Positions 1-44,474 of a DNA stretch of 44,474 nucleotides are shown here, piece after piece. The translations under genes and the position numbers were made by a program. This DNA comes from Chloroflexota bacterium (GTDB lineage Bacteria; Chloroflexota; Dehalococcoidia; E44-bin15). The notes beneath the pieces are model-generated. The model had not been told where the DNA came from. It searched no databases and saw only the letters and a list, made by a program, of their open reading frames with translations. The stretch is from NCBI GenBank assembly GCA_030626475.1, contig DAOUOW010000005.1:1-44474 (forward strand), written 5' to 3'. How positions within the stretch are numbered: position 1 is the first letter of the stretch; every line of letters begins with the position of its first letter.

Positions 1-393
1 AGGAAGCCCCAGCCCATCCCGCGTGGGTTGGTGCCGCTATTTGCTGCACCTATCGAACCAATGCCTGGCCATCGGTTGCAGCGGCACCTGAGAAAGATTT
101 GCAAGAAGGCGGGGGTCGATTTGCCAAACAGGGGCGGCTTTCACAGCAGCAGGCGCAGGGTGGTAACAGATGTCAGCAAGGTTGAGCCGTCAGACATAAA
201 CACCAGCAACTTCATGCGCTGGGCGATTCCAAGAGGACTAACTATGGTCGCCAGATACAGGCAGACCCCGGTTGAAGCCACTGATAAGGCCATCCTTGAG
301 AAGCATCCCTATGTTAAAATATGGGAGCAGGCTTGCCCCCACATTCTATATTTGAATACCCACTACAGTTCATTGTATGATAATATACAATAG
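1..393 (+). CDS. Tyrosine recombinase (integrase), C-terminal fragment, 5' end outside window
   Basis: The frame is open from base 1, so the gene starts upstream and only about 130 C-terminal residues are visible. Seen: a helix rich in Arg and Lys, then FHSSRR (the H-x-x-R box of the catalytic domain), then RWAIPRG where other family members carry the LGH segment, then MVARY (the nucleophilic Tyr). After that comes a tail of the TDKAILEKHP type, which is common in integrases. The usual second His appears replaced by Trp in the RW pair, which occurs in active family members. Such proteins cut and rejoin DNA at att sites. No partner excisionase or att repeat is visible, so the element it belongs to, if any, lies to the left. 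It could also be a decaying remnant. Family call is moderate. Confidence 0.6.
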   Translation, partial: RKPQPIPRGLVPLFAAPIEPMPGHRLQRHLRKICKKAGVDLPNRGGFHSSRRRVVTDVSKVEPSDINTSNFMRWAIPRGLTMVARYRQTPVEATDKAILEKHPYVKIWEQACPHILYLNTHYSSLYDNIQ

Positions 394-414
394 GGTACCC
401 AAAGCGTAAACCTG

Positions 415-900
415 CTATATTAACTCCAGCCTGGGATTGTGCACGTAACCGTCAAAGCCAACTTGCCGCCAGAAGGCAACACCCCTTTCATTCTTGTCAA
501 GGACGTGCAGCATGGCGTAAGCGAGCCCCTGCTCCTTAAACCATGCCAGGGCAGCCTGGGTCAGTTTCCACCCGATACCCTTTCCCCGGAACGGTTCCAG
601 CACGAAGGCATCTTGTACGTAGCCAAATTCCTGCGGTTCATAATACGGGATACTCCCGGCGACATTTAGCAGAGTATAGCCAACCAGCTCACCTGAGGAC
701 GACTGGGCGACAAAGAGGGTGCGCCGGGGTGATTTCAAAGCGTCCGCTGCCCAGGTGCGGAAGTACTGCCCACCATCGGCTCGCACTTTGAACCGTGGCT
801 CGATGCTCGTCTGGTGTTTCATGAACTCCTTCCACAAAGCTACAATGGCATCGAGGTCCTGCTCAACTGCAAGGCGGACGTGGCAATCATCCACTGGCAT
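415..900 (-). CDS. GNAT-family N-acetyltransferase
   Basis: A 161-residue single-domain GNAT protein. Seen: the N-terminal strand and helix (VRLAVEQDLDAIVALW), the central beta strands ending in FGYVQDAFVLEP, the acetyl-CoA pyrophosphate loop FRGKGIGWKL (the R/Q-x-x-G-x-G/A motif), and the C-terminal strand AYAMLHVLDKNERGVAFWRQVGF that marks the family. It would transfer an acetyl group from acetyl-CoA to an amine; the substrate cannot be read from sequence. It follows gltX by 10 nt on the same strand, so it is probably co-transcribed with it. An AAGGA sequence sits 6 nt before the ATG. A GTG two codons later is also possible because AAGGAG directly abuts the ATG. Confidence 0.85.
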   Translation of the reverse strand: MPVDDCHVRLAVEQDLDAIVALWKEFMKHQTSIEPRFKVRADGGQYFRTWAADALKSPRRTLFVAQSSSGELVGYTLLNVAGSIPYYEPQEFGYVQDAFVLEPFRGKGIGWKLTQAALAWFKEQGLAYAMLHVLDKNERGVAFWRQVGFDGYVHNPRLELI

Positions 901-910
901 CTCCTTTCCT

Positions 911-2395
<1,485 letters not shown>

Positions 2396-2435
2396 TATCC
2401 CGATCTAGATGTTTACCAGCCAGGGTTAAAACGAA

Positions 2436-2585
2436 TTACGACCCAACGGCAACCACTACCATTATGATGATCCAAGGGATTAAGAAGATAACCAGCATCC
2501 CCAAAGCCAGGCCTAAACCGAGGAGGAAGGCGGTATCAAAACGTATCCTAATATTGACCTCATTAACCTCTTTTCGCTCTTCCAT
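2436..2585 (-). CDS. Small single-pass membrane protein (49 aa)
   Basis: A short gene that length-filtered gene calling can miss. The ATG at 2585 is preceded by a perfect AGGAGG (2591-2596) with a 5-nt spacer. The product starts with a charged, polar stretch (MEERKEVNEV, then NIRIRFDT). It continues with one long hydrophobic segment from about residue 19 to 48 containing LLGLGLALGM and WIIIMVVVAV. This predicts an N-in membrane anchor with almost no external part. It lies between the DUF362 gene and gltX on the same strand. Function unknown. The strong ribosome-binding site and the clean charge/hydrophobic layout are the reasons to believe it. Confidence 0.6.
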   Translation of the reverse strand: MEERKEVNEVNIRIRFDTAFLLGLGLALGMLVIFLIPWIIIMVVVAVGS

Positions 2586-2621
2586 TTCAACCTCCTAAGT
2601 TGAATTATGGTAAAATCTCGA

Positions 2622-3668
2622 TTAACCGAGGTATTTTTCAACTCCAGGAATATGCCATTCTAGCTGCCTGGGGAAGTCTCTGTGGGGCTTGAAGGCACGA
2701 ATGCAGCCGTCTATGCTTTGGCCCACGATTTCGATCTTGGACATGTCTCCTTGCCCCAGGCCCGCCTGATGGCAATAGCTGAGGTAGCCTATCTTGGCAA
2801 GGTCAAAGCCCATAATCCTCGCCGCTACGCTATCGCAGGCGACGAAGTCAGTGCTCGCCCAGGCAAGCCCAAGAGCAACCCCCTCACCATTGGCCGGGCC
2901 ATCCCCTTCCATGCCCTCAAAGCCATCGATCACCGAAAGATGGGGAGGAATAATCCTGGCCAGCTTATAAAGGTTCAGGTTCAGCGCCGGGTAGCCCTGA
3001 TGCATCTTGATCTTATCGTTGCCGCTCCTCTCGACCCAGCGCCCGGCTAGCCTTCCCCAAATGGAGGTGGCTGGCGTTTTCAATCGCACCAAGAGGGCGA
3101 GAAGACAGAGCTTTGCCGTTAGCACATTCTCTTTGCGCCTCAGGCTGCCCATGACCATGTTCTTCAGCGAGGCAGTGATGATAACGCAATCGTGAGTTTT
3201 GGGGAGGCAGATAGAGATGCGGTAATGGGCATCAACCACGCTCTTCGCCAGCCTGACGGTGATGGGCTTTAGCTCGGAGTCAAGGACCTCCACACGCACC
3301 TGTTCATCAGTATTTAAGTCCACGAACTGGACATTATATCGCTCCTTTAGCGAGAAATATCCCAAGCGCCTGAACGCTGTCATGGTATCAAGCGCCCCTG
3401 TACCTGAGCCCTCCCCAATGGTGATCTGGCATGAGGTACGCTCTCGGAGGAAATCGAGAAGCGCTATCATAGCATCAAGGTGGGTGACAGCCAGCGGGTT
3501 GGTGATCGTGAGTATGTTTGGCTTCACCAGTATCCTCTCCACCCCGTCAAGGTTGATATCGCTGGCGATCAGCTCCAAGGCCCTTTTTATATTGGCATAG
3601 CGGTCATCGCCCTTGACCAGTGCCACTCGAGAGCAAGCATTACCCACCTTTTTCACCCTCTGGCTCAT
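2622..3668 (-). CDS. DUF362 domain protein
   Basis: A 348-residue protein of the DUF362 family. Seen: the family's early strand RILVKPNIL, the Gly-rich GEGSGTG segment near residue 105, a central SICLPKTHD motif, and the following SLKNMVMGSL helix near residue 180, all hallmarks of this family. Many relatives carry a C-terminal 4Fe-4S ferredoxin part with CxxCxxC; none is visible here, so this is the cluster-free form. The biochemical role of the family is not established; members are found in anaerobes and are often linked to redox or Fe-S chemistry. It stands upstream of the 49-residue membrane protein and downstream of rluD, all on the minus strand. Confidence 0.85.
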   Translation of the reverse strand: MSQRVKKVGNACSRVALVKGDDRYANIKRALELIASDINLDGVERILVKPNILTITNPLAVTHLDAMIALLDFLRERTSCQITIGEGSGTGALDTMTAFRRLGYFSLKERYNVQFVDLNTDEQVRVEVLDSELKPITVRLAKSVVDAHYRISICLPKTHDCVIITASLKNMVMGSLRRKENVLTAKLCLLALLVRLKTPATSIWGRLAGRWVERSGNDKIKMHQGYPALNLNLYKLARIIPPHLSVIDGFEGMEGDGPANGEGVALGLAWASTDFVACDSVAARIMGFDLAKIGYLSYCHQAGLGQGDMSKIEIVGQSIDGCIRAFKPHRDFPRQLEWHIPGVEKYLG

Positions 3669-3689
3669 TCTACCATTCTGCCATCGCCT

Positions 3690-4607
3690 CTACAACGGTG
3701 ATGAAATATGCTTCAGCGCTTGCTCCAGATCAGCAGGCAGCTCGGAGCTGAACTCCACGTGCTCCCCGGTGCGGGGGAGCCTGAAGTCAAGGTAGTGGGC
3801 ATGAACAAACTGCCGCTTGAGGAAGGGCGACCTTGTGCCATAGACCTCATCGCCTACTACCGGATAGCCTATGGCAGCGAGGTGGACGCGAATCTGGTGG
3901 GTGCGCCCCGTCTCCAGGGTCACCTCAAGAAGGGTGTAGTTATCTATGTAGTTGACAACTCGGTAATGGGTGCGCGCCTCTCTGCCGGTGGAGACCACAG
4001 CCATCCGCTTCCTGTTGCTTGGGTCACGCCCGATGGGGGCTTCGATAATGCCTCTATCCGGGGAGAGATGCCCCACCACCAGCACCAGGTATCGCTTCAC
4101 TACCGAACGAGCCTTGATCTGAGCTGAGAGGCTCCGCTGGGCAGCATCATTTTTGGCCACCACCATCAGCCCGGAGGTATTCTTATCCAGGCGGTGCACA
4201 ATCCCAGGTCGTGCTGAGCCGTCAACTCCTGCAAGATGGGGACAGTGGGCCAGGATGGCGTTCACCAGGGTGTGGCTGGGGTGACCGGGGGCGGGATGAA
4301 CAATGAGCCCCGCTGGCTTATCCACCACCAGAAGGTCACCATCTTCGTAGACAATGTTGAGAGGCATTTCCTCAGGAACGGGGGAAGTAGGAGGAGAAGG
4401 CGGTATTATGACACTAACTTTGTCTCCGATGTTGAGCCTGAAGCTCCTCTTCACCTCAGCGTCATTAACGGTGATATATCCCTCGTTGATCAGCTTCTGA
4501 ATATGGGAGCGTGATAGCTCAGGGTACTCCTCAGCGATGTATTTATCAAGGCGTATTCCCGTCCTGGCTACAGTGAATTGAAGCTTGCTAGTCATCTCTT
4601 GACTCAT
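3690..4607 (-). CDS. rluD: 23S rRNA pseudouridine synthase, RluD type
   Basis: A 305-residue RluA/RluD-family pseudouridine synthase. Seen: an N-terminal S4 RNA-binding domain (RLDKYIAEEYPELSRSHIQKLI, here split by residue 10-30), then the catalytic domain with DLLVVDKPAGLIVHP and GIVHRLDKNTSGL, in which the Asp of RLDKNTSGL is the catalytic residue, and the C-terminal GRTHQIRVHL motif. RluD isomerises uridines in helix 69 of 23S rRNA; the S4 domain and length fit RluD better than RluA or RluC. The gene overlaps the end of lspA by 20 nt, so the two are translationally linked, an arrangement common in bacteria. The start is either Met1 or Met5 (GAG-ATG). Confidence 0.93.
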   Translation of the reverse strand: MSQEMTSKLQFTVARTGIRLDKYIAEEYPELSRSHIQKLINEGYITVNDAEVKRSFRLNIGDKVSVIIPPSPPTSPVPEEMPLNIVYEDGDLLVVDKPAGLIVHPAPGHPSHTLVNAILAHCPHLAGVDGSARPGIVHRLDKNTSGLMVVAKNDAAQRSLSAQIKARSVVKRYLVLVVGHLSPDRGIIEAPIGRDPSNRKRMAVVSTGREARTHYRVVNYIDNYTLLEVTLETGRTHQIRVHLAAIGYPVVGDEVYGTRSPFLKRQFVHAHYLDFRLPRTGEHVEFSSELPADLEQALKHISSPL

Positions 4608-5106
4608 GGGGCTGCCTTTGCCTTCTGGCGAGGAATATCAAATAGTAGAGGATAAGGATAACGCCGACAGTGATGGCGGAGTCGGCAAGATTGAACACCG
4701 GCCAGTCACCAACGTCGATAAAATCGGTGACCTTCCCGCGGAAGGCTCGATCTATGAGGTTGCCAATAGAACCGCCCAGGACGAGCCCGAGAGCTACCTT
4801 GGCCACCATCCTGTTAAACAGGGGGTGATGGGCATAAAGGAGGATGGCGGCAATGCCAGTCAGAGCAGTGACCATGATGAGGAAGCCTTGATTGCCGAAG
4901 ATGCCAAAGGCGCCCCCGACATTGGTAACATATTTGATCTGGAAAGGTCCCTCATCTGGTATAGATTGCCCCAGAGACATGTTGGCTCGAATCAGAACCT
5001 TGCTCAACTGGTCTAAGGCTACGACTGACAGAGCAGTGACGAAAAAGCCCAGCCCCATAATGAATCTGTTGCTTTGCTGCTCATGTCCTTGCATGGCAAA
5101 TACCAT
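4588..5106 (-). CDS. lspA: Lipoprotein signal peptidase (signal peptidase II)
   Basis: A 172-residue polytopic membrane aspartyl protease that removes the signal peptide from prolipoproteins after lipid addition. Seen: four hydrophobic segments, VTNVGGAFG, and the two catalytic Asp boxes: GNLIDRAFRGKVTDFIDV and FNLADSAI. The length is normal once the first 16 residues are treated as optional (Met1, Met5 and Met17 are all possible starts and none has a clear Shine-Dalgarno). Its clients in this window include at least three proteins with lipoboxes: the binding protein at 5530, the TPR protein at 10506 and the propeller protein at 42543. An inverted repeat lies about 40-70 nt upstream. Confidence 0.95.
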   Translation of the reverse strand: MVFAMQGHEQQSNRFIMGLGFFVTALSVVALDQLSKVLIRANMSLGQSIPDEGPFQIKYVTNVGGAFGIFGNQGFLIMVTALTGIAAILLYAHHPLFNRMVAKVALGLVLGGSIGNLIDRAFRGKVTDFIDVGDWPVFNLADSAITVGVILILYYLIFLARRQRQPHESRDD

Positions 5107-5142
5107 CGCTGAGATAGGGGCCTAATCCAGCATCATCCGTAG

Positions 5143-5176
5143 CTGGCGGATAGTACCTAATGCCTGTCCCCGCCAG
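5143..5176. repeat. Inverted repeat upstream of lspA
   Basis: CTGGCGG at 5143-5149 is matched by CCGCCAG at 5170-5176, a perfect 7-bp arm with a 20-nt loop. In the lspA transcript this would be a hairpin in the leader, 37-70 nt before the start codon. No T-run follows on either strand, so it is not a standard terminator. It could be a leader structure or a protein site. Confidence 0.4.
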
Positions 5177-5220
5177 TGATTGTTGTGAACATACAAACCC
5201 ATATTTGAAGTATAACACAA

Positions 5221-5249
5221 AAATTGCAAAAGGAAGGGAGGTGAGCAGG
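5221..5249 (+). repeat. 29-nt direct repeat, copy 1
   Basis: This stretch begins AAATTGCA and ends GGAAGGGAGGTGAGCAGG, with AAA between them. The second copy at 6764-6792 differs only by TTT in place of AAA, so 26 of 29 bases match. The two copies flank the binding-protein gene. The core contains a GGGAGGTG ribosome-binding-like sequence. It may mark an insertion or a duplication of a gene-leader segment. Confidence 0.6.
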
Positions 5250-5267
5250 TGTGAAAGGAAGCTAAAG

Positions 5268-5396
5268 ATGGAAATCCCAAATCTGCTTCTCAAAGGTTGT
5301 CGATACTGCAGCGGGGACCTGGTCCTCCAAGGTGAACTCCTGGGCATGTCCCCAGAAGAGATCCAAAGCTTGATACAGGAACAGGTTATCTACTAA
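5268..5396 (+). CDS. Possible small Cys-pair protein (42 aa)
   Basis: A short open frame starting at ATG 5268, about 8 nt after an AAGGAAG. The product begins MEIPNLLLKGC and has a C-x-x-C pair (CRYC) followed by SGDLVLQGEL and a polar helix SPEEIQSLIQEQ. The first half resembles the start of small zinc-ribbon proteins, but the second Cys pair needed to hold zinc is absent. It could be a truncated zinc-ribbon gene or a chance frame. The frame stays open upstream to 5160, but that part has no believable start. Function unknown and existence uncertain. Confidence 0.3.
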   Translation: MEIPNLLLKGCRYCSGDLVLQGELLGMSPEEIQSLIQEQVIY

Positions 5397-5468
5397 GATC
5401 AGAAGTTTCCTGCTGTTGAGCGCTGGAGGCTGATGTCAAATTGTATGCTGGCTGCTGGGATCGCGATG

Positions 5469-5497
5469 TTGACAAACAGAAGGGCTGATGCAATAAT
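5469..5497 (+). promoter_or_regulatory. Sigma-70-type promoter for the binding-protein gene
   Basis: TTGACA at 5469-5474, a 17-nt spacer, then AATAAT at 5492-5497. The -35 box is perfect and the -10 box differs from consensus at one position. Predicted transcription would start near 5504, giving a leader of about 25 nt with GGGAGG just before the ATG at 5530. Confidence 0.6.
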
Positions 5498-5529
5498 ATC
5501 CCACTAGAAAAACCCCCGGGAGGTACTAA

Positions 5530-6738
5530 ATGAAGAGATGCCTGTCTTTAGTAGCGCTTGTAGTCCTTTGCTTGTCGCTGGTTATCGGCATCGCTTGTGG
5601 CGATGGAGGAGAAGAGGAGGAAGAAGGGGTAACGGAGATCAAGTTTGGCTTCGGGTTGAGTTTCATAGGCGGTGCTGGGTCGGCCATCGGCATACCGGCT
5701 AAAGCTGCGTGGGAGATGGCCAATGAAGAGCTCGGCGTCTTCGAGGTCGGCGGTGAGAAATATCGCTGGAAGCTCATCTTCGAAGAAAACGGGTTTAACG
5801 CCGCTGGCGGGGTATCGTCTGCCACCAAGCTGATCTTTGAACATGATGTAGATATCATGTGGCAGTTTGGTTCCGACGCATCGATGGCCGCCTACCCGTT
5901 TTGCCATGAATCGGAGATGATCCTGGATGCCTCGGGTTTGCCTGCGAACATGTTGGGGCCGGATAAACCCTACCTGTTCCAGGTGGCCGCCACCTGGGAC
6001 TTCTTTTACATACACTTCTTTGACTGGCTGACCAAGGAGCATCCTGAGGTGCAGAAGGTTGTTGCTGCTTCTACTGACGATCTTATGGGCCATAGCATAG
6101 TCGATCCCATAGGCGAGATATGCGAGTACTATGGGATTGAGTGTACCAAGATCTGGTACCCTGTCGGCACTCAGGAGTACATGCACATAGCACACAAGAT
6201 CATGAACGAAGATCCTGATGCAGTCTTTTTCTCCCAGAGCGCCTATGATGAACTGTGGGATGTGGGCTATGAAGGGTTGTTATTCGGTAGTCAGTGGGAA
6301 GAGGAACTGTACGGGACGCCGGACTGGGACAAGGCCATTGGCCATGTGTATTTGTGTGGGCCGCACCTGTATGGGCCCTGGCCTGAAGTGGCTGCCTTCA
6401 GGGACCGGTTCGAGGCAAGCCATGGTTATGAGCTCGGCACTTGGCCCACCTACACGTCCCAGGTGCTATTCGTATGGACCGAGGTCCTAAAGAAGGCCGG
6501 CACTGTGGACTTTGAGAACGACCTGGACAAGATTATAGAGACTGCGGAGACGGAGCTTTTTGAAACCCCGTATGGGCTTTCCCTTTTTGGCGGTGAGGAG
6601 GTTAACGGCATTGGGCACTGCGTCCTCACCGAAGACGCCATCAACATCATTGCCGGCCCGAGTGAGTATCAGCTAATAGAGCTCATTACGGCAGAGGAGA
6701 ATGAGGCGCTGTCTATTGAGGTCTATGGCGGCAAATAG
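5530..6738 (+). CDS. Branched-chain amino acid-type ABC transporter substrate-binding lipoprotein
   Basis: A 402-residue type I periplasmic-binding-fold protein (Peripla_BP_6/LivJ style). Seen: a lipoprotein signal peptide with lipobox VIGIAC (Cys23), an acidic linker GDGGEEEEE, then IKFGFGLSFIGGAGSAIGIPAKAAWEMA (split here only for reading), the standard opening strand and helix of LIV-type proteins. It also has ENGFNAAGGVSSATKL and the mid-domain strand VVAASTDDLMGHS. It would bind a ligand outside the cytoplasmic membrane and hand it to a permease. No LivH, LivM, LivG or LivF partner lies nearby, so it is an orphan in this window. GGGAGG precedes the ATG and a promoter lies 33 nt upstream. 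The ligand cannot be told; many such proteins bind aromatic or carboxylic compounds rather than amino acids. Confidence 0.85.
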   Translation: MKRCLSLVALVVLCLSLVIGIACGDGGEEEEEGVTEIKFGFGLSFIGGAGSAIGIPAKAAWEMANEELGVFEVGGEKYRWKLIFEENGFNAAGGVSSATKLIFEHDVDIMWQFGSDASMAAYPFCHESEMILDASGLPANMLGPDKPYLFQVAATWDFFYIHFFDWLTKEHPEVQKVVAASTDDLMGHSIVDPIGEICEYYGIECTKIWYPVGTQEYMHIAHKIMNEDPDAVFFSQSAYDELWDVGYEGLLFGSQWEEELYGTPDWDKAIGHVYLCGPHLYGPWPEVAAFRDRFEASHGYELGTWPTYTSQVLFVWTEVLKKAGTVDFENDLDKIIETAETELFETPYGLSLFGGEEVNGIGHCVLTEDAINIIAGPSEYQLIELITAEENEALSIEVYGGK

Positions 6739-6763
6739 GCAGTTTTGCAATAAAATAATGGGA

Positions 6764-6792
6764 AAATTGCATTTGGAAGGGAGGTGAGCAGG
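6764..6792 (+). repeat. 29-nt direct repeat, copy 2
   Basis: Second copy of the sequence at 5221-5249, 26 of 29 bases identical, lying 26 nt after the stop codon of the binding-protein gene. It is followed by two short overlapping frames (22 and 26 codons), the second starting at ATG 6830 after AGGAGGGG, for which no product can be defended. Confidence 0.6.
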
Positions 6793-6827
6793 CCATGACT
6801 GGCAAAGCAGCAGGAGGGGAGCACCAG

Positions 6828-7700
6828 TTATGCCTGCGGTGTATTATTCTCCTGAGAAGCTAGATGAAAAGGTATTGGCGAAGCATCCTTTCCTGAAGGA
6901 GTGGGCATAGATATGTCCATGTGGGGGAAGTGCGCTTGGAGCATTGAGTGCAGCATCCGAATTGTAACGACACTTTTATGTTTGAAATGGTTGTTGGCGA
7001 AAATGAAGGTTCTTTCCGCTATCTGATCCAGGTTGTGAATCTTTGGCAGCCATTCTGCAAGCTCCTCTGGTGAATAGGAATAATCGTATCTCTCGTAAGC
7101 ATGTTCGTGCTGCCACCACTTCTCTTTGTTGCGCCCATGGAAGCGCACGTAAGCCACCTTGCTCGTTACTTTGGCAACGGGGGGCAGCAGGTTAGGCAAC
7201 TGGGGCTCATCAACACAGCAGAAGCCGAGCTCATTTCGACGCAGCCAGTCAAACACCTCGCGCCTCAGCCACTGAGCATTGCGAAATTCAATAACGACAG
7301 GCAAATCCCTCAGCCTTTCCCTGACAATTTCCAGGTAATCGCGATTCTTGCGATTGTATCTAAAGCTATAGGGGAACTGAGCCAGCACGCAGCCCATCAT
7401 GCCCCTATCTATCAGTGGCGTGAGCACCTCGCGAAAGGCGGTAAACACGTCCTCATTTTCCCCCTGTTCATGGGTCATCCTCTGGTTGGCCTTGATGCTG
7501 AAGAGGAAGCCTTCCCCTGTCTTGTTTGCCATGGATACCAGGGTTGCCGGCTTGGGCACGGTGTAAAAGGTGGCATTGATTTCGCAGCAGTTGAATTCGC
7601 GAGCGTAATAACGGAGCCACTCCCCTTTGGGCATGCCTAAAGGGTAAAAAGGCCCTACCCAGTCGTTGTAGCTAAAGCCAGAGGTTCCAAGATAGAGCAC
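6828..7700 (-). CDS. DUF72 TIM-barrel protein, paralogue 1
   Basis: A 290-residue DUF72 (YecE-like) protein. Seen: the family start LYLGTSGFSYNDW, then FYP, the ELNATFY-equivalent CEINATFYTVP near residue 38, FSIKANQRMTH, LAQFPYSFRYN, VIEFRNAQWL, and YVRFHGRNKEKWW near residue 195, followed by IFANNHFKHKSV. The start codon is GTG and no strong Shine-Dalgarno is visible. The molecular function of DUF72 is not established. The last 25 or so residues (PTPSGKDASPIPF onwards) go beyond the domain. A second DUF72 gene lies at 40139, with only moderate similarity, so the two are old paralogues rather than a recent duplicate. Confidence 0.88.
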   Translation of the reverse strand: MLYLGTSGFSYNDWVGPFYPLGMPKGEWLRYYAREFNCCEINATFYTVPKPATLVSMANKTGEGFLFSIKANQRMTHEQGENEDVFTAFREVLTPLIDRGMMGCVLAQFPYSFRYNRKNRDYLEIVRERLRDLPVVIEFRNAQWLRREVFDWLRRNELGFCCVDEPQLPNLLPPVAKVTSKVAYVRFHGRNKEKWWQHEHAYERYDYSYSPEELAEWLPKIHNLDQIAERTFIFANNHFKHKSVVTIRMLHSMLQAHFPHMDISMPTPSGKDASPIPFHLASQENNTPQA

Positions 7701-7747
7701 GATTTCAGTCTACCACATCTGCCTTGAGCTGCAAAGCACCATAGGTC

Positions 7748-8797
7748 CTATTTTGAAACGGATGCCATTTTCGATTGGGGCTCGATGATCACCTTGATCG
7801 AATCCTGCGCTTTAGCGACGAGCTGGAAGCCCAGGCCGGTCTCGGCTAGAGGTAGCCGGTGGGTAATCATCTCGCGCACACGCACACTGCGAGCGCGGAT
7901 CAGTTCCAGTGCTACTGCATAGTCCGCGGGGCTGCCAGCATAGGAGGTGGTAAGCGTTATGTCGTTGCGAAAGAAAAGGTCGTTGACCGAGATCGGAATG
8001 GTAACGCCCGGGCCTGTCGGAGCGAAGAACAGCACAGTGCCCCCGCGCTCCACTGACTCTAGCGCCTGGGTGATGGCTGGCATGGCCCCGGTGCATACTA
8101 CCACCAAGTCAGCAAGCCGGCCGTCGTTTTCTTGGCGCAGGCGGGCGGGCACGTCCTCTTCGGCGTGGATGGTAGCATCGGCCCCAAATCTTCGTGCCGC
8201 TTCCAGCCGGTAGTCAACGATGTCGGTAGCCACCACGCGACTTGCCCCCATTGCGCGAGCCAGTTGCACATGGAGCAGCCCGGCAATGCCGCTGCCGATA
8301 ACGAGCACGCTCTGGCCCGGCTCAAGGCGCGCCATCCTTTGCCCGCGTAGGACGCAGGCCAGAGGCTCGGTAAAGGTCGCCTCCTCATAAGATACCTCGT
8401 CAGGCAGCAGAAACACCCCGTGCTCCACGTTGATAGCCGGCAAGCGGATGTACTCGGCGAAGCCACCGGGGTCAAAATTCGTCTGGCGGAGGGTGTCGCA
8501 CACGGTGTGATGGCCGCTGAGGCAGTAATGACACGTGTTGCACGGGACATGATGGGCTGCGGAGACCCGATTCCCTTCTTGGAAAGGCTCGACCCCATCT
8601 CCCACAGCCACAACCTCGCCGGCGATCTCATGGCCGAGCACCAGGGGTGCCTTGTCGATGCGATACCATTCCATCACATCACTGCCGCAGATGCCGCTGG
8701 CATGCACCTTCACCAGCAGCTCGCCGGGGCCGATTTTGGGCGTGGGCATCTCCTCCAGCCGCACATCGTTGTTGTTATAGTACATTGCGACCCGCAT
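7748..8797 (-). CDS. Zinc-dependent alcohol/polyol dehydrogenase (MDR superfamily)
   Basis: A 349-residue medium-chain dehydrogenase of the threonine/sorbitol dehydrogenase type. Seen: GICGSD (catalytic Zn Cys), GHEIAGEVVAVG (catalytic Zn His-Glu), the structural-zinc quartet in CNTCHYC and the next Cys 8 residues on, and the Rossmann loop VIGSGIAGLLHVQLA. An open frame extends 22 codons further upstream to 8863, but the start at 8797 is preferred. It has GGAAAGGA just before it, matches the family's start MRVAMYY, and the same first codons recur upstream of the next two genes. It would oxidise a secondary alcohol or polyol using NAD(P). It begins a minus-strand cluster with the MBL-fold and Rieske genes. 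Confidence 0.93.
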   Translation of the reverse strand: MRVAMYYNNNDVRLEEMPTPKIGPGELLVKVHASGICGSDVMEWYRIDKAPLVLGHEIAGEVVAVGDGVEPFQEGNRVSAAHHVPCNTCHYCLSGHHTVCDTLRQTNFDPGGFAEYIRLPAINVEHGVFLLPDEVSYEEATFTEPLACVLRGQRMARLEPGQSVLVIGSGIAGLLHVQLARAMGASRVVATDIVDYRLEAARRFGADATIHAEEDVPARLRQENDGRLADLVVVCTGAMPAITQALESVERGGTVLFFAPTGPGVTIPISVNDLFFRNDITLTTSYAGSPADYAVALELIRARSVRVREMITHRLPLAETGLGFQLVAKAQDSIKVIIEPQSKMASVSK

Positions 8798-8890
8798 GGC
8801 TTTTCCTTTCCGCCTAATGCTCTGGGCTTTGCCAAGCGCGAAGCATTTGAGCAAGCGTAGCAAACCGCAAAGCCCGTGTTGGGCGATGTC

Positions 8891-9754
8891 CTAGCCCGTT
8901 GTCCTGATCGGCTGCCACTGCCACCCCTCTCCCTTCTGGAGGACGTGGCCCAGACCTGGGAAGGGGAAATGACAGGCAATCATCAGGGCCTTCTCGGCAG
9001 CGACCCGGTCGAGGAGATGACGCCTGGTGGCCATGGCTTGTTCACGCACGAAGTCGAAGGCCGGGTACCAGTCAGGCTGCTCCAGATGGATAGGATGGAG
9101 AACCGCATCGGAGATGTACAGCAGCTGCTCGCTGCCTGAGGAAATAGCCAGCGCCATGTGGCCTGGTGTGTGCCCTGGTGCAGCAATGGCCTGGATGCCG
9201 GGCAGGATTTCCGTTTCACGGTCAACAAGATCGAGTTGGCCTTGGATCGGCGGGAGGTTCTTGCGTGCGAGCATGTGCATGATTTGTTTGAGTTCTTCTT
9301 CCACTTCAAGTTGTGCCAGGTCGGGCTCTGACATCCAAAACTCCCACTCGTCCTTCCACATAACGTAGCGTGCGTTGGGGAAAACGGGCTTACCCTCGAC
9401 ATCTGTGTTCCCGCCGATGTGATCCGGATGCCCGTGGGTAAGGATAACCGTGTCAATGTGCACTGGCTCAATCCCCTCAGCCTGCAGGTTCCGAAGTAGC
9501 TTCCCTGCGCTCGGTACCGAACCAGCTCCTCCTCCTGTGTCCACCAGAACCCGGTGCTGCCCTGTGTTGATGAACAAACAGGTCCATGGCGCTGTTATGT
9601 CTCCTGGCTGGATATTGTGTTCGCGAAGTACCTGCTCCAGGCGTTCTTTTGGAGCGTTGACGAAAAAGCTGTGATCTGGATAGACAAAGGTACCATCGCT
9701 GACGGCCAGGCATTCGAAAGTCCCTACCTTGAAGCGATAGATTTCAGTGTTCAT
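8891..9754 (-). CDS. MBL-fold metallo-hydrolase
   Basis: A 287-residue metallo-beta-lactamase-fold enzyme. Seen: the dinuclear metal motif THGHPDH (H-x-H-x-D-H) near residue 112, a later His in APGHTPGH, the bridging Asp in LYISDAV, and a last His in IACHFPFPG. This full metal set points to an active hydrolase, in the lactonase-like group; the substrate cannot be assigned. The ATG at 9754 follows GAGGAGG with a 6-nt spacer. The 5' flank carries a short, truncated copy of the dehydrogenase start (see 9840-9878) instead of an ordinary intergenic region. Possible link: lactones or esters produced by the neighbouring dehydrogenase, which is an inference. Confidence 0.9.
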   Translation of the reverse strand: MNTEIYRFKVGTFECLAVSDGTFVYPDHSFFVNAPKERLEQVLREHNIQPGDITAPWTCLFINTGQHRVLVDTGGGAGSVPSAGKLLRNLQAEGIEPVHIDTVILTHGHPDHIGGNTDVEGKPVFPNARYVMWKDEWEFWMSEPDLAQLEVEEELKQIMHMLARKNLPPIQGQLDLVDRETEILPGIQAIAAPGHTPGHMALAISSGSEQLLYISDAVLHPIHLEQPDWYPAFDFVREQAMATRRHLLDRVAAEKALMIACHFPFPGLGHVLQKGEGWQWQPIRTTG

Positions 9755-9839
9755 GGTCGTCCTCCTCTTTATGTGTATTGTTGATTGGGCACACCATTTC
9801 GCCTAACATCCATATAGACGGGCTCAAGGTTGGTCTATG

Positions 9840-9878
9840 CCGCACATCATTGTTGTTATAGTACATCGCAACGCGCAT
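9840..9878 (-). pseudogene. Remnant of a dehydrogenase gene 5' end (13 codons)
   Basis: The minus strand here encodes MRVAMYYNNNDVR, identical to the first 13 residues of the dehydrogenase at 7748-8797. Only 4 of 39 bases differ and all four are synonymous third-position changes. After codon 13 the similarity stops abruptly; the frame runs on through unrelated sequence into the MBL gene start. The all-synonymous pattern says the fragment came from a functional paralogue that diverged as coding sequence before it was cut away. Confidence 0.7.
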
Positions 9879-9914
9879 GATGATTCCTTAAGCAGATGGC
9901 TTATTCGAGATACT

Positions 9915-10310
9915 CTACAGCGTAATTATAAGATCGCCATCGCTCTTCTCCACCTCATAGCGAGTCAGCGGCTTCCTGGCCGGACCACCGAATCTGTTAC
10001 CCTCAAGGTCAAAGGTGGAATGGAAAATACTGCAGCAGCGTAACATAGATTCTCCCGGCACAGGGTCAAGCTTGCGCCCAAGAAGGTGCGTGCAACGGTT
10101 GGCAAAGGCAAGATATTGGTCATCCTCGGCTCTCAAGATGAGAATGAGTCCAGGAAGTCCTTGGCCTTTAAGATAGATGGCTCCTCCCTTTTGCAAGGGT
10201 TCAGGCATCTGGCTGAGCTTCACTCGCACCTTGTCCCCTTCAAGACTCCATAAGTCACCGCTCAACGGCTTGGTCTGGCAAATCCCCAGTAAAGCCTTGA
10301 TAAAACTCAT
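9915..10310 (-). CDS. Rieske-type 2Fe-2S protein (atypical second ligand pair)
   Basis: A 131-residue protein with the layout of a small Rieske ferredoxin. Seen: RVKLSQMPEPLQKGGAIYLK leading strands, then CTH as the first C-x-H pair (in NRCTHLLG), then CCSIFHSTFD as the second pair, then FDLEGNRFGGPARKPLTRYEV, the usual tail after the cluster loop. The second pair is normally C-x-x-H; here the nearer Cys gives C-x-x-x-H, one residue too long, and the farther Cys is two too long. The cluster may be held in a distorted loop, or lost. Such proteins pass electrons to oxygenases or reductases. The ATG follows AAAGGAGAAA. It is probably co-transcribed with the genes below it. Confidence 0.7.
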   Translation of the reverse strand: MSFIKALLGICQTKPLSGDLWSLEGDKVRVKLSQMPEPLQKGGAIYLKGQGLPGLILILRAEDDQYLAFANRCTHLLGRKLDPVPGESMLRCCSIFHSTFDLEGNRFGGPARKPLTRYEVEKSDGDLIITL

Positions 10311-10344
10311 AGCCTTTCTCCTTTCTATGCTTGTTTCAATTTCA

Positions 10345-10362
10345 GTACATTGCTACGCGCAT
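10345..10362 (-). pseudogene. Second remnant of a dehydrogenase gene start (6 codons)
   Basis: The minus strand reads ATG CGC GTA GCA ATG TAC and then TGA, giving MRVAMY and a stop. The six codons match the start of the dehydrogenase at 8797 in amino acids and differ only at synonymous third bases. It lies 34 nt before the Rieske start codon, as the other remnant lies just before the MBL gene. Short enough that chance cannot be fully excluded, but the repeated position argues against it. Confidence 0.45.
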
Positions 10363-10505
10363 GGCACTTTTTTGATCAATGGTGGCGCACCAGCATCTGG
10401 TCACACTCTGTTCAGGGAGCATTAGTTGACCCGACAAAAGGGCTAGGGCAGCTTCTTAACCATCTGGGCACCTTCAGGCATTAATTCAAAACCCCCTCCT
10501 TAAAT

Positions 10506-10907
10506 TCATTCTCTGCATATAGGACACTTTCCTGATAGATGAAGAGGATACTCTGTCTGGTGATTACTGTCTAAATGCTCGAGGCAAGCTAAAGCTCGGT
10601 CAGTAGTACACGGGTCCCAATTTATTTGAACCACCTCTTCAAAATATTTTCTTGCTTGCACTTCGTTTTTCAAGTTGAGGAAGCAATCGCCGATTTGGAG
10701 CCTTGCATTAGTTGACCATTCTCCTTCTGGATGATTCTTAATAAGCTTTTGAAATTCTATGATTGCTTTCTCATACTGTCCTTCCTCATGTGCAATTTCC
10801 CATATCTCTAAATAACGATCTTTGGTGGAGGGGGAACACCCAGTTACCCATAGGCTAATCAACAAAACAACACAAAGGCCGACATTTACAAGAAGTTTTC
10901 CTTTCAC
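10506..10907 (-). CDS. TPR-repeat lipoprotein
   Basis: A 133-residue secreted lipoprotein. The chosen start is GTG at 10907, because AAGGAGG lies 9 nt before it; the frame also opens seven codons earlier without a ribosome-binding site. Seen: a signal peptide KGKLLVNVGLCVVLLISLWV with lipobox VTGC, then helical TPR pairs: YLEIWEIAHEEGQYEKAIIEF, read as one repeat, followed by NARLQIGDCFLNLKNEVQARKYF. The C-terminus has CPICRE and a few more Cys. The layout resembles YbgF/BamD-like TPR scaffold lipoproteins but is too short to assign. Codon use is more AT-rich than its neighbours, a possible sign of transfer. Confidence 0.75.
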   Translation of the reverse strand: MKGKLLVNVGLCVVLLISLWVTGCSPSTKDRYLEIWEIAHEEGQYEKAIIEFQKLIKNHPEGEWSTNARLQIGDCFLNLKNEVQARKYFEEVVQINWDPCTTDRALACLEHLDSNHQTEYPLHLSGKCPICRE

Positions 10908-10993
10908 ACTATCGAGCCTCCTTATCACTTAATACCTCAGCCGTTTCGCCTAACAGCAGTATATATGAACTGAGCGTCTATCTAAACCGCCTC

Positions 10994-11791
10994 TTACTCT
11001 TGTTCTCCACGCTTCACGCTATCGTATAGCTCCTGGGCCTGTTTCGGGGTGGTGTTTTCATGGATGATGGCGCGTAGCGCCTTGATCATGGCCACCGGGA
11101 AGTCGTTTTGCCAGACGTTCCGCCCCAGGTTCACCCCTATAGCGCCTTTCTCAATGCCATCATAAACAAACTCGAACACTTCAAGCTCGGTGTCCACCTG
11201 GGGCCCGCCGGCCATAACAATCGGGACAGGACAACCCTTCACCACCTTATCAAAGTCTTCACACCAGTAGGTCTTTACTACCCGTGCCCCCAGTTCCGCA
11301 GCAATACGACAGCACAAGGCAAGATAGCGTGCGTCCCTCTTCTCCAACTCTTTGCCCACAGCGGTAACTGCCATCACCGGAATGCCATACTTTTCGCCCT
11401 CGTCAACCAGCTTTGACAGATTGAGCAGCGACTCATGCTCATAGTCGCTGCCAACAAAGATGGAAAGCCCCATTGCCGCCACATTAAGGCGGATAGCCTC
11501 TTCGATAGAGGTGGTGATTCCTTCATAGGCGAGGTCTTTGCCAATAATGCTGGTGCCGCCGGATACCCTAAGGATAATTGGTTTAGCATTGCCGGGCTCC
11601 ACCGATGAGCGCAACACCCCCCTGGTGATGAAGATTGCGTCAGCATGAGGGAGAAGCGGCTCGAGGGTCTTGCGCGGTTCCTCCAATTTCCTCGTCGGCC
11701 CTTGAAAATATCCATGATCGATCGGCAAAAACAGACAACGTCCATCCGATTGGATTAGTTGTGCCATACGATTTGCCATTCCCCATTCCAT
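10994..11791 (-). CDS. Class I aldolase/thiolase, LsrF/DeoC-FbaB type
   Basis: A 265-residue TIM-barrel enzyme of the class I aldolase group that includes LsrF (3-hydroxy-5-phosphonooxypentane-2,4-dione thiolase) and archaeal-type fructose-bisphosphate aldolase. Seen: LPIDHGYFQGPT near residue 25, the motif typical of LsrF, then FITRGVLRS, RVSGGTS, and the Schiff-base Lys segment ARVVKTYW near residue 170, then VPIVMAGGPQ and the phosphate-binding IGVNLGRNVWQ. There are no other lsr genes here, so a role in AI-2 breakdown is unlikely; a general sugar-phosphate aldolase role is possible. GGGAGG precedes the ATG. It forms a unit with the two minus-strand genes before it (11816 and 12328). Confidence 0.8.
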   Translation of the reverse strand: MEWGMANRMAQLIQSDGRCLFLPIDHGYFQGPTRKLEEPRKTLEPLLPHADAIFITRGVLRSSVEPGNAKPIILRVSGGTSIIGKDLAYEGITTSIEEAIRLNVAAMGLSIFVGSDYEHESLLNLSKLVDEGEKYGIPVMAVTAVGKELEKRDARYLALCCRIAAELGARVVKTYWCEDFDKVVKGCPVPIVMAGGPQVDTELEVFEFVYDGIEKGAIGVNLGRNVWQNDFPVAMIKALRAIIHENTTPKQAQELYDSVKRGEQE

Positions 11792-11815
11792 GGTAGTAAT
11801 CCTCCCTTCTATGCT

Positions 11816-12313
11816 TTAAGCAGGCGAGCCCTGTTCACTCAAGACTTCTGCCACCATTTCTGCCGTCTTACCCGCAACCTGGGCGCACTTCTCAATCCGT
11901 TCAGGGCTGCTGATGAACTCCATCACCGCCTTTTCATCCGTCCAGTCGATCCCCGAGATTTCATAGCAACTAGTGGTGCCAAATTCTTGCTCAAACTTGC
12001 GAACCAACTTTTGAGCAAGTTCAAGCCCCGTCACCAGACTGCCGAGTCCCTCCTGTATCCGAGCGCGACCATGCTTCATGCCCAAAACCATCACTCCAGC
12101 CAGTAGTGCTCCGCAGGTCTTACTTGCGCCTACTCCAGAACATAGAGCGCTAGCAGCCTTGAAGGTCAGCTCGTCTTCCAGGCCTAAAAGCTCCTGAAAT
12201 GGCAGCAAAACAGACTGACTGCAGCCGTGGAACTGCAATTCATACCTGTAAGCCCTTTCCCCGGCTTCCTTCATGAAAGCCTCTTTGGACTTAACAATTC
12301 CGCTCTCTGCCAT
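11816..12313 (-). CDS. C_GCAxxG_C_C family redox-type protein
   Basis: A 165-residue protein of the C_GCAxxG_C_C family (Pfam Redox_C). Seen: the first Cys in ASALCSGVGASKTCGALLAG, where the CGALLAG part is the CGAxxG signature, followed by spaced single Cys residues in TTSCYEI and EKCAQVAG. The family occurs in anaerobes and is thought to bind metal or act in electron transfer, though no reaction has been defined. The ATG follows CGGAGG with a 7-nt spacer. It lies 14 nt downstream of the 45-residue basic protein and 24 nt before the aldolase gene, so the three are probably one operon. Confidence 0.82.
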   Translation of the reverse strand: MAESGIVKSKEAFMKEAGERAYRYELQFHGCSQSVLLPFQELLGLEDELTFKAASALCSGVGASKTCGALLAGVMVLGMKHGRARIQEGLGSLVTGLELAQKLVRKFEQEFGTTSCYEISGIDWTDEKAVMEFISSPERIEKCAQVAGKTAEMVAEVLSEQGSPA

Positions 12314-12327
12314 TTAGCATCCTCCGT

Positions 12328-12465
12328 TCAAACGCCGTTTTTCTTTTGCCCTTTTAGCCTTTTTAAGATGGCATTGACGTAGAATTGCATCATGCCCTTG
12401 CCATGCTTGGGCATCCTGGCTTTCTTCGCCTTTAGCTTTTTCTCCCTGCGCTGCCACCGCCGCAC
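12328..12465 (-). CDS. Small, very basic protein (45 aa)
   Basis: A short gene in a different frame from the longer 62-codon frame that covers the same place. The start is GTG at 12465, with GGGAGGT 8 nt upstream. The product is RRWQRREKKLKAKKARMPKH followed by GKGMMQFYVNAILKR and LKGQKKNGV. About 17 of 45 residues are Lys or Arg, with a Lys/Arg-rich first half, a central MPKHGKG and a short amphipathic helix. This composition suits a nucleic-acid or ribosome-binding peptide. A TATAAT box lies about 36 nt upstream. It is the first gene of the unit that includes the C_GCAxxG_C_C and aldolase genes. No function can be named. Confidence 0.6.
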   Translation of the reverse strand: MRRWQRREKKLKAKKARMPKHGKGMMQFYVNAILKRLKGQKKNGV

Positions 12466-12500
12466 CTGGTGCTACCTCCCGTTTGGGCTTTGACCACCCC

Positions 12501-12506
12501 ATTATA
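12501..12506 (-). promoter_or_regulatory. -10 box for the minus-strand small-protein operon
   Basis: ATTATA on the plus strand is a perfect TATAAT on the minus strand. Transcription would begin near 12494 and reach the GTG at 12465 with a short leader carrying GGGAGGT. The -35 region (TTCTAC, 17 nt upstream) is weak. Confidence 0.5.
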
Positions 12507-12567
12507 CTATTTTGCTCCCGCCAGTAGAAGTATGGTATGGTTGCTTCCTGTTACACGTCTCCTACAG

Positions 12568-12573
12568 TATAAT
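12568..12573 (+). promoter_or_regulatory. -10 box for a probably leaderless GIY-YIG gene
   Basis: A perfect TATAAT ends 6 nt before the ATG at 12580, so the message would begin at or next to its start codon, with no ribosome-binding site. This decides the start: longer frames to 12469 lack one. A -35 match (TTGCTT at 12541-12546) is present but 21 nt away. Confidence 0.55.
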
Positions 12574-12579
12574 GGGACG

Positions 12580-13104
12580 ATGGAAAAAGGCACCTATGCC
12601 CTGCTGCTTGCTCTGGAAAAAGAGGCCTCTATTGCTGTAGGAAGGCTGGGAACATTCACCTTTCCCCGAGGCTACTACATCTACGTAGGCAGCGCCCAAG
12701 GAGGCCTCTATGCAAGGGTGAAGCGCCATTTGAAGGGCGAAAAAAGGCTTCGCTGGCACATCGATTATCTGCTGGGGTCTGCCCGTGTAGTCGAGGTTTG
12801 GTATGCTCTGGGGGATGAATCGCAGGAATGCCTCTGGCGCCAGATTGCCCAGGAGATGCCTCAGAGCGAAATCCCGGTTCCCGGCTTTGGCTCCTCCGAT
12901 TGCCGCTGTCCCTCCCACCTGACCTACTTCCTTTCTCGCCCTTCTCTCCAGCTTTTTCAGAGGAGGCTAAAAGACAAAGGGAGAGGAGTGAAAAGAGCTC
13001 TACCGGCCGAATTTCTCAGCGCAGCATCTGGGCGAAGAATGATGCAACCCTGTCCCCAACCTCACCCTCATGTCCCCCCCAGAAGTGATCCGCCCCGTCA
13101 ATAA
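12580..13104 (+). CDS. GIY-YIG nuclease family protein, DUF123
   Basis: A 174-residue protein whose first 135 residues form a DUF123-type GIY-YIG domain. Seen: YALLLALEKEASIAVG, then FPRGYYIYVGSAQGGLYARV (the GIY...YVG equivalent), RHLKGEKRLRWHIDYLL, and a C-terminal Cys/His set CLWRQI...DCRCPSHLTYF. The WHIDYLL motif is typical of DUF123 rather than of UvrC-type nucleases; the domain is thought to be a DNA nuclease, but the family's substrate is not defined. The last 35-40 residues are Pro/Arg-rich and run antisense into the neighbouring hydrolase gene (89 nt of overlap), so they may be a read-on tail. The start is chosen from the TATAAT placed directly upstream. Confidence 0.85.
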   Translation: MEKGTYALLLALEKEASIAVGRLGTFTFPRGYYIYVGSAQGGLYARVKRHLKGEKRLRWHIDYLLGSARVVEVWYALGDESQECLWRQIAQEMPQSEIPVPGFGSSDCRCPSHLTYFLSRPSLQLFQRRLKDKGRGVKRALPAEFLSAASGRRMMQPCPQPHPHVPPRSDPPRQ

Positions 13105-13651
13105 CCTCATGCTCCTTTGGCTTGGGGAGGCTTTCAAAGAAGGCTTCAAAGGCTTGTGGAGAGGTGAAGTTATCCTCGCTGCCACAGATGAGGAGCTTTG
13201 GCCTGGAGTATTCCTTGAGCCCATAGAGGGGGGAGAGTGCAAGCGGGGGAGAGATGGCGGCTATAGCTTGAATTTGCTCTGAAAGTGCGCCGAGGAAAGA
13301 GGGGATTGCGCCGAAGGAGTATCCACAAAGCCCTATTCTCTGCGGGTCAACCTCTTCTCTGGAGGCGACAAAGGCAATGGCCGCTTTGACGTCCTCCCGC
13401 TCAGCAATGCCCCCGCCGAAAGAGCCCTCGCTTCCGCCTGCGCCCCTGAAGTTGAAGCGGAGGGAGGCGATTTCCTTCTCACACAGGGCGTAGCAGAGTG
13501 CAACCACAACATTGTTTTCCATATCGCCGCCATAGAGGGGATGTGGATGGCAGACGACCACGCAGGCAAAAGGAGACGAGCCGCCGGGAACTTGCAACAT
13601 GCCTTCAAGGGTGAGTTCACCGCAGGGGAAGGTTACCTGGATGAGCTTCAT
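13016..13651 (-). CDS. Alpha/beta hydrolase (dienelactone hydrolase-like)
   Basis: A 211-residue alpha/beta hydrolase. The chosen start is the ATG at 13651, which overlaps the rarA stop codon as ATGA; an earlier in-frame Met exists but is not supported. Seen: VVVCHPHPLYGGDMENNVV near residue 30, RFNFRGAGGSEG (oxyanion region), the nucleophile elbow LCGYSFGA (Ser) near residue 110, LICGSEDNFT, and the His of DGADHFWGG. The set is typical of bacterial esterase/dienelactone-hydrolase-like proteins of unknown natural substrate. The 3' end lies antisense to the end of the GIY-YIG gene. Confidence 0.88.
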   Translation of the reverse strand: MKLIQVTFPCGELTLEGMLQVPGGSSPFACVVVCHPHPLYGGDMENNVVVALCYALCEKEIASLRFNFRGAGGSEGSFGGGIAEREDVKAAIAFVASREEVDPQRIGLCGYSFGAIPSFLGALSEQIQAIAAISPPLALSPLYGLKEYSRPKLLICGSEDNFTSPQAFEAFFESLPKPKEHEVIDGADHFWGGHEGEVGDRVASFFAQMLR

Positions 13652-14982
13652 TCCTCGGCCTTCTTCCTCCCCCACCAGGCCTTAAGCCGCCGCTCAATCT
13701 CCTTCTCAAGCCCCTGGTCGCTGGGGAAGTAGTAGCGTATTCCCTGAAGAGAATCGGGGAGGTTCTGCTGCTCTACGAAATGGTCGGGGAAGTCGTGGGC
13801 GTACTTATATCCCTTGCCATATCTCAGCTCCCTCATCAGCCCGGTTACCGGATTTCTCAGGTGAAGGGGCACGGGATCGGTGCGAGTCCTCTCCACATCC
13901 TGCTGCACCTTGGAGTACGCCTTATAGAGGGAGTTGCTCTTGGGCGCTGTAGCCAGATAGACCACCACCTGAGCCAGGGCCAGGTTTCCCTCGGGCATGC
14001 CGATGAAGTGCACCGCCTGCTGCGCCGCCATCGCTACCACAAGAGCCTGGGGATCGGCCATGCCGACATCCTCGGAGGCAAACCTCACCAGCCGCCGCGC
14101 CACATAAAGGGGGTCCTCTCCCGCCTCAAGCATCCGCCCCAGCCAGTAGAGGGCAGCATCGGGGTCCGAGCCCCTGAGCGACTTGTGCAGCGCTGAGATG
14201 ATATCGTAGTGCTGCTCTCCCGCTTTATCATAGAGCAGGGCACGATGCTGAAGGGCATCCTCAATGGTAGGCAGGGCGATTTTCCTCTTTCCTTTCTTAT
14301 CGGGCTCGGTGGCGAAGGTCGCCATCTCAAGGGCGTTTAAGCCAACGCGGGCATCACCATTTGACATAACAATAAGATGCTCCAGGGCATCATCCGTAAG
14401 CTTCACCCCCATCTTGCCCAGACCCCGCTCCTCATCGGCTATCGCCCGCTCGACGATGACCTTAACCTCGTCGTTGGTGAGGGTATCGAGGGTGAAGACC
14501 CTGCAGCGGGAGAGCAGGGGCGAAATAACCTCAAATGAGGGGTTCTCGGTGGTGGCGCCGATGAGGGTTACAGTGCCGTCCTCGACAAAGGGGAGGATGA
14601 CATCCTGCTGTGCCTTGTTGAAGCGGTGGATCTCATCGATGAACAGGATGGTCCTCTGCCCATGCATGCCGCGGCGCTCCTTGGCCTCCTCGATGATGCG
14701 CCTGAGGTCGGCGACCCCTGCGGTCACGGCGCTGATGGGGGAGAAGTGCGATTTGGTAGTGTTGGCGATGATCCGGGCCAGGGTTGTCTTGCCACTCCCC
14801 GGCGGACCCCAGAAGAGCATGGAGATGAGCTGGTCGACCTCGATGGTCTTTCGCAGCACATGCCCCTCGCCCACAAGGTGCTCCTGCCCCATGAACTCGG
14901 CAAAGCTCTGGGGTCTCATCCTCGCCGCCAGCGGGGCCTCTTTTTCGACCTGCTGCCGCCTGTGATGTTCAAACAGTGCCAC
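13648..14982 (-). CDS. rarA: Replication-associated recombination protein A (AAA+ ATPase)
   Basis: A 444-residue AAA+ ATPase of the RarA/MgsA/WRNIP1 group, which acts at stalled replication forks and with SSB. Seen: ARMRPQSFAEFMGQEHL at the N-terminus, Walker A GPPGSGKTTLA near residue 60, Walker B ILFIDEIHRFN near residue 112, sensor-1 IGATTENPSFEV, and arginine-finger SRCRVF. In the C-terminal tetramerisation part are SLRGSDPDAALYWLGRMLEAG and RRLVRFASEDVGMADP, both strong RarA marks. Length is normal. It sits 11 nt after the PD-(D/E)XK-like gene and is linked by ATGA to the hydrolase. Confidence 0.96.
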   Translation of the reverse strand: MALFEHHRRQQVEKEAPLAARMRPQSFAEFMGQEHLVGEGHVLRKTIEVDQLISMLFWGPPGSGKTTLARIIANTTKSHFSPISAVTAGVADLRRIIEEAKERRGMHGQRTILFIDEIHRFNKAQQDVILPFVEDGTVTLIGATTENPSFEVISPLLSRCRVFTLDTLTNDEVKVIVERAIADEERGLGKMGVKLTDDALEHLIVMSNGDARVGLNALEMATFATEPDKKGKRKIALPTIEDALQHRALLYDKAGEQHYDIISALHKSLRGSDPDAALYWLGRMLEAGEDPLYVARRLVRFASEDVGMADPQALVVAMAAQQAVHFIGMPEGNLALAQVVVYLATAPKSNSLYKAYSKVQQDVERTRTDPVPLHLRNPVTGLMRELRYGKGYKYAHDFPDHFVEQQNLPDSLQGIRYYFPSDQGLEKEIERRLKAWWGRKKAEE

Positions 14983-14993
14983 TGTTCCGACCC

Positions 14994-15818
14994 CTAGCTA
15001 ATCTTCTGGCCTTTTACTACCAGCCTTTGTGCTTCGTCCTTTGCAATGTTCCTCGTATGGACTTTCTTTGCCATGTCAAAAAGGAAGGCGGTAGTGAAAA
15101 ATTTAAAGCCATACATTTTGAGATAGCGTCTCGCGTGCGCTGTTAGAGGATCACCTCTTTTATCAAGATCGAGATGTCTGAAGTGATTCACAACGAAGAT
15201 GCCTAAAATATCTTTAGGGTCGGAACCTTCGTCCACTTGGTTTCGCACCCACCTATGAAGTTGACTTACTTTTTTAACGTCTCCCTGCTTTGTTGTGCCC
15301 GCAATTTCTAGCAGGTATTTCTTTGTGTCGTATGAAAAGGAAACATCCTGGATGTCTTCGTCCTTGTGATGTTTGACGTTCAGGAATTCTAGATATTCTA
15401 AAGCATAAGCTACTACTTCCTCCAGAGGGGTGCTTGTTCCATAAAGTAGTCTCTCAAACCTCTCGTACTGCTCGATGCCTTTTGTGGCTTCCCTCATCTG
15501 TTTGAGCCCATCCTTTTTCTCGCGGAAAGAATATTTGTCGACCCACCTAGGCTTGCATTGCGTCCTCAAAATCTCCTGTAACATGTAAGTTGGCACATAT
15601 ATTGTAGGGTTGCCTTTCCCTTCAAACACCACCCGTATTCTGTCGCTCTTCACTAGCTGCTCAAGGAGCTTTCCGCATGTTGGCCGAGATTTGCCGACAG
15701 CCCTTGAAATCTCATCTAGTGAACAAAACCTGTGATTTTCGAAGATGTAGTCCTCGATGGTGTCATACACCCTGTCGAGCTGGCTCTCGGCTTGTTTGGG
15801 ATGCGCTAATCTATCCAT
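14994..15818 (-). CDS. Winged-helix plus PD-(D/E)XK-like nuclease-fold protein
   Basis: A 274-residue protein not matched to a named family. Residues 1-75 look like a winged helix-turn-helix: LDRVYDTIEDYIFENHRFCS, then LDEISRAVGKSRPTCGKLL, then a wing with VVFEGKGNPTIYV. Residues 75-130 are a charged helical linker. Residues about 130-265 resemble a restriction-endonuclease fold: helix LEEVVAYALEYLEFLNV, strand with DVSFSYDTKKYLLEIAGTTK, helix VSQLHRWV, then DILGIFVVNHFRH and the closing FKFFTTAFLFDM. The catalytic pattern would be Asp in DVSF/YDT and Glu in LLEIAG, but the usual E-x-K Lys is replaced by Ala, so it may be inactive or use the Lys in GTTK. It is the third gene of a low-GC HTH module. 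Confidence 0.6.
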   Translation of the reverse strand: MDRLAHPKQAESQLDRVYDTIEDYIFENHRFCSLDEISRAVGKSRPTCGKLLEQLVKSDRIRVVFEGKGNPTIYVPTYMLQEILRTQCKPRWVDKYSFREKKDGLKQMREATKGIEQYERFERLLYGTSTPLEEVVAYALEYLEFLNVKHHKDEDIQDVSFSYDTKKYLLEIAGTTKQGDVKKVSQLHRWVRNQVDEGSDPKDILGIFVVNHFRHLDLDKRGDPLTAHARRYLKMYGFKFFTTAFLFDMAKKVHTRNIAKDEAQRLVVKGQKIS

Positions 15819-15826
15819 TGTAGTGC

Positions 15827-16150
15827 CTAGTCGATCAGTCCAGAATCAAAGTAACGAATCCCCTTGCCACTTTTTATAGGGACTATTATTCCATTGTCCA
15901 CAAGCTCGTAGACCTTCTTCTCGATCAGGCTTTCCGACTTGCCAGTCGTTTTCGACACACGGGTTTTGATCTCTGAGCTGCTTAGGCTTCCGTCTGAAAG
16001 CTTACGTATCTGGCTTAAAATAGGGTCACTCTTAAGCTTCTGTCTAAGCCGGACTATCTCGTCTTGCCTTCCCATCTTGGTTAGTATTATCAGTTGATCA
16101 AGCTTACCCGAGATTTCTCTTAACAGCATCACAGTGTCTTCTTCAGCCAT
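15827..16150 (-). CDS. Small winged-helix protein, second gene of the HTH module
   Basis: A 107-residue protein. The frame opens 26 codons earlier, but ATG 16150 has AGGAGT 6 nt upstream and is preferred. Seen: an N-terminal amphipathic stretch likely to be a coiled coil (VMLLREISGKLDQLIILTKM, then DEIVRLRQKLKSDPI), then a winged-helix part with the recognition-helix region ISKTTG-like in VSKTTGKSESLIEKKVYELV and a wing IIVPIKSGKGIRYFD. This is the shape of a dimerising small DNA-binding regulator. It lies 4 nt from the first gene and 8 nt from the third. Base composition is visibly AT-richer than the flanking genes. Confidence 0.6.
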   Translation of the reverse strand: MAEEDTVMLLREISGKLDQLIILTKMGRQDEIVRLRQKLKSDPILSQIRKLSDGSLSSSEIKTRVSKTTGKSESLIEKKVYELVDNGIIVPIKSGKGIRYFDSGLID

Positions 16151-16154
16151 GTCA

Positions 16155-16544
16155 TTACTCCTGTGTGGCTTCTTCAAGTGCAGGCGGTCGCTTCTTTGTC
16201 TTTGGTTGTACTCGTTTCTTAAGCTCACTAATGTCTATACCTAGCTCTTCAAGTGTGAACAACGCTCTGTAATTGGGGTAGAACTTCGAAGGAGGCGTAG
16301 CGAGACCTGCCTCAACAAAATCCTGTGAATATCTACTTACTGTTGCCTGAGAAACTCCAGCTGCTTCAGCGACCTTCGCTTGTGCTCTGCTACCGTCTAG
16401 GTTTTTGTAGACCATAGCTTTGCCGTGATCATCTAAGACTTCATGGGCTCTGCTTTTTGTTGCTGAAGCAGCACTGGCTCTTAGATATGTCGCAATTTCA
16501 AACAATAACCTCTCAGCTGTGCTAATCTCATCCTCAGGAACCAC
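16155..16544 (-). CDS. Helix-turn-helix protein, first gene of the HTH module
   Basis: A 129-residue protein. The start is GTG at 16544, since AGGAGG lies 8 nt before it; a GTG three codons earlier is swallowed by the ribosome-binding site. Seen: an N-terminal helix AERLLFEIATYLRASAASAT, a middle AMVYKNLDGSRAQAKVAEAA, in which AQAKVAEAAGVSQATVSRY is a textbook helix-turn-helix, then a linker FYPNYRALFTLEELGID and a Lys-rich tail VQPKTKKRPP. It is likely a DNA-binding protein; no family name can be assigned. A promoter with 17-nt spacing overlaps the end of the upstream MEMO-AMMECR1 gene, so the three-gene module can be transcribed on its own. Confidence 0.65.
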   Translation of the reverse strand: MVPEDEISTAERLLFEIATYLRASAASATKSRAHEVLDDHGKAMVYKNLDGSRAQAKVAEAAGVSQATVSRYSQDFVEAGLATPPSKFYPNYRALFTLEELGIDISELKKRVQPKTKKRPPALEEATQE

Positions 16545-16569
16545 TTCAGTCACCTCCTTTTCTATACTC

Positions 16570-17892
16570 CTATTTATACCTCTTTACCTCAAACCTGTAA
16601 AGCTTGACCGGCTCGTCGGACATTAGCCCCGCCTTGGAGCGGCATATCTCTATCTGGTGCTCCACGCTGTCCACCCCCTCAAGGTCGGGCAGCAGCAGCC
16701 CCTTTCTCGCGCCACTCTCCACAATGACCCCATACCGCTTGTGGTCGAGGTCTGCCGTGCTCTCCACCGGCTCAGGGCTGGTGAGGACATCAACGCTGTA
16801 TTCCAGGTCGTCAAGCTCGGCGGGGGTCACCGGAGCGAAGCGGGGGTCTCGGGTTGAGGAGCTTATGGCGTTGGATATTATCTCCTCGGCAACATTGGCC
16901 TTCGTCGGCTCGAAGGTGCCGATGCAGCCGCGGAGCATGCCTCCCGTCTTCAGCGAGACAAAGACCCCGGCGCGCTCCATCATCTCCGGGGTGAGCTCCC
17001 CGGGACTGGGGGTCGTCCCGTTGCGGACGTAGCTCTCCACCGTGTCTCTTGCCAAGCGCACCAGGGGGTGCATCGGGCCGGGATTGCCCTGCTTCACCTC
17101 GAAGGAGGCGACCATGTAGCCAACACCGAACGGCCCCTCATAGGAGAGAACCTCGGATTTCACCTCAAGACCATCCAGGGCGCCAAGGAGAATGACGATG
17201 GAGCGCAGCCCGCACTCCCCGGCATTATTGACCAGCTCCTCATCCATAGTCATAATTCCCTTGACGTTGTAGTCTTCAATACACCTGACCAGCATCTTGT
17301 CGAAGACCTCGCCATCGGGGTGGTAGCCGGCGGGGGCGCCAGGGATGAGGCGGTGGGAGAGGTCGCCGCTGGCTACTATGGCAACGCGCCTGCCAATTTT
17401 CTCCGAGGCTCGCCTGAAAGCCTGCCCAAAGGCGAAATGGGTATCCAAAGGGAGCCAGGAGAAGGTCACGGGCACCAGGTTTGCCCCCTCCATGCCTTTA
17501 GCCAGGAAATAGATGGGAACCACAACGCCGTGATCCAGCTCGTAGGCCGTCTCGCCGATGGAGCTCAGCGGGATGCCAGCTGCTTTCACCTCCTCCTCCA
17601 GGGCAGCAACTGCCTCGAGGTCGTTATCAAAGTGGTAATCGAGGCCAGATGCCCCCCAGCTAAGCATATCCCCATGAGAGGACTTCGCTGTGGCCACCCC
17701 CATAGCGTTGTGGTGATAGACGCCATGAGGACTGATAATGAAAACTGTCTCCGGGCGATGCTGAGCCAGCCTTTCGGTGAGCCTCTTCATCGCCTCTGTT
17801 GTCGCCGAGATCTCCCCCTCCCTGCCACCGCCAACCTCCGGGACAAGGAGCGGGGGATGTGGCACGATACATCCGAAAACAATTCCTGCCAT
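16570..17892 (-). CDS. Fused AmmeMemoRadiSam system protein B (MEMO) and protein A (AMMECR1)
   Basis: A 440-residue fusion. Residues 1 to about 265 are a MEMO-type (LigB-like extradiol dioxygenase fold) domain: [19 protein letters not shown], then [30 protein letters not shown] and [13 protein letters not shown]. Residues 275-440 are the AMMECR1 domain: [54 protein letters not shown] and the C-terminal [11 protein letters not shown]-like [12 protein letters not shown], with the LRGCIG motif intact. In many bacteria these are separate genes next to a radical SAM enzyme; here the radical SAM gene is the upstream neighbour, 15 nt away. The reaction of the system is not established in bacteria. 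The MEMO His residues (HPP, PHG, DLSH) are present. Confidence 0.93.
16573..16601 (-). promoter_or_regulatory. Internal promoter of the HTH module
   Basis: On the minus strand: TTTACA (16596-16601), a 17-nt spacer, TATAAA (16573-16578). Both boxes lie in the last codons of the MEMO-AMMECR1 gene; TATAAA encodes its final Tyr-Lys. Transcription would start near 16566, about 8-14 nt before the ribosome-binding site of the GTG at 16544. Confidence 0.6.
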
Positions 17893-17907
17893 TTCGTCAC
17901 CTCCAAA

Positions 17908-18924
17908 CTACCGTCTTATGTTGAGATCGGCGCCGCAAAAGCGGCACCGGGAATCCTCAAGCCCCACAGTGTCGGTATGATAGCTCATCCTGGCGATGTT
18001 CAGGTTGCCGCAAGAGTAGCAGACGGTATTTTCGCTCTCGTGACCAGGAACATTTCCTGTATAGACGAAGCGAAGCCCAGCCCTCTTCCCGATTTCATAG
18101 CCGCGCTCCAAAGCGGCTATCGGCGTCGGGGGCAGGTGAGCCATCTGGTGCTGGGGATGGAAGCGGGTCACATGCCAAGGGGTGAGCTCCCCCAGCTTGT
18201 CGCGAATCCAAATTGCGATGCTTTCAAGCTGCTCATCGTCATCGTTCATGGTGGGTATGATGTTGGTCACCACCTCAACATGCATCCCCCATTTCTCCCT
18301 GGCCCTCTCGGTTACCTCGAGGACCCCCCGCCAGCGAGCCACCTTAGCCAACTCCTGATAGAAGCGGTCGGTGAACCCCTTTACATCGACGCAGTAGCCG
18401 TCGAGGTAGGGACCGATCATGTCCAATCCCTCGGGGGTGATATAGCCGTTGGTCACGTAGACAGTGTACAGACCCTCTTCTTTGGCCAGCTTTGCCCCAT
18501 CGAGGGTATATTCCAGCCAGATGTTAGGCTCATTATATGTCCAGGCGATGCCCCCGCAGCCCTCACGCTTGGTGAGCTTGATCGCATCCTCAGCAGAGAG
18601 AGTCTTTGAGCTGCTCTTCAGCTCTGGGAGGTCAGCCCACGATATCTGCCAGTTCTGGCAGTGCTTGCAGTGAAAGTTGCACCCCCAGGAGCCCAGGGAA
18701 AAGACCTGGCTCCCGGGGAAGAAGTGGAACAGGGGCTTCTTCTCGATGGGGTCCACCGCCATCGAGGATATCTCAGCGTAGTTCAGGGCATAGAGCACGC
18801 CACCAATATTCTGGCGCACGCGGCAGACGCCCAGCTTGTCAGGATTGATACTGCAGCGCCACTGGCAGACATGGCACCTCACCCTGTCGCCTGGAAGCTT
18901 CTCATAGAGCAGCGCCTCCCGCAT
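17908..18924 (-). CDS. amrS: AmmeMemoRadiSam system radical SAM enzyme
   Basis: A 338-residue radical SAM protein of the AmmeMemoRadiSam type. The frame opens at Met 18936, but the Met at 18924 has GGAGG 6 nt upstream and matches the family start MREALLYEKL. Seen: an N-terminal Cys pair CHVCQWRC, then the cluster motif CNFHCKHC (C-x-x-x-C-x-x-C) near residue 75, GGIAWTYNEPNIW, VDVKGF, and a C-terminal Cys set CRFC. The cluster motif shows it can hold a 4Fe-4S cluster and cut SAM. It starts the long minus-strand run and is presumably co-expressed with the fused MEMO-AMMECR1 gene, completing the three-part system. The substrate is not known. Confidence 0.94.
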   Translation of the reverse strand: MREALLYEKLPGDRVRCHVCQWRCSINPDKLGVCRVRQNIGGVLYALNYAEISSMAVDPIEKKPLFHFFPGSQVFSLGSWGCNFHCKHCQNWQISWADLPELKSSSKTLSAEDAIKLTKREGCGGIAWTYNEPNIWLEYTLDGAKLAKEEGLYTVYVTNGYITPEGLDMIGPYLDGYCVDVKGFTDRFYQELAKVARWRGVLEVTERAREKWGMHVEVVTNIIPTMNDDDEQLESIAIWIRDKLGELTPWHVTRFHPQHQMAHLPPTPIAALERGYEIGKRAGLRFVYTGNVPGHESENTVCYSCGNLNIARMSYHTDTVGLEDSRCRFCGADLNIRR

Positions 18925-19121
18925 CCCTTCCTCCATATAGGAAGACTAATCCATGCTGACATTTTAACACATTTAGGGCAAGACGTAACCCAGCCTCGAC
19001 TTGACCACCCAGCTTCAAGTTGGTAGACTGGAAATACGCCCTCGATTGAGGAACGGTTGTGGACTTCGATTTAAGCAAGGAGATTTCCCATCGCCAGTTC
19101 AAGCCAGCAGGGAAATGAAGG

Positions 19122-19730
19122 ATGATCGTCATTGGTCTTACCGGAGGGATTCTAACTGGTAAGAGCACAGTATCTGAGATTCTGGCTCAGCGGGGAGCGG
19201 TTATCATCGATGCCGATAAGGTCGGGCATGAGGCTTATAGACCTCAAACCAAGGTTTGGCAGGGGGTGGTGGATGCCTTTGGCACCGGTGTTCTAAAGGA
19301 GAATGGGGAAATAGATCGCAAAAAGCTGGGTGAAATCGTTTTCCACGACCCCCAAGCTCTGGCTCGGCTCAATGAGATAATGCACCCCGCAATGCACTCG
19401 ATGATGAAGGAGGAGATCGAAAGGCTGCGCGGTGAGGGGGCTCAGGTGGTGGTGCTGGAAGCTGCTGTTCTCATCGAGGCCAACTGGACCGACCTTGTGG
19501 ATGAGGTCTGGGTCACAGTAGCCCCTGAGGAAACAGCGGTTAGGCGCCTTCAAGATAGGGGCGGGCTCAGTGAGGAACAGGCGAGAGCTCGCATCCGCTC
19601 CCAGATATCTTCAGAGGAGAGGGCAAAGCACGCCGATGTAATCATCGATACCAATTGCGATTTGGCTGAGGTCGAGGCCAAAGTGGAAGAGCTGTGGCAC
19701 AAGCTTGAGAGAGAGGGCGAAAAAGGATGA
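19122..19730 (+). CDS. coaE: Dephospho-CoA kinase
   Basis: A 202-residue P-loop kinase that performs the last step of CoA synthesis. Seen: the opening [19 protein letters not shown] (family norm is GGIGSGKS; here the P-loop is GGILTGKST, which keeps G-K-S/T), [41 protein letters not shown], and the lid region [15 protein letters not shown] with the catalytic Arg. Length is typical. It is translationally linked by ATGA to the following AAA+ gene. Two genes downstream is a CoA-type Nudix hydrolase, which gives a loose CoA theme, an inference only. Confidence 0.95.
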
Positions 19731-20626
19731 GTGGCGAGGGTGTGAGGACGGTTTATCGTGAATACATGATCGAGGAATATATAGTAAGGGAGGAGCCTTT
19801 TTATCTTCCCCTCAGCGATGAGGTCGAGGTTTTTGAGGCTGCCTATGCCCAGAAGATACCGGTTCTGCTCAAGGGACCGACAGGCTGCGGCAAGACCAGG
19901 TTCGTGGAATATATGGCTTACAAGCTGGGCAGACCTCTCACCACAGTGAAGCCACGTTCCAAGCAGAGTCCCTCTGCCCCTGAGAGGGGAGGTATCCCGC
20001 TGGTCACTGTTGCCTGCCACGAGGACCTGAGCGCCACCGACCTGGTGGGGCGATATCTCCTCGAGGGGGATTCCACCAAGTGGGTCGATGGCCCCTTGAC
20101 CAGAGCAGTGAAAGCGGGCGCTATCTGTTATCTGGATGAGATCGTTGAGGCGAGAAAGGATACTACAGTTCTCATCCACCCCCTTACTGACCATCGCCGC
20201 ATCCTGCCCATGGAGAAAAGGGGGCAGATCATCGAAGCCAGCGGCAATTTCCTCCTCGTCATCTCCTATAACCCTGGTTACCAGAGTGCGTTGAAGGACC
20301 TCAAGCACAGCACCCGCCAGAGGTTTATCGCCATTGAGTTCGGCTACCCGACGCGGGAAGCGGAGAAGGAGATTGTAGAGCGTGAGAGCGAGGTCGCCCC
20401 GGAGATGGCCTGGGAGCTGGCCAAGCTGGGGGAGAAAGTGAGGAATCTCAAGGAACATGGCCTTGAGGAGGGGGTCTCTACCCGCCTCTTGATCTATGCC
20501 GCTAAGCTCATCAGGGACGGCATTCCTCCACGGCGGGCGTGTCAGGTGGCAATTGTATGGGCTCTAAGCGATGATGCTGAGGTGCAGCGCAGCCTGGAGG
20601 AAGTGGTAGCCACCATCTTCGAATAG
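19727..20626 (+). CDS. AAA+ ATPase of the NorQ/CbbQ/GvpN group (MoxR family)
   Basis: A 299-residue AAA+ ATPase. Seen: [19 protein letters not shown], Walker [14 protein letters not shown] near residue 50, [17 protein letters not shown], Walker [15 protein letters not shown] near residue 135, [15 protein letters not shown] and the sensor-1 [10 protein letters not shown] with the following [13 protein letters not shown]-like arginine segment. These are the marks of CbbQ/NorQ proteins, which work with vWA partners (CbbO/NorD) to remodel metalloenzymes such as Rubisco or nitric oxide reductase. The vWA partner lies two genes downstream. No Rubisco or nitric oxide reductase gene is in the window, so the client is unknown. 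The start overlaps coaE as ATGA. Confidence 0.93.
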
Positions 20627-20682
20627 CGGGCAAGCATTCAGGCCCCCCTACCATAATAGCCAAAAAAAGGAAGGAGATAGCG

Positions 20683-20955
20683 TTGAAGGAAATAAGATGC
20701 CCCGACTGCGGAAAGCTGCTTTCTTATGAGGGTCTGCCCCCGGAAAGTCCCGAATTGTGTGCCGACGTTTCCATCACCATCATCGAAAAGGGGACAGAGC
20801 CTGCCAAATACACAGAGTTCTGCCTTGATTGTGGAATAGTTCGACTTAAGAAACGGTGGGAGGAATTGGGTTGCCCCTTCACGATAGAGATGCCCGCTAA
20901 AGAGGCCGTGAGCGAAGAGAGTGTGATGAATTACATCGTAGAGGTCGTCGACTAA
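20683..20955 (+). CDS. Small two-Cys-pair (zinc-ribbon-like) protein
   Basis: A 90-residue protein starting at TTG 20683, supported by AGGAG 7 nt upstream; no in-frame ATG gives the Cys motif. Seen: CPDCGKLL near the N-terminus and FCLDCGI near residue 48, two C-x-x-C knuckles that would hold one zinc, then a polar C-terminal half ending in MNYIVEVVD. It sits between the AAA+ ATPase and the Nudix gene, all on the plus strand. The name 'zinc ribbon' is structural only. It could be an accessory protein of the NorQ/NorD-like pair. Confidence 0.75.
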   Translation: MKEIRCPDCGKLLSYEGLPPESPELCADVSITIIEKGTEPAKYTEFCLDCGIVRLKKRWEELGCPFTIEMPAKEAVSEESVMNYIVEVVD

Positions 20956-20990
20956 CAAAAAGGCTAGTTTCCTGAGCGTGTGGCGAGAGG

Positions 20991-21560
20991 ATGAAGGAAA
21001 GAATTAGACAGATACTCTCTCAGAGGGAGAGGCGCAATATCATCATCACCGATGCCCCTCTAGCCCCTGCCGCCGTTCTTCTGCCCCTCTATGAGAAGGA
21101 TGGGGAATACTACGTCCTCTTTACCAAGAGAACAGAGAAGGTAGCGTATCACAAGGGGCAGATCTGCTTCCCCGGAGGGGGGCAGAATAAGAGGGATAAA
21201 TCCCTGGAAGATACCGCCCTGCGGGAGACCTTTGAGGAAATCGGAGTTCGCCCTCAAGATGTTGAGATACTGGGGCAACTGGACAACATGGGCACCGTCT
21301 CCAGCAGTTTCCTCATCACTCCCTTTGTCGGCCTAATCCCTTATCCCTATGAATTCGTGGTCAATGAGGACGAAATAGAGGAGTTGGTTGAGGTGCCGAT
21401 ATCGGCGCTTCTGGATAAGAACAACTACCGGGAGGAGGTCAGGGTTCACCAGGGGCGAACTTATAGGGGCAGTTTCTATCACTACCAGGGCAAGGTGATT
21501 TGGGGAGCTACGGCAAGTATCTTAAACCAGTTTTTGAACCTCGTTTTTGCCAGCGATTGA
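20991..21560 (+). CDS. Nudix hydrolase, CoA pyrophosphatase-like
   Basis: A 189-residue Nudix protein. Seen: the CoA-type upstream box YYVLFTKRTEKVAYHKGQICF then PGGGQ, and the Nudix box from GGGQNKRDKS to LRETFEEIGV (G-x5-E-x7-R-E-U-x-E-E-x-G-U). The segment before the Nudix box is the NuCoA signature, so CoA or a CoA thioester is the likely substrate, cut to 3',5'-ADP and phosphopantetheine. It is framed by a two-Cys-pair protein and the vWA gene, all in the same direction with gaps of 20-35 nt, so an operon is likely. Whether it has anything to do with the ATPase/vWA pair is open. Confidence 0.9.
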   Translation: MKERIRQILSQRERRNIIITDAPLAPAAVLLPLYEKDGEYYVLFTKRTEKVAYHKGQICFPGGGQNKRDKSLEDTALRETFEEIGVRPQDVEILGQLDNMGTVSSSFLITPFVGLIPYPYEFVVNEDEIEELVEVPISALLDKNNYREEVRVHQGRTYRGSFYHYQGKVIWGATASILNQFLNLVFASD

Positions 21561-21581
21561 AAGTTCGACCGGAAGATTGAG

Positions 21582-24500
21582 ATGGAATATGACAGCCTTT
21601 CCTCGTTGGAAGCGGAACTGGGGCAGCTTTCTCCAGCAGTCCTAGCACAATTTCAACAAGCGGCTCCTGTGGCAAGGGAGCGTCTGTCGCCAGCGGAGTT
21701 CCAAGAGTGGGCTGGCGAGGGCATTGCCATCGCCCGGTCCTCCCTCCGAGCTTGGGAAGCAGCCTTAGAGTATTTCAAGGCGACACCTGAGGCGTTGGAA
21801 ACACTCCCCTACCCCCATTTCCTCTCCTGGGCCCAGGTGGGGAGGGAGCTTTCCCAGGAGTCCTCAGCCCTTTCCTCGGCTTACTTCCGGGCAAGCCCAA
21901 GAACCCTGCCCTTCCTTCCCCCGCTCCGCATCGGTGATTGGGTCAGGATAGGGAGAATCCTTTATCAAAACACCTGGCGCTCAAGCTCCCTGGGCTGCTC
22001 GTTCTTTGAGGCCAGCCCCAAGCTCCTCCGCTACCTAAAACTTGATGAGGTGGAGCAATTTGTCCACTTCCTTAGGTTCATGAGTGAGACATCTTACCAC
22101 CTGGCTACCGAGTGTTTGGCTCTGGCCGAGGAGGTCTTCCCCGGAATTAAAAGGGAAGATCGGGCCTCTTTCCTCGATCTGGCTCTGGTTCTGACTCGAA
22201 TCGCTCGCAGGGATGCCAAGACCTATTTCGCCTCAGGACCGAAAATTCTCTCTCGCATCGAACAGAGGGAAAGAAATAGGTTCCTTACCCTGGCCGGGGT
22301 GATCGCCGCCTCTGATGACAGCCACGTCGTCTCCTTCCTCTTCGATGGCTCTCAGGTTCTGGGTCAACTGGATGAGGCCCATCATGGCCGCTTGCTCAAT
22401 CTCTTCCAGGAGATATTGCCCATATCTTGCGCCGCCGCCATCGAATTCTTAAACAACAGCCCCACTTTGGTGGATAAGGTCGGAATCTCAGGCACAGAGT
22501 GCTGGCTTGAGGAGGGCAAAATAGTTCTTCAGAGGAATGAAGAGGCAGGGGAAGCATATTTTCGCCTCGAGTCAAGCAAAAGTGCACAGTTTTTGGAACG
22601 CTTATCCTCCAGAGTTGAGCTGGAGCAGGTGAAGGAAGTGCTGCGCATGTACTCCAAAGCACTCACAGGCAGGAATTCCCACATCCTTTGCACTGAGAAC
22701 TTGAAGGACAAGGGGATAGGATGGACCTCTGTGGAAAAGCCCTCCACAGAGGGGACCGGGCTTTATCTGCCACCCTTTGTCCAGAAATACGATACCAAGG
22801 GGCAGAACTTCAGCTGGTACAAAGTTATCGTCACCCATCAGGCAGGGCACCTTGAATTTGGCAGCTTCGATTTCTGCTTCGACAAGGAGGCAGGGCTCTT
22901 CCCCAACTGGCGCTTTGAGCTTGGTGGCGGCGATGGGAGCAGCCCCACTGACCTGAAGAGGTTCTTTGATCTTTTTCCCGATCGCAAGCTCGCTGCTGAC
23001 ATCTTCACCGCCGTAGAGGACAGCAGGGTGGATTATAGATTGAAGCGAGAATATGCCGGGATCAGGGTAACCTATGAACGGATTCAGCAGGAGGCCCTGG
23101 CACAGAGGCCGGCTCTCCCCTCCCTCCCCCTAAGGCGAGCATTCCTCGAGGTGCTGGTTCAAATGAGCCTCGATGACCTAGCCGAGGTCTCCTTTCCCGC
23201 TGACATGGAGCGCCACCTTCGCTCCGCGATTCATATTGGGAGCAAGGTCAAGTCTGTCCAGGCCACCGTGGAGGACTCCGCCGAGGCTACAATCAGGCTC
23301 TATATCCTGCTCTCGGCCATTCCTAACGAAGTGCGGAGCGAGGGTTGGAAAAATGCCGACCTCAGCCAGCTTTCCCAGGATGAGCCTGAGTTGTCCCTGG
23401 ATCAGTTTACCCAGCAGGGAGGAGCTGAGAGCAGTGAAATGCCCTATGAAAGCCCGCAGGAGGTAGAATTCCGCGGTGATTTCAAGCCGGAGCTTGTTCA
23501 ACTGCTAATGCGGTTGAGAAAGGATTACAGCCAAAAGGATACTCCGCCCTCGTCCCTTTCCCCCGAGGCGCTCAAGGAGCTAATAGAAAAGAGTGCCGAG
23601 ATCGAGATCGGCAACATCTCAGAAGGCGACCTCTTATCCTCCATCTCTTTCTACCTCAGCAATCTCCTGGATGAAGCGATCAAGCCTGTTTCCTTGCTTC
23701 CCGACCAGGAAAGAAAGGGCGAGCAGTTGGAGAGGGAATCGGACGAAAAAACTCTTGCCCCGGAGGAGCGGGCCTTCCTCTATGATGAGTGGGACTTTCG
23801 TGCCAATGACTATAAGCCCAAGTGGTGCCGGGTGCGGGAAAAAGCCGCAACAGAAGGCGGCACCGATTTCTTTGACCACACCCTGAAGAAGCATGCCCGC
23901 CTCGCTAGCGGCATCAAGAGACAGTTTGAGATGCTTGCCCCCGAGCTTTTCCGGAAGGTGAAGAGGCTGCATGACGGGGATGATTTCGACCTCGACGCCG
24001 TCATCGAGAGAATGGTGGAGAAGAAGGCCGGAATCACCCCCTCTGAAAAGGTCTACTGGAGAAGGAACAAGTTGGAAAGGGATGTCGCCGTGGTTTTCCT
24101 CCTCGATATGAGCGCCTCCACCTCTGAGGCCGTGGAGGAGGCCGAGCCCTTACCCGACCTCCCTGTGCAGTACTACGGTGACCCGAGGCGTTATGCTTCA
24201 TGGCTCAAGGCTCAGCACGAGCTGGGATCAAAGAAATTGAGGCAGATTATTGATGTCGAAAAGGAGAGCCTGGTTCTTTTAATCGGGGCATTGGAGACTG
24301 TCGGTGATAGGTATGGAATCTATGTTTTCTCTAGTTGTGGCCGCGATAACGTGGAATTCTTCGTCATTAAGGACATAAGAGAGGCTTTTTCGGAAGTGGT
24401 GAAAAGAAGGATCGACAGGGTAGCCCCCCTGCACGGCACCAGAATGGGCCCCGCCATCAGGCATGTCACCTCAAAGCTTGAAGCCGAGGAGGCCAGGACC

Positions 24501-24767
24501 AAGATACTGATCCTGATCAGCGATGGTCGCCCTCAAGATCAGGGCTATGGCAAGGATAGCATGGAGAAAGACTATGCCATCCACGATACAAAGATGGCTC
24601 TTTTGGAAGCCAAGCGAAAGGACATAATCCCCTTCTGCCTCACAGTGGACCAGGCAGGTCAAGACTATTTAAAAAAGATGTGCCACGACATTGGCTATGA
24701 GGTGGTATGGAACATCGAGTCCCTGCCCAAGCGTCTCGCTAACCTCTACCGAAGGTTGACCGTCTGA
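21582..24767 (+). CDS. Large NorD/CbbO-type vWA protein with N-terminal helical repeats
   Basis: A 1061-residue protein. The last 230 residues form a von Willebrand factor A domain with the MIDAS start VVFLLDMSASTSEA (D-x-S-x-S) near residue 842, then GTRMGPAIRH (the MIDAS Thr region) and ILILISDGRPQD. Before it, DRKLAADIFTAVEDSRVDYR near residue 475 is typical of NorD/CbbO. The first 350 residues hold about eight degenerate helical repeats of 35-42 residues, of the pattern W-x3-G...YF-x-A-S-P-x2-L, for example SAYFRASPRTLPFL and GCSFFEASPKLLRYL. Family members are usually 600-800 residues, so this one is long. It would partner the AAA+ ATPase at 19727. Its end overlaps the convergent MFS gene by 22 nt. 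Confidence 0.88.
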   Translation: MEYDSLSSLEAELGQLSPAVLAQFQQAAPVARERLSPAEFQEWAGEGIAIARSSLRAWEAALEYFKATPEALETLPYPHFLSWAQVGRELSQESSALSSAYFRASPRTLPFLPPLRIGDWVRIGRILYQNTWRSSSLGCSFFEASPKLLRYLKLDEVEQFVHFLRFMSETSYHLATECLALAEEVFPGIKREDRASFLDLALVLTRIARRDAKTYFASGPKILSRIEQRERNRFLTLAGVIAASDDSHVVSFLFDGSQVLGQLDEAHHGRLLNLFQEILPISCAAAIEFLNNSPTLVDKVGISGTECWLEEGKIVLQRNEEAGEAYFRLESSKSAQFLERLSSRVELEQVKEVLRMYSKALTGRNSHILCTENLKDKGIGWTSVEKPSTEGTGLYLPPFVQKYDTKGQNFSWYKVIVTHQAGHLEFGSFDFCFDKEAGLFPNWRFELGGGDGSSPTDLKRFFDLFPDRKLAADIFTAVEDSRVDYRLKREYAGIRVTYERIQQEALAQRPALPSLPLRRAFLEVLVQMSLDDLAEVSFPADMERHLRSAIHIGSKVKSVQATVEDSAEATIRLYILLSAIPNEVRSEGWKNADLSQLSQDEPELSLDQFTQQGGAESSEMPYESPQEVEFRGDFKPELVQLLMRLRKDYSQKDTPPSSLSPEALKELIEKSAEIEIGNISEGDLLSSISFYLSNLLDEAIKPVSLLPDQERKGEQLERESDEKTLAPEERAFLYDEWDFRANDYKPKWCRVREKAATEGGTDFFDHTLKKHARLASGIKRQFEMLAPELFRKVKRLHDGDDFDLDAVIERMVEKKAGITPSEKVYWRRNKLERDVAVVFLLDMSASTSEAVEEAEPLPDLPVQYYGDPRRYASWLKAQHELGSKKLRQIIDVEKESLVLLIGALETVGDRYGIYVFSSCGRDNVEFFVIKDIREAFSEVVKRRIDRVAPLHGTRMGPAIRHVTSKLEAEEARTKILILISDGRPQDQGYGKDSMEKDYAIHDTKMALLEAKRKDIIPFCLTVDQAGQDYLKKMCHDIGYEVVWNIESLPKRLANLYRRLTV

Positions 24768-26035
24768 TCACTCCTCTTTAGCGTCGGGCGCTTTGCTGCT
24801 AGAATCACCGGTATCGCTGCCAGGCTAGTGAAGGCAAGTATCAGGAAAGCAAGGCGATAGCTCCCGGTGACATCGCACATCCATCCGGCAAAGATAGGAC
24901 CAATCAGGCCCCCGATCACAGTGACGGTCATCATTATCCCTTGAATTGCGCCGAAGGAAGTCCTGCCGAAGTACTCGCCAATGATCGCTGGCCTCAGTGG
25001 TATCGGCCCCCCATAAGCTGGACTGTAGGCAATTAGGAACGGGATGATATGCCACGGGCTGGTTATGGTGGCCAGAATAAGCACCCCAATGCACTGAAGA
25101 CTTAAGGTGACGACAAGAAGATGCCTCTTATCCCTGATGTCACCAAGCCATCCAAAACCGAGCCTGCCAACGAGGCTGGTGAGGGTCATTCCCATCACTG
25201 CCAAGGCGCCGATTGACCTCGAGATGTCGAGGGTGGTGAGATACGTGATGAGGTGCACAAATACCGCGCTGCTGGCCAGGACCTGAATAGAGTATGTCAC
25301 GGAGATAAGCCAAAAGGCGCGCGTCCTAAGCGCCTCTTTAGCGGTGAAGTCTACCTCTGGTGGCCTAGCCTCCTCCACAGCGGGCTCTGCTCCAGCGTTT
25401 GACTCATCTGTAGCTGAACCTTCCGCTTGCGGGGTCTCGCCATCGGGAAGCAAGCCATGTTGCTCCGGCCTATGCCTCATCAATAGAGCGACGGGGATGC
25501 CAATGAGCCAGAGAACAATGCCCATGAAGAACATGGTGTCCCGCCACCCCTGCTGATCGATTAGCCACACCATTAACGGGACCAAAGCGCCGCTAGCACC
25601 AAAGCCAGTAAGCATGAGCGCCAGGGCTCTGGTCCTCTTCTTGATGAACCAGTTTGCTATTGTGGCCATAGCCACGGCGGCAGAGCCAGTGCTGAAACCA
25701 ATGGACACCACCATGAAGCACAGGTAATAACTCCAGAGGGAGTTCACCTTGCTGAGCAATATAAATCCCAGGCCGGCAACTGCGACACCGAAGAGCATCA
25801 GCTTTCTTGGCCCGACCCTATCGAAGAGGAAGCCCACTATCGGCGCCGCAATGCCGCCCTCAAGCCTTTGTAGCGTGTGAGCGCCGGACATAGCTGTCCT
25901 GCTCCAGCCAAAGGTGTCCTTGATCGGGTCGAAGAAAGCCTGGTAGCCGTAGAAGAAGACCCCTCCAATATAAAAATTGAGGGTGGCGCACGCCGAAACA
26001 ATCCACCACCCGTAAAAAATCCTTCCCTTTTTCAC
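24746..26035 (-). CDS. MFS transporter (OFA/monocarboxylate-like)
   Basis: A 429-residue major facilitator with about 12 hydrophobic segments. Seen: the start FYGWWIVSACATLNFYIGGV, the inter-helix motif GFLFDRVGPRKLMLFG (MFS motif A-like D-R-x-G-x-R/K), AAVAMATIANWFIKKRTRALA, and a long polar, Pro/Glu-rich central loop around residues 200-225. In the second half are GRLGFGWLGDIRDKRHL (motif A again) and GEYFGRTSFGAIQG, a motif common in oxalate/formate and monocarboxylate-like carriers. The substrate is probably a small carboxylate, an inference. The start codon is GTG at 26035. A promoter and a long inverted repeat lie 52-120 nt upstream and suggest regulated expression. Confidence 0.9.
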   Translation of the reverse strand: MKKGRIFYGWWIVSACATLNFYIGGVFFYGYQAFFDPIKDTFGWSRTAMSGAHTLQRLEGGIAAPIVGFLFDRVGPRKLMLFGVAVAGLGFILLSKVNSLWSYYLCFMVVSIGFSTGSAAVAMATIANWFIKKRTRALALMLTGFGASGALVPLMVWLIDQQGWRDTMFFMGIVLWLIGIPVALLMRHRPEQHGLLPDGETPQAEGSATDESNAGAEPAVEEARPPEVDFTAKEALRTRAFWLISVTYSIQVLASSAVFVHLITYLTTLDISRSIGALAVMGMTLTSLVGRLGFGWLGDIRDKRHLLVVTLSLQCIGVLILATITSPWHIIPFLIAYSPAYGGPIPLRPAIIGEYFGRTSFGAIQGIMMTVTVIGGLIGPIFAGWMCDVTGSYRLAFLILAFTSLAAIPVILAAKRPTLKRSDQTVNLR

Positions 26036-26087
26036 TCTGTTACCTTATTCATATGGAGAGCCTTCCTTGGGAAAAGGAGCACTACCT

Positions 26088-26117
26088 ATCATAAAAGATA
26101 GGGCGATGATGGGTCAA
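26088..26117 (-). promoter_or_regulatory. Promoter of the MFS gene
   Basis: On the minus strand: TTGACC (26112-26117), 18-nt spacer, TATGAT (26088-26093). The spacer contains one arm (26100-26111) of the inverted repeat described next, so a repressor on that arm would block polymerase. Confidence 0.5.
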
Positions 26118-26155
26118 GGATTTGGCAAAGGAAAAGGGCTGGACATCATCGCCCT
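26100..26155. repeat. 12-bp perfect inverted repeat with 32-nt loop
   Basis: AGGGCGATGATG at 26100-26111 is matched exactly by CATCATCGCCCT at 26144-26155. The left arm fills the spacer of the MFS promoter. A smaller hairpin, CCTATC (26085-26090) with GATAGG (26097-26102), overlaps its left edge. No T-run follows, so it is more likely an operator pair than a terminator. Confidence 0.7.
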
Positions 26156-26214
26156 GCCCTGAGCACGGCTAGTAAAAGGCTAAATGATCATACAACCTTG
26201 TCAAGACTTTTGCA

Positions 26215-26233
26215 AAACTTGTTTTAAAAGTTT
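26215..26233. promoter_or_regulatory. Candidate operator upstream of dnaJ
   Basis: AAACTT (26215-26220), 7 nt, AAGTTT (26228-26233). The 6-N7-6 spacing is like that of HspR-binding HAIR sites, but the sequence does not match the HAIR consensus CTTGAGT/ACTCAAG. A palindrome TTTTGCAAAA lies at 26208-26217 and CTTGTCAAG at 26197-26205. No CIRCE element is present. Confidence 0.3.
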
Positions 26234-26253
26234 AATAACAGGGTGAAAAAGAC

Positions 26254-26282
26254 TTGACAAAATCATTGTAGCCTTATATAAT
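26254..26282 (+). promoter_or_regulatory. Consensus sigma-70 promoter of the heat-shock operon
   Basis: TTGACA (26254-26259), 17-nt spacer, TATAAT (26277-26282): a perfect match at both boxes with ideal spacing, preceded by an AT-rich stretch that may act as an UP element. A promoter this strong normally needs a repressor; HspR encoded in the same operon is the obvious candidate. Transcription would start near 26289. Confidence 0.85.
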
Positions 26283-26308
26283 AAGTTGTGTGAAGTGGGG
26301 TGAAAAAG

Positions 26309-27310
26309 ATGGCGGGCACGGATTATTATAAGATTCTGAGTGTGAGCAGGAATGCCAGCGATAAGGAAATAAAGCAGGCCTATCGCAAGCTGGCGCGCAA
26401 GCTTCACCCCGATGTCAATCCTGGTAATAAGGAAGCCGAGGCAAGATTCAAAGAGGTAAACGCTGCCTACGAGGTTCTCTCCGATCCTGAAAATCGCAGG
26501 AAATATGACCAGTTTGGCGAGAACTGGCAGTATGCCGATCAATTTGCTCAGGCGGGGTGGAGAGCAAGTCCATACCACGACTTCGCCACCCAGGAGGGTT
26601 TCACCATCTTCGATTTCGGCGACCTCGGTTCAGGGTCAGGGGACTTTGGCAGCATCTTCGATACCATCTTTCGCGATTTTGGCGCCAGGACAGCAACACG
26701 CCGACCGAGAAGGGGCCAGGATATAGAGCACCCCATCGAGGTCACCCTTGAGGAAGCCTATCGCGGCAGCACTCGCACCATTGAGGTTCAGGTTGAGAGC
26801 CTATGTCATGTTTGTAACGGAAGGGGGGCTCTGGGGAATGCCCCTTGCTATACCTGTGGCGGCAGGGGAAGGGTGCTTCGGCCGCAGCGCCTTGAGGTTA
26901 AGATCCCGCCCGGGGTGAAGGATGGCTCAAGGATAAGAATGGCAGGCAAGGGGAGGGCGAGTCCCGGCGGCGGCGCCAGCGGCGACCTCTATCTGCTGGT
27001 TTCGGTGCGACCTCACCCTCTGTTCCAGCGCAAGGGTAGCGATCTCCATGTAGAGGTCTCTGTATCCCTTAGCGATGCCATGCTCGGCGGTGAGGTGGAG
27101 GTGCCAACCCTGAAAGGCAAGATCGCGCTCAAGATTCCACCTGAGACCCAGAATGGGAAGGTATTTCGCCTTGCCGGACAGGGCATGCCCGTCATGGGTG
27201 ATACCAAGAAAGGCGACCTGTTCGCTAAGGTGAAGGTCATCCTGCCAACCAAGCTTACAGACAAAGAAAAGGAGCTTTTCCAACAGATGCAAGAGCTTCG
27301 GCCCAAATGA
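26309..27310 (+). CDS. dnaJ: DnaJ-like co-chaperone with a two-motif zinc finger
   Basis: A 333-residue J-domain protein. Start is ATG 26309, with GGGGTG 6 nt before; a GTG at 26300 is also open. Seen: J domain [20 protein letters not shown] with the HPD motif in KLHPDVNPG, a Gly/Phe-rich link ([17 protein letters not shown]), and a central Cys region with only two motifs of the CxxCxGxG type, CHVCNGRG and CYTCGGRG, 8-9 residues apart. The C-terminal domains include [19 protein letters not shown]. Classic DnaJ has four Cys motifs; CbpA has none, so this is an intermediate. It would stimulate DnaK, which is not in the window. It begins the operon with hspR and clpC. Confidence 0.9.
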
Positions 27311-27329
27311 TACAAGATAAGGAGAACAA

Positions 27330-27566
27330 ATGGTAAAAATAGTCATGACTAGGGAAGGATGGGTAGAATTTCTAGTTCGGAGCATGGCAGTTCCAGTTAT
27401 GGCTCCTTGGGGAGGAATTTGTTTTAGAAGGCTAGGGAGCGGTAAAGTAGGCAAACATCTGTTAGGCAAACAGATGACAAAAACTGTGGTCGAAAGTTTA
27501 GGCCTGAAAACCAAAGAGGATTGTCGATTGCTAAGAGAAGAAATTAAAAGAAGGATCAGCGCTTAG
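27330..27566 (+). CDS. Unknown 78-residue protein between dnaJ and hspR
   Basis: A small protein with a good ribosome-binding site (AAGGAG, 6 nt before the ATG). Seen: MVKIVMTREGWVEFLVRSMA, then VPVMAPWGGICFRRLGSGKV and a Lys-rich C-terminal half with an amphipathic helix TKEDCRLLREEIKRRISA. No known domain recognised. pI is clearly basic. Codon use is more AT-rich than that of dnaJ or clpC. Its position between dnaJ (19 nt) and hspR (20 nt) places it inside the heat-shock operon, so a role as a small chaperone partner or a regulator is possible, but nothing in the sequence proves it. Confidence 0.65.
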   Translation: MVKIVMTREGWVEFLVRSMAVPVMAPWGGICFRRLGSGKVGKHLLGKQMTKTVVESLGLKTKEDCRLLREEIKRRISA

Positions 27567-27586
27567 TCCCAAAGAGGTGATAAGAA

Positions 27587-27901
27587 ATGATGTTCGATGA
27601 TTATGAACCCTGTTATGTGATCAGCATCGCCGCCAAGATGATCGGCGTCCATGCCCAGACCTTGCGTTACTACGAAAGGCTGGGGATGATTGAGCCTTCC
27701 CGTTCCCAAGGTCGGGTGCGTCTTTACTCCAAGAGGGACATCGACAAGCTACACCAGATCAAGACGCTGATGAACGAACTGGGGGTCAATCTTGCCGGGG
27801 TGGAGGTTATCCTCCGCCTCAAGGAACACATCACCGAGATGGAAAGCCAAATAGAGGAGATGGAACAAGAGATCAAGCGCCTCAGGGAGGCTGGTCTCTA
27901 G
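27587..27901 (+). CDS. hspR: Heat-shock regulator HspR (MerR family)
   Basis: A 104-residue MerR-family regulator. Seen: [20 protein letters not shown], the helix-turn-helix and wing start typical of HspR, then [39 protein letters not shown] and a C-terminal coiled coil [20 protein letters not shown]. In other bacteria HspR represses dnaK, clpB or clpC operons by binding HAIR inverted repeats and uses DnaK as co-repressor. Here it lies in the operon it probably controls, between dnaJ and clpC. The start could be either of two adjacent ATG codons. Confidence 0.93.
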
Positions 27902-27917
27902 ATCGGAAGGGGGAATC

Positions 27918-30326
27918 ATGAGACAGGATAGATTTACAGAACAGGCTCAGGAAGCCCTTGCCCTCTCCCAGGAGCTGGTGCGTCGCTACCAGCATAGTCA
28001 ATGGGATGTGGAGCATGTCCTGCTTGCTCTCCTCCAGCAGGAGAAGGGGCTCACTGGTGAGATATTGAAGAAACTGGGGGTAAAGGTTGAAGAGGTACGA
28101 AGCCGTGTCGAGGGGGCGCTGGAGAGAAGCCCCAAGGTTGCTCATGAGGGGACGATGGTCTACGCCACGCCGCGCACGGTGCAACTCCTGCAAAACGCCG
28201 CTACAGAGGCGGATAGACTGAAGGACGAGTTTATCGGCACAGAGCACCTCTTGATCGCTATCGCCAGTGACCGCCAGGGCGATGCCGCCCACATCCTCAG
28301 CGACTTTGGCATCGACCAGGAGAAGGTATACCTTGCCCTTCAAGAAATCAGGGGCGGGCGCCGGGTCACCGACCCCAGGGCAGAGAGCAAGTACGGCGCT
28401 CTGGAGAAGTATAGCCGCGACCTGACCATGCTTGCTCGAGAGGGCAGACTCGACCCTGTGATCGGGCGCGAGGACGAGATTAAAAGGGCGATGCAAGTCC
28501 TGACCAGGCGCACCAAGAATAACCCGGTGATCATTGGCGAAGCTGGGGTGGGCAAGACCGCCATCGTGGAGGGTCTGGCGCAGAAGATCGTGGCTGATGA
28601 CGTTCCTGATTCCCTCAAAGGGAAGAGGGTAATTGCCCTCGATATGGGGGCGCTGGTAGCAGGAAGCAAGTTCCGCGGCGAATTTGAGGAGCGCCTGAAA
28701 GCGGTGATAGATGAAATTCGCGAAGCCAAAGGGGAAATCATCCTCTTCATCGACGAGATGCATACTGTGGTTGGCGCTGGAGCCGCTGAGGGGGCTATCG
28801 ATGCCAGCAATATGCTCAAGCCGGCCCTCGCTCGCGGGGAGCTTCAGTGTGTCGGAGCCACGACACTAGACGAGTACCGGCAGCACATCGAAAAGGATGC
28901 CGCCCTGGAGCGGCGGCTTCAACCTGTGTTTATCGGCGAGCCTACTGTCGAGGCCACCATTGAGATGCTGCGCAGCCTCCGCCCCCGCTATGAGGCGCAC
29001 CACAAGATCAAGATCACTGATGCTGCCCTGGTTGCTGCCTCTCAACTGAGCCAGAGGTATATCTCAGACCGCTTCCTCCCTGACAAGGCGGTGGACCTCA
29101 TCGACGAGGCGGCCTCCAAGCTGCGCATCGATACCGAGAGCGCACCCCCGGAGGTAAAGGAGCTGGAGAAGAAGGTTCAGCAGCTTGTCCACGAGGAGGA
29201 GGCAGCATCTCAGAGGCAGGATTATGAGGGTGCAGCCCAGCTCAAGGTGGAACGACTTCGCCTTGACGAGGAATACAACAAGGCAAAGACCAAATGGCTC
29301 CAGGAGAAGAAGATCGATGGCGTGGTGGATGAGGAGGACATCGCCGAGCTAGTCTCTAAATGGACCGGAATCCCCGTTTCCCGCATGCTCGAAGGGGAAG
29401 TGGAAAAGCTGCTTCACATGGAAGAGCGCGTCCATGAAAGGATCATCGGTCAGGACGATGCCGTCAGGATCATCTCTGAAGCCATCAGACGGGCGAGAGC
29501 AGGGCTCAAGGATCCCAAGAGACCCATTGGCAGCTTCATCTTCCTCGGACCAACCGGCGTGGGCAAGACTGAGCTCGCTCGCGCCTTGGCTGAGTTCATC
29601 TTCGACGATGAGGAGGCCTTGGTCCGACTTGACATGTCAGAATACATGGAAAAGCACACCGTTTCCCGCCTCATTGGCGCTCCACCAGGCTATATTGGCT
29701 ATGAGGAAGGGGGACAGCTCACGGAGACGGTGCGCCGCCGGCCCTATAAGGTGATCCTCTTCGATGAGGTAGAGAAGGCTCACCCCGATGTGTTCAATAT
29801 CCTGCTCCAGATCCTGGAGGACGGCAGACTCACAGATGGTCATGGGAGAACAGTCGATTTCAAGAACACTGTGGTCATCATGACCAGCAACCTGGGTACC
29901 GAGGAGTTCCAGCACCAGGCCATCGGTTTCTCCAAAGAGACCAAGAGCGAGCAGCAACGGCTGAAGAGCGCCATCGATAGCGCCCTGAAGCACACCTTCC
30001 GCCCCGAGTTCCTCAACCGCATTGACGAGATTGTCATCTTCCAGTCTCTCACCGAGGAGCAGCTCAAGCAGATCGTGGACCTGATGATGAAGGAAGTGCA
30101 GAAGCGACTTGCCGACAGGAAGATAACTGTGGAGCTCACTGAAGAGGCCAAGAGCGAGCTGGCCAAGGAAGGCTTCGACCCTGTATTCGGGGCTCGCCCG
30201 CTGCGCCGAACGATACAGCGCCAGGTGGAGAACACGCTATCGAGAAAGATCCTCGAGGGAGAGTTTAAGGAGGGCGATCACGTCCGGGTTGATGTCGGGG
30301 CTGATGGTTTTACCTTCGCCTCTTGA
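27918..30326 (+). CDS. clpC: ATP-dependent Clp protease ATPase subunit ClpC
   Basis: An 802-residue Hsp100 ATPase with two AAA+ modules. Seen: N-domain with [19 protein letters not shown] and two repeats, Walker A1 [11 protein letters not shown] near residue 206, Walker B1 [14 protein letters not shown], a short UVR-like middle segment ([20 protein letters not shown]), Walker A2 [11 protein letters not shown] near residue 544, Walker B2 [12 protein letters not shown], and [10 protein letters not shown] near the end. The loop AIGFSK near residue 668 is the IGF loop that docks on ClpP, absent in ClpB. This, with the short middle domain, decides ClpC over ClpB. It unfolds proteins for ClpP. AAGGGGG precedes the ATG. 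Last gene of the HspR operon. Confidence 0.95.
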
Positions 30327-30408
30327 CTTCTACTGCCCTTCCCTGTAGTCTTTCCCCAAGGAAGAAGGTAGTGAAGCAGACAGAGCCCGGAGGCGCAATC
30401 TGACGCTT

Positions 30409-31023
30409 ATGGGTGATGACCAGGAGCTAGAACTGAACCCCCCCACTGAAGAAGGCACTACACAGGCAAAGAGATTCGCCTGGACTAGGCAGCACTATGT
30501 AAGCCTCTCTATCATAGCAACCATCTTGGTCTTCAGCGTAGCGATTTACTTTTCCGCGGCATTGCTCAGTGATATTGAGGCCTATGGCTATTTAGGCGTT
30601 TTCTTAATCTGTGTCATCGCCAGTGCGGTGCTCATTGTGCCCATACCCGCTATCGCAGTAGTCTTTGGCATGGGTGCGATCCTAAACCCATGGCTTGTGG
30701 GGTTGATGGTGGGGTTAGCCGAGCCAATAGGTGAGTTGACCGCCTATATGGCTGGCTACAGCGGTAGAGCAGCCATGGAGAACAGAAAGTTTTATGCCAG
30801 GTTCATGAACTGGATGAGGCGCAGAGGTTCCGTGGTTCTCTTCCTCTTTGCTGCAATACCAAATCCGTTCTACGATCTTGCTGGCGCCGCTGCCGGTGCT
30901 TTGCGCTACCCTTTGTGGAAATACCTCATGGTTTTGTTTTTCGCCAAAACGACCAAGGGCTTGCTCGTTGCCCTGGCTGGCTACTGGACGCTGCGCTTGC
31001 TATTAGAATCCCTTATCGGATAG
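30409..31023 (+). CDS. VTT-domain (DedA/TVP38-like) membrane protein
   Basis: A 204-residue membrane protein of the VTT (SNARE-associated Golgi) family. Seen: a polar N-terminus of about 40 residues, then hydrophobic segments LSIIATILVFSVAIYFSAAL and GYLGVFLICVIASAVLIVPI, a re-entrant-type loop IPAIAVVFGMGAILNPW, VGLAEPIGELTAYMAGYSGR (the E-x3-E-like part of the family) and AIPNPFYDLAGAAAG (the family's second conserved loop). DedA-type proteins are involved in lipid (undecaprenyl or polar lipid) flipping. The ribosome-binding site is 15 nt from the ATG, so the start is uncertain. It lies downstream of clpC but 82 nt away. Confidence 0.88.
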   Translation: MGDDQELELNPPTEEGTTQAKRFAWTRQHYVSLSIIATILVFSVAIYFSAALLSDIEAYGYLGVFLICVIASAVLIVPIPAIAVVFGMGAILNPWLVGLMVGLAEPIGELTAYMAGYSGRAAMENRKFYARFMNWMRRRGSVVLFLFAAIPNPFYDLAGAAAGALRYPLWKYLMVLFFAKTTKGLLVALAGYWTLRLLLESLIG

Positions 31024-31238
31024 CAGCAAAGAGACTATCCTCTTTTGACATGATCCCCTTTTTGTGTTAAGCTATTATAATAGAAAAATAAGCACTCCCT
31101 GGCCAACATGGCGAGAGGCTTTTAGTTATATTTGCAATTTTTTATGTATTACATTACAAAGTAGCTTAGAAGTCCTCTCTTAGTGTGCCTCAGTACGCTT
31201 TTTGTTGCCTGGGGAGGTGGAGGAGGTGTGTGTAATAT

Positions 31239-32279
31239 ATGTCTTCCCAGATTTTCCTTCGTGTCGTTGGTATGCTTGTCTTCGGTGCCGCGGGATGGGG
31301 GGTGAGCACTGCTGTTGATGGATCTTCTTGGACCATCTCTTTAACTCTTGGTGCTGCTGCCTTAGGATTGGCCATCACTCCTTACCTAACAAGACCTCCC
31401 TATAGATGGGTTAGCAGACAGCTGTCGAAAATTCCAACCTATGTCCTTCTCACTGCCACCATTGGCCTGGTGATCGCCTTACTCATATCTGTTCTTCTGG
31501 CATTGCCCCTTTCCAGGCTACCTGGACTGTGGGGAGACTTCACCCCGCTTGCAGTAAGCCTTTTTCTGTGCTTCATTAGCATATCTGTTATGGTAATGCG
31601 GGGCAGGGAGCTTTTCCAGATGTTCGGGATCATCTTACCGGAAAGGAGCACAGGTGCAGGCAAGATAGTGCCCCACAATGGGCAGGTCATCGTGGATACC
31701 AGCGCCATCATTGACGGGCGCATTGCCGACGTCAGTGAGACCGGCTTTATCCCCGGCTCATTGATCATTCCCAGGTTTGTCCTCGATGAGTTGCACCACA
31801 TCGCTGACTCCTACGATTCGGTGCGCCGCTCTCGAGGACGAAGGGGCCTGGAAATGCTGTCTAAACTACAGAAGGAGTCCGGTGTCTCTGTGGAGATAAC
31901 CGAGATGGATGTTAAGGATGTTCGAGAAGTTGACGCTAAGCTGGTGAAACTGGCTAAAATCTTCGGCTGCGCCATCCTCACTAACGATTTCAACTTGAAC
32001 CGAGTGGCCGAGCTCCAGGGGGTGCAGGTGCTCAATGTTAATGAGCTGGCTAACGCGGTAAGGCCTGTGGTCCTGCCCGGTGAGGAAATGGCAGTGCGCA
32101 TCATTCAAGAAGGCAAAGAGTTTGGGCAGGGTGTCGGCTTTCTTGATGACGGCACAATGATCGTGGTCGAAGGCGGACGGCGTTACATCAACAGTCGCAT
32201 CGATGTCGTGGTTACCAGGGTGCTACAAACCGCAGCGGGGCGAATGATATTCGCCCATCCTAAGGTAGAGCAGGAATGA
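31239..32279 (+). CDS. PIN/TRAM domain membrane protein (YacL-like)
   Basis: A 346-residue protein. Residues 1-130 hold four hydrophobic segments (for example YVLLTATIGLVIALLISVLL). Residues about 150-265 are a PIN nuclease domain with acidic residues in VDTSAIIDGRI, FVLDELHHIAD, EVDAKLVKLAK and LTNDFNLNRVA. Residues about 285-340 form a TRAM RNA-binding domain (VRIIQEGKEFGQGVGFLDDG, then MIVVEGGRR). All four acidic PIN sites are kept, so it may be an active RNase. It is linked to ispD by an ATGA overlap, an order seen in many Gram-positive relatives of YacL. AGGAGG lies 11 nt upstream of the ATG. Confidence 0.93.
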   Translation: MSSQIFLRVVGMLVFGAAGWGVSTAVDGSSWTISLTLGAAALGLAITPYLTRPPYRWVSRQLSKIPTYVLLTATIGLVIALLISVLLALPLSRLPGLWGDFTPLAVSLFLCFISISVMVMRGRELFQMFGIILPERSTGAGKIVPHNGQVIVDTSAIIDGRIADVSETGFIPGSLIIPRFVLDELHHIADSYDSVRRSRGRRGLEMLSKLQKESGVSVEITEMDVKDVREVDAKLVKLAKIFGCAILTNDFNLNRVAELQGVQVLNVNELANAVRPVVLPGEEMAVRIIQEGKEFGQGVGFLDDGTMIVVEGGRRYINSRIDVVVTRVLQTAAGRMIFAHPKVEQE

Positions 32280-32959
32280 GGGAGGGGAAGGTTGGCGCCA
32301 TCGTTGTTGCCGCTGGAGGCAGCAGGCGAATGGGAGGGATCGATAAGATTTTCGCCCCTCTTTGGGGAAAGCCCCTCCTGGCACACTGCATCGATGTCTT
32401 TGAGAGATGCCCTTCTATTGACCAATTGGTCATCGTTGTAAGTGAAAACAAGCTTGAAGAGGGTCGAAGACTGGTAAGGGAGTATGACTGGTGCAAGGTG
32501 GTCGATGTATGCCCCGGCGGAGCAAGGCGACAGGATTCGGTGAGGGAGGGGCTTAAGCGGCTTTCGGGATGCCAGTGGGTAGTAATCCATGACGGGGCGC
32601 GCCCGTGCCTCGGTGTAGATTTGATTGAACAGGGGCTGGAGGAGGCTCAGGATAGCGGCGCTGCCATTGCTGCTATCCCAGTCAAGGACACGCTAAAGGT
32701 TGTTTCTGATGCCTTTGTCGTGGAGACGCCGCTTCGCGACAGCCTATGGGCAGTTCAGACGCCGCAGGTTTTTCGATTCGACATAATAAATGAGGCTTAC
32801 CGCAAGGCTCAGGGCGAAGTGACCGACGACGCCACCCTGGTGGAGCAATTGGGCTACCAGGTCAAGGTCTATCCCGGCTCCAATAGCAACATAAAGGTAA
32901 CCACCCCTGAAGACCTGTCCTTGGCTGAGACCATCTTGAAAAGCAGGGAGCAAGGCTAG
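32276..32959 (+). CDS. ispD: 2-C-methyl-D-erythritol 4-phosphate cytidylyltransferase
   Basis: A 227-residue enzyme of the MEP pathway, which makes CDP-ME. Seen: AIVVAAGGSRRMGGIDKIFA (nucleotide-binding loop G-x-G-x-R), QDSVREGLKRL, VVIHDGARPCL, AIAAIPVKDTLK, and the late motif LWAVQTPQVFRFD with EVTDDATLVE and ITTPEDL-like VTTPEDLSLAE. All residues expected for CTP and MEP binding appear in place. It overlaps the PIN/TRAM gene by ATGA and ispF follows after a 112-nt spacer. Length is normal. Confidence 0.96.
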   Translation: MREGKVGAIVVAAGGSRRMGGIDKIFAPLWGKPLLAHCIDVFERCPSIDQLVIVVSENKLEEGRRLVREYDWCKVVDVCPGGARRQDSVREGLKRLSGCQWVVIHDGARPCLGVDLIEQGLEEAQDSGAAIAAIPVKDTLKVVSDAFVVETPLRDSLWAVQTPQVFRFDIINEAYRKAQGEVTDDATLVEQLGYQVKVYPGSNSNIKVTTPEDLSLAETILKSREQG

Positions 32960-33071
32960 AAATCTTCGGTTTTCGGCCTTTTTGTTTAAAAAGCATTTGG
33001 CCGATAGATAACGGTAGATACCCAATCTAGGTTTGATTGACCACAGCAAAACGGGCGAAAAAGGACGAAAA

Positions 33072-33551
33072 ATGCGCGTTGGAATCGGTTATGATGTCCA
33101 TCCCCTGGTAGAGGGAAGACCGCTGGTGCTGGGAGGCGTCAGGGTGCCCTTTGAGCGAGGCCTCTCCGGGCACAGCGATGCCGATGTTGTGGTGCATGCC
33201 ATAATCGACGCCCTGCTCGGCGCTGCCTCTTTAGGAGACATCGGCACCCATTTTTCGCCCTTGGACCCCCAATATGAGGGTATCTCTAGTATTATTCTTC
33301 TCCAACGCGTTAGTGATATGCTGAGTAATCAGGGCTTTAAGGTCGAAAACATCGACGCCACCATCATCGCTGAGCAGCCTCGCCTTGCCGATTTCATCGA
33401 TGAGATGTGCCACAACATCAGCAATGCCCTGGGCGTAGCCAGAGATAGGGTCTCGGTGAAGGCCAGCACCTCAGCCAGCTTGAGCTTTTTGGGTCGTGGG
33501 GAGGGCATCGCTGCTCATGCCGTAGCCCTTGTAGAGGAAAGAAGCCTTTGA
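33072..33551 (+). CDS. ispF: 2-C-methyl-D-erythritol 2,4-cyclodiphosphate synthase
   Basis: A 159-residue MEP-pathway enzyme. The frame is open from 33033, but the ATG at 33072 is chosen: AAGGA lies 6-8 nt upstream and the product starts with the family sequence MRVGIGYDVHPL. Seen: the metal ligands Asp and His in GYDVH and the His of SGHSDADVVVHA, DIGTHFSP, and the late motif VSVKASTSASLSFLGRGEGI with IAAHAV. Length fits the family (156-160). It shares a unit with ispD and cysS. Confidence 0.97.
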   Translation: MRVGIGYDVHPLVEGRPLVLGGVRVPFERGLSGHSDADVVVHAIIDALLGAASLGDIGTHFSPLDPQYEGISSIILLQRVSDMLSNQGFKVENIDATIIAEQPRLADFIDEMCHNISNALGVARDRVSVKASTSASLSFLGRGEGIAAHAVALVEERSL

Positions 33552-33614
33552 CAAATTCATAAGGTTGGTTAACAATACCTTGGTTACATTGTCCACAGCG
33601 CAAAGAGCGAAAAA

Positions 33615-35039
33615 ATGAAGGTCTATAATACCCTTTCCGGTCAAAAAGAAGAGTTTGTGCCCATTGGCGATCCGGTGAGGATGTACGTCTGCGGGGTGAC
33701 GCCCTACAGCGACTGCCATATCGGGCACGCCATGAGCTATATCGTCTTCGATGTCATCCGGCGCTACCTGGAGTTTCGCGGCTACAGGGTGAAGCACGTG
33801 CAGAACTTCACCGATGTCGATGATAAGACCATCGCCCGCGCCAACGCCTTAGGCATTTCCACCAAAGAGCTTGCAGAGGGACTTATCTCCCGGTACTTCG
33901 CCGATATGGACGCACTAAACATAAAGAGGGCTGACATCTACCCACGGGCTACTGAAGAGATCCCAAAGATCATCGAGGTCATCGATGGCTTGATCCAGAA
34001 GGGCCATGCCTACGAGTCGGAAGGAAATGTCTATTTTCGAGTGGTAAGCTTCGCTCAATACGGGAAGCTTGGCCATCGCTCCATCGATGAGATAAAAGCC
34101 TGCGAGGTGGGAACGGGTAAAGAGCACCCCATGGACTTCGCCTTGTGGAAGGCAGCCAAACCTGACGAGCCGTGGTGGCAAAGCCCGTGGGGACGGGGAA
34201 GGCCAGGATGGCATATCGAGTGCAGCGCCATGTCCCTGAAATACCTGGGGGATACCCTCGATATCCACGGTGGCGGACAGGACCTCATTTTCCCTCATCA
34301 TGAGAACGAGATCGCCCAGTCAGAGGCCTTTACCGGTGTTGCTCCCTTCGTCAAATACTGGCTGCACAACGGTCTGATGCAGCTCGGCGAGGAGAAGATG
34401 AGCAAGTCTTTGGGCAACCTCATCACGGTAAAGGAGGCACTCGAGCACTACAGCCCCGATGCTATTCGACTGTTTGTTTTGAGCTCTCATTACCGCAGCC
34501 CTCTCACCTACTCAGAGGAAGGGCTGGAGGCTGCTCACAGAGGAGCGGTGAGGCTCCGCCTTGCGGCTCACCGCCAGGCTGGTGATGGCCCGACAGCGCT
34601 TGAGGTTTCAGTTTACCACCAGCGTTTCATAGAGGCCATGGACAACGACTTTAATACTGCCCAGGCCATCGCCGTTCTCTTCGACCTTGCCATGGAGATC
34701 AACCGGGCCGCAGACGAAGGGCATTCAGTCGAAGAATCACAGAGGGAGCTGATTGAGCTGGCTGGAATACTGGGTCTGACGTTCAGGGCATACCGCTTTA
34801 GAGTGGACGCCCATGCAGTGCTAGAGTTGGCAGCTCGGGCTGGCATTACCCTGAAAAAGGGTGTAGAAGATGAAGAGCGTACAGCTGATTACTATATCCA
34901 GCAAATGGTCGATAAACGGGATGAGCTCAGGGCAAAAAGGCAGTGGGCAGATGCCGATAAGATTCGCGCTCAGCTTGGTGAGCTGGGGATAATCCTCGAA
35001 GATGCCCCTCAGGGGACAGTGTGGAGATATAAGAGATAA
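33615..35039 (+). CDS. cysS: Cysteinyl-tRNA synthetase
   Basis: A 474-residue class I synthetase that charges tRNA-Cys. Seen: [13 protein letters not shown], the zinc Cys in [16 protein letters not shown] (HIGH motif included), [21 protein letters not shown] with the second zinc Cys, [17 protein letters not shown], and the KMSKS motif [10 protein letters not shown] near residue 267. The C-terminal helical domain is complete. The order ispD-ispF-cysS is common in many bacteria. It is 4 nt upstream of a small membrane-protein gene. Confidence 0.97.
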
Positions 35040-35043
35040 GAAC

Positions 35044-35271
35044 ATGAAAGCAGTTGAGTATTTGGCCTTTGTCCTCATCGGAGCTGGCCTGCTGGCGCTC
35101 ATCGGCTACCTGGCAAGGGGATTTTTCTTCAGCACTGATGTTTCTCTTGTGCTCAGGATAATATGCGCCGTAGCTGCCGTAGGCTTCATCCTGCTCCTGG
35201 GATATGTGGGCTGGGAGAGGTATCGCAGCGCAAAGAAGGAGCCACAGGAGATCAAGGAGGCAGATAAATGA
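35044..35271 (+). CDS. Small two-helix membrane protein
   Basis: A 75-residue protein starting at ATG 35044, just after the cysS stop; the frame is open further upstream inside cysS but that part has no support. Seen: two hydrophobic segments, AFVLIGAGLLALIGYLARGF and LRIICAVAAVGFILLLGYVG, then a charged tail RSAKKEPQEIKEADK. No family recognised. It overlaps ybjQ by 4 nt (ATGA), so the two are probably translated together. Possible role: membrane anchor for the YbjQ protein, an inference from position. Confidence 0.7.
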   Translation: MKAVEYLAFVLIGAGLLALIGYLARGFFFSTDVSLVLRIICAVAAVGFILLLGYVGWERYRSAKKEPQEIKEADK

Positions 35272-35582
35272 TCGTCGTGACCTCGAGCGTCATAGAGGGG
35301 AGGAGGATCGTAAAGACCCTGGGCATGGTGAAGGGCAGCACGATAAGGGCAAGACACCTGGGCAGGGACATCAGTGCTGGATTGCGCAGCTTGATAGGAG
35401 GGGAGATCAAAGAATACACCAAGCTGATGGCTGAAGCCAGAGAAGAGGCAATCCAGAGGATGGTGGAACAGGCGGAGGAGATGAAGGCCAACGCCATTGT
35501 CGACACCAGATTTGTAACCTCGATGGTTATCAGTGGGGCTTCAGAGCTTCTAGTTTACGGCACCGCCGTGGTGGTGAAGTGA
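35268..35582 (+). CDS. YbjQ family (DUF74) protein
   Basis: A 104-residue YbjQ-type protein. Seen: the start MIVVTSSVIEGRRIVKTLGM, the Gly-rich GLRSLIGGEIKEYTKLM, AREEAIQRMVEQAEEMKANA and the closing GASELLVYGTAVVVK. These are the standard conserved blocks of the family (Pfam PF01906), pentameric small proteins with unclear roles, sometimes described as heavy-metal-binding domains. It overlaps the small membrane-protein gene and ends 26 nt before the convergent SAM-hydroxide-type gene. Confidence 0.93.
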   Translation: MIVVTSSVIEGRRIVKTLGMVKGSTIRARHLGRDISAGLRSLIGGEIKEYTKLMAEAREEAIQRMVEQAEEMKANAIVDTRFVTSMVISGASELLVYGTAVVVK

Positions 35583-35607
35583 GCGAAATTGCAGAAGCAC
35601 TGGGAGA

Positions 35608-36438
35608 TCACAAAGTGGTTATGCTCACCTCATTGCCGATCTTGGCTCTCAATAACCTGGCGGCGCTGCCATTTTTCAGGGATAGCTCCAGATTTCCGCT
35701 GCTGCCGATGATTGCCAGTAGGTCGCTGGCTTCGGCATAGGACTGGCTTACATCCTCTATGATGTGACCAGCGACCTCGATGAACAGCCTGCCCTGAGGC
35801 AGGTCTTTCTCTTTGAAGTTGGTGATCAGGTTGCCAAAGTGATCGATGTGGAGCACGCACCCGGTGAGCACCCCGTCCTCTTTGATTTGCGGGCGGGGAG
35901 GAGGGAAGGTAAAAAGGCTAGAAATGAGGTCACCGAAGTCCCGGGCTGGGGTGCCCAAAGATAGGTGGGCGGCAACAGGGGCAAAAATATCGCGCCCGTG
36001 AAAGGTGGTGCTAACTGGATAGTGCCAGAAATGGGGATTGGTCAGGGCGAAGGCCTGAAGCCCAAATCCCAGCTCAGTCTCGCCTTCCCCAGCAGGGAGC
36101 GGTTCTTCGTCTGTTTCAAGAGAGGCTTCCTCTATTATATAGCTCAGAACACCATTATCGGGAGCAATGAAGAAGGCCGATGAAGTGACTAACAGCACCG
36201 CCCTGCGCTCAGTGCCCACCCCGGGGTCAACAACCACGACATGAATGGTGCCCTCAGGGAAATAGTGATAGGCGGTGCTCAAAACAAAGGCAGCCTGGGC
36301 AATATTCTGAGGCTGGATGTTATGGCAGAAATCGACGATAGTAGCCCCGGGGTTGATGCTCAGGATCACCCCTTTCATTGCTGCCACATAGGCATCATCA
36401 GTGCCGAAGTCGGTGGTCAGTGTAATCACATTGCTCAT
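35608..36438 (-). CDS. SAM hydroxide adenosyltransferase family protein (DUF62)
   Basis: A 276-residue protein of the family that includes fluorinase, chlorinase and SAM hydroxide adenosyltransferase. Seen: ITLTTDFGTDDAYVAAMKGV near the N-terminus, DFCHNIQPQNIAQAAFVL, VHVVVVDPGVGTERRA (the Asp-Pro-Gly motif), FIAPDNGVLSYI, FHGRDIFAPVAAHL and GCVLHIDHFGNLITNF. The Asp-Arg/His set (RD in FHGRDIF and the H in HIDHFGN) is that of the hydroxide-type enzymes, which split SAM to adenosine and methionine; halogenase activity is not implied. It is 14 nt after secG, third gene of the gatB unit. Confidence 0.92.
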   Translation of the reverse strand: MSNVITLTTDFGTDDAYVAAMKGVILSINPGATIVDFCHNIQPQNIAQAAFVLSTAYHYFPEGTIHVVVVDPGVGTERRAVLLVTSSAFFIAPDNGVLSYIIEEASLETDEEPLPAGEGETELGFGLQAFALTNPHFWHYPVSTTFHGRDIFAPVAAHLSLGTPARDFGDLISSLFTFPPPRPQIKEDGVLTGCVLHIDHFGNLITNFKEKDLPQGRLFIEVAGHIIEDVSQSYAEASDLLAIIGSSGNLELSLKNGSAARLLRAKIGNEVSITTL

Positions 36439-36452
36439 AGAATTTCCCGCTG

Positions 36453-36674
36453 CTAGTCAACGACCTTGACAGCGAAGATGGAGATGACGATAAAGATCAC
36501 CATAAGCAGAATGGTGAATCGAAACAGGGTCTTTGCTATACCCCTCCGGGTGCGGTAAACGCCGGTCTGCTGGCCAAAGATGCCTCCTAGACCTCCTCCT
36601 CTCACCTGAAGCAGGAAAACACCAATCAGCACTACAGCTATGATGATCTGAGCGACACTAAGATAGCTCTCCAT
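36453..36674 (-). CDS. secG: Preprotein translocase subunit SecG
   Basis: A 73-residue membrane protein of the SecYEG channel. Seen: two hydrophobic segments, LSVAQIIIAVVLIGVFLLQV and TLFRFTILLMVIFIVISIF, joined by a Gly-rich cytoplasmic loop RGGGLGGIFGQQTGVYRTRR that is typical of SecG (GGGLGG and F-G-x6-R). It lies 18 nt downstream of gatB and 14 nt before the SAM-hydroxide-type gene on the minus strand. Confidence 0.93.
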   Translation of the reverse strand: MESYLSVAQIIIAVVLIGVFLLQVRGGGLGGIFGQQTGVYRTRRGIAKTLFRFTILLMVIFIVISIFAVKVVD

Positions 36675-36692
36675 AATAATATCTCTGAAGGT

Positions 36693-38159
36693 CTAGGCGC
36701 TTTCCTCCAGCTTCTCCTTAAGCAGCTTATTTACCACAGAGGGATTAGCCCTGCCCTTTGTTTGCCTCATTACCTGCCCGACGAGGAAGGTTAGCGCCAC
36801 CTCCTTACCCTTCCTGAAATCGGCCACCGCCTGGGCATTGGCTGCCACCACCTGGGCTACGATCTCCTCCATTTCTTGGGCATCGCTGATCTGGGTGAGC
36901 CCTTTCTCGTCAGTGATCTCAGCAGCACGCTTGCCGCTATTGAACATCTCCTCAAAGACCGTCTTTGCCGCGGCGCCGCTCAGCGTGCCGTCATCGATGA
37001 GATCCAGCATCCCCGCCAGGTGGTCTGGGCTGACTTTTGAATCGCCGATCTGGGTATCTGTGGCGTGAAGCAACCGGGCGAAATCGCCCAAAATCCAGTT
37101 GCTCACCGCTTTGGCCCTCTTTTCGACCTCGGCCTTTGTATTCAGTTTCACGCAGGCTTCGAAATAATCCGCCGTCGCCTTGGAGCCGGTTAGCAGGCTG
37201 GCATCGTAGTAGGGTAGGCCATATTGGGCCATGAACCTATCCTGCCTGGCATCAGGAAGCTCGGGGAGATGGGAGCGTAGCTCCTCCACCCATAGTCGGC
37301 TGAAAGTCAGGGGCGGGAGATCGGGTTCGGGGAAATAGCGATAGTCATGCGCATACTCTTTGCTCCGCTGCGATACCGTAACCCCCCTCTCTTCAACCCA
37401 GCCCCTGGTCTCCTGAACCAGGCGCCCACTCTCCTCGATGACCCTCCTATGGCGCTGTTCCTCATATTCCAGGGCGTGATAGACTGCCCTAAAGCTGTTC
37501 ATATTCTTGACCTCGACCTTGACCACTGAGTTTGTGCTGCCGAGGGGACGAATACTTATGTTAGCATCGCACCTGAAGCTACCCTCCTCCATATTACCGC
37601 TGGAAACGCCGAGGAACTGGAGGATGGTGCGCAGCTTCATCAGGTATTGCCGCGCCTCCTCAGGGGTGTGGATGTCAGGCTCGCTCACCACCTCCATAAG
37701 AGGCACCCCAGCGCGATTAACATCCACCAGGCTATAGCTTCCCTCCCCCGGGGCGCTGCGATGGATTAGCTTCGCCGTATCCTCCTCAAGGTGAACACGG
37801 GTGATCCCAATCCTCTTTTTTTGGCCCTCGACCTCGATTTCCAGCCAGCCTTTAACTCCTAAGGGGGCATCGTATTGAGAAATCTGGTAGCCTTTCATCA
37901 GGTCGGGGTAGGGATAGTTCTTACGGTCAAACTTGCAATATTCTGGAATGGTGCAGTTCAAAGCCAGGGCGGTCATCACCACATATTCCAGTGCCTGCTG
38001 GTTAATGACGGGGAGGACGCCGGGCATGCCGAGGCAGACGGGGCATACGTGTGTATTGGGAGCAGCGTCGGCATAGTCCGCACTACAGCGGCAGAACATC
38101 TTGCTCTTGGTCAATAGCTGAGAGTGGACCTCAAGCCCGATAGTGGTTTCATAATCCAT
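36693..38159 (-). CDS. gatB: Asp/Glu-tRNA(Asn/Gln) amidotransferase subunit B
   Basis: A 488-residue GatB that activates Glu- or Asp-tRNA with ATP for amidation. The frame is open to 38270, but the start at 38159 is chosen because it begins with the family sequence [16 protein letters not shown] and because a promoter sits so close that the message would be nearly leaderless. Seen: [12 protein letters not shown] and [13 protein letters not shown] (zinc Cys), [60 protein letters not shown], and RKNYPYPD. The C-terminal YqeY-like tail contains [16 protein letters not shown]. No gatA or gatC is in the window. First gene of the gatB-secG-DUF62 unit. Confidence 0.97.
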
Positions 38160-38168
38160 CTTAAAGGT

Positions 38169-38197
38169 AGTATAGCAACCTTTTCCTCTTGAGGCAA
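38169..38197 (-). promoter_or_regulatory. Promoter of gatB, near-leaderless
   Basis: On the minus strand: TTGCCT (38192-38197), 17-nt spacer, TATACT (38169-38174), then 9 nt and the ATG at 38159. Transcription would start only about 2-3 nt before the start codon, so the message would be close to leaderless. This fixes the start over the upstream open frame. Confidence 0.6.
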
Positions 38198-38263
38198 GGA
38201 TTTTTCGTACCAGGCCATAGTGGTCAATGAAGGGTATTTTGCGGTCGGAAAGTCTAAGACCTA

Positions 38264-38291
38264 TTGACATCTTCGGCTAAAAGCGTATAAT
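38264..38291 (+). promoter_or_regulatory. Sigma-70 promoter of the annealing-protein gene
   Basis: TTGACA (38264-38269), 16-nt spacer, TATAAT (38286-38291), with a start near 38298 and GAGGGG about 5 nt before the ATG at 38327. It diverges from the gatB promoter, with the two -35 boxes 66 nt apart. Confidence 0.7.
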
Positions 38292-38326
38292 TGAAATAGA
38301 ACATCTGTTCGATAGCGAGGGGCAAA

Positions 38327-38875
38327 ATGAGCGAGAAGGAATTCAAGGCGAGCAGGTATCTGACCAAGCTAGAGGGCAAGGATTACCTCGAGGTTAAATG
38401 GCGGCTTTTATGGCTCAGAACCGAGCATCCTGATGCCGTGATTGCCACAGAGCTGATGAAGTATGAAGGGGGGATGGCACTTTTCAAAGCCAAGATCACC
38501 CTCAGCGACGGAGGAGAGGCAACAGGATGGGGCAGCGAGACCGTTACCGACTTTGGCGATTACATCGAGAAGGCGGAGACCAAGGCACTGGGCAGAGCTT
38601 GTGCCGCTCTGGGCTATGGCACTCAATTTTGCGCCGACTTCGACTTCCATGAAAAGCCTGTGGATGCCCCGGTGGAGCAGAAACGCTCAGGGCGTTCACC
38701 GGCAACAGAGGCCCAGGTCAAGGCTATTTATCTCATCGGCAGGGAGCAGTATGGCCTCACCGAAGAGCAGATGAACCAACATACCAAGAAAGCCTATGGC
38801 AGGCACCCTGCTAACCTCACCAAGCAGGAAGCATCTCAGCTCATCGACAGGCTCAAGGGGAGACCCAAGGGATGA
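38327..38875 (+). CDS. Rad52/ERF-like single-strand annealing protein (probable)
   Basis: A 182-residue protein. Seen: YLTKLEGKDYLEVKWRLLWL, then ITLSDGGEATGWGSETVTDF and YIEKAETKALGRACAALGYG. The last segment (E-T-K-A-x-G-R-A-x-A-x-L-G-Y-G) is the conserved signature of phage-type annealing proteins of the Rad52/ERF superfamily. The C-terminal 50 residues, with EAQVKAIYLIGREQYGL and LTKQEASQLIDRL, form a small helical unit often found at the end of such proteins and some single-strand DNA proteins. It would pair complementary single strands in recombination. It lies alone in a housekeeping region with its own strong promoter, rather than in a prophage. Family call moderate. Confidence 0.65.
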   Translation: MSEKEFKASRYLTKLEGKDYLEVKWRLLWLRTEHPDAVIATELMKYEGGMALFKAKITLSDGGEATGWGSETVTDFGDYIEKAETKALGRACAALGYGTQFCADFDFHEKPVDAPVEQKRSGRSPATEAQVKAIYLIGREQYGLTEEQMNQHTKKAYGRHPANLTKQEASQLIDRLKGRPKG

Positions 38876-38901
38876 TTAGGGGCTGGTCATGCCCTGGATT
38901 T

Positions 38902-39567
38902 CTACTCTTCGCTCCAGGCTCCCTCGCCAATGAGGGGGACAAAGCGGCAGGGGGTCAGATTCTTAGCCGTAAACCCCTCTTCTTGCTTGAGGACATAGAG
39001 CAAATCCTGCTCCCAGCGGGAGCCAACGGGAATCACCATCCGTCCACCCATGGCAAGCTGATCGAGCAGTTCCTGGGGAACCCGGGGAGCAGCGGCAGTC
39101 ACCATGATGGCATCATATGGTGCCTCGGCTGGCCAGCCGAGGGTTTGCTCAGCAACATGAACCTGGACATTGGTGTAGCCCAGTTTATCCAGGGTTCGTC
39201 TTGCAGACTGGGCTAGCTTGGGGATCCGCTCTGTGGTGATCACCTGCCGCGCCAATTCAGCGAGGATTGCCGCCTGATAACCGCTGCCCGCTCCCAACTC
39301 CAGCACCTTGTCCGTGCTCACCAGCTCCAGAGCCTGGGTCATCAGGGCGATAATGAAAGGCTGAGAGATAGTTTGTCCTTCACCAATAGGCAGCGGCCTA
39401 TCCTCGTAGGCTAGATAGCGGCCCTCCCGGGGAACAAAGGCTTCTCTGGGTATCTTGGCCATGACGCGAAGCACCCTCTCATCGCTGATCTCGCGGCGCA
39501 GCTCTTCGATCAGCCTTTTCCGGGCAGCTTTTAGACTCACAGTTGACCTACGGCTCACTGCTCCCAT
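38902..39567 (-). CDS. pcm: Protein-L-isoaspartate O-methyltransferase
   Basis: A 221-residue class I SAM methyltransferase that repairs isoaspartyl residues in aged proteins. Seen: FVPREGRYLAYEDRPLPIGE, then GQTISQPFIIALMTQALEL (the PCMT motif), VLELGAGSGYQAAILAEL (SAM loop), ITTERIPKLAQSARRTL and YDAIMVTAAAPRVPQELLDQ. All conserved blocks are present and length is normal. It converges on the annealing-protein gene with a 26-nt gap, and diverges from the PPOX gene on the other side. Confidence 0.95.
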   Translation of the reverse strand: MGAVSRRSTVSLKAARKRLIEELRREISDERVLRVMAKIPREAFVPREGRYLAYEDRPLPIGEGQTISQPFIIALMTQALELVSTDKVLELGAGSGYQAAILAELARQVITTERIPKLAQSARRTLDKLGYTNVQVHVAEQTLGWPAEAPYDAIMVTAAAPRVPQELLDQLAMGGRMVIPVGSRWEQDLLYVLKQEEGFTAKNLTPCRFVPLIGEGAWSEE

Positions 39568-39636
39568 CTCAACAGGCAGACTTTATGCCCAAAATCTACC
39601 ACAAACCCAGGATAGCATCAAGGTTGCAAACGGCCC

Positions 39637-39665
39637 TTGCTAGTGGGATGGAGATGGCATATAAT
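39637..39665 (+). promoter_or_regulatory. Promoter of the PPOX gene
   Basis: TTGCTA (39637-39642), 17-nt spacer, TATAAT (39660-39665). Start would be near 39672, giving a leader of about 22 nt with AGGAGG before the ATG at 39694. Confidence 0.65.
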
Positions 39666-39693
39666 TCAGTAATCAGGGAAGAAGGAGGGATAA

Positions 39694-40089
39694 ATGGCGA
39701 AGCTAACCGAAGAGATGAAGACGCTGGTGGCAAACCAGCAGCCGTATATCGCTACCGCAAGTCGGGATGGAGTGCCCAATATCGGACCCAAGCGCAGCAC
39801 CAAGGTTCTGGACGATGAGCATATCGTCTTCTATGAGCTTACGGGAAAGCATACCTATGAGAACCTCAAAAACAACCCCAGGGTAGCCATTGCCGTAGTC
39901 GACCCGAGCAAATTTCAGGGGTTTCGCTTCCAGGGCACGGCAGAGCTCATCACCGAGGGGCCTCTTTTTGATGAGGCCAAGAAGTTCGCCGAAACGCTGA
40001 AGCTCCCCCCTCCACTGGCTGCGGTGAAGGTCAAGGTGGAGGAGATCTACGACCTGGGGATGGGAGGGCCCGGGGAGAAGATAGCCTGA
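39694..40089 (+). CDS. Pyridoxamine 5'-phosphate oxidase family (flavin-binding) protein
   Basis: A 131-residue split-barrel flavin-binding protein. Seen: LVANQQPYIATASRDGVPNI (the typical start of the FMN/F420 barrel), IGPKRSTKVLDDEHIVFYE, GKHTYENLKNNPRVAIAV and FRFQGTAELITEGPLFD. The family includes PdxH-like oxidases, FMN reductases and F420-binding enzymes; the sequence alone does not decide the cofactor or reaction. AGGAGG and a promoter precede the ATG. It is followed in the same direction by the second DUF72 gene (49 nt away). Confidence 0.9.
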   Translation: MAKLTEEMKTLVANQQPYIATASRDGVPNIGPKRSTKVLDDEHIVFYELTGKHTYENLKNNPRVAIAVVDPSKFQGFRFQGTAELITEGPLFDEAKKFAETLKLPPPLAAVKVKVEEIYDLGMGGPGEKIA

Positions 40090-40138
40090 GGCGTATATTC
40101 CCTATACAGGCGCAAGGCGGTGGTGTTGGAGGCTTGAG

Positions 40139-40870
40139 ATGGGGCCAAAATATTTCATCGGGACCAGCGGCTGGGTCTATCCTCACTGGCGGGATGTCTT
40201 CTATCCCCCCAAGCTGGCGCAGTCGAAGTGGCTGGAGTTTTACACCCAGCATTTCCCCACCGTGGAGCTGAACAATAGCTTCTATCGTCTGCCTTCGGAG
40301 AAGGCTTTTTCCAACTGGCGTGATACTTCTCCTGGGGGCTTTATTTATGCGGTCAAGGTGAGCAGGTTTATCACCCATATAAAGCGGCTTAAGGATGTTG
40401 AGGAGCCGGTAGAGACCTTTCTTTCGCGGGCGCACCATCTTGAGGAAAAGCTGGGCCCCCTTCTTTACCAGCTCCCGCCAAACATGCACCGCAACGATGA
40501 GAGGCTTGAAGCCTTCCTCTCGCTTTTGCCGCGGGGGCTGCGCCACGTAGTGGAGTTTCGCCATGAGTCCTGGCTGGATGAGGAGGTGTTCGCCATTCTG
40601 CGCAAATACAATGTTGGCTTCTGCGTCTTCGACATGCCCGGCCTTGCCTGCCCCCTGGTGGCGACCGCCGACTTTGGCTATGTAAGATTTCACGGCTCAA
40701 GCGGTCTTTACTTTAGCTGCTACTCCGATGACGAGCTTGAGGACTGGGCACAAAAGATTTCAGCGCTGGGTAAGGATTTGAACACCGTCTACATCTACTT
40801 CAACAACGATGCTCAGGGCTTCGCCATAAGAAATGCACGCACTTTATCAAAAAAGCTGGCTCAGATGTAG
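40139..40870 (+). CDS. DUF72 TIM-barrel protein, paralogue 2
   Basis: A 243-residue DUF72 protein of the usual length. Seen: YFIGTSGWVYPHWRDVFYP, FPTVELNNSFYRLPSEKAF, YAVKVSRFITHIKRL, LLYQLPPNMHRNDERLEAF, VVEFRHESWL, YVRFHGSSGLY and YIYFNNDAQGFAI. GGAGG lies 6 nt upstream of the ATG. Compared with paralogue 1 at 6828, it lacks the C-terminal extension. The 3' end overlaps the convergent membrane-protein gene by 24 nt. Molecular function not established for the family. Confidence 0.92.
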   Translation: MGPKYFIGTSGWVYPHWRDVFYPPKLAQSKWLEFYTQHFPTVELNNSFYRLPSEKAFSNWRDTSPGGFIYAVKVSRFITHIKRLKDVEEPVETFLSRAHHLEEKLGPLLYQLPPNMHRNDERLEAFLSLLPRGLRHVVEFRHESWLDEEVFAILRKYNVGFCVFDMPGLACPLVATADFGYVRFHGSSGLYFSCYSDDELEDWAQKISALGKDLNTVYIYFNNDAQGFAIRNARTLSKKLAQM

Positions 40871-41506
40871 TCTCTGCACGTCCTCTATAGAAACAGGCTC
40901 CAATGCGAAGCTTTCCAGTTCTTTCGCCCAGTTTTTCAGTATAAAGTACGCGGTGTGTGAGACATCGCCGGAGATGGCGGTAGTTTTAACAATATACTCT
41001 CCTTTGGTTAACATCCAATCACGCTTTTTCCAGCCAGGCTGGCAGCTGGGATGGTAACTTAATCCATTAAAAGCGTAGCACTCTTGTTCATCCTTGTGCT
41101 TGATAGCGACAGCAACTGTCTCGCCATCGTCAGACGGTGCCAAATCCCACCTCTCTCCTTCGGACACCCTCGCTTGGTCAAATTGACCAAGGAAAACAGG
41201 CTCTGGCGTTGGACTCCATCGCCCTCGGATAGGAGGGAATTCCTTTGCGCGTAATGAAGGGTCGTAGAAGGTGAGGTCAACGTGGCATAACGGTGCTAAA
41301 CCTCTTTGAACAATCTTTCCAAACCAACCGCGGCGTCTCTCGTTCAAAACCGTTATATGCAAAATGCGGAAGCCTCGTTCATCGCCTGTGCTTTTTCCTA
41401 CAGCTATGTCCAGCTTTGGCCTTTTAAGCACTTCTATGCCAAACGGTACAGCTATCGCCAAGCAAGCCACAATGATTGCGATTATGCTCACGATGTAACC
41501 AGCCAT
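40847..41506 (-). CDS. Single-pass membrane protein of unknown function
   Basis: A 219-residue protein with an N-terminal hydrophobic helix IVSIIAIIVACLAIAVPFGI, then a soluble part of about 190 residues that would lie outside the membrane or, if N-out, inside. Seen in the soluble part: LDIAVGKSTGDERGFRILHI, VLNERRRGWFGKIVQRG, CHVDLTFYD and a beta-rich stretch; no domain recognised. The strand-rich layout resembles small signal-transduction or immunoglobulin-like domains but nothing decisive. Codon use is more AT-rich than the neighbouring DUF72 gene, a hint of transfer. It overlaps that gene by 24 nt tail to tail and has no clear ribosome-binding site. Confidence 0.6.
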   Translation of the reverse strand: MAGYIVSIIAIIVACLAIAVPFGIEVLKRPKLDIAVGKSTGDERGFRILHITVLNERRRGWFGKIVQRGLAPLCHVDLTFYDPSLRAKEFPPIRGRWSPTPEPVFLGQFDQARVSEGERWDLAPSDDGETVAVAIKHKDEQECYAFNGLSYHPSCQPGWKKRDWMLTKGEYIVKTTAISGDVSHTAYFILKNWAKELESFALEPVSIEDVQRLHLSQLF

Positions 41507-41554
41507 GTTCTGTTACAAACACTCCTTCACCCTCTGCGCCAGGGAGCGGGTCGG

Positions 41555-42418
41555 TTATTCGGTTACAATGTCTTGGAGGATGTCCTGGATGGTGCAACCT
41601 CCACCATCAGGTGGATAATACGATAGCACGCTTTCATATTTTGGGTCGGCTCCTAGCTCGTTCATTGTTCCGGTTACTGCCTGTTCTACCGTTTGCTCTT
41701 CGAAAAGAAAGCGTTGAAGTAGGTCGACGGTTACCTGGTCGGTGTGCGGTGCGGATACAAGTCCATTCCACGCTACATAGACTTGAGCGCCCTCTTCTAC
41801 AAATGCCTCAGCCATGTCGTCATATTTCAGGCCATCGCAGCCCATCATGATGACCATTGTGTTATTGAAATCCCCCTTCATGCTGGAGCGGACGAATTTA
41901 TCGGTGATGCCAAAGTACACCGGGTCGCCCTCCTCGTACGGAGCAAAGGCAACAGCCCTGACCCGGTCTTTCAGTTGGTCACCTACGTATTTGCTCTTGC
42001 TGTATGGTTCAGAGGTAAAGAAGTCCAGGACCTGACGTTCTGGATTGAAGGTGGCGCTGTGCACCCTGAGGAGTATCAGACTGTAACAATGCGTGGGGAG
42101 ATTCTTGTAAAATTTCACCGTAACCGACTCCCCCTCGTAGTAATCGACAACAAATCCCGCCTCGTTCAATAAGGCTGTGGCTTCTTCAATGAAGGCTTCG
42201 TTTGGTTGCGAGGTGCTCAACTGGTCAACAATTGCAGCCTTAGGAACATCTATTTGGCTGCAGTCCGATGGGGCAGCTTGAATTAGATGGTCAATTGCGA
42301 AATAGAGGCCAACACCTAAGACTAGGGCAGCGATAGCTCCATACGCCAGTATCTTACTGAGCGGATACTTCCTGCTCTTCTTTCGCCCTTTTGGGCTATG
42401 CCTCCCTGTGCGCAGCAT
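41555..42418 (-). CDS. Membrane-anchored protein with clan-CD-peptidase-like His/Cys pair
   Basis: A 287-residue protein. The first 45 residues carry a basic stretch (GRKKSRKYPLSK) and a hydrophobic helix AYGAIAALVLGVGLYFAI, so it is membrane-anchored with the rest outside. The soluble part has YSLILLRVHSATFN (His120) and, 70 residues later, VIMMGCDGLKYDDMAEAF (Cys194), followed by GAQVYVAWNGLVSAPHTDQ. A strand ending in His, then a strand ending in Gly-Cys, then a W-G-type strand, is the order seen in clan CD cysteine peptidases (caspase, gingipain and CHAT types). The pattern is suggestive, not proven; no named family recognised. No strong ribosome-binding site precedes the ATG. Confidence 0.5.
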   Translation of the reverse strand: MLRTGRHSPKGRKKSRKYPLSKILAYGAIAALVLGVGLYFAIDHLIQAAPSDCSQIDVPKAAIVDQLSTSQPNEAFIEEATALLNEAGFVVDYYEGESVTVKFYKNLPTHCYSLILLRVHSATFNPERQVLDFFTSEPYSKSKYVGDQLKDRVRAVAFAPYEEGDPVYFGITDKFVRSSMKGDFNNTMVIMMGCDGLKYDDMAEAFVEEGAQVYVAWNGLVSAPHTDQVTVDLLQRFLFEEQTVEQAVTGTMNELGADPKYESVLSYYPPDGGGCTIQDILQDIVTE

Positions 42419-42542
42419 ATAACCCCGCCATCCCAGATGCCGTAGCGGCAGTTCTCATACAATACTATACAGGAATACGGCAATTTTGTCCTCACCTCTT
42501 CGTATGAGGTCAGCGGCGTGATGCTCTTTCCGTTCCCACACT

Positions 42543-43448
42543 CTAGGGCGACCACGATGGCCACTCATCATCAGCCGGGTTGTTGGTGAGCCAGGTCAGG
42601 TTGGAGCCGTCGGCGTCCATGACGTAGATCTCAGAGTTGCCGTCACGGTCAGAGGTAAAGGCGATCTTGCCCCCGTCCTGCGACCATGAGGGGAGCCAAT
42701 CCCAAGCCGGGTTGTTGGTGAGCCGAGTCTGGTTGAAGCCGTCGGCGTCCATCACATAGATTTCGGCGTTGCCGTCACGGCCAGAGTCAAAGGTGATCAT
42801 GCTTCCGTCCGCTGACCACGAGGGGCGCGAATCCCAAGCCGGGTTGTTAGTAACCCGGGTCAGGTTAGAGCCGTCGGCGTCCATCACATAAATCTCAGTG
42901 TTGCCGTCGCGCCCAGAGGCAAAAGCGATCTTGCTCCCGTCCGGGGACCATGCGGGGTGCGAATCCGCAGTCGGGTTGTTGGTGAGGTTGGTCTGGTTGG
43001 AACCATCGGCGTCCATCACATAGATTTCCTCGTTGTCGTCACGGTAAGAGACAAAGGCGATCTTGCTTCCGTCGGGCGACCACGAGGGGTACGAATCCGC
43101 AGCCGGGTTGTTGGTGAGGTTGGTCTGGTTGGAGCCGCCGGCGTCCATCACGTAGATTTCCCAGTCGCCGTCACGGTTGGAGCAAAAGGCCATCCTGCTC
43201 CCGTCCGGCGACCACGAGGGGAACATATCCCTAGCCGGGTTGTTGGTGAGGTTGGTCTGGTTGGAACCGTCGGCGTCCATCACGTAGATCTCATCGTCGC
43301 CGTCACGGTCAGAGGCAAAGGCAATGTTACCCTGCGCTGGGCTTGGTGTTGGCGTGGGTGTCTCCTCTTCTCCACCGTCTCCGCAGGCGAATGTTGCTAA
43401 CACCAAGATGGCCAACAGCGTCAATACAACAAGTTTCTTAGCCTTCAT
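42543..43448 (-). CDS. TolB-like six-bladed beta-propeller lipoprotein (PD40 repeats)
   Basis: A 301-residue secreted lipoprotein. Seen: a signal peptide [16 protein letters not shown] with Cys22, a Pro/Thr-rich linker TPTPTPSP, then six near-identical repeats of 44 residues with the PD40 core: [20 protein letters not shown], then a T-N-L-T-N-N-P turn and PSWSPDGSK. This is the TolB/PD40 propeller. The last blade stops right after WPSWSP, where others continue; the N-terminal strand can close the ring, so six blades may be complete. At DNA level the repeat period is 132 nt with high identity, which points to recent duplication. Its role, perhaps surface binding or sensing, is not known. Confidence 0.88.
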
Positions 43449-43791
43449 TCCCCACCTCTGTTAGCTGCCAGGACTCAGGCCAGTGCATCTCGTTGGCAAT
43501 GCAATGAGCCAAGTTTCTTGCCCGACCAGCGAGGTCCCTCTTTCGAGGGGACAGTTTCGAATGATTAGAGCATAACTATTTCAGGAAAGCTGAAATCGAG
43601 TTCCTTGTGCGAGAACAATACATCTGTGTTCAGTGTTTGTCAAGCTGTGGAGCACAACACTGCGAGGCTAAGACTGCGGTGGCCCAGTCAAATGAATGTC
43701 CGTATGAGATGTAATTACACCTTTGTAAAGAGAAGTTCGGCTAGCAAGGACCTAAGCGGGAACTTTTCTCCTCTGTCTCTGCCACATAGCA
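43449..43791. other. Intergenic region before the propeller gene, with one hairpin
   Basis: No gene could be supported in these 343 nt. A short inverted repeat sits near 43531-43552: CCCTC, TTTC, GAGGG. It has no T-run on either strand. In the propeller transcript it would be a leader hairpin about 90 nt upstream of the start codon. The rest is rich in AT and carries no clear promoter pair. Confidence 0.5.
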
Positions 43792-44474
43792 TCAATGACC
43801 TGACGGTCGTTCTGCTCCCCGCTTCCTGTTCCACAGCGCCAGCGATGCCCCAGCAACCACTATCAGCGCTACCGCCATGATCCAGGGCATCACCAGTCCA
43901 GCCTTATCCGTTGGAATTATGGTGCCGCCAACGGGAGGAGACGGACCTATCCGTGTGATCGTCTGATCGCATGTGGCAGTGTTGCCAGCATCATCGGTGG
44001 CCGTCCACGTGCGAGTTATGATCCCCGGGCAGGTTCCGCTTGAACTGTCACTGTAGGTGATAGCCGGATCGGGATCGCAGTTATCAGTCGCCGTGGCTTC
44101 ACCAGTGTTAGACGGGTCAGTGGGCTCATCACACCCAACCTCCACATCAGGCGGACAAGTAATCACCGGAGGAGTGGTGTCCTGAACCGTGATCGTCTGA
44201 ACGCATGTGGAAGTGTTGCCACAATCATCGGTGGCCGTCCACGTGCGAGTTAGGATCCCGGTTCCGTTTGAACTGTCACTGTAGGTGATAGCCGGATCGG
44301 GATCGCAGTTATCAGTCGCCATGGCTTCACCAGTGTTAGACGGGTCAGTGGACTCCCCACAGTCAACCTCCACATCAGGTGGACAGTAGGTAATCTCCGG
44401 AGGAGTGGTGTCCTGAACCGTGATCGTCTGCTCGCATGAGGAAGTGTTGTCAGCATCATCCGTGGCCGTCCACG
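43792..44474 (-). CDS. HYR-repeat surface protein, C-terminal part (N-terminus outside window)
   Basis: The frame is open to base 44474, so the gene starts to the right of the window; about 227 residues are visible. Seen: at least three copies of a 76-residue HYR-type unit with TWTATDD, CVQTITVQDTTPPVITCPP, DPSNTGEATATDNCDPDP and AITYSDSS, each with several Cys. Then comes a short linker and one C-terminal hydrophobic helix, PWIMAVALIVVAGASLALWN, followed by RKRGAERPSGH. That layout (repeats outside, one helix, basic tail) is that of a surface protein held by its C-terminus. The DNA copies differ by only a few bases over 80 nt. HYR domains act in adhesion; the ligand is unknown. Confidence 0.85.
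   Translation of the reverse strand, partial: WTATDDADNTSSCEQTITVQDTTPPEITYCPPDVEVDCGESTDPSNTGEAMATDNCDPDPAITYSDSSNGTGILTRTWTATDDCGNTSTCVQTITVQDTTPPVITCPPDVEVGCDEPTDPSNTGEATATDNCDPDPAITYSDSSSGTCPGIITRTWTATDDAGNTATCDQTITRIGPSPPVGGTIIPTDKAGLVMPWIMAVALIVVAGASLALWNRKRGAERPSGH

Follow-up and report, generated by a model that had tools for sequence, protein, structure and literature searches.

Truncated copies of a dehydrogenase gene start as probable recombination scars beside a conserved aldolase gene in a Chloroflexota bacterium

Gene-end fragments in described systems

Integron cassettes form arrays of single genes or toxin-antitoxin pairs that are inserted successively at one place. In Rhs C-terminal tip displacement, sequential insertions at a fixed junction produce strings of dissociated gene-end fragments, a process attributed to homologous recombination (Jackson et al. 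2009, PMC2935791). During effector-immunity displacement in the type VI secretion system (T6SS) of Vibrio cholerae, new modules are placed beside a conserved anchor, while the old parts are shifted aside and kept; homology-facilitated illegitimate recombination was proposed for these arrays, which were compared with Rhs displacement (Kirchberger et al. 2017, PMC5361080). This type of recombination combines a homologous crossover at one end of the incoming DNA with a non-homologous join at the other (PMC3240628).

The locus described here lies in a stretch of 44,474 nucleotides (the window) and contains truncated copies of the start of a zinc-dependent dehydrogenase gene (ADH). As in the Rhs strings, the fragments carry short pieces of a conserved gene. 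However, displaced 3' tips are found downstream of rhs, whereas in the present genomes housekeeping-type genes have fragments of their 5' ends upstream of them and fragments of their 3' ends downstream, and the cargo consists of unrelated genes or toxin-antitoxin pairs. In the T6SS arrays an upstream anchor goes with complete orphan immunity genes, whereas here the anchor lies downstream and the piece kept is a start of 6-26 codons. Read as scars, the ADH starts are in this respect the mirror image of what Rhs and T6SS displacement leave behind. No Rhs protein or T6SS effector was found at the locus, whose genes encode ADH, an aldolase, a metallo-beta-lactamase-fold (MBL) protein and a Rieske-type protein. 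Laboratory events of homology-facilitated illegitimate recombination usually delete recipient DNA (PMC3240628), whereas here only junctions are seen, and from them we infer the process.

The succession of single genes and toxin-antitoxin pairs at one site also resembles an integron array. This origin was rejected, as the integron integrase model TIGR02249 gave no match over the cut-off in the source genome (G000, 68% complete), its sister species (G001), G032 or the genome carrying locus L198, and candidate attC segments folded no better than shuffled sequences. A GTTAGGC-like motif beside copy 2 of the ADH start (described below) had pointed to an attC site, but its similarity is to the sequence that flanks the aldolase gene on the 3' side.

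The start copies and the sequences they are joined to

All genes and remnants of this cluster are encoded by the minus strand of the window. The locus has as its conserved left partner a DeoC/LacD-family aldolase gene at 10994-11791 (Pfam PF01791, E=1e-22), here labelled FBA. Of the 154 ADH loci examined, 101 have an aldolase gene upstream in the same orientation. The gap between the two genes ranges from 4 bp to about 4.3 kb, is usually shorter than 300 bp and holds differing cargo; both gene orders, FBA-ADH and ADH-FBA, occur in nature. The pairing of aldolase and ADH is deeply conserved and its gap gathers cargo, and the variation in length and gene content identifies this gap as a place where cargo enters and leaves. 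In the window the cargo comprises the MBL-fold gene at 8891-9754 (PF00753, E=1e-22), for which no homologue or donor was found at E<=1e-50 in 59 relatives, the sister species included; the Rieske-type gene at 9915-10310 (PF00355); and a gene for a TPR lipoprotein-like protein at 10506-10928, upstream of copy 3, at the place of which the sister species has a different gene of 272 aa.

Three copies of the ADH start are present, one intact and two truncated. They form the repeat family D1, at 8758-8808, 9839-9889 (84% identical) and 10323-10373 (61%). The intact gene, at 7748-8797, encodes a protein of 349 aa (PF08240 and PF00107); its start, comprising 8758-8808 with the Shine-Dalgarno (SD) sequence, is the reference copy, and reads MRVAMYYNNNDVRLEEMP at position 8797. 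The two truncated ADH starts of 13 and 6 codons reported in a preliminary description of this DNA were confirmed at 9840-9878 and 10345-10362. Copy 2 (9840-9878) has an ATG and 12 further codons, equivalent to ADH codons 1-13 (MRVAMYYNNNDVR), and is divergent beyond; it begins an ORF of 44 codons that shares 9 nt with the MBL start. Copy 3 (10342-10362) has six ADH codons followed by TGA (MRVAMY*). The differences from the intact ADH, four in 39 nt for copy 2 and two in 18 nt for copy 3, are all at third positions and all synonymous, the latter as also stated in the preliminary description. Within the FBA-ADH gap, the two closest 24-nt matches to the start of ADH scored 21 and 19, the best of 20 shuffles reaching 17.

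When ATGCGNGTNGCNATGTAY was searched with at most one mismatch in the whole source genome (1.12 Mb, 68% complete), exactly three matches were obtained, all in this cluster, and the reversed control gave none. On this result, a leader or regulatory motif spread over the genome was rejected as a reading of the repeated ADH start; the many unrelated genes preceded by the motif, which the preliminary description had named as the outcome that would speak for a regulatory element, were not found, the motif occurring at three places only.

In the sister species the gene order is FBA, the unrelated 272-aa gene, a remnant encoding MRVAMYYN* (L055:8049), Rieske and ADH. Homology between the two genomes extends to around the FBA stop and is absent from there until exactly the ATG of copy 3; it resumes at this ATG, takes in Rieske and runs on until copy 2 ends, is lost over the MBL stretch and returns 11 nt before the ADH start. 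The arrangement of copy 3 and Rieske, common to both species at 85.6% identity, supports a recombination scar, and its presence in two species argues against an artefact of a single assembly; the copy 2-MBL arrangement was seen in one assembly only, and the scar-carrying genomes are drafts. At copy 3 the upstream sequence and SD differ between the two genomes, and one synonymous change separates them over a comparison that spans only 18 nt. A weak SD (AAGGAA), about 11 nt upstream, also falls within the similarity of the copies of both genomes. The 25 nt upstream of copy 2 resemble the sequence upstream of the intact ADH in the sister species, which suggests that copy 2 occupies the former position of the ADH start. 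ADH and the next gene are about 93% identical in nucleotides between the two species, and no excess divergence of the ADH 5' end over the rest of the gene was found in this comparison; this counts against the scar reading, as a distant donor gains no support from it.

The segment following copy 2 (9794-9837) resembles the FBA 3' flank (10941-10984), with 31 of 44 positions matching, a value equalled by 1 of 5000 random versions of the junction. Among the 136 FBA tails compared, the best for this junction was the genome's own. The segment following copy 3 (10311-10338) is homologous to the last FBA codons and the FBA-Rieske spacer of two genomes of the same family, G010 and G013; it matches the sequence TGAAAAAAGCTTAGATAGGAGGAAGGCT of G010, in which TAG is the FBA stop, at 24 of 28 positions, and 0 of 5000 random versions scored as high. 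These expectations come from first-order Markov versions of the junction sequence and not from aligned families. In the sister species the segment between copy 3 and Rieske likewise matches the FBA tail and spacer of G010 and G013, where Rieske directly follows FBA after a short spacer, a donor-like gene order that supports the scar reading. Because the sequence after both window remnants is like an FBA end or 3' flank, each remnant appears to be a join between the ADH start of one copy of the locus and the FBA end of another, as would be expected from a fusion of two FBA-cargo-ADH loci in which the inner bodies of ADH and FBA were lost. The left side of the join lacks long homology, with ADH codons 6-13 meeting FBA tail or flank sequence devoid of ADH homology; on the right side an orthologous ADH continues into the gene that also lies downstream of it in the sister species. 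In G032 and L198 the similarity of the joins to FBA ends was not significant, which weighs against this reading.

Over seven remnant/intact pairs, 33 of 40 differences were at third positions (P ~2e-5 against the 50% expected for a freely drifting remnant beside a constrained gene), and the changed codons comprised 34 synonymous and 4 non-synonymous ones (34/38); the pairs are not fully independent, since some share the same intact ADH. This bias, in favour of the scar reading, suggests that the remnants diverged mainly while still coding, as the ends of other functional alleles or copies. The earlier proposal of functional paralogues thus stands in that the remnants are ends of functional ADH genes; given that both run into sequence like the FBA 3' end or flank, alleles or copies of the whole FBA-cargo-ADH locus describe their source better.

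Recurrence at ADH and insertions at other genes

Truncated ADH starts in front of cargo were found in the sister species, in a second family of the class and in a second phylum, which supports the scar reading. In G032, from another family of the class, FBA is followed by a gene for 265 aa, a 17-codon remnant, a HicA/HicB pair, a 21-codon remnant, a DUF433/DUF5615 pair and ADH. In L198, which is assigned to Planctomycetota, two small genes come after FBA, followed by a remnant of 20 codons (MPVAMYYNNRDVRLQEMPTP), BrnT/CopG-type genes and ADH. Ordered arrays of remnants beside an intact ADH are present both in the window (copies 3 and 2) and in G032 (copies A and B). The genome of L198 also contains a second FBA locus, 90% identical and with other cargo, as the scar reading would have it; it has the same 94-bp region upstream of ADH and stops 28 nt into the start of ADH. 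These arrangements show the FBA-ADH gap to be a site at which, in at least two phyla, toxin-antitoxin pairs and single genes have landed repeatedly. Self-searches with each ADH returned N-terminal remnants only in G000, G001, G032 and L198, and no further ADH-start scars were found among 393 genomes of the class and 392 of the phylum of L198; in 117 GTDB stretches there was no other extra ADH start next to ADH among the matches listed.

Several other matches were noted at ADH and FBA loci. Two FBA loci of one Planctomycetota draft, L258 and L259 (G393:C89 and C26), are a mosaic of identical and clearly diverged stretches with different cargo and the same 94 bp upstream of ADH. Downstream of intact ADH genes, L076 contains on the minus strand an internal or 3' ADH fragment (residues 258-304), about 1.6 kb after the ADH start, and L072:10814-10843 a 9-codon ADH 3' end with its stop. 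The match in L113 looks like an intergenic repeat and was discarded as an ADH scar; a viral origin was also rejected, the single IMG/VR match (L214) being a chance match inside a phage-like contig.

A scan for gene-end duplications covered 831 kb of the source genome, using mechanical ORFs and simple identity cut-offs, so that scar counts are approximate. In the source genome, a truncated copy of about 22-26 codons lies 1,065 bp upstream of an intact leuD-like gene (L344:6883-7948, G000:C41), fused in frame to an alpha/beta hydrolase gene that lies between the two. The remnant-hydrolase-leuD arrangement is common to this genome and the sister species at about 94-96% identity, with different upstream sequence, and G002, G003, G004, G007, G009 and G010 have a single leuD without the hydrolase, in support of the scar reading. 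At rplA (L334:12473-13436, G000:C31), a duplicate of the 3' end, about 87 nt long and with 2-3 differences, is found 963 bp downstream, on the far side of a lipoprotein gene; in G007 the end of rplA runs directly into the shared downstream region, an uninserted site that also favours the scar reading. Relative to these uninserted relatives, leuD and rplA carry insertions. In the sister species the 3' end of an AMMECR1 gene is duplicated around an RHH (PF01402)/ParE (PF05016) toxin-antitoxin pair (L055:1131-1782, G001:C71). Two further, shorter 3'-end duplications were found in L326, one of an HD-domain gene around a cold-shock-like ORF (10385-10826) and one of a GyrI-like gene around about 930 bp (minus strand, 7215-8265). 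No clear 5' scars other than those of ADH were seen in 1.55 Mb of other genomes. The preliminary view that the cluster was built by repeated recombination at the ADH start is supported, and the pattern extends beyond starts, to the 3'-end scars at rplA, AMMECR1 and others; the same process seems to have acted at several housekeeping genes of one genome. A diverged 11-codon copy of the start of a large gene (MNLNVGTIVPL) 233 bp upstream of it, with no gene between (L363:2182-2448, G000:C60), is a possible scar.

Origin of the remnants

We put at roughly two in three the probability that the truncated ADH copies are recombination scars left by imported or duplicated gene blocks. The FBA-ADH pair would serve as a conserved anchor with exchangeable cargo between the two genes. 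Between the resident locus and a second allele or copy of it (FBA'-cargo-ADH'), recombination would be anchored on the right side in the homologous ADH, and on the left side a non-homologous join would form a few codons inside the resident ADH, beside the end of FBA'. The product would keep the resident upstream genes, with 6-21 resident ADH codons left as a scar, and would gain new cargo with an intact ADH start; repeated rounds could yield copy 3-Rieske-copy 2-MBL-ADH. As the flanking cargo differs, homology between incoming and resident DNA stops at the gene end, so breakpoints would fall close to it. Where the cargo is a toxin-antitoxin pair, products that retain the old cargo along with the new could be favoured. 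We infer the source of the cargo and also the route, either homology-facilitated illegitimate recombination, which we favour, or a fusion between tandem copies. Against the scar reading, no donor molecule or intermediate was seen, and the remnants are uniformly short (6-26 codons), which is predicted neither by random illegitimate joins nor by tandem duplication and deletion.

A serious rival, close to the view taken in the preliminary description and in our judgement improbable, reaches the same product by another route: a tandem duplication of the whole FBA-cargo-ADH unit would have been followed by deletion of the inner bodies of ADH and FBA, by then redundant, fusing an ADH 5' end to an FBA 3' end. 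Both window joins, which look like an ADH start beside an FBA end, the existence of both gene orders and the two FBA loci in the genome of L198 are in line with it. However, none of the 154 ADH loci is an intact tandem array, the deletions must repeatedly stop close to both gene ends, and leuD and rplA are left unexplained unless the same events took place there.

Quite unlikely, in our view, is a general and undescribed process in uncultured bacteria of different phyla, by which small cassettes, often toxin-antitoxin pairs, would be inserted at the ends of protein genes, duplicating 20-90 bp and leaving the target intact; it would be comparable to an integron or CRISPR adaptation system without the known parts. 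That a dedicated machinery (an integrase or Cas1-like enzyme) inserts such cassettes, regenerating the gene end, is very unlikely. It would account for the small and compact inserts, for scars at gene starts and gene ends within one genome, and for the native flank that stays with the remnant at leuD, rplA and copy 2, but the insert ends have no common sequence, no integron integrase exceeded the cut-off and the duplications vary in length. Moreover, the copies differ by 3-18%, mostly at third positions, and in L198 it is the intact ADH, not the remnant, that shares its upstream sequence with the sister locus.

We regard as highly improbable that the remnants are short upstream ORFs or translation-coupling leaders selected for the downstream genes. 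The amino acids are conserved, and remnant ORFs overlap the next start in copy 2 of the window and in both copies of G032 (a GTGA overlap in copy A), the leuD remnant being fused in frame; the upstream reading frames considered in the preliminary description may accordingly be a side effect of the joins. The motif is absent elsewhere in the genome, the upstream sequence and SD at copy 3 are not shared by the two species, and the same kind of scar at 3' gene ends, unexplained by such frames, argues against a start-specific leader.

Once the remnants are read as recombination scars, these short gene ends distinguish, for each insert, the side at which homology made the join from the side at which it did not, and they allow successive insertions to be placed in order; a survey of scars would reveal how bacterial operons acquire single genes in the absence of transposons and integrases.

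An assembly or scaffolding artefact joining strain variants is barely credible, even though the genomes concerned are draft assemblies, contigs of related genomes end at ADH starts and L327 has an exact 51-nt duplicate at a contig edge, since two species share copy 3-Rieske and remnant-hydrolase-leuD at about 86-96% identity although their upstream sequences differ, which, judged from the sequence comparison, largely refutes it for copy 3 and leuD. The L327 duplicate, of the start of a GvpK-like gene (contig start and position 2942, G000:C24, minus strand), was set aside as a likely assembly effect, and a repeat at the start of contig L345 as a likely assembly effect or a plain repeat. Near the end of the window, near-identical stretches at 44107 and 44335, 228 bp apart, lie within a repeat-protein gene.
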